A stretch of 25,134 bases of DNA from a virus. Each line of letters opens with the position of its first letter. The first letter of the stretch is position 1. This document shows, one piece after another, positions 1 to 25,134 of this stretch. The notes under the pieces were generated by a model. The model was not told where the DNA came from and did no database searches. It was given only the letters and a program-made list of their open reading frames with translations. The position numbers and the translations under genes were made by a program. The stretch is from the IMG/VR virus record IMGVR_UViG_3300022602_004013, positions 1 through 25,134 of that record. One strand, given 5' to 3'.

Positions 1-1312
1 CGTTGTATCCGTCGGCTGCCTCGGTGCCAAACTGCTCCTTCATGGTGTCAACCAGCGGCATCAGATCGTCGATGCTCATCTTGGACACCTTCTCGGCCAT
101 GGCCATCAGGTCGTCGCTTAGGCTCTTGGCCGCCAACAGCGCTTGCGCCTGGGCTAAATCTTGGTCCTCATTGACCATCATCCTCATCAGCATCTGTCCG
201 ACGCTCTCCTTGATCTTCTTCTTCATGCTTGGTGCTTCCTCGATGGTGTCCTCGGCTCCCATCTCTGGGATGTGATCGCTCGCGTTCTTCTCGAACTGCA
301 CATACTCGAGGTAATGCTTGCTGTTGCTAACCGCGTTGCTGGCGCTGGTCAGCTTCATGGCCACCCAACCCTCCAGCTTGTCACCGGGCTGTATGAGGTT
401 GAACAGCTTGGTGCTGTATTCAACGATCATCAGCAGGTTCTCACGTGCCGTGCTGCCGGTGGTCTCGCCCAGCTCCATCTCGGAGACATCGGGATCCATG
501 TCCTCGTCCTCCGGCAGCTGTTGTGGCTCAAACTTGGTGTAATAGTCCATGTAGTGGAATATCTTGTCCAGATACTCCGCGGCCTTGACCAGGTTAGACA
601 CTATCCATGGCTGCACATCATCCTCAGGACGTATTATTCGCATCATGTCCATGGCATACTTGGTGTTTCGATATAGCTCGCTGCGTGCCATGCTGGCCTG
701 GTAGCTGTCGTGATCAAACTTGGCCTCGTTGAGCGTGCTCTCGTTCATACCCTTGTGTTCGGAATCATCATTCGGATCAACTCCGTATTCCTTCATCAGA
801 GCCAATAGCTCTGGATCCCAACGCGACCCACCGCGGTTCTCCTCGACCTCATCATCGCCAATCACGCTGTAACCCTGCTGCTGCATGCTGGTGAGCTGCG
901 CTGCCGGAACCGTCTTCTCGTCATTGTTCTTCTTGACCTTGACCGTACCAGGTTGTGGCTTTGCTGGCGTCGCCGAGCTCGCCGGCTTCGCCGCCGTGGC
1001 TGCCACTGCCGGAACCGCGTTCTCCTTGACCTTGGACTTCTTGCTGCGCTTGGGCGCTATCTCGGTGAGGTACAGGCGCACGGCCTCCATTATCAGCGTG
1101 TGCTTGGTGTATTCGGGGCTGTTGTTGTAGGTGTTAAACTGGCTCTCGCTGACGATGCTGTTCTTTATGATCTCGCTGCTCTGCCTGATCGCCTCGAGGT
1201 CCGCCTCCGTGGCCTCGTCAAGCTTTAGCTCCACACCATGAACGCTCTTGAGCGTGTGCATGATCTGATGCAGCTTATATCCATTGGTGTTCTCAAAGTC
1301 GTTGATAAACAT
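1..1312 (-). CDS. Large T4-like virion/prohead-type protein, C-terminus cut by window edge
   Basis: The reading frame is open from an ATG at 1312 to the left edge, giving 437 visible codons with no stop. The start is supported by an AAAGG Shine-Dalgarno about 7 nt upstream and by a late promoter at 1355-1362. Residues 1-90 are helical. Residues 95-140 form an Ala/Pro/Lys-rich linker. Residues about 207-262 and 288-341 are two related helical units of the form 'KYAMDMMRIIRPEDDVQPW...YLDKIFHYMDYY' type (second copy 'EYSTKLFNLIQPGDKLEGW'). Residues 363-437 are an amphipathic helical domain (LLAAKSLSDDLMAMAEKVSK). I recognise this arrangement from large conserved proteins of marine T4-like phages that are usually called virion structural, but no biochemical role is known to me. 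A structural or prohead role is inferred from the late promoter and the neighbours. Confidence 0.7.
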   Translation of the reverse strand, partial: MFINDFENTNGYKLHQIMHTLKSVHGVELKLDEATEADLEAIRQSSEIIKNSIVSESQFNTYNNSPEYTKHTLIMEAVRLYLTEIAPKRSKKSKVKENAVPAVAATAAKPASSATPAKPQPGTVKVKKNNDEKTVPAAQLTSMQQQGYSVIGDDEVEENRGGSRWDPELLALMKEYGVDPNDDSEHKGMNESTLNEAKFDHDSYQASMARSELYRNTKYAMDMMRIIRPEDDVQPWIVSNLVKAAEYLDKIFHYMDYYTKFEPQQLPEDEDMDPDVSEMELGETTGSTARENLLMIVEYSTKLFNLIQPGDKLEGWVAMKLTSASNAVSNSKHYLEYVQFEKNASDHIPEMGAEDTIEEAPSMKKKIKESVGQMLMRMMVNEDQDLAQAQALLAAKSLSDDLMAMAEKVSKMSIDDLMPLVDTMKEQFGTEAADGYN

Positions 1313-1354
1313 GTCTAACCTTTCCCATACGGGCCATAATGATGCTATGGTATT

Positions 1355-1362
1355 TATTTATC
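1355..1362 (-). promoter_or_regulatory. Late promoter (GATAAATA) for the leftmost gene
   Basis: On the minus strand the box reads GATAAATA inside AGATAAATAAATACC, about 43 nt before the ATG at 1312. It matches the T4 late consensus TATAAATA at seven of eight positions and lies in a 71-bp gap after the IscA-like gene. T4 late promoters have only this -10-like element, read by gp55 with the gp33/gp45 coactivators. Confidence 0.7.
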
Positions 1363-1383
1363 TAGCCCGCGGGAAGGTATGGA

Positions 1384-1701
1384 TCAGAGACTGAAGCTGG
1401 TCCCGCATCCGCAGGTGCTGGCCGCCTCTGGTATCTCTATGGAGAAATGGCTGCCCATGATGCCACTCTTGAAATCTATCACGCTTTTGGACAGCATGCC
1501 GTGGCTGATCTCATCCACCAACAGCACCGCTCCGTTTGGCATCTCCATCCTGATGTCATCGTCGTGCTGTGTATCCATGCTGAACCTCTTCTCGAAACCA
1601 TTGCATCCGCCGGCCGCTATCTCCACCCGAGGCAGAAGTGTTTGATCGGTGATCATGGATTTGAATCGGTTGGCGGCTGACTCGGTGATGACCAGTGGCA
1701 T
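1384..1701 (-). CDS. A-type iron-sulfur cluster carrier (IscA/HesB/ErpA-like)
   Basis: The 105-residue protein has the length and layout of the A-type carrier family: a beta-rich fold, a first cysteine in GGCNGF (C33) and a C-terminal CGC pair (C97, C99). In IscA/ErpA these three cysteines bind Fe-S clusters or iron for delivery to apoproteins. Its ATG overlaps the stop of the preceding gene (TAATG at 1699-1703), so translation is coupled to a run of late, virion-type genes rather than to metabolic genes. No IscS or IscU homologue is visible in the window, so it would depend on the host machinery. It may supply an Fe-S or iron site to a virion protein or boost host Fe-S supply; neither is shown. 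Phage HesB/IscA homologues are known from other marine phages. The family call is firm and the role is open. Confidence 0.9.
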   Translation of the reverse strand: MPLVITESAANRFKSMITDQTLLPRVEIAAGGCNGFEKRFSMDTQHDDDIRMEMPNGAVLLVDEISHGMLSKSVIDFKSGIMGSHFSIEIPEAASTCGCGTSFSL

Positions 1702-2366
1702 TAGGAGCCCCTGCGGCTTGATTCTATCAGCTGTTTGATCTCACGTTTGGCCGCCATGGCGCCATCTATGCTGGCTTGGTAACGGCTCTCGTAGACGTCG
1801 TGCTTTGACATGTCCCTGCCGTTGCTGGCCCTGCGCATCATGGATTTGAAGCGTATGGCATCAGTCCTCCGTGCCGTGTATGCATCGTCGGCCTCGAACA
1901 GCTTGCGAACGATGTGAGAGTTGGCATACTTGCCTGAATTGAGGTGCTTGACCACGGCCAATGCCGTCTCGTACAGCGTTATGTCGTCTGCGATAACGTC
2001 GTTGGTCTGGCTGTGGTATATGCTATAGTATTGCTTTCCGGCTATGCGCTTCTCATCCTCCTTGATCATGATCTGGTAGCTGCCCACCTTGACGCCATGA
2101 TCGTTGCGCTGCGTGTTCACCGCCTGCCTCAGCTGCGGATTGCGATCGCTCTCCACCAGCACCTGCTGCGTGACGTTGTTGAGCTTGCTGAGGACATCCG
2201 CCATGGCGTTGACCTCAGCGGTTGTGATCTGACCTGGACCAGCCAGCTCTACCGGAGCGTTGGGATCAACCGCACGCGGCTTTGCCGCCGGTGTGCTGGG
2301 AGTATCTCCATTCATCATCTCAAGCAACCTCTTCATGGCATCATGCTCTTCTAGCGTCGCAGACAC
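1701..2366 (-). CDS. Conserved T4-like protein of unknown function, GTG start
   Basis: This 221-residue protein starts with GTG at 2366. The choice is set by a strong GGAGG seven nt upstream, which overlaps the end of the previous gene. The N-terminal third is a flexible Pro/Ala-rich stretch (residues 20-45). The middle (about 90-130) looks beta-rich with KVGSYQIMI and GKQYYSIYHSQTNDVIADDI. The C-terminal part (135-221) is helical and strongly basic, ending in SSRRGS. I recognise the middle and C-terminal pattern from conserved proteins in marine T4-like phages that are annotated as hypothetical or structural. The ATG of the IscA-like gene overlaps its stop. Its place in the late operon suggests a virion or assembly role, but this is inference. 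Confidence 0.75.
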   Translation of the reverse strand: MSATLEEHDAMKRLLEMMNGDTPSTPAAKPRAVDPNAPVELAGPGQITTAEVNAMADVLSKLNNVTQQVLVESDRNPQLRQAVNTQRNDHGVKVGSYQIMIKEDEKRIAGKQYYSIYHSQTNDVIADDITLYETALAVVKHLNSGKYANSHIVRKLFEADDAYTARRTDAIRFKSMMRRASNGRDMSKHDVYESRYQASIDGAMAAKREIKQLIESSRRGS

Positions 2367-2370
2367 GTCA

Positions 2371-2598
2371 TCACCTCCAAAGATCCTCTAGGTCATTATA
2401 AACGAAATGGGTCTTCTCATCAATCAACACGCGATCTATCACGCCCTTGATGACCAGCCCCTTGGCTATCTCCCTCTCGCGGATGTTGAGCTTTGATCTC
2501 GGCAAGGGGCCTTCGTTGCCCCTCACGATCTCCATGACCGTCTGCTCCTCATTGCTAACGGGCACCCTCAACCCTCCCTTTATCTCAACGAATCTCAT
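2371..2598 (-). CDS. Small conserved T4-like protein, 75 aa
   Basis: The ATG at 2598 lies two nt after the stop of the upstream gene, and the reading frame ends just before the GTG start of the next. The protein has beta-strand-like ends (MRFVEIKGGLRVPVSNEEQ and HFVYNDLEDLW) around a helical core with EREIAKGLVIKGVIDRVLID. This layout could be a small winged-helix-like fold, but I see no catalytic or metal-binding motif. The compact spacing and normal codon use support a real gene. Similar short proteins beginning MRF.EIKG...PVSNEEQ occur in T4-like phages in my memory; the function is unknown. Confidence 0.7.
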   Translation of the reverse strand: MRFVEIKGGLRVPVSNEEQTVMEIVRGNEGPLPRSKLNIREREIAKGLVIKGVIDRVLIDEKTHFVYNDLEDLWR

Positions 2599-2600
2599 GG

Positions 2601-3371
2601 TTAACCCTGCGCCTGTGCCGGAGTTGCCGCCGATGTCGCACCCTGCGACAGGGTCTGTGCGGATTTGATGAGATCCGCACCCATCGCACCCAGTGGATTA
2701 AGCTCGGTCATCTTGCCTTGGCCAACCACGGTTTGCAGCTTGTTGGTCGTCACATCCTTGTAGATCTCGCTCAGTATGCTGCCGATCACGAACAACCTCG
2801 CGGCCTCCTCGTTGTTCTTGTACTGCGGTTGGTTCATGGCTGCGGTGACCAATTGGGCCATCAGGCCAGCGGCATCAGCCTCGCTGATGATCTCCTCATC
2901 AACCACCTGCTCAGCGATCTCTGAGCTAACCGTACCCGTATGCTCAAGACCTGCCAGCTGCATGATCCTGTTGATCGGGGTCATGGTTTGCACGCCTCCA
3001 ATCACGGCCTCGTCCATCTTGGCGAGCTTGCTGGTGTGCACCATCTTGAGATGCCCTTCAAACATGATGCCAGCCGTGTTCTTTGGACCCTGCGGTATCT
3101 TGATGGATACGGTCTGTCCCTCATAGACTACCATATCACCCTCCTCAAACTGAGCCAGCTCGGTCGCACCTATCAGATCTGACTTGGCCATGTGATGCTT
3201 GGCGTTTCGACTCCAGCGATCGACGTTGGTCTCATATAGTCCTTCGTCTCCGGTTAGGTCAACCTGTGCGTATTTCTTGAGAGGTCTCATGGTGTCATTC
3301 TCCATACCAATGGCAGGGGCCGCTGTGGTCTCCGCCGACAATCCTTCGAGGTAGCTTTTTAGGCTTTTCAT
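2601..3371 (-). CDS. Conserved late-cluster protein, probable virion component
   Basis: This is a 256-residue protein with an ATG at 3371 and an AAGGAAAG Shine-Dalgarno just upstream; the ATG overlaps the stop of the short gene before it. The N-terminus (MKSLKSYLEGLSAE) resembles the short basic/amphipathic leader of T4 internal and capsid-targeted proteins, although the prohead protease consensus (I/L-x-E) is not exact. Residues 75-110 look like a small beta domain (GDMVVYEGQTVSIKIPQG). Residues 150-225 are helical and Ala-rich, and the tail (228-256) is Gln/Ala/Thr-rich. No enzymatic motif is visible. Its position in a late operon between structural-type genes suggests a virion or assembly function. 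Confidence 0.7.
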   Translation of the reverse strand: MKSLKSYLEGLSAETTAAPAIGMENDTMRPLKKYAQVDLTGDEGLYETNVDRWSRNAKHHMAKSDLIGATELAQFEEGDMVVYEGQTVSIKIPQGPKNTAGIMFEGHLKMVHTSKLAKMDEAVIGGVQTMTPINRIMQLAGLEHTGTVSSEIAEQVVDEEIISEADAAGLMAQLVTAAMNQPQYKNNEEAARLFVIGSILSEIYKDVTTNKLQTVVGQGKMTELNPLGAMGADLIKSAQTLSQGATSAATPAQAQG

Positions 3372-3538
3372 TTTCTTTCCTTGCTGATGGGAAACAGCTG
3401 CTTCTTGGCCACGTCCGGTTCCCTGACCGAGACCTTGCGCCTTACCATCCGCAACCTTCCGTCGCGCCTGGTGAACTGTGTCCTTGTCTGTATGGCCTCA
3501 TCAAAGGCCTGATCTAGCGATGTGCGTCTGTCTTTCAT
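3368..3538 (-). CDS. Small basic protein, 56 aa, uncertain start
   Basis: The reading frame encodes a very basic peptide (MKDRRTSLDQAFDEAIQTRT, then several RR/RK pairs) whose stop overlaps the ATG of the next gene. Three starts are possible. The ATG at 3565 lies upstream of the late promoter box. The ATG at 3538 sits where transcription from that promoter should begin, giving a nearly leaderless message. The ATG at 3448 has the best Shine-Dalgarno (GGAAGG, six nt away) but leaves only 26 residues. I chose 3538 because the promoter removes the first and the amino-acid pattern before the third looks protein-like. The function is unknown; a DNA- or RNA-binding role would fit the charge but is a guess. 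Confidence 0.5.
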   Translation of the reverse strand: MKDRRTSLDQAFDEAIQTRTQFTRRDGRLRMVRRKVSVREPDVAKKQLFPISKERK

Positions 3539-3545
3539 GATGAGA

Positions 3546-3553
3546 TATTTAGC
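3546..3553 (-). promoter_or_regulatory. Late promoter (GCTAAATA)
   Basis: On the minus strand GCTAAATATCTC follows directly after the terminator hairpin at 3569-3592, so one late transcript ends and the next begins within about 25 bp. The box would drive the five-gene run from 3538 down to 1384. It shares the nonamer CTAAATATC with the promoters at 7323, 11897 and 11916. Confidence 0.55.
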
Positions 3554-3568
3554 GACGGAAGCCATGAG

Positions 3569-3592
3569 AAAGGGTGCCTTTCGGCACCCTTT
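3569..3592 (-). terminator. Terminator hairpin after structural gene 3623-4417
   Basis: A perfect 10-bp stem (AAAGGGTGCC / GGCACCCTTT) encloses a four-base loop that reads GAAA on the minus strand, a stable GNRA tetraloop. It lies 31 nt past the stop of the structural gene. The 3' side ends in TTT followed by CTC, so the U-tract is short. Confidence 0.75.
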
Positions 3593-3622
3593 AACGGTAT
3601 CTTGACCTTTAGCAGCCGTCTA

Positions 3623-4417
3623 TTAGGACAGCAGCGAACCAGCCAGGAAGTAGTTCTGAGCGGCCATCACGTTCACACCATTTGTCGTGGTGCCCGAAGC
3701 GTCCCAGGTGGTGACGTACGGAGCGACGGTGTTCTTCAGGGTGTAGTAGTTGGTAGAAGCTCCGGTGAAGCTCTGCGAACCACCGATGACCTGCGAACCA
3801 TTGAGATCGTATGCGATCGAACCATCGAGGCCACCATAGGTAGCGTTGTTCGACAGCACGTTGTAGCCGTTGGTGTTGGTGTTGTCAGCGGCAACGCTGA
3901 AGTTACCGTTGGTGGTACCAGCAGTCCAAAGCAGGGTCTTCTCAGTGGCGATGTTGACGATGTAAACCGCTAGGCCGGTGCTGTTGTAGCCAGAACCGCC
4001 TTGACCAAACACGCTGGTGCCAGCGGTGTTGGTGTAGCCCATCTGCGCGAAGATCGCGCTGCTGTGCGGGTTGATCGTGCCGCCGTTGACGCTAGCAGGG
4101 AACGTCTTGACGCTGACGGCAACCGGATTCGCACGAGTCGAGAAGGTTGATATCAGGTTGTTGAGGTTGAGCTGCTTGTAGTAAGCGTCCAGATAGTCGC
4201 TGAGGTTGCTGTAGGTAACGATGTTACCGAAAGCATCGGTGATGCTAACCGCAGTCCACGTTCCCAGGGTCTGGTAGGTGGCATAGCCTGGCAGATCCAC
4301 GACTTCCGTGGTAACGTTGGTTTGACCAACCGGAACCATGGTGGCGAAGCTGAAGAAGTCCATGTTACCAGTGAGGAACTCACCAGCATATACGGCTCCA
4401 TTGACCTTATCTGTCAT
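3623..4417 (-). CDS. T4-like virion structural protein, probably abundant
   Basis: This 264-residue protein is rich in Asn, Thr, Ser, Gly and Tyr and poor in charge, as expected for a beta-rich virion protein. It starts MTDKVNGAVYAGEFLTGNMD; the segment around residues 70-105 (SNLSDYLDAYYKQLNLNNLI...STRANPVAVSVKTF) is helical then strand-like. It forms a transcription unit of its own: a consensus late promoter (CATAAATA) 41-48 nt upstream, an AAGGAG Shine-Dalgarno 7 nt before the ATG, and a strong hairpin after the stop. That layout and its cleaner codon use suggest high late expression. I recognise the N-terminus (DKVNGAV.AGEFLTG) from structural proteins of marine T4-like phages. Which virion part it belongs to is not clear; it is not the major capsid or tail-tube protein by sequence. 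Confidence 0.75.
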   Translation of the reverse strand: MTDKVNGAVYAGEFLTGNMDFFSFATMVPVGQTNVTTEVVDLPGYATYQTLGTWTAVSITDAFGNIVTYSNLSDYLDAYYKQLNLNNLISTFSTRANPVAVSVKTFPASVNGGTINPHSSAIFAQMGYTNTAGTSVFGQGGSGYNSTGLAVYIVNIATEKTLLWTAGTTNGNFSVAADNTNTNGYNVLSNNATYGGLDGSIAYDLNGSQVIGGSQSFTGASTNYYTLKNTVAPYVTTWDASGTTTNGVNVMAAQNYFLAGSLLS

Positions 4418-4457
4418 TGTATTTCTCCTTGTTTAATGCAAAGTGCTTTTGCAATAT

Positions 4458-4465
4458 TATTTATG
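4458..4465 (-). promoter_or_regulatory. Late promoter (CATAAATA) for structural gene
   Basis: The minus strand reads GCATAAATAATATTG, seven of eight matches to TATAAATA, in the 56-bp gap between the stop at 4474 and the ATG at 4417. It is followed by an AT-rich leader and AAGGAG. Confidence 0.8.
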
Positions 4466-4473
4466 CTGACGGG

Positions 4474-6366
4474 TTAGGAACGTGCACTCTTACGCCTCTT
4501 ACCCCGCCTCTTTTGCACCGGCTGTTCTGGCACATATCCAAATAGGTTTGGCGTCCTGCTTATGACACCGCCCATGGGATTCGCCACGCTGGCTATGCTA
4601 CCGGATGCCGTCGCACCGCCGCTGGCCGTCTCGATGAGATCAAAGAGATCCGCGACGATATCATCCTCAGATAAACCGGTTGTTGCCTGACCTGCTGTTG
4701 CCGCGGGCTGCTTCTTAATCGTTGGTTTCTTGGTGACGGGTTTTACCGCGGCTGGCTTAGACTTACCCTCCAGCTCGGCGTCGATGGCATCCGATGCCTC
4801 GGCTCCCGTCTCAGCATCAAGCCATATCCTGTCGCCGGCCTTGCCCACGCTTAGGTTATATGTCCTGCCGTCGCTGGCTTTCACCGGGCCCGTATCCTGT
4901 GGCTTGGCCGTTGGCTCGGGTGCAGCCTTGGCGGCTGCATTCTTGGCCTTGAGATCATTGAGATACTTGATGGCCGCATCCTTGCCCTGCGTGTCCATTA
5001 TGCCGTTGACCTTGGCATCTAGAACCTTGTTGCCGGTCTTTATGTGCCCCTTGGGTTCCAGCTTGGGTTTCGCCGCAGGCTTGGATTTGGGCAATGGTAT
5101 TTTTGATGCCTTGAACGCATCCGACAGCACGTCGGTTGGTATGCCCATGCCTGCTAGGATACCGTGTATGTCATCGCTATCCATCGGGCTGCCGGCATCC
5201 TTCCAAGCGGACATCATCTTCTCTGGTGTGAACCTCTGCGTGGCTTGCGCGGCCTGCTTCTTGGCCCAGGCACCTATGCTGCCTATCATGCCCTTGAGAT
5301 CGGCCTCATCAAGCTGCTTGCCCTTTGCACCTGCCGTCGCCGCACCCTGCACGGCGTTGGCGATCGTGTTAAACGCCTCCATGCTCTTCTTGGCACCCTC
5401 AAGCGCCTTGTTCAGCAGATCATCGTTGTTCTTCAGCATTGCTGATATGGCGTTTCGATATTCCGGGGAGTTGAGAAAGCTCAGCGAATCGCCTATCTTT
5501 CCCCATAACTGCGCGGACTTCTCGAAATCATTATCATCCCATGCTTGCTCTGCCAGATCTTGCAGCTTGTGAACCTTGGAGAGCAGCGCTTGGGTCTTCG
5601 CATCGTCTGGTAGGTATGTGTCAATGTTGACGTCAACCGATCCGTTGTGATCGTGATACAGCTTCCATTGCGCCAGATTCTTGTAACCAGGAACGGTATG
5701 GCTGTCGACCTTGAAGGTGTTTAACCATGTGCCGAGCTCGCGTATGCCCATCCCCATGAGGAAGCCAAGGGCACCTGCGCCAACACCGGTTGCGATGCTC
5801 TTGCTAAGGGTTTCTCCCTTCATGAGTTCGCCTGCCGTCCTCAGCAACGATCCGACTATCGCCGCACCAGCCGGTCCGGTAGCAACCGCAGCGGCCATGG
5901 TGAGCACCATTATTATCGCACCCTGTAGCTGAGGATGCTTCTTGGCCCATGCCGCATACTGGGTCGTGTATCTCACTATCTTGCTGTCATCGCCGCCAAG
6001 CTTGGAAGCCAGCTCTGATTTCTTACGTTCGAACGCCGCATCGAAATCCTTGACCGGTTTGGTATCCTTGATCATGTCGTGCAGCTTGTTCATGATGCTG
6101 GATGGCAACGCCTTGTATGCCAGCTTAGCAGCCTTGCCGGCTACCGTCGCAGCCTTGCCTAATCCGGTCTTCTCATTGGAGACCTTGCCGGCCACGTCAC
6201 CAAACAATCCTGATATCTGGTCCTGCGTGAGATTGACCTCGAGCAGCGTGCCCTGCCATTTGGTGATCATCGAGACCAGCTCGTCCATACGCTGAGAGTT
6301 CTCCCTCAGAAGCTGTGCCTCGGTCAGCATGGTCGTTGACCGTAATTGCAATTCGTTGATCTTCAT
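4474..6366 (-). CDS. 630-aa virion-type protein with two hydrophobic segments and basic tail
   Basis: The ATG overlaps the previous stop (ATGA at 6363-6366). Residues 1-25 (MKINELQLRSTTMLTEAQLL) hold L-T-E|A, which fits the T4 prohead protease consensus (I/L-x-E). Residues 148-175 and 189-208 are hydrophobic and Gly/Ala-rich and could span or insert into a membrane. Residues 210-370 are helical. Residues 430-550 are Lys/Ala/Pro-rich and low complexity, and the C-terminus (about 618-630) is a basic cluster, KRRGKRRKSARS. No enzymatic motif was found. A protein packaged in the head and ejected into the host would fit the possible targeting leader, the hydrophobic segments and the basic tail, but this is inference. 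It ends only 9 bp before the late promoter box of the next unit. Confidence 0.75.
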   Translation of the reverse strand: MKINELQLRSTTMLTEAQLLRENSQRMDELVSMITKWQGTLLEVNLTQDQISGLFGDVAGKVSNEKTGLGKAATVAGKAAKLAYKALPSSIMNKLHDMIKDTKPVKDFDAAFERKKSELASKLGGDDSKIVRYTTQYAAWAKKHPQLQGAIIMVLTMAAAVATGPAGAAIVGSLLRTAGELMKGETLSKSIATGVGAGALGFLMGMGIRELGTWLNTFKVDSHTVPGYKNLAQWKLYHDHNGSVDVNIDTYLPDDAKTQALLSKVHKLQDLAEQAWDDNDFEKSAQLWGKIGDSLSFLNSPEYRNAISAMLKNNDDLLNKALEGAKKSMEAFNTIANAVQGAATAGAKGKQLDEADLKGMIGSIGAWAKKQAAQATQRFTPEKMMSAWKDAGSPMDSDDIHGILAGMGIPTDVLSDAFKASKIPLPKSKPAAKPKLEPKGHIKTGNKVLDAKVNGIMDTQGKDAAIKYLNDLKAKNAAAKAAPEPTAKPQDTGPVKASDGRTYNLSVGKAGDRIWLDAETGAEASDAIDAELEGKSKPAAVKPVTKKPTIKKQPAATAGQATTGLSEDDIVADLFDLIETASGGATASGSIASVANPMGGVISRTPNLFGYVPEQPVQKRRGKRRKSARS

Positions 6367-7049
6367 GCCAGCGCCTCCAATGCTTTCAATGCGGCATCTA
6401 TGTCCTCATCGGATATGGCCGCCTCAGGCTCGGATTGCGCCGCTGCCTGCGTTGCGCCGGTCGTCTGTTGCTGTGCAGAGGATGCCTTGCTTGCGGCTGC
6501 TTGGGTGCGGGACTGACCGGTTGATGCTCGTGCAGCACCGGTCTGGCGCTGCGCCGGCATGGGTTCGGTCCCCTGTTGCTTCTCCCAGTGCCTCTCCATC
6601 TGCCTCATGGCCGCCGTTATCAGCAGCATCTCGACCACCTTGGCGGGCTGCACGACCTTGGGGTTCTTGGTAAGGGTTGCGACCACCAACTGCTTGGCCT
6701 TGTCCTGTATCTGCCCTATGGTCAGCTTCCTGATCGATGCCTGCAGCTCTGGGTTACGCAGGGCCTCGGCGACCACATCGGCTATGTCCTCGTTGCTGAG
6801 ATGCATGCCGTTCTTCATGTATTGGTAAACCACGCTCATGGTGACCGTTGGCCAATCCATGTTGTATCTGCCCATCATCTGCATGAACGCACGCAGATGC
6901 TGATTGGTGAACTTCTGCATCTCACCCTGTCCCAGCTTCTGGCTACCCGTGGCCAATATGTCATGGAACTTCTTCTCAAACCAGTTCTTGACGCTGATCA
7001 GGGGTCCTATCTCATCTATCCTATGGGATTCAAGGTCTGCCGCTCTCAT
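6363..7049 (-). CDS. Late-cluster protein of unknown function, helical with low-complexity tail
   Basis: This 228-residue protein is joined by ATGA overlaps to both neighbours (7046-7049 and 6363-6366), so the three genes are translationally coupled. Residues 1-155 are mainly helical (SVKNWFEKKFHDILATGSQK; later KVVEMLLITAAMRQMERHW). Residues 160-210 are Gln/Ala/Thr/Ser-rich, and the last 18 residues are acidic (SDEDIDAALKALEALA). The N-terminus contains I-D-E, which could be a prohead-protease site. No known domain is visible. The context points to an assembly or virion protein. Confidence 0.7.
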   Translation of the reverse strand: MRAADLESHRIDEIGPLISVKNWFEKKFHDILATGSQKLGQGEMQKFTNQHLRAFMQMMGRYNMDWPTVTMSVVYQYMKNGMHLSNEDIADVVAEALRNPELQASIRKLTIGQIQDKAKQLVVATLTKNPKVVQPAKVVEMLLITAAMRQMERHWEKQQGTEPMPAQRQTGAARASTGQSRTQAAASKASSAQQQTTGATQAAAQSEPEAAISDEDIDAALKALEALA

Positions 7050-7333
7050 CTCTTGCTCCTCAGCTCCTTGATCTTACGGCCAAACTTGCGTTCGTCCTCT
7101 GTCATTATGCTGCGGTATAGCCGCTTGACAAGATCGTTGGCATCCTCCTCTGGATAGCTCTCCTTGATAAGATGGACCAGGTTTATGGCGCTGGCTATTA
7201 TGTGAGAAGCCCTGTTCTCGATGACGGTGTGTTTGCTCTTAGCGGGCACGAACTTGTCAAGCTCGTCTATGAAGTTCTTTATGTCAGCCACGAATGCATC
7301 CCCAGATTGGCAGTATGTGAGATATTTAGTCAT
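7046..7333 (-). CDS. Small helical protein, start uncertain because a late promoter overlaps it
   Basis: The longest sensible frame from the ATG at 7333 gives 95 residues, largely helical and basic at the end (IKELRSKR). The first codons (ATG ACT AAA TAT CTC) contain the late promoter box at 7323-7330, and there is no good Shine-Dalgarno before this ATG. A GTG at 7291 has GGGGA seven nt upstream and lies about 30 nt after the promoter, giving an 81-residue protein starting VADIKNFIDELDKF. For late transcripts this second start is the better fit. The stop overlaps the next ATG. The function is unknown; it leads a coupled three-gene late set. Confidence 0.6.
   Translation of the reverse strand: MTKYLTYCQSGDAFVADIKNFIDELDKFVPAKSKHTVIENRASHIIASAINLVHLIKESYPEEDANDLVKRLYRSIMTEDERKFGRKIKELRSKR
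7323..7330 (-). promoter_or_regulatory. Late promoter (ACTAAATA), leftward
   Basis: The minus strand reads ACTAAATATCTCACA. It would drive the 7046-4474 gene set. It shares the 11-mer CTAAATATCTC with the promoter at 3546 and is back to back with the rightward box at 7347. Confidence 0.5.
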
Positions 7334-7346
7334 ATTACCGTTGCAT

Positions 7347-7354
7347 GATAAATA
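7347..7354 (+). promoter_or_regulatory. Late promoter (GATAAATA), rightward
   Basis: GATAAATACTCACA lies 28 nt before the ATG at 7382, with a GGAGAA ribosome site in between. It is the only promoter visible for this isolated + strand gene. Confidence 0.65.
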
Positions 7355-7381
7355 CTCACAAGCACATCGGAGAACCACACC

Positions 7382-7777
7382 ATGCAGAACAAGTTCCTAG
7401 CGGAAGATTTGAGGAAGATAGCTGATCAGATCAATAACATAGCCGAGGCAGATGCCGCACCCGCTGCGAACACACCGGCTGATCCGGCTGCAGCGGATGC
7501 CAAGGCAACCGCTGACGTGACCGATCTCATGACGCATGAGAAGAAGCCAACCAAGCTGACGGGAACGCTTGCCGTTAAGAATTTGGCTCAGCTGTTGGGC
7601 ATAGAGAACAGCACGCTCTTCGCCGCGGCATTCAACAACCTAAGGCAGGGCAAGCTTCCCAGCAACACGGCGCAGATCAGAGAGCTAGCCATAGCCTTTG
7701 ACAAGCTGCTGGCGGCTGATGCGAGCACAACCGGCAAGGTCCTGAACCAGCTGCGTCGCATCCATAAGTCTAGCTAA
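7382..7777 (+). CDS. Small virion-type protein with possible prohead-cleaved N-terminus
   Basis: The 131-residue protein lies alone on the + strand, with its own late promoter and a GGAGAA ribosome site. The first 22 residues form an amphipathic helix (MQNKFLAEDLRKIADQINNI) ending in I-A-E|A, identical to the cleavage site of the T4 internal protein targeting peptide, with a second match (L-A-E|D) at residue 8. Residues 23-50 are an Ala/Pro/Asp-rich linker like those in packaged proteins. The C-terminal half (residues 60-131) is a compact helical domain (GTLAVKNLAQLLGIENSTLF). Its stop is two bp from the stop of the convergent helicase gene. A capsid-internal protein is the best guess; no homologue comes to mind. 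Confidence 0.65.
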   Translation: MQNKFLAEDLRKIADQINNIAEADAAPAANTPADPAAADAKATADVTDLMTHEKKPTKLTGTLAVKNLAQLLGIENSTLFAAAFNNLRQGKLPSNTAQIRELAIAFDKLLAADASTTGKVLNQLRRIHKSS

Positions 7778-7779
7778 CA

Positions 7780-9201
7780 TCACCTGCGTATCAAGCTTCG
7801 CAGGCTATCCAGTTCCTTGGCGCTGGTCGCCTGCGTGGGCTGCACCGCCGCTGGTGCATCCTTCTTCGCCGCGGTTGAGTTCTTCCTGCGCAGATCATTG
7901 AACACATCAGCACCACTGTTGCCAGCGGCTATCACGCTTTGATCCTCCTCGAGATCAAATATGCGCAGCGTGTTTGGATCAAACCCCAGATACACCTTGC
8001 TTCCAACACCAGAGCTTGAACGGGTCTTGAGGAACTGTATCTGATACTGCCCACGTTCCTTCATGGCCGCGCTTGCGAAGATCGATATCACGTTGTCAGC
8101 CGTCTGGATCTTGGAGATACCACCTGCTATCATGCTGTGATCGTGCTCCTGCTCCTGCGTCGCCGATCTGTTCAGCTGTGATGCCGTCAGGCACACCATG
8201 TTGCGCTCGACGGCCAAGCCGCGAAGCTCCTCAGCCACGAACTTGTCCTTGATGAACAGGTCGCTGGGGTTGATCTTCTTGTTGTTGGGGAACAGCAGAT
8301 CCAAATAATCCACCACCAACACATCCGGCTTGCGTTTGGTCTCTATCTCATAGTTCTTGAGATACGCCTTGATGTCGTTGCAGGTGCTGCCCTGAGGCAG
8401 CTGGCGGACGTGCAGCAGTCCCGACTTGCGCTGGGCGGCCTTGACCTTGAGCTCCACGTTGTCCAGGTTGCGGAAGATCTCCTTGGTGCCGATGTCAGTT
8501 AGCATGGAATCCATGCGCATGGCAGTGAGCTCCTCCGAGAGCTCAAGGGTGATGTAGATCACGTTGAGCCCTTGCCGCACCATGTTCAGCGCTTGGTTCT
8601 GCAGGAACAGCGATTTACCAACACCAGACCCAGCGCACCAGATCGTGATCTCACCTCGGTTGATACCGCCATATAGCTTGTCATCCACGGTCTTCCATCC
8701 GGTGGTCATCTGCCCGTTCTTGTCCTTGATCCTCAGCAATCGGGCGCGAGGATCGTCGAAATAGTCAGTGCCAAGATCGCTCTGCAGGCTGATCAGTATG
8801 GCCTCGCGCACACGCTTCTCGACCTCACCATAGTTGCCGTGCTCTATGAGATCCACGGATTCGGTCACGGCCAATGCCAGCGCACGGTTCTTGCAGAAAC
8901 CCTCTATCTCATCGAGGAAGCTGTCCTGATGCTGCGGTGCTATGTCGTCAATCTTGTTGAAGCTGCCTCCGGTCTCGGCGTTGACCTGCTCTATCTTCGG
9001 CAACACCCTGTATTCGTTGGCATAGCCGAGTATGAAGCGAACGGCTGGCCTAAACTTGTTCACGAAATACTTGGCATTGAGGATGTTCTGGCAGCGTGAG
9101 AATATCTCATCGCTGCTCAGCATTATGTCTATCAGCAGCTTCTGCTTGTCCTCGTTGTAATCTATCGTCTGCTGTTCTTCTTCCCTGTCGTTGCGAGCCA
9201 T
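7780..9201 (-). CDS. 41: Replicative DNA helicase, DnaB/T4 gp41 type
   Basis: This 473-residue RecA-fold helicase is close in length to T4 gp41 (475). It would unwind the fork 5'-3' as a hexamer on the lagging strand. Walker A is GSGVGKS (191-197), Walker B is VLVVDYLDLL with D298, and motif H4-like QLNRSATQEQEHDHSMIAGG follows. The N-terminal 150 residues are helical, as in the DnaB N-domain. I chose the ATG at 9201; a TTG at 9207 is the longer option and has better spacing to AGGAAG, so the start is not certain. The gene follows the nucleotidyltransferase-cupin gene by 7 bp and the primase gene lies just upstream of that, so the two primosome proteins are in one operon. Confidence 0.93.
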   Translation of the reverse strand: MARNDREEEQQTIDYNEDKQKLLIDIMLSSDEIFSRCQNILNAKYFVNKFRPAVRFILGYANEYRVLPKIEQVNAETGGSFNKIDDIAPQHQDSFLDEIEGFCKNRALALAVTESVDLIEHGNYGEVEKRVREAILISLQSDLGTDYFDDPRARLLRIKDKNGQMTTGWKTVDDKLYGGINRGEITIWCAGSGVGKSLFLQNQALNMVRQGLNVIYITLELSEELTAMRMDSMLTDIGTKEIFRNLDNVELKVKAAQRKSGLLHVRQLPQGSTCNDIKAYLKNYEIETKRKPDVLVVDYLDLLFPNNKKINPSDLFIKDKFVAEELRGLAVERNMVCLTASQLNRSATQEQEHDHSMIAGGISKIQTADNVISIFASAAMKERGQYQIQFLKTRSSSGVGSKVYLGFDPNTLRIFDLEEDQSVIAAGNSGADVFNDLRRKNSTAAKKDAPAAVQPTQATSAKELDSLRSLIRR

Positions 9202-9208
9202 GTGCAAT

Positions 9209-9988
9209 TCACTTCCTCGTTATGTCATCTTCCACGCAATCCTCACCATATTGGATCTCGATCAGCCTCAGCGGTTCACTGCCCTCGTTTACCAGCTGGT
9301 GCCATTGGTTCGTCTTTATCCATAGATGCTCGTGAACATTATAACTACCTATCAGCTCCGCGTCAGTGCTGGAATCCAATGTGTACACGGTCGCCTCACC
9401 GTGTGCCACGAACCAGAACTCTCCGCGCTTGCCGTGCCGCTGCATGCTGAGATGCTGCCCTGGTGCCACCGTCAGCTCCTTGACCTTAACCTCTCGGCCA
9501 TCCTGATGCAGAACGCGATAGTATCCCCATGGGCGCAGTATTTTCGGGGTCTTCCACTCCTGCAATATCCAACTGCTGCTGTTGGCTTTAGATGTGCCAC
9601 CAACGCCATAATGGAACGTGATGTTACCTAGCTCAGCCGCGAGCATCTGCTCCGGCGTGTTTCCGGCACCCCTGTCTCCGCCGTTGGCGAAGATTATCTC
9701 AGCATCAGGGTTGAACATCCTCAGCGTTCGTATGGCATCACAGCTGGTGTCGTCGCTGTCATCAAAGCCCGTGAGAACCTGATCAACACCTTTGATCGCT
9801 CCGATGACAGATTCGCGCTCGTTGATGTTCATGAAAGGCCTTGACTTCTTACGGGTCAACCAGGCATCGCTGTTGAGACCGACCACCAATCTGTCACCTA
9901 GATCTTTCGCCGCCCTGAGGTATTCGATGTGACCGCTGTGAACGGGATCAAACCCACCTGTCACCAACACTATCTTTATCTTCCTCAT
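9209..9988 (-). CDS. Nucleotidyltransferase-cupin fusion (cytidylyltransferase-like plus mannose-6-P isomerase-like cupin)
   Basis: Residues 5-147 are a cytidylyltransferase-type domain with GGFDPVHSGH (HxGH, H17/H20) and NSSSWIL near 137-142 in place of the usual ISSTxI motif. This fold transfers CMP or AMP to a phosphorylated sugar or alcohol, as in GlmU-unrelated HldE/TagD families. Residues 150-259 are a cupin close in pattern to the C-terminal domain of type II mannose-6-phosphate isomerase/GMP synthases: RPWGYYRVL, QRHGKRGEFW, H230 and IEIQYGEDCVEDDI. The ATGA overlap at 9985-9988 couples it to the primase, and the helicase follows. Similar fusions exist in marine T4-like phages as far as I recall. 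The substrate is unknown; surface-sugar or nucleotide modification are both possible, and the cupin may only bind sugar. Confidence 0.88.
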   Translation of the reverse strand: MRKIKIVLVTGGFDPVHSGHIEYLRAAKDLGDRLVVGLNSDAWLTRKKSRPFMNINERESVIGAIKGVDQVLTGFDDSDDTSCDAIRTLRMFNPDAEIIFANGGDRGAGNTPEQMLAAELGNITFHYGVGGTSKANSSSWILQEWKTPKILRPWGYYRVLHQDGREVKVKELTVAPGQHLSMQRHGKRGEFWFVAHGEATVYTLDSSTDAELIGSYNVHEHLWIKTNQWHQLVNEGSEPLRLIEIQYGEDCVEDDITRK

Positions 9989-11004
9989 CTGAACATCCTC
10001 CTCTTAACACCTATCTGTAGATGGCTGGTAGTCCTAGCAGCGATGGCGCTGCGTATGGTGAACAACCTGCCGTATCTCTTGGCCGCATCAGCTGCATCCT
10101 TGATGTCATCCTCCCACTCAGGGAAGCTAACGCTCCATCCGTGGTGCAAGGCCGCATCTATCAACCCTTGGTTGGTGCGCTGCCTGTCAGGCACGATTAT
10201 CTTCTCCTTGTCGGAGCTGTTTAGCCACGCTATCTGCTCCTTGCTGGGTTCGCTGCCTAAGGTGGCTACCCCCGACAGCGCGATGGCGTCAAACGGTCCT
10301 TCAGCCACCAGCACGTATCTCCTGCCGGGTGTGCTCAGCGCATCACAGTTGAACACGTATCCCGGTTGCAACGGGCTGTTGTAATACCTAGGCACACCTG
10401 ACGGCGGTGTGCCAGCATACCTAGCCGTCCATCCGACTATCTTGCTCCTGTGATAGAACGGCACTATGACACGCTTGTCCATATCGTGCTTGGTGCTGGT
10501 GCTCCAATGGTAGTCCCAGCCGTTGAGTATCGCATCCCCTCTCGAATCCATGTATTCCATGATGCCCAGGAAGCCCTCTGGTATGTCATCGCCCTCTATC
10601 ACGCTCTCGAAAGGTATCGCGTGCTCGGGCAGATCAACCTCCCTGAACTCGGCCGTGAACCGTATGTCGGGTGCGACGGCATGCTCCGCCGTGCCATCCA
10701 TGCGCTGTTGCAGCAGCTCCATCTTGGATCGCTGTATCTCCTCGTCAGAGATGCCCATCCAGCGCATGAGGTTCTCGAAGTTGCGGCTGATGGATACCCT
10801 GTCGAACACGGTCTTGAATCCGCAGTTATAGCAGTTATAGGCTATGGCGCCGTCTGGTGCGAACAGATAGTTGCCGCGCGATCTGGTGTCTTGCCTGTGC
10901 CCGCGGTGATGGCAGCATGGAGAGTTGCAGGTTATCCAACCCAGTGAGCTGGACCTGCGCCTCGCTGGCAGGTGTGATGCGACTATCTCGTGTATCAACG
11001 GCAT
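9985..11004 (-). CDS. 61: DNA primase, T4 gp61 type (zinc ribbon + Toprim)
   Basis: The 339-residue protein makes RNA primers for lagging-strand synthesis with the gp41 helicase. An N-terminal zinc ribbon is visible (C26, C30/C31, then C58xxC61), and a Toprim domain has VLVAEGPFDAIALSG (E235, D239). The second Toprim acidic motif reads VPDRQ: D273 is present, but the position that is usually Asp is Q275. The C-terminal segment SVSFPEWEDDIKDAADA...YGRLFTIRS is typical of primases in this phage group. The start at 11004 has no clear Shine-Dalgarno. The upstream virion-type gene ends 20 bp away. A weak sigma70-like pair (TTGTAT, 17 bp, CATACT, minus strand, about 11049-11017) could give separate early expression. 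Confidence 0.9.
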   Translation of the reverse strand: MPLIHEIVASHLPARRRSSSLGWITCNSPCCHHRGHRQDTRSRGNYLFAPDGAIAYNCYNCGFKTVFDRVSISRNFENLMRWMGISDEEIQRSKMELLQQRMDGTAEHAVAPDIRFTAEFREVDLPEHAIPFESVIEGDDIPEGFLGIMEYMDSRGDAILNGWDYHWSTSTKHDMDKRVIVPFYHRSKIVGWTARYAGTPPSGVPRYYNSPLQPGYVFNCDALSTPGRRYVLVAEGPFDAIALSGVATLGSEPSKEQIAWLNSSDKEKIIVPDRQRTNQGLIDAALHHGWSVSFPEWEDDIKDAADAAKRYGRLFTIRSAIAARTTSHLQIGVKRRMFR

Positions 11005-11024
11005 GCATACAGTATGCCTGACCG

Positions 11025-11870
11025 TTAACTCTTATACAAGACCTTTCCGAAGGTCCCGGTGTTGGCCACGTCCGGGCGATACACGAACCTCAGCCAATAC
11101 ACATTCATGCTGAAGTTGAACAGCGTGGGTGCCGGACCGTTGTTGTCCTTGGTGAACTCGAAGTGTGCTGTGGTTGGTGTCAGTGCCACGTCAAACCATT
11201 CAGATGGCAGCGGAGCATTGGTGCTGAGGCTACCCTGCACCCAGAACTTGCCAAGGAAGGTGTTCTGATACACGGCTATGGTGTGCGTGCCATTTGCCCT
11301 GCCAACCTGCGCGTCTCCCTGCACGGCGCCGCTGACCCATATGGTGTAATCGTATAGGTTAACCGGAGTTGGTGTGAACTGTTGGTTATCTATCTCTATG
11401 GCCGGGGCCAGGCTGCTGACCACGCCCTCCTTGAGCTCAAACATGCCAAACGTGCTCTTGTTGACATCGGTGTATAGATACTCGGTGGTACCGTCAACGT
11501 TTGAGACCTGTATCACGTACCTGTAGTACCCTGGATCCCAATGCTGTATGTCCTCCGGTGCCAGCACCAACCTAGCCTTGCCGTTGACCTCATCGGTGAT
11601 GTTCACCATCTTGGTCAGTATGACCTCCGGGAGGAAGTCCATGCTGTTGCTGGGAGCGTTGACCTTCTGTATCTGCGCCTGCAGTTGGTATGCGACCAGC
11701 TTGATGGGCTTGCGATCGTTGTTACGGATCACGAAGTCTATGTTGTTGGTCACACCCTTGAATATCTTCGTGTCGTACTGTATCATTGGCCAATTTATGT
11801 TAGAGGATGCGTAGTCAGCCTTAACCAGATGTATGTATTCAGGGAATTTGAACAGATATGCGATCGGCAT
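11025..11870 (-). CDS. Virion structural-type protein, probably tail/baseplate
   Basis: This 281-residue, beta-rich protein starts MPIAYLFKFPEYIHLVKADY. The start at 11870 is chosen because it follows the late promoter at 11897-11904 and a GAAGAAAAG purine stretch, and the 32 residues before it do not look like protein. Several segments look like Ig-like strands (RKPIKLVAYQLQAQIQ; YYRYVIQVSNVDGTTEYLYTD; AVYQNTFLGKFWVQGSL; LFNFSMNVYWLRFVY). The charge is low and there are no catalytic motifs. I recall similar proteins with SNINWPMIQYDTKI-type N-termini in marine T4-like phages labelled structural. A hairpin, GACCTT-CGGA-AAGGTC, overlaps its last codons and may attenuate transcription into the primase gene. 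Confidence 0.72.
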   Translation of the reverse strand: MPIAYLFKFPEYIHLVKADYASSNINWPMIQYDTKIFKGVTNNIDFVIRNNDRKPIKLVAYQLQAQIQKVNAPSNSMDFLPEVILTKMVNITDEVNGKARLVLAPEDIQHWDPGYYRYVIQVSNVDGTTEYLYTDVNKSTFGMFELKEGVVSSLAPAIEIDNQQFTPTPVNLYDYTIWVSGAVQGDAQVGRANGTHTIAVYQNTFLGKFWVQGSLSTNAPLPSEWFDVALTPTTAHFEFTKDNNGPAPTLFNFSMNVYWLRFVYRPDVANTGTFGKVLYKS

Positions 11871-11896
11871 TGGCTTTTCTTCATGGTGTCTTATGA

Positions 11897-11904
11897 TATT
11901 TAGC
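11897..11904 (-). promoter_or_regulatory. Late promoter (GCTAAATA), leftward
   Basis: The minus strand reads GCTAAATATCATAAG, 27 nt before the ATG at 11870. It is divergent from the rightward box at 11916, with only 11 bp between the two. Confidence 0.65.
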
Positions 11905-11915
11905 AGATGTCTGTC

Positions 11916-11923
11916 ACTAAATA
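11916..11923 (+). promoter_or_regulatory. Late promoter (ACTAAATA), rightward
   Basis: ACTAAATATCCTCG lies 27 nt before the ATG at 11951. The shared CTAAATATC core with its divergent partner makes this intergenic region a compact double late promoter. Confidence 0.65.
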
Positions 11924-11950
11924 TCCTCGACCATACAGGCGCAAGGCTCA

Positions 11951-12325
11951 ATGAACAACGAAACACACAAGCTGCTGCAGGAGAAGTTCCCGTTCCTCAC
12001 CATCGTCAGCCATCTAGGGCGAGAGCACCTAGGCATAATACAGAATGCGGATAACACGTTCGTCAGCATCTATGTGATGGATCCCAGCTTCACCGCAGAG
12101 ATGAGGAAGGATTTCCTGGAATGCGGTGAGACATGGTGGTGGGAGAGCAACAGGATGATACCCATAAACATGTTCCTCAGGGAGAGGTTCATGGCGTATC
12201 GAAGGCATCTCAAGACGTTCGCACGCAAGGACACGGAGATAGTTTCCGGTCCAGTGGTGAACCTCAAGGACATGATGAACAAGCGAGTGAAACGCCGCAC
12301 CATACAGCTGATCAGATCATCCTGA
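11951..12325 (+). CDS. Conserved T4-like protein, 124 aa, + strand island
   Basis: The 124-residue protein has a mixed fold: an early beta region (FPFLTIVSHLGREHLGIIQN; TFVSIYVMD), a central ETWWWESNRMIPINMFLRE, and a basic C-terminus with VNLKDMMNKRVKRRTIQLIR. I recognise the TWWWESNR.IPIN and VKRR.I.LIR patterns from hypothetical proteins conserved across marine T4-like phages. A late promoter and an AAGG ribosome site lie upstream. The basic tail suggests nucleic-acid contact, but no function is established. Its stop is directly next to the stop of the convergent gene, inside a palindromic hairpin. Confidence 0.75.
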   Translation: MNNETHKLLQEKFPFLTIVSHLGREHLGIIQNADNTFVSIYVMDPSFTAEMRKDFLECGETWWWESNRMIPINMFLRERFMAYRRHLKTFARKDTEIVSGPVVNLKDMMNKRVKRRTIQLIRSS

Positions 12326-12329
12326 TCAG
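12308..12329. terminator. Hairpin at convergent gene ends
   Basis: Two copies of the self-complementary octamer CTGATCAG, at 12308-12315 and 12322-12329, flank ATCATC. They can form an 8-bp stem in RNA from either strand and cover both stop codons. There is no U-tract, so termination is only a suggestion. Confidence 0.4.
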
Positions 12330-12817
12330 TCCTCCTGTGGATCTCCAGACAGCGTTGCAACCTGAACCCGCACCTTGACCTTCCCGTCCTTGGTGACGAT
12401 CAACTTGGGCTTCTTGTTGGATCGCTTCTCAGCCTTGGCTTCCTTGGTCTTGTCGTCGCTCCACTTCTCGAACAGGCTGTGTGCGAAGGCGAACATGGTT
12501 GCATCCAGCTTGTCCTCGATGAGCATGTAGGCTGTGACCTTGTGGAAACCATCCTTGGTTTCAACCTCTGCAGTCAAGCGTGCCTTGCCGGTGAATCCCT
12601 CGACGGTATCCCAGATCTCGGCAAGATTTGCAGGATCAACGTTAGGGCTGCGGAAGAGATAATGACCAGAGCCCATGCGCTTGCTGAGCCTCTTGTCTGG
12701 ATCATAGCTGATTCCGGTGCCAATGGCGAAACGTTTCTCACCATCATTGGTTACCAGGAACGCATCCGTGCCAAACATGTTGGTCTTGGTTTCAAGCTTT
12801 AGCTTCTCGGTCGGCAT
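12326..12817 (-). CDS. Unknown protein, 163 aa, last gene of the early operon
   Basis: The ATG at 12817 has a GGAGG site eight nt upstream. The first 120 residues look like an alpha/beta domain (LVTNDGEKRFAIGTGISYD; GFHKVTAYMLIEDKLDATMF). Residues 120-163 are Lys-rich and low complexity, with a final beta-like segment KVKVRVQVATLSGDPQED. I do not recognise the family. It follows the DnaE-like gene by 19 bp in the operon behind the sigma70-type promoter at 14994-15022, which suggests an early DNA-metabolism role, possibly a nucleic-acid-binding accessory protein given the basic linker. Confidence 0.65.
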   Translation of the reverse strand: MPTEKLKLETKTNMFGTDAFLVTNDGEKRFAIGTGISYDPDKRLSKRMGSGHYLFRSPNVDPANLAEIWDTVEGFTGKARLTAEVETKDGFHKVTAYMLIEDKLDATMFAFAHSLFEKWSDDKTKEAKAEKRSNKKPKLIVTKDGKVKVRVQVATLSGDPQED

Positions 12818-12836
12818 ATCAGTCCTCCAAAGTGTA

Positions 12837-13451
12837 TCAACTGCCAGTCATCATTATAGCATCTCTGGCAGCCTGTTCAACCAGAATGTTGGCGTGGACG
12901 TATACCAGCATCGCATAGCTCACGGCATGCGCCTTCTTAAACACGTAGGCATCCCCGTCCCTATGGGTCCAGATCTCATCCGCGATGCTGTCAAACCCCT
13001 GCGCGATGCATCGCTGCTGCAGATGCTTCTTGCCAGGCCTTATCATCGCCAATATCATGGCGATGTGTTCTATGCTGCGAGGTCTCAGCTTGGCGGTCAG
13101 CTCGCCATAGTTGCCTAGATGGAACAGCTCCGAGACGAACCCTGGGTGCTCAAACAGGCTCCAATCCAACGGGCGATCCATCAGCTCCAGCAGATGCTGC
13201 TCATTGCGCACCATGTCATAGATGCTAACGTTGAGCATGTCTATCTTGTACATGCCCCTGCGTTCGGCCTCCTCGTAGTCAAGGCTGCATTGGTCGGTCA
13301 CCGGATCGATCGGCACGGCGTGGAAGTACACGCCTGTGTTGTGCCTCGTGATCCTGCCGTTCTTGATGATGCTGGCTGGTATGTGCTGCATGCCCTCCAG
13401 TGCCTTGGAGCGATCAGCGAAATCTATGTCGATGTCGCCACGATCAAGCAC
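12837..13451 (-). CDS. Minimal DNA polymerase III alpha (DnaE/PolC)-like protein
   Basis: At 204 residues this is a very condensed relative of the roughly 1,160-residue bacterial replicase subunit. DIDIDF (D6, D8) matches the DnaE PDxDxDF motif, HNTGVY (37-42) matches HAGGVV, YKIDMLN (D71) matches the KxDFLG third catalytic Asp, LRPRSIEHIAMILAMIRPGK (122-141) matches the finger-region LxP...RPG motif, and FKKAHAVSYAMLVY (171-184) matches FNKSHSAAYALVSY. PHP, tau-binding and OB domains are absent. It starts with GTG, overlaps the upstream gene by 8 bp, and has AAGGTGG before the start. All three metal-binding Asp are present, so catalysis cannot be excluded, but most of the palm and fingers is missing. 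I recall relatives in marine T4-like phages. The role is unknown. Confidence 0.78.
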   Translation of the reverse strand: MLDRGDIDIDFADRSKALEGMQHIPASIIKNGRITRHNTGVYFHAVPIDPVTDQCSLDYEEAERRGMYKIDMLNVSIYDMVRNEQHLLELMDRPLDWSLFEHPGFVSELFHLGNYGELTAKLRPRSIEHIAMILAMIRPGKKHLQQRCIAQGFDSIADEIWTHRDGDAYVFKKAHAVSYAMLVYVHANILVEQAARDAIMMTGS

Positions 13452-13761
13452 GATCCACCTTGCCGTCTAGCTGCGACTGCAGCGAGTTGATCCGCTGCGC
13501 CATCTTCCTGATGTTACCGTTCAGCGTGTTGATGTTGCGGTCAGCCATCCTCAGCTTCTCGCTCATGTCCATCATCAGCTTCTGCAGTTCCCTGACATAT
13601 TCCGGATTCACCACGGAGAACCTGTTGCCGTTGATGTCTATCTCCGTCACCATACCCTTGGATATGGTCGTGATGCCAACTGGTTGCTTTGGCTTATCCT
13701 CCACCTCCATGTCATCGGTATCATACATGTCTGAATCAAACAATCCGTCATAGCCTTCCAT
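13444..13761 (-). CDS. Small coiled-coil protein, 105 aa
   Basis: Residues 1-28 are strongly acidic (EGYDGLFDSDMYDTDDMEVE). Residues 30-55 are strand-like (GITTISKGMVTEIDINGNRF). Residues 58-100 form a heptad-rich helix (LQKLMMDMSEKLRMADRNIN... QRINSLQSQL) likely to be a coiled coil. The start has GAGGAG upstream, the preceding gene ends 11 bp away, and the stop lies inside the start of the DnaE-like gene. Its tight coupling to that gene makes it a candidate partner, but no homologue is recognised. Confidence 0.65.
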   Translation of the reverse strand: MEGYDGLFDSDMYDTDDMEVEDKPKQPVGITTISKGMVTEIDINGNRFSVVNPEYVRELQKLMMDMSEKLRMADRNINTLNGNIRKMAQRINSLQSQLDGKVDRA

Positions 13762-13772
13762 CTGTCATCTCC

Positions 13773-14486
13773 TCATAGCCCTGCCTGCCGCAGGGTGTTG
13801 CGTATCCAATCAGCGCTGTCTCGGTTCTTTGTGAAACGTATCTTCCACTGCGGTACCTTCGCGCTGTTCTTGATCATTTGTAGCTGCTCAGGGCCGCACC
13901 TGTCAAGCAGGTCAACCGCGCTGTCAGCGTTGTACAGCACCCACGGGCTTATGCGGCCGCTCCTCACCCACGCCGCCGCCTGTATGGGGTTGACCTTGCG
14001 GAAGAAATCCGTCCACTTCTCACCGGTGTCCCTGCTCCATTGCTGCATCAGCTCTATGTTTCGCGCCAATGCCGACTCGGGTTGCTCGTTCTTGACCAGA
14101 TCGTCAACGTATCGCTCATAGACGATGTCATGGGTCCACTTGTCCAGAGGCAGGTTGTTCTTGATCACGTAATCTATGAACTTGGCCGGTTCCAGCGCGT
14201 TGAGATCTATCAGCTGCTTGCCAAACTTCATGAAGGCTATGTAATACTTGCTCTCCATGAACTCCCTGAACGTCTTCTTGTTCCCAGACTTACCTATCAG
14301 CTGGGCGTTTAGCTCATAGAACCTAGACCAAGACATGAACCCCAACCTCGATGCGGGCTCCTCCCTGCTGAACCACCTGCGCTTCTTCTCGCAGCTGTGG
14401 TTGATGAGATGCATCTCATCATGGAAGCCGCGCTTGCAGAATTCACAGGTGTGTTGCTTGTTTGCCTTAGGCGAGCTTTTTTGCAT
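13773..14486 (-). CDS. Zinc-finger protein conserved in T4-like phages
   Basis: The 237-residue protein starts at the ATG 14486, inside the last 20 nt of the upstream gene; this start is chosen because the residues before it are not protein-like. Residues 13-35 form a C2H2-type zinc finger (TCEFCKRGFHDEMHLINHSC: C-x2-C then H and C/H ligands). The rest is helical, with FMSWSRFYEL, FREFMESKYYIAFMKFGKQL and GRISPWVLYNAD segments. The arrangement is familiar from a conserved family in marine T4-like phages that lies next to the clamp-loader genes. The function is unknown; a nucleic-acid-binding role in replication or late transcription is inferred from the finger and the context. Confidence 0.78.
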   Translation of the reverse strand: MQKSSPKANKQHTCEFCKRGFHDEMHLINHSCEKKRRWFSREEPASRLGFMSWSRFYELNAQLIGKSGNKKTFREFMESKYYIAFMKFGKQLIDLNALEPAKFIDYVIKNNLPLDKWTHDIVYERYVDDLVKNEQPESALARNIELMQQWSRDTGEKWTDFFRKVNPIQAAAWVRSGRISPWVLYNADSAVDLLDRCGPEQLQMIKNSAKVPQWKIRFTKNRDSADWIRNTLRQAGL

Positions 14487-14964
14487 CTTCAACCAGTGCT
14501 TTGATCTCTGAGTCGCTCTTGCCAGCGTCCTGCGCCAAACGTTTGATGCTCTTGGCATCGTGGTTGGTTTTCAGCAGCTCAAGCTCGTCGTCGTTGATGC
14601 CAGGGTTGAGCTCCATCATCAGCGCATCTATCAGCTTGGTGGTGCTGGATTTGCCCTTGGTGGCTAACCACGGATGGTATTGCTTGCTGCCAAGCCCGGC
14701 CAGGCACAGCAGCAGATGCTGGAGCTCGGGATGCTTGCTCAGAGTCCAGAAGCCTATGTTGACGAGATCGTTGACCATGAGGACCTCGTATGCCACCCGG
14801 GGATTCTGATCTCCAAGGCTGCTCATGGCCCTCATCAGCACCAACGCGGCATAGCCCTTCCTCTCCTCTGCGGTTAGATTTTCATAGAAATTCTTATCGC
14901 CCCTGTCAAGCGCTGGTAGCACCACCTTGAACATGTCCAGCTTGTGTTGCTTCTCCGCCGCCAT
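14467..14964 (-). CDS. 62: Probable clamp-loader small subunit (T4 gp62-like)
   Basis: This 165-residue helical protein starts at ATG 14964, set by a perfect ACGGAGGAT site; an upstream ATG at 14985 has none. Its pattern fits the phage clamp-loader A family: an N-terminal FKVVLPALDRGDKNFYENLT, a middle YAALVLMRAMSS...VNDLVNIGFWTL...LQHLLLCLAG, a short HPWLATKGK, and a C-terminal helical hairpin (KSIKRLAQDAGKSDSEIKAL). T4 gp62 (187 residues) joins four gp44 subunits to load the gp45 clamp. No gp44 or gp45 gene is in the window, and the assignment rests on pattern and on the adjacent zinc-finger gene. It is the first gene after the sigma70-type promoter. Confidence 0.55.
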   Translation of the reverse strand: MAAEKQHKLDMFKVVLPALDRGDKNFYENLTAEERKGYAALVLMRAMSSLGDQNPRVAYEVLMVNDLVNIGFWTLSKHPELQHLLLCLAGLGSKQYHPWLATKGKSSTTKLIDALMMELNPGINDDELELLKTNHDAKSIKRLAQDAGKSDSEIKALVEDAKKLA

Positions 14965-14993
14965 ACGATCCTCCGTGCATGTCATAGTATGCC

Positions 14994-15022
14994 ACTATAG
15001 CATCGGTAACACAAGCCTGCAA
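14994..15022 (-). promoter_or_regulatory. Sigma70-like early promoter for the 14964-12326 operon
   Basis: On the minus strand TTGCAG (15022-15017) and TATAGT (14999-14994) are separated by 17 bp, four and five matches to the bacterial consensus. The predicted start is near 14987, giving a leader of about 23 nt with GGAGG before the ATG at 14964. It is divergent from the + strand late promoter at 15031. Confidence 0.7.
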
Positions 15023-15030
15023 TGATCGCC

Positions 15031-15038
15031 CATAAATA
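15031..15038 (+). promoter_or_regulatory. Late promoter (CATAAATA), tail cassette copy 1
   Basis: CATAAATATGG begins 22 bp before the 60-bp duplicated leader and 74 bp before the ATG at 15105. Confidence 0.7.
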
Positions 15039-15052
15039 TGGTAGTTCGTATC

Positions 15053-15112
15053 GTTATGGGGACCCAACCCCGTAGCCCTAGAACGGCAACAGAGGAGAAA
15101 ACAAATGGGACG
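15053..15112 (+). repeat. 60-bp direct repeat, copy 1 (leader and start of 15105 gene)
   Basis: This copy is identical to 15520-15579. It runs from GTTATGGGG through the leader, the AGAGGAG ribosome site, the ATG and the first codons (ATG GGA CG). A GGGG...CCCC hairpin near its 5' end (GGGGACCCAACCCC) may structure the leader. Confidence 0.95.
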
Positions 15113-15494
15113 TCCAATCACCAAGAACGCGATAGGCATGACACCGCCTCCGCCCAACACCAACGTGCTGCTGATATATGGCAACGTCGGCGGGACGGTC
15201 GGCTGGTACGACATATTACGCCAGGTTGGCAGCAACAAATACATGGTCAGGACCTGGTCAGAGACCAGCCCCAAGGTGTCGGGCATCATAACCCTGACCA
15301 ACGGTGTCACCGATAACCCAGGGGACGGATACATACATTTCAGATATCCTGACAGCAGCGACGGCTATGCGGCCAGGATAAACGATCACACCCTGAGGGA
15401 TTTCAAGGGAGGAGAGTTCCCATGGCACATGGAGCTGTATGGGGATCACGTTAATAGCGTTTATGTGGACTCTAACTGGTACTATCAGAACTAA
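15105..15494 (+). CDS. Short tail-type structural protein, MGRP family
   Basis: The 129-residue protein begins MGRPITKNAIGM, an N-terminus I recall from T4-like phage structural proteins that start MGRP. The body is beta-rich: GNVGGTVGWYDILRQVGSNKYMVR, VSGIITLTNG, GDGYIHFRYPD, then DGYAARINDHTLRDFKGGEFPWHM. These pieces align with the two ends of the next gene product, which carries an extra repeat domain between them. AGAGGAG lies eight nt before the ATG, within the 60-bp repeat. It is probably a small virion or fibre-associated protein. The gene may be an undecorated, shorter paralogue of its neighbour. Confidence 0.75.
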   Translation: MGRPITKNAIGMTPPPPNTNVLLIYGNVGGTVGWYDILRQVGSNKYMVRTWSETSPKVSGIITLTNGVTDNPGDGYIHFRYPDSSDGYAARINDHTLRDFKGGEFPWHMELYGDHVNSVYVDSNWYYQN

Positions 15495-15498
15495 CCAC

Positions 15499-15506
15499 CA
15501 TAAATA
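15499..15506 (+). promoter_or_regulatory. Late promoter (CATAAATA), tail cassette copy 2
   Basis: CATAAATAGAG lies 21 bp before the second copy of the duplicated leader, nearly the same spacing as in copy 1, so the whole promoter-leader module appears duplicated. The bases between box and leader differ. Confidence 0.7.
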
Positions 15507-15519
15507 GAGCTGTTCATCA

Positions 15520-15579
15520 GTTATGGGGACCCAACCCCGTAGCCCTAGAACGGCAACAGAGGAGAAAACAAATGGGACG
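15520..15579 (+). repeat. 60-bp direct repeat, copy 2 (leader and start of 15572 gene)
   Basis: This copy is identical to 15053-15112, with a unit-to-unit distance of 467 bp. Homology at the DNA level stops three bases into the third codon set (ATG GGA CG). Confidence 0.95.
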
Positions 15580-16678
15580 CCCTATTAAGAAGGTATACAT
15601 CGGAAACGCGGCGACCTCGGGTCAACAGATCGAGGGATATGCGTGGACGGCAGGCGATAGCCAAGCGCGCCTGAGCTACATAGTCAAGCAGAAGAGCACC
15701 AGCACATACGTGATGGCCAGCGTCGATGGCACGGGTGTGCCAGGCGGCGGTCCGGTTCAGCTGGTCAACGGTCCGATCACGCAGGCCGGACAGGGTAACA
15801 TCATGGTCACGCCATACGGCGCCCAAGGTGTTGGCGCTGCAGCAACCGCTAACCTAAAGGTCGTGACGGTCAGCACCACGGTCAACGGCGACGGTAACGT
15901 GACGGGACACAACTACAACGTTGGCAGCTTCGTGCAGGTCAACGGCGGCACCAGCAACACAGGACCTGCCAACGTGCAGATCGCTGCGACCACGTGGAAC
16001 GCTGTGGGTGTCTCAAACGCTGGAACCAGCTACGTGTCAGGCGACTTGCTGACCTTCAGCTTCGCGGGTTGGACAACCAACGCCGTGGTGCAGGTCAACA
16101 CAGTCAACGCCACGGGTGCCATCAGCACCGTGAGCATAGTCAACAGCGGCGTGTTCACCGCGACGACCATACCAAGCGGTCCATTCGCGGCATCATCCAA
16201 CACCAGCGTGGCTGGTAGGAACGCCACGCTCAACGTGCAGTTCGGCATCTACAGCTTTGGTACGATCGTATCAGGCGGCGATTACACCGTTCTACCGGCG
16301 AACCCGGTCAGCTTCACCTACAGCGGCCCAGGAGGCGGCGCGGGTGCGAGGGCTAACCTCACATACGGCATCAGCACCGTGCATGTCACGGCAGGCGGCG
16401 CTGGATACGAGATACCCCCAGCGGTGACGTTCTCGGCTGGCAACGGAACGGCACACACCGTACTGAGCGGCAGCAGCGTTGGCAGCGTGGTGGTCGATAA
16501 CGCAGGCAACAACTACACCAGCATACCAACCGTGAGGATCGCCGAGGTGACTCCAACGGCTTATGCACACAAGATAACCGATCGCATCGTTTACACGTTC
16601 GACGGCAAGCAGTATGAATGGCTGATGACCGGCCAGACGCTGCCAGGATATGGCTGGGCACACATCAAGTCCCAGTGA
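15572..16678 (+). CDS. Tail-type structural protein with beta-repeat domain, MGRP family
   Basis: The 368-residue protein starts MGRPIKKVYIGN. Residues about 28-85 resemble the short paralogue upstream (LSYIVKQKSTSTYVM...VQLVNG...GQGNIMVTPYG). Residues 88-320 hold about five imperfect repeats of roughly 20-45 residues with a V-x-N-x-G-x-x-Y-T-x-x-P-x-V core (VGVSNAGTSYVSGDLLTF; VSIVNSGVFT; IVSGGDYTVLPANPVSF; VHVTAGGAGYEIPPAVTF; VVVDNAGNNYTSIPTVRI). Residues 325-368 return to the paralogue pattern (AHKITDRIVYTFDGKQYEWLM). The composition is Gly/Thr/Val/Asn-rich and nearly Cys-free, as in phage fibres and adhesins. It has the same late promoter and leader as its neighbour and a terminator after the stop. 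It probably decorates the virion or binds a host surface. Confidence 0.8.
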   Translation: MGRPIKKVYIGNAATSGQQIEGYAWTAGDSQARLSYIVKQKSTSTYVMASVDGTGVPGGGPVQLVNGPITQAGQGNIMVTPYGAQGVGAAATANLKVVTVSTTVNGDGNVTGHNYNVGSFVQVNGGTSNTGPANVQIAATTWNAVGVSNAGTSYVSGDLLTFSFAGWTTNAVVQVNTVNATGAISTVSIVNSGVFTATTIPSGPFAASSNTSVAGRNATLNVQFGIYSFGTIVSGGDYTVLPANPVSFTYSGPGGGAGARANLTYGISTVHVTAGGAGYEIPPAVTFSAGNGTAHTVLSGSSVGSVVVDNAGNNYTSIPTVRIAEVTPTAYAHKITDRIVYTFDGKQYEWLMTGQTLPGYGWAHIKSQ

Positions 16679-16713
16679 CAAGCTAGCTTGACGTGATATC
16701 AAGCAGACTCAGG

Positions 16714-16751
16714 CGGAACCCTTGGAAAGCCCTAGCGATCCAAGGGTTTCG
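16714..16751 (+). terminator. Terminator after the tail cassette
   Basis: A 12-bp stem with one G-T pair (CGGAACCCTTGG / CCAAGGGTTTCG) encloses a 14-nt loop and is followed by TTTAT on the + strand. It lies between convergent genes and could also stop leftward transcripts from 16765. Confidence 0.7.
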
Positions 16752-16764
16752 TTTATCTGGATGT

Positions 16765-17265
16765 TCAGAACATCTTGCGTATGTCTAAGGCTTCGGGGAT
16801 CTTGCCGATGTCCTTGAGGAACAGTGCGCACAGTGGCGAATCACCATCCTCCAGTGGAACCGAAAGTATGTGGCCATTCTTCAGCTTGGGGAAATACCAC
16901 TTGACATCGGGCCATATGTTGAGTATCTCCAGCTTGAGATACTTTGGCATGTAGCCGTTAATGGGGTTGAACGCGAACACATCGAACTCCTTGTCGTTGA
17001 GGTATATCAACGGCATTATCTCGAGGTCGCCTAGGTTGATGTCACCTATGACCACGCTCCAGTCCAAGGGCATCTGTATGTTGTAGGGGCCAATCTTGAT
17101 GTCAACGCAGGGGCTGTTGAAGCTCTCCAGGAAGATCAACGGCATGAAGTAGTAGTCCACGTTGGATTGATCGCTGTAATCCAGGACGCAGTATCGCACG
17201 TCGTCGATCACATCGGGTAGATGGTTGAGGGAATAAGCCTTGTTGTCGTTGGTTAATATCTTCAT
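16765..17265 (-). CDS. Conserved T4-like protein of unknown function, 166 aa
   Basis: The ATG at 17265 (MKILTNDNKAYSLNHLPDVI) is preceded by GGCGGAAA and a TAAATA box about 12 nt further up. The protein is beta-rich: DYYFMPLIFLESFNSPCVDI, KIGPYNIQMPLDWSVVIGD, DLEIMPLIYLNDKEFDVFAF, DVKWYFPKLKNGHILSVPL, then a final helix. I recognise IGPY..QMPLDWS and DVKWYFPKLK...VPL from a hypothetical family present in many T4-like phages next to uvsW. No enzymatic motif is visible. It is probably conserved for a core phage role, perhaps late. Confidence 0.8.
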   Translation of the reverse strand: MKILTNDNKAYSLNHLPDVIDDVRYCVLDYSDQSNVDYYFMPLIFLESFNSPCVDIKIGPYNIQMPLDWSVVIGDINLGDLEIMPLIYLNDKEFDVFAFNPINGYMPKYLKLEILNIWPDVKWYFPKLKNGHILSVPLEDGDSPLCALFLKDIGKIPEALDIRKMF

Positions 17266-17276
17266 TTTCCGCCGAG

Positions 17277-17284
17277 TATTTAAC
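17277..17284 (-). promoter_or_regulatory. Possible late promoter (GTTAAATA)
   Basis: The minus strand reads CCGGTTAAATACTCGG in the 48-bp gap after uvsW, with the box inside a short CGCCG/CGGCG hairpin. The leader to the ATG at 17265 would be only a few bases, so this is weaker than the other late boxes. Confidence 0.4.
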
Positions 17285-17313
17285 CGGCGAACGATGCCAA
17301 CCTTGCAAATAAA

Positions 17314-19887
17314 TCAGCGATTATCGTAGTTTATCTTGTCCACCGTCCAGGGATATTGGACCTCACCGTAGAACTTCTTGCGCTTGAGCAGATGCCTGTT
17401 GCTGAACTTGCACTTGCTGGCGATGTCGTAGACCTCCACCGCATCCTTGTCGTCGGCCTTGCGCAAGCCACGGCCGATGCTCTGTATAACGCGCACGAAG
17501 CTCTTGCCGGGTTCCACCAGCACCAGATTGAATATGCGATTGATGCTGATGCCAGTGCTGGTGGTGCCATACGTGGCGATCATCACCGCGTTGTCGTCGA
17601 AGTTGATCTCCTTGTAGTGCTCCTTGCGCTTGGTGGCCTTCATCTTGCCGCTGATGAAAACGCTGTCAGGCAGCAGCTCGTGCAGTATCTCACCGCTCTC
17701 GATGCGATCAACCAGCACCAGGGTGTTGCCGCTCTTGGATATCTCCTTCACCCTGCCAGCCAACCATGCCAACCTGGCCTTGTCCGTGGTCAGGTATTTC
17801 AGCTCCGCTTGGTAATCGTTGTATGACGCGGTCTCCTGGGTCTGCAGTATCTTTATGTTGCACATGGCCAGATGGCCTTGCTCCTGCAGCTCCCTGGCCG
17901 TTAGAGATCCTATCAGCGGTCCGATGGCGCTGTAGAGGCTGACCTGGTTGTACTCCTCCTCGGGGATGGTTCCGGTGAGGCCCCATCTGATGGGTATGTT
18001 AGAGAAGGTGGTGGTCAGCAGCGTGTGCAGCACGTTGGCGTTCTTGACCATGTGCACCTCGTCGCATATGACGGCTATCAGCCCGTCTAGGAACACCGCC
18101 CGCTGCCCGTCATCCAGGGCATCCTTGCTCTTCTTGTCCAGCACGTTGAGGCTCTGCCATGTGCAGATGGTGTGGGTCCTGTCGTACTCCTTGCGATCGC
18201 CGAACAGCACACCCACATCCAACCCGATGTTGCGATAGTCCTCCTCGGTCTGCTGCACGAGGTTCTTGTTGGGCACGATCACTATGGTGCGACCATACTT
18301 CTGCGCCAGGGTGGATAGGCTTGCCGTGATCAGCGTGTTATGTGTTACCACAAAGCCGTCTGTTAGATAAAGGTGATCAGGATGATCGAGCATTATGCAT
18401 CGCACGGGTTCTGTTGATGTCTTTTTGATATCAACGATATGCAACATTGGATTACGACGAACCTTGCGAGTTGTAATGCGATCTAACTTGCGAGGTAATG
18501 TAACCAATATCTCCGGTGTCGGATGATACACAGAAACATTGAAGACATCCTTACATGGAACCATCTCACCCTTGTATCGATATCGCCTATTCGTGCCATT
18601 GGTATTCTTGGCTATACCACCAACGCTGCGAATGAGATATGCAAATCCATCCGCCAATTCCTTGCTTGTCGTGGTGAAGCTAATGCATCCCCGACGATCA
18701 ACATATCCGTCTGTATCTAAGAGTCCTCTTATCATCTCAAGGCGCTGATTATACCCAGCATCTAGATACAGTTGGGGAATGAATTTAGTGTGGCTATGAG
18801 TTCCAAGCAATCCCAGATCCTCTATCAACGCCTTGTATCTATGATAGGTTTGGTATCCTGTACCTGCGATCATCTTGCCATTTGATTCACGCGGATGTGT
18901 CTTCATCCAATCCGAACGAGTTGCATTATGCAGCTCGTTAGATATAAATTGGATACAGTGGTCGTATCTCGTACGATGGACTAATCTATAATCAGGGCTG
19001 AGCAAGGATGATACTTTATCAAGTATAAAGTCGTCAGCTGATGTTATACCAATCCCATGCCTAAGTGAACCGTCGCCGAGTAGGGCGCCTAACAGGTAAG
19101 GCGGCATTGGTAGATCTACCTCAATTCTATCTTCTACCAATGTAGCTAATGGGACGCTCATGCGCCTGTGATTGGTTTCTTGATAGCTCATCACGTCGTG
19201 CAAGCTCAGCAGCTTCCACTTATCGGTCCAATCATGATTGTGAATCTTCCATAGATGGTCGCCGCAAGATCGAACTGTTCTGCCGTCTTCGAATGTGATC
19301 TCATATACATCTTTCACACCGGGGTCATAAACCCCGGTTACGACGGCAGAGGTGCCGTCTGGCACGGTGACCGCATCCCCAACCTTAACCTCGCCCATGG
19401 TAACCCAACCGCCGGGTATTTTAATACGAGAATTTAATGGCTGACACTTGCCCGCGCTGGTCGGTGCGATGCTGAGACCCTGCAGGTTCTTCACGCACTC
19501 GTTGATGGCCTGCACCTGGTAATCGCGCAGGACTATGGGCTGTCCGGCCGCCCTGTGGCCCTCTGGCCAAGATATGTGGCTGAGATAGCCCTCATCTATC
19601 TCATCAAACTGGAAATCAAACTTCTGCCGTTGGTCATCTATCTCCACGCTGTATCCGCCCTCCTCCAAGACCGGAAGCATCTTGTCGAGGAGGTTGATGT
19701 AGGTGCGACCGCCTATGGTGCAGAAGCTGGTGGTCCCATCCCAGCGTCCCAGCTTGAAGGCCGCGCTGTATCTTGCGTGAGGTAGGAAATATTTGACGGT
19801 CTTGACGCAGTCCCGTCTGGTGGTGAGATCCAAGCCCTCGAGCTTAACGTTGACCTCATCTTCAAGTATTATCGTGCATTTCTTCAT
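17314..19887 (-). CDS. uvsW: UvsW-type superfamily 2 DNA/RNA helicase, interrupted by an intein
   Basis: The precursor has 857 residues; removal of the intein (148-517) leaves 487, close to T4 UvsW (about 500). UvsW unwinds branched DNA and R-loops and drives the switch from origin- to recombination-dependent replication. The N-terminal extein has an RDYQVQAINECVKN Q-motif-like segment and the P-loop APTSAGK, broken after GK; the next extein residue is T (TLITASLSTLAQ). Then come ICDEVHMVKNA (DEVH box), WGLTGT (motif III) and RVIQSIGRGLRKAD (motif VI). I chose the ATG at 19887 over the GTG at 19893. No Shine-Dalgarno is visible and a TATAGC box lies just upstream, so a very short leader is likely. 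The protein is inactive unless the intein splices, because the ATP-binding loop is cut. Confidence 0.95.
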   Translation of the reverse strand: MKKCTIILEDEVNVKLEGLDLTTRRDCVKTVKYFLPHARYSAAFKLGRWDGTTSFCTIGGRTYINLLDKMLPVLEEGGYSVEIDDQRQKFDFQFDEIDEGYLSHISWPEGHRAAGQPIVLRDYQVQAINECVKNLQGLSIAPTSAGKCQPLNSRIKIPGGWVTMGEVKVGDAVTVPDGTSAVVTGVYDPGVKDVYEITFEDGRTVRSCGDHLWKIHNHDWTDKWKLLSLHDVMSYQETNHRRMSVPLATLVEDRIEVDLPMPPYLLGALLGDGSLRHGIGITSADDFILDKVSSLLSPDYRLVHRTRYDHCIQFISNELHNATRSDWMKTHPRESNGKMIAGTGYQTYHRYKALIEDLGLLGTHSHTKFIPQLYLDAGYNQRLEMIRGLLDTDGYVDRRGCISFTTTSKELADGFAYLIRSVGGIAKNTNGTNRRYRYKGEMVPCKDVFNVSVYHPTPEILVTLPRKLDRITTRKVRRNPMLHIVDIKKTSTEPVRCIMLDHPDHLYLTDGFVVTHNTLITASLSTLAQKYGRTIVIVPNKNLVQQTEEDYRNIGLDVGVLFGDRKEYDRTHTICTWQSLNVLDKKSKDALDDGQRAVFLDGLIAVICDEVHMVKNANVLHTLLTTTFSNIPIRWGLTGTIPEEEYNQVSLYSAIGPLIGSLTARELQEQGHLAMCNIKILQTQETASYNDYQAELKYLTTDKARLAWLAGRVKEISKSGNTLVLVDRIESGEILHELLPDSVFISGKMKATKRKEHYKEINFDDNAVMIATYGTTSTGISINRIFNLVLVEPGKSFVRVIQSIGRGLRKADDKDAVEVYDIASKCKFSNRHLLKRKKFYGEVQYPWTVDKINYDNR
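18337..19446 (-). mobile_element. LAGLIDADG (DOD) intein in the UvsW P-loop
   Basis: This is a 370-residue in-frame insertion between Lys and Thr of the P-loop. It begins with Cys (CQPLNSRIKIPGGWV, block A), has GRTVRSCGDHLW (block B, H64), two homing-endonuclease motifs (LLGALLGDG at 118-126 and IRGLLDTDG at 239-247), and ends LTDGFVVTHN (blocks F/G) followed by extein Thr. These are all the elements for self-splicing and for a homing endonuclease. Codon choice differs from the flanks: TTA, TCT, AAT, CGT and ATT are common in the intein, whereas the exteins favour CTG, AGC, AAC, CGC/AGG and ATC/ATA, consistent with transfer from another genome. Confidence 0.95.
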
Positions 19888-19924
19888 GCACACAGTTTAG
19901 GCTATAACCATCCAGATCACAAGA

Positions 19925-19944
19925 GCAGGGGGAATTTCCCCTGC
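19925..19944 (-). terminator. Hairpin after the AAA ATPase gene
   Basis: A 7-bp GC-rich stem (GCAGGGG / CCCCTGC) with a six-base loop lies 23 nt beyond the stop at 19967 and is followed on the minus strand by TCTTGTGAT. It probably ends or attenuates the ATPase transcript before uvsW. Confidence 0.6.
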
Positions 19945-19966
19945 CGCATCGACGATGTTGCGTCAA

Positions 19967-20995
19967 TCATGCCACACGCTTGTGGCAGTTCTTCTCGACG
20001 AAGCGCACCCAGTTGTTGGGCATGGCCTTGCGCAGATCGCTGATCTTGAGCACCATGCGCAGGCTGAGCTCGCGCAGCTTCTCATGGTTATCCATGATGT
20101 AACCAACCACCTCGGACTTCTCCTCATCAGTGAAGCCGTAATCTCGCATCAGATCGTTGCGTTCGACCACGCTCTTGATGTGGATCAGCTTCTCGCGGGC
20201 GCCATCGACCCCGATGTCCATGTAGTGGCAGCGGCTCACGATGGCCTCGAGATGATTGCTGATGCGTGCGCTGCGGATGTTATCAAACTTCACGTTGGTG
20301 ATGAAGATGATGCCGCCTTGATACTCGAAACTTGTGGGGATGTCATTGCGCTGCAGGTGATAGCTGCGGGAGTTCCAGCTGATGCGGCGCGTCTTCTTGG
20401 AATCCAACGCCGCCTTGAGGATGTTGAGCGCGTCCTCATCATAGAGGATGCTGTCGCAGTCGTCAAACACCAGGACCTGGCCCTCGTCCTTGTAGTGCCA
20501 AAGCTTCTCGTAGAGCATGCTGGCGCTCATCGCACCGCTCACCACATCATACATGCTACCCTTGCCATTGAGGCGACCCAGCATATCCAGGCTGCGTGCC
20601 AGCGTGTTGACGATGGTGTGGCTCTTGCCGATGCCGGCGGGTCCACTGACCACCAAACCGCGCACGATGTTGCTGGCCACGGCATCGGTCATCTCGCCGA
20701 GGATGTTGAAGGTCTCGATCAGCTCCTTGCGGATCTGCTCGTCGGTGCGCTGAACCTCAGGCTGCTTGAACTCGATGGCCAAACCAGCATCGCCAGCATT
20801 GCGGATGTGTGCCTCATCCTGCACGTAGATGCGGTTGCGGCCGGCACGCAATCCTGGGATGCTGTCGCCCTCGACCGTGACATACACGCCGTCCCTGTCG
20901 CGTTTCTTGTCCTCAAGCATCTTGGCCGTGATGTCCTGCACGGCGATTCCACCGCGTGTGCGACCTTGCGTAACGTGAACATAGCTGATGGACAT
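19967..20995 (-). CDS. AAA ATPase conserved in phages, role unknown
   Basis: This 342-residue protein has a single AAA module: Walker A GPAGIGKS (118-125), Walker B VLVFDDCDSIL (174-184), sensor 1 IIFITNVKFDNI with N234, and SNHLEAIVSRCHYMDI (246-261), which may carry an arginine finger. A C-terminal helical lid follows (ELSLRMVLKISDLRKAMPNNW). The N-terminal 100 residues are unlike gp44, and the SRC clamp-loader motif is not in the usual context, so I do not call it gp44. The family is widespread in tailed phages without an assigned function; helicase loading or another remodelling job would suit its position between uvsW and the UvsY-like gene. A strong sigma70-like promoter and GGAGAG site lie upstream. 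Confidence 0.85.
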   Translation of the reverse strand: MSISYVHVTQGRTRGGIAVQDITAKMLEDKKRDRDGVYVTVEGDSIPGLRAGRNRIYVQDEAHIRNAGDAGLAIEFKQPEVQRTDEQIRKELIETFNILGEMTDAVASNIVRGLVVSGPAGIGKSHTIVNTLARSLDMLGRLNGKGSMYDVVSGAMSASMLYEKLWHYKDEGQVLVFDDCDSILYDEDALNILKAALDSKKTRRISWNSRSYHLQRNDIPTSFEYQGGIIFITNVKFDNIRSARISNHLEAIVSRCHYMDIGVDGAREKLIHIKSVVERNDLMRDYGFTDEEKSEVVGYIMDNHEKLRELSLRMVLKISDLRKAMPNNWVRFVEKNCHKRVA

Positions 20996-21035
20996 GCAAT
21001 CTCTCCGTGTTGCCGTTGCACTGCTCTATGGGCAC

Positions 21036-21063
21036 ACAATAGCACAAGCACGATGCATGTCAA
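21036..21063 (-). promoter_or_regulatory. Sigma70-like early promoter for the AAA ATPase gene
   Basis: On the minus strand TTGACA (21063-21058, a perfect -35) and TATTGT (21041-21036) are 16 bp apart, 41 nt before the ATG at 20995. The rest of the 146-bp gap, 21064-21141, is AT-rich with no clear further element. Confidence 0.75.
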
Positions 21064-21141
21064 CCGGATTCTAACCATCATAAGGTTATAAATTATCCAG
21101 CATAATCAAGAAGTTAATATATGGAATGGCGTCGAAAATTC

Positions 21142-21606
21142 TCATCCTCGGGTGTTGATGTGCGCATCCTCCATGCCCACAACCCTGAGTCGAATTATGT
21201 TTGATATACTGAACGATTTCTGTTCAAGCCCTTTGATAAGGCCGAGATACCTGTTCCTGACCAGCCCCACCTCGTTTATCAGCTCAGCCATGCTCACGAT
21301 GTCAGACTCGCCATCTATGTATTTCTCTATGGCCCTATCCGTCAGCTCGCGGTTGTACCTCTCCAGATACTTGCGATAGTGGTCTGATCGCATCTTGTCA
21401 TATTTGATGTTGAGATGCTTGAGTATGGCCTCTATCTCCTGCAGCTGCCCAAACCTGTGGGCCATGATGCCAGACAGCTCCTGCGCGTTCTTCTCTATGT
21501 TGCCGAGGATCCTGGATTCAGGCTGTGCGCTGGTCAGCTCATGGTTATAATATTCGATGGCAGACGCTACCTCGGCTAGATCATCGACCACCCTGTTGTA
21601 CCACAT
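21142..21606 (-). CDS. UvsY-like recombination mediator candidate
   Basis: This 154-residue, mostly helical, charged protein starts at ATG 21606 (MWYNRVVDDLAEVASAIEYY), chosen because the 19 residues before it come from the hairpin at 21630-21653. T4 UvsY (137 residues) forms a helical oligomer that loads UvsX onto gp32-coated ssDNA. Similarities are the size, the basic middle (HYRKYLERYNRELTDR) and the C-terminal pattern LVRNRYLGLIKGLEQKSFSI followed by SNIIRLR and VGMED, which echoes UvsY's final helices. The match is not strong enough to be sure. Placement two genes after uvsX supports the idea. Confidence 0.5.
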   Translation of the reverse strand: MWYNRVVDDLAEVASAIEYYNHELTSAQPESRILGNIEKNAQELSGIMAHRFGQLQEIEAILKHLNIKYDKMRSDHYRKYLERYNRELTDRAIEKYIDGESDIVSMAELINEVGLVRNRYLGLIKGLEQKSFSISNIIRLRVVGMEDAHINTRG

Positions 21607-21629
21607 GCCATATCCCTTGCCGTAAAGAT

Positions 21630-21653
21630 GAGGTGGGCCCGTAAGCCCACCTC
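21630..21653 (-). terminator. Hairpin between the small acidic gene and the UvsY-like gene
   Basis: A perfect 9-bp stem (GAGGTGGGC / GCCCACCTC) with a six-base loop lies 27 nt after the stop at 21680. The minus-strand sequence after it is ATCTTTAC, a weak U-tract, so it may attenuate rather than stop transcription. Confidence 0.55.
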
Positions 21654-21679
21654 GATTACACACTCATGCGTGCGCCGTG

Positions 21680-21928
21680 TCAATCGTCATCATAATCGTT
21701 GGACTCGTAGTCATACTCATCCTCGTCATGGTCACCCTCATGGAAGTTGTCTATGGCTAGGTCAAGGTGGTTATCCTCACCCTTTATGCTATAGAAATCA
21801 TCCTGATCGAGACCCTTGTCGGCGAATATCTTGACCATCTTGTTGGCGACATCCTCCTTGCGATTGGTTGGCAGGTACTCGCTCACCAACTCCCACACGT
21901 CGAGCACAAGGCTGGGGTTCAATTCCAT
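21680..21928 (-). CDS. Small acidic conserved protein downstream of uvsX, 82 aa
   Basis: The ATG at 21928 lies four bp after the uvsX stop and has GAGGAGTG upstream, within the uvsX end. Residues 1-60 are a compact helical domain (MELNPSLVLDVWELVSEYLP; VANKMVKIFADKGLDQDDFY). Residues 62-82 are almost all Asp, Glu, Tyr and Asn, ending YDYESNDYDDD. I recall similar LNP.L.LDVW.L proteins next to uvsX in marine T4-like phages. The acidic tail may mimic DNA or contact a basic surface of a replication protein, but nothing is established. Confidence 0.75.
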   Translation of the reverse strand: MELNPSLVLDVWELVSEYLPTNRKEDVANKMVKIFADKGLDQDDFYSIKGEDNHLDLAIDNFHEGDHDEDEYDYESNDYDDD

Positions 21929-21932
21929 TCGG

Positions 21933-23012
21933 TCACTCCTCGGTCTGGCTGCCATCCGCATTGCCGTCAGCCGTATCATAGCTGGTTGGCAGCTTGCTCT
22001 CATCCCACTCGCTCATTATGAGATCGAGGAGGGAATCGGGTATGGCAGATCTGAAGTACTTATGCTCCTTGCCGGTTTTATCAGTGTACTTCAACTTGGT
22101 GCTGTCCTTGACGAGGATGCCCTTCTTCTCGAACAGATCTATGAGGCCACTGTACTCATCCATGCCCGTGTCCCACGGGATCTTGATCTCGACGGCCTCG
22201 AAAGGTTTGTTATATCTGGTCTTCATGATCTTGCAGGCAGCACGGATGCCTCTGACGTCTGTGGTCTTCTTGCCGTCCTCGTCCTCCTTGAGCTTGAGCT
22301 TGCGCATGGCAACCACGATGGAGCTTGCGTAGATGAAGCCCTGTCCGCCGGAGATCTTATCGTCCGGATCAAACATGTCCTGCGAAGCATAGCTGTGGTT
22401 GGTGACCACCAATCCCACATCGTTCTCACCAAACATGTTGACGCAGTTGCGGACCAATGCCGCAAGCGCCTTTGGCTTGCGACCCATGTCGCCCTTGAGG
22501 TCCCCTGCCTCGAACTGGTTGACGTCAGTGGGCGTCAGCAGCATGCCAAGGGAGTCCAGCACGAACAGCACCTTCGGACGCTCCTCTGGATCCATGCTGT
22601 CGTACTTGCTCTTGTAATCCTTCATGAAGTCACTGATCAGCTTGGCGACGTCGTCGATCATGGCCATGTTGATCTTTAGCAGCTTGTCGTCAGACGTGTC
22701 AACGCCTAGCGGCTGCAACCACTTCTCATCCAACGCATTCTCGGTGTCGATCACGATGGGGAATATGCCAGATTTCTGTGCGTTGCGCACGATGTTACCG
22801 CTGCAGATGAAGCTCTTGCCGGAACCCGACTGGCCTGCGAACATGGTCACCTTGCCCAGCGGGATGCCTCGATCGAAGTTACCACTGATGGCGTAGTTGA
22901 GGGCATAGTTGCCGCTGTTGATCCATGTCTTTGGATCGTGGAAGCCAACGCTAACCCCAGGTATGCTCTTGGTCAGGTCTCGGCGAAACTTGCTTATATC
23001 AAACGGGCGCAT
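21933..23012 (-). CDS. uvsX: UvsX RecA-like recombinase
   Basis: This 359-residue strand-exchange protein would form the presynaptic filament on ssDNA with UvsY and gp32. Walker A is GQSGSGKS (60-67), Walker B is VLFVLDSLGM with D153, and loop regions LVVTNHSYASQDMFDPDDKI and SGGQGFIYASS are typical. The C-terminal end is Asp/Asn/Glu-rich (TADGNADGSQTEE). I chose ATG 23012 because AGGAGG lies five nt before it; the GTG at 23018 would overlap that site. T4 UvsX is about 390 residues. The gene follows gp32 after two hairpins and leads to the small acidic gene. Confidence 0.95.
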   Translation of the reverse strand: MRPFDISKFRRDLTKSIPGVSVGFHDPKTWINSGNYALNYAISGNFDRGIPLGKVTMFAGQSGSGKSFICSGNIVRNAQKSGIFPIVIDTENALDEKWLQPLGVDTSDDKLLKINMAMIDDVAKLISDFMKDYKSKYDSMDPEERPKVLFVLDSLGMLLTPTDVNQFEAGDLKGDMGRKPKALAALVRNCVNMFGENDVGLVVTNHSYASQDMFDPDDKISGGQGFIYASSIVVAMRKLKLKEDEDGKKTTDVRGIRAACKIMKTRYNKPFEAVEIKIPWDTGMDEYSGLIDLFEKKGILVKDSTKLKYTDKTGKEHKYFRSAIPDSLLDLIMSEWDESKLPTSYDTADGNADGSQTEE

Positions 23013-23037
23013 GCCCACCTCCTATATATGATGAATG

Positions 23038-23082
23038 CCTCTACGGAGAATCCTAGAGGAGGGTGAGATCTCTCTCACCCTC
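23038..23082 (-). terminator. Tandem hairpins between gp32 and uvsX
   Basis: The first hairpin read by RNA polymerase, at 23059-23082, has a perfect 10-bp stem (GAGGGTGAGA / TCTCACCCTC) with a GAGA tetraloop on the minus strand. It is directly followed by a 6-bp stem at 23038-23059 (CCTCTA / TAGAGG). There is no U-tract. Partial termination would keep gp32 more abundant than UvsX, as in T4. Confidence 0.65.
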
Positions 23083-23097
23083 ACAATAGCCTATATC

Positions 23098-24144
23098 TCA
23101 CTTGCCCTGCTGGCGCCTGCGGATGGCAGCCAGGATGTCATCCGGGGTCTGCATCTTTGGCTTGCTCTCAGCCGATGCCGGGGCATCTGGTGTGAACGGC
23201 GGATCCTCATCCTGGGTGGTCGGCTTGGCGATCTTGCTCATGATGCTGGATGCCGTCACGCTGCCCTGTGTCGGGGCTGCTGGCGGTGCGCTGGACATCG
23301 GAGCCGAGTGCGAGTCCGAACCTCCTGCTGGGCTATCGCCGCGCATGCCGTTTGGACGGAAATACTGACCCCAACGATCGGTGTCATAGAGCTCCTCGTT
23401 CACCGAAGCATGGAACAGCTCGATGATGGCCTGAACGCCTGCATCGTCTGGTTTCTTGGGCAGGAACTGGCTGAGGTTGTAGAGACCATGCTTGTCTATA
23501 GCCGCATGCTCGGCCTCGCTGAGCGGACGCTCCTTCATGGCCCAGCTTGAGCTGGAATAGTTGGCATAGCCGCCCTTGGTCGTCTTGCTGAGGTAGAAGT
23601 CGCGACCGTGCTCATAATCAGTAGGGCTGTATTCCAGATCCTGTCGCATGAGGATGCCCTTGACGACATCAAACACGCTGGGGTTGATCACGAAGCGACG
23701 GATCGGGTTCTCTGGTGTCTGATCCTGGCCGTTGGGATTCTGCGTCACGAAACCTTGGAACAGGTAGCTCTTCTTGCGCCAATACTTGCGTGCCAGATCC
23801 TCAAGCTGTGGATCCTTCCACCACGGGCGGGTTTCCGCCGCGATCGGGCAGCTGCCTGGCTTCCACATGTCCATGCAGGGTACCTGCACCTCGACCGGTT
23901 TGCCGTCGCTCTGCCCCTTGACGCCTGGGAACGGAAGCTTGATGATCAAGCGTTCGACCCAGAAGAAATCGTTGGAATCATCGCCGTCTGGTAGGAAACG
24001 TAGTGTTGCGGTGCTGCCTTCTGGGTTGTTCCAGAACGGGTAAATGCTGTTATCCCCGCCGCCAAATGTGCCGCCTTTGTTGCGGTCTTTCTTGTCCTGC
24101 TGTGCCTGTAGCTTAGCCTGGATCTCTTTGAGTGATAGTGCCAT
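23098..24144 (-). CDS. 32: gp32-type single-stranded DNA-binding protein
   Basis: This 348-residue protein is longer than T4 gp32 (301). The OB-fold core is visible from IYPFWNN...ATLRFLPDGDD (34-55), a PCMDMWKPGSCP segment (C90, C99), WWKDPQLEDLARKYWRKKSY, LFQGFV and RRFVINPSVFDVVKGIL (about 150-166). Only two cysteines are in the region that in T4 holds a His-Cys3 zinc site, so zinc binding is not assured. Residues 270-330 are a Pro/Ser/Ala-rich linker. The very end is a helix with a basic finish (PDDILAAIRRRQQGK) instead of the acidic tail of T4 gp32. AGGAGG lies eight nt before the ATG. Confidence 0.93.
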   Translation of the reverse strand: MALSLKEIQAKLQAQQDKKDRNKGGTFGGGDNSIYPFWNNPEGSTATLRFLPDGDDSNDFFWVERLIIKLPFPGVKGQSDGKPVEVQVPCMDMWKPGSCPIAAETRPWWKDPQLEDLARKYWRKKSYLFQGFVTQNPNGQDQTPENPIRRFVINPSVFDVVKGILMRQDLEYSPTDYEHGRDFYLSKTTKGGYANYSSSSWAMKERPLSEAEHAAIDKHGLYNLSQFLPKKPDDAGVQAIIELFHASVNEELYDTDRWGQYFRPNGMRGDSPAGGSDSHSAPMSSAPPAAPTQGSVTASSIMSKIAKPTTQDEDPPFTPDAPASAESKPKMQTPDDILAAIRRRQQGK

Positions 24145-24188
24145 CTTATGTGCCTCCTAATGTGCCAAATAATGAGTTAAGATAACGA

Positions 24189-24205
24189 GGATGCTTCGCG
24201 CATCC
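24189..24205 (-). other. Short hairpin in the gp32 leader
   Basis: A 6-bp stem (GGATGC / GCATCC) with a five-base loop lies in the gp32 leader between the late box at 24219 and the ATG. T4 gp32 regulates its own mRNA through a structured leader; this hairpin could have a similar role, but no pseudoknot was established. Confidence 0.4.
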
Positions 24206-24218
24206 CCATTAACAACTA

Positions 24219-24226
24219 TATTTATG
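24219..24226 (-). promoter_or_regulatory. Late promoter (CATAAATA) upstream of gp32
   Basis: The minus strand reads GAGCATAAATATAG, 75 nt before the gp32 ATG. A TTGACA at about 24249-24244 lies upstream with an 18-bp spacer to CATAAA, so the same place may serve as an early promoter too. Confidence 0.6.
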
Positions 24227-24237
24227 CTCGGAGGGGT

Positions 24238-24270
24238 GGCATCGTGTCAAGACGATGCCTATATTTTTTT
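24238..24270 (+). terminator. Intrinsic terminator oriented to the + strand
   Basis: An 8-bp stem (GGCATCGT / ACGATGCC) with loop GTCAAG is followed by TATATTTTTTT, the best U-tract in the window. It faces rightward, although both flanking genes run leftward. On the minus strand the tract is oligo-A before the hairpin. Confidence 0.7.
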
Positions 24271-25134
24271 CAGATGCCGCTAAGCTGGCGCATCCTATCT
24301 ATCTCTGGATCTGTTTCAGGTTCCGTCTGGCCGTTGACCTCCTTGGCCATACCAGATGCCCAACGTATGTCATCCATACCCAGCATGTTGCCAGAGTTGA
24401 CATCGCCTATCATGGACATGAGCCTATCCTGATGCTCCCTGTCGCCCAGCCTCTTGGCTAACCTATCCAACATCGGAGCCAACCATGCCGGTGCCTCGGT
24501 CGTTGCCTTGTCTCCTGGGATCTCGACGTTGACCACGTATCTTGCCGCGGTGTTTAGCGCATCCATGTCAGCTTGATCGGAGCATTGGCAATCGGCTATG
24601 AATCTCTTAGAGGTGTCAGCCGCCGAATAGGTGTCATAGTTACCATGGGACGATATGATGTCATCAGCCGATCTGTATCCACGAGGTCCGCTCATCCTGC
24701 GCAATCCATGGTTGATGCCCTTCATCGCCGTCCTGACCGCCACAGCATCGTCGGTCTTGCCGGCCTTGCGCAGCAGGCTGTTGGCCCTCTTGAGCTGGAT
24801 GTAATCCTCGCTCATCCTCGAGATGCCACCACCGAGGTTGTCGTGCATGCCGCCGCCCTCGCTGATATGCCTGGCCATGGCCCTTGCTCCTGCAACGTGA
24901 CCATGTGGGTATTTGAAGCGTTCCCCATCCTTGGTCTCCACGAACACGGCATGTATCTTGCGCCAACGGCTGCCCTGCTTGCTCTCGTCTATGGGATCGC
25001 TGTGTCGTATGATCAGCTTGCTCTCACCAACGCGCTGGAAGCTGCTCTTGGTGGTGCCGTAGACCTTGCTGATGTCCTTGCTCTCTGATATCTTCTTGAT
25101 GGGATCATCCTTGAGCGCTATGGCGCTGCCAAAC
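24270..25134 (-). CDS. Conserved T4-like protein, N-terminus beyond right edge
   Basis: The frame is open from the right edge to the TGA at 24270, giving 287 visible residues. Internal GTG or ATG codons are not needed as starts, since the frame reads through to the edge with normal codon use. The first visible part (DPIKKISESKDISKVYGTTK, then SKQGSRWRKIHAVFVETKDG) is followed by ERFKYPHGHVAGARAMARHI, helical segments, and a middle with ADCQCSDQADMDALNTAARY. I recall the GERFKYP...AGARAMARH pattern from proteins conserved in marine T4-like phages with no known function. It ends directly at the oligo-A/hairpin region upstream of gp32. Confidence 0.75.
   Translation of the reverse strand, partial: FGSAIALKDDPIKKISESKDISKVYGTTKSSFQRVGESKLIIRHSDPIDESKQGSRWRKIHAVFVETKDGERFKYPHGHVAGARAMARHISEGGGMHDNLGGGISRMSEDYIQLKRANSLLRKAGKTDDAVAVRTAMKGINHGLRRMSGPRGYRSADDIISSHGNYDTYSAADTSKRFIADCQCSDQADMDALNTAARYVVNVEIPGDKATTEAPAWLAPMLDRLAKRLGDREHQDRLMSMIGDVNSGNMLGMDDIRWASGMAKEVNGQTEPETDPEIDRMRQLSGI

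Follow-up and report, generated by a model that had tools for sequence, protein, structure and literature searches.

A nucleotidyltransferase-cupin fusion gene in a variable slot of a phage replication operon and its possible role in glycan synthesis

Introduction

Several described enzymes and gene clusters resemble parts of the gene considered here. HldC and the C-terminal domain of HldE (rfaE domain II, TIGR02199; phrog_7878) are nucleotidyltransferases with the HxGH fold and motif and a GGD motif, and the same fold is found in GCT/TagD and in the Fom1 cytidylyltransferase. In type II PMI-GMP (TIGR01479), a mannose-1-P guanylyltransferase is followed by a phosphomannose isomerase (PMI) cupin. 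In cyanophages, LPS/O-antigen clusters with nucleotidyltransferases of the HIGH superfamily, cupin isomerases and glycosyltransferases are carried as phage cargo and were proposed to act on the O antigen (Iyer et al. 2021, PMC7824862). The DNA-pentose modules of RB69 and Thanatos have sugar-activating genes beside replication genes; in RB69, the candidate genes for UDP-arabinose are located between DNA polymerase and UvsX (PMC6024577).

The gene analysed here encodes an HxGH nucleotidyltransferase (NT) half followed by a PMI-type cupin half. It has the fold and both motifs of HldC/HldE, but it carries NGGDR where a KGGDY-like motif is expected, contains no kinase domain and has the cupin attached. 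It also shares its fold with GCT/TagD and Fom1 (Z ~15), but these have no cupin and their specificity motifs differ. The order of the two halves is that of type II PMI-GMP, whereas the NT half is of the HxGH Rossmann type and that of PMI-GMP is of the NTP_transferase type. The pairing is a variant of the known PMI-GMP logic, in which the NT half is replaced by a different fold; literature searches revealed no paper describing a fusion of an HxGH NT with a PMI cupin. In the cyanophage clusters, the NT and the cupin are separate genes, whereas here they are fused and often adjoin UvsY or primase. The siting beside replication genes is common to RB69 and Thanatos, but the modules of those phages consist of non-homologous families (SIS, NTP_transferase) together with a dCMP-hydroxymethylase-like gene.

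Results

Domains and conservation of the fusion

The window, that is, the whole stretch of 25,134 nucleotides that was analysed, is the 25-kb viral record carrying the gene, with nothing larger behind it. The fusion gene is an intact ORF with an ATG start that encodes 259 aa followed by a stop codon (Table 1).

Table 1. Position of the fusion gene, its domains and motifs, and the neighbouring genes in the window.
Feature	Positions	Strand	Evidence
NT-cupin fusion gene	9209..9988	-	ORF, Pfam, PHROGs, conservation
HxGH nucleotidyltransferase half, residues 1-146	9551..9988	-	PF01467 4.9e-12; rfaE_dom_II 7.3e-20, under its cut-off; HldC fold Z 15.4
HxGH motif H17-S-G-H20	9929..9940	-	H17, G19, H20 invariant 41/41
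Second NT motif K134-A-N-S-S-S139	9572..9589	-	K134, S137-S139 invariant 41/41
PMI-type cupin half, residues 147-259	9212..9550	-	PF01050 3.5e-23; Thermococcus PMI Z 16.4, rmsd 1.7
Cupin metal motif Q183-x-H185-xx-R188-x-E190	9419..9442	-	Q183, H185, R188, E190 invariant 41/41
Cupin metal ligand H230	9299..9301	-	invariant 41/41
DNA primase, upstream gene, stop overlapping the fusion start by 4 bp	9985..11004	-	phrog_47 2.7e-26
DnaB-like helicase, downstream gene	7780..9201	-	phrog_19 1.6e-71
UvsY-like gene, 11 kb from the fusion here	21142..21663	-	phrog_231 3.8e-16

In the Pfam search, CTP_transf_like (PF01467) covered residues 9-103 with 46.6 bits against a gathering cut-off of 21, and MannoseP_isomer (PF01050) covered residues 149-258 with 82.4 bits against a cut-off of 23.6. 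By this match, the HxGH motif and the second, basic/SSS motif, the NT half, which also contains the GGD motif, belongs to the HxGH nucleotidyltransferase superfamily; by its own match, the metal site (Q-x-H, E, H) and a conserved R, the other half is a type II PMI cupin. Scores against the curated families lay below their cut-offs: 71.3 bits for TIGR02199 (equivalog cut-off 181.5), 77.7 bits for TIGR01479 through the cupin part only (equivalog cut-off 372.95) and 50.6 bits for TIGR01518 (cut-off 165.4).

None of the 41 distinct full-length sequences had a change in the two histidines of HxGH, in K134, in the SSS run or in the five cupin residues listed in Table 1. Loss of H17 or H20 in relatives, which the first-pass annotation had named as an argument against catalysis, was not found in the family.

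A protein scan yielded 80 viral loci, approximately 55 with the full fusion at 48-63% identity and approximately 25 with the NT half only. A profile scan yielded at least 591 matching stretches in viral contigs. The pN/pS ratio against two genes from the same slot was ~0.3, a qualitative figure since dS was saturated; dN/dS rows involving L123 were out of frame and were left out. Because of the number of matching viral stretches and this ratio, it was concluded that the ORF is a real gene and not a chance one. The viral relatives obtained in both scans also back the statement of the first-pass annotation that other T4-like phages have fusions of this kind.

The AlphaFold2 model of the fusion had a mean pLDDT of 91 and a pTM of 0.66, which leaves the mutual placement of the two domains unsure. 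In this model, the cupin half matched the Thermococcus phosphomannose isomerase, aligned over 102 residues (Table 1). The NT half matched the Thermoplasma LPS-core protein 3glv (Z 16.3, rmsd 2.2, 121 residues), HldC (rmsd 2.2), the Fom1 cytidylyltransferase (Z 15.1) and GCT (Z 14.8). Among the known systems compared, HldC/HldE domain II was the best curated and structural match of the NT half, nearly tied with 3glv; because these fold matches are so close, the structural model does not pick the NT substrate. The cupin aligned with the type II PMI of cyanophage S-SCSM1 over the metal motif and the C-terminal signature GE..ED-DI.R, with Q-x-H, R, E and H all kept. One cupin searched against the PDB by phmmer gave no match, and a profile of the cupins found PMIs. 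The domain assignment and the sugar-nucleotide chemistry proposed from the sequence are thus backed by Pfam, curated-family and structural matches.

The primase-helicase junction

The primase stop and the fusion start share ATGA at 9985-9988, and the fusion stop (TGA, 9209-9211) is separated by 7 bp from the helicase ATG (9199-9201), as had been stated; a TTG located 6 bp further upstream of this ATG may be an alternative helicase start. Sister phages with the same gene order were gathered by scans with the helicase and primase of the window. In the 40 readable junctions (helicase 66-83% identical), the full fusion was present in 6, which represented two distinct forms besides that of the window, the cupin alone in 8, the NT alone in 2, a dead remnant in 1 and a short spacer only in 23. 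In more distant relatives, the junction DNA had no match to the fusion gene. Because its content varies from fusion, cupin, NT or remnant to nothing, the junction is a cargo slot. The remnant (L132:3290-3949) encodes 219 aa and is still open and primase-coupled, and its HxGH motif and cupin metal ligands are gone. Further copies of this catalytically dead version were sought and none was found, so it looks like the decay of one copy.

The gene had been described as locked in the primase-helicase operon and made with the primosome. The first description is wrong, since the position is this phage lineage's own and is often empty even there. The second holds for the window phage and a few sisters only; as a rule it fails, since this junction is a slot for changing cargo and the gene lies by late neck genes in one phage group.

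The halves were also found without each other. A 216-kb cupin-only phage had no NT and a 155-kb NT-only phage had no cupin, both at E 1e-4; a 167-kb NT-only phage had a separate cupin elsewhere in its genome. Therefore, the NT and the cupin can work apart, and their fusion is no proof of consecutive steps. One and the same junction is found with the whole gene, with either half, with a dead remnant or empty, a natural series that allows the coupling between the two activities to be tested.

Three other features of the window were noted. A 131-aa ORF (7382-7777, +) with no Pfam match lies opposite the replication operon and has counterparts at the corresponding position, similarly oriented, in many sister phages. 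A 204-aa DNA polymerase fragment (12837-13451, -; phrog_11778) resembles the C-terminal part of the Pol III alpha subunit, in line with the split minimal Pol III that has been described in jumbo phages (PMC7824862). ORFs at 15105-15494 and 15572-16678 (+) start with MGRPI-K; sister phages have several similar MGRP-starting ORFs there, which are possibly structural paralogues.

Gene context in other phages

Gene context was recorded for 137 full-length loci, which were not dereplicated, so the counts lean to well-sampled phages. UvsY was found within 4 kb upstream of the fusion in 84 of 132 loci. The gene directly downstream was GT8-like in 54 of 105 loci and KpsC-like in 9, a glycosyltransferase thus following in 63/105; some glycan-type gene was located no more than 1.5 kb downstream in 69/105, and none was recognised there in 36/105. 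Within this census, primase stood just before the fusion only in two added loci of the window's lineage, and in most other phages the fusion was located in the UvsX/UvsY region. In a 364-kb phage, for example, uvsX-uvsY was followed by the fusion and by GT8-like, KpsC-like, FkbM and further GT-like genes, just before a DNA helicase. In cyanophages S-SSM7 and P-TIM68, NT-only homologues were located between gp43 and uvsX. In one group of loci (L044-L053), gp14-like and neck genes directly follow the fusion, which is itself preceded by a long gene and by FkbM-like/GH130-like genes.

Among the neighbour families, c33 was a clear FkbM methyltransferase, and c6 gave a sub-threshold GT8 match (E 2.5e-4). 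A 12-row model of c7 (pLDDT 87) was KpsC-like: its first 14 PDB matches were all KpsC/KrkA Kdo transferases, a remote similarity with TM ~0.5. Judged by eye, c42 and c52 appear GT-A-like, c19 GH130-like and c20 FkbM-type, assignments that found no confirmation in Pfam or PHROGs.

Within the 25-kb window, no gene was recognised as a glycosyltransferase, so the glycan link for the window phage is by homology. A plus-strand ORF (19955-21091) considered as a candidate is probably spurious; it has no Pfam match and overlaps a 342-aa minus-strand ORF (19967-20995) with the Walker A motif GPAGIGKS. The latter ORF is located between UvsY and the DNA helicase, in a region that contains GroES/GroEL-like genes in one sister phage (L212) and a glycan island in another (L211) and is therefore apparently a second cargo slot. 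In near-complete phages of the window's lineage, GT2 genes are found elsewhere in the genome; because these are also present in an empty-slot phage (G534), they do not track slot content.

The SAR86 counterpart

In the order SAR86, 68 of 121 genomes matched the fusion, approximately 60 of them at full length. Among 398 sampled Pseudomonadota genomes, a SAR86 genome alone matched at E 1e-40, and SAR86 was the only bacterial home found in the search within Pseudomonadota. Read by eye from the sequence, the SAR86 copies often adjoin genes for UDP-glucose dehydrogenase, GalU, GalE, Wzz, glycosyltransferases and CMP-sugar synthetase. In two SAR86 loci (L086:1047-1847 and L087:7980-8780), the fusion lies between metK and ahcY, genes of the S-adenosylmethionine cycle, and overlaps both.

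In a tree of the NT domain, one clade (96/99) combined two SAR86 rows with every phage row but the distant S-CAM1 outgroup; the remaining SAR86 rows fell outside it. The NT-only form required at least two changes on this tree. It is therefore likely that phages and SAR86 have exchanged the gene and that the cupin was lost repeatedly; the direction is unsure because the root falls on a very long branch. SAR86 as the host of the window phage was dropped as unproven, the window having 54% GC and the SAR86 loci ~30-36%.

Discussion

From the domain make-up, active-site conservation, slot variation and glycan neighbours in relatives and SAR86, we infer, with a probability of about one half, a bifunctional sugar-activating enzyme that is carried as mobile cargo and supplies an NDP-sugar (or polyol) for glycan synthesis, most likely at the host surface. 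The HxGH domain would move NMP from an NTP onto the phosphate of a phosphosugar or phospho-polyol, and the C-terminal metal cupin would isomerise or epimerise the sugar before or after activation. The resulting NDP-sugar would feed phage or host glycosyltransferases that make or alter an oligosaccharide. The acceptor would most likely be LPS or capsule on the host surface, altered at an early stage of infection, the benefit being, for example, the blocking of rival phages. As cargo, the gene would occupy the variable primase-helicase slot here and a place beside UvsY, heading a glycosyltransferase island, elsewhere. Use in host-surface sugar chemistry was one of two proposals of the first-pass annotation and is the one favoured, since glycan genes are the neighbours both in phages and in SAR86. 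Against this reading stands the fact that the PMI product (an aldose-6-P) is unlike the substrate of an HldE-type NT (a 1-phosphate); the mutase, or kinase plus phosphatase, needed between the two steps was not found here. The reading is also weakened by the window having no recognised glycosyltransferase, by the phages with one half alone, by the 36/105 loci with no glycan gene recognised just downstream and by the GT2 genes of an empty-slot phage.

The enzyme is widespread in phages and uncharacterised, and its activity could be assayed biochemically in a straightforward way. Its presence in both phages and SAR86 offers a starting point for studying the surface glycans of this abundant marine clade and the way in which phages alter them. 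It also corrects a tempting inference, since a gene inside a replication operon need not serve DNA.

A mutase would not be required if the cupin interconverted a ketose and an aldose phosphate and the HxGH domain capped the same terminal phosphate with NMP, giving a terminal-carbon NDP donor. A partial precedent comes from Campylobacter, where CDP-6-fructose is formed by an enzyme that carries the annotation of another Pfam family, PF01128 (PMC10918830). This route is considered rather unlikely; if true, terminal-phosphate capping would be a donor-making route common to aquatic phages and SAR86.

Equally doubtful is the transfer of the activated sugar onto phage structural proteins instead of the host surface. 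The group with the fusion next to gp14-like and neck genes is consistent with glycosylation of the virion, which could use the same genes as the synthesis of a host-surface glycan. However, most copies of the fusion lie in the replication/recombination region, and the chromosomal copies of SAR86 cannot serve virions.

It is less probable still that the NT makes CDP-glycerol, a CDP-polyol or a CDP-aminoalcohol and that the cupin has another role. The folds and sequences nearest to the NT half include GCT, ECT and the Fom1 cytidylyltransferase, and in one SAR86 genome (L104) the neighbours, as read from the sequence, resemble glycerol-1-phosphate dehydrogenase, an NTP transferase and a HAD phosphatase. 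However, among curated families the NT half matches rfaE domain II best, the cupin matches PMI, and glycan genes dominate the neighbourhoods of the fusion.

An auxiliary role in central metabolism, with the PMI-like cupin shifting the fructose-6-P/mannose-6-P balance of the host and the NT being secondary, appears just as improbable. Such a role was given to the S-SCSM1 PMI (PMC9602691), and cupin-only copies occupy the same primase-helicase slot, but conservation is just as strict in the NT half as in the cupin, and many phages have the NT half by itself.

The other use proposed in the first-pass annotation, the supply of an activated sugar for phage DNA bases, as proposed for the RB69 arabinose module, is poorly supported and not favoured, even though the fusion or its NT half recurrently has replication or recombination genes as neighbours (primase and helicase here, UvsX/UvsY in many phages, gp43 and uvsX in S-SSM7 and P-TIM68). 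PF00303 (dCMP-hydroxymethylase/thymidylate synthase) was absent in every tested record with the fusion, the NT or the cupin, which included the complete S-SSM7 and P-TIM68, most carrier records being fragments; in a control, T4 gp42 was detected by PF00303 at 3.4e-16, and the sole match among the tested records was in a phage with an empty slot. This absence speaks against a route through hydroxymethylcytosine and against no other. Further points against DNA modification are that the fusion has no homologue in RB69 or T4, that it is missing from many sister phages whose replication genes are the same, and that the multi-gene GT and FkbM islands are a better fit to oligosaccharides. Two proteins annotated as phosphoheptose isomerase, RB69 ORF051c (L119:1709-2095) and S-CAM1 SXBG_00218 (L084:9095-9418), were considered as cupins and rejected; by eye, they look like small HAD-type phosphatases with no Pfam hit, and their annotation is probably wrong.
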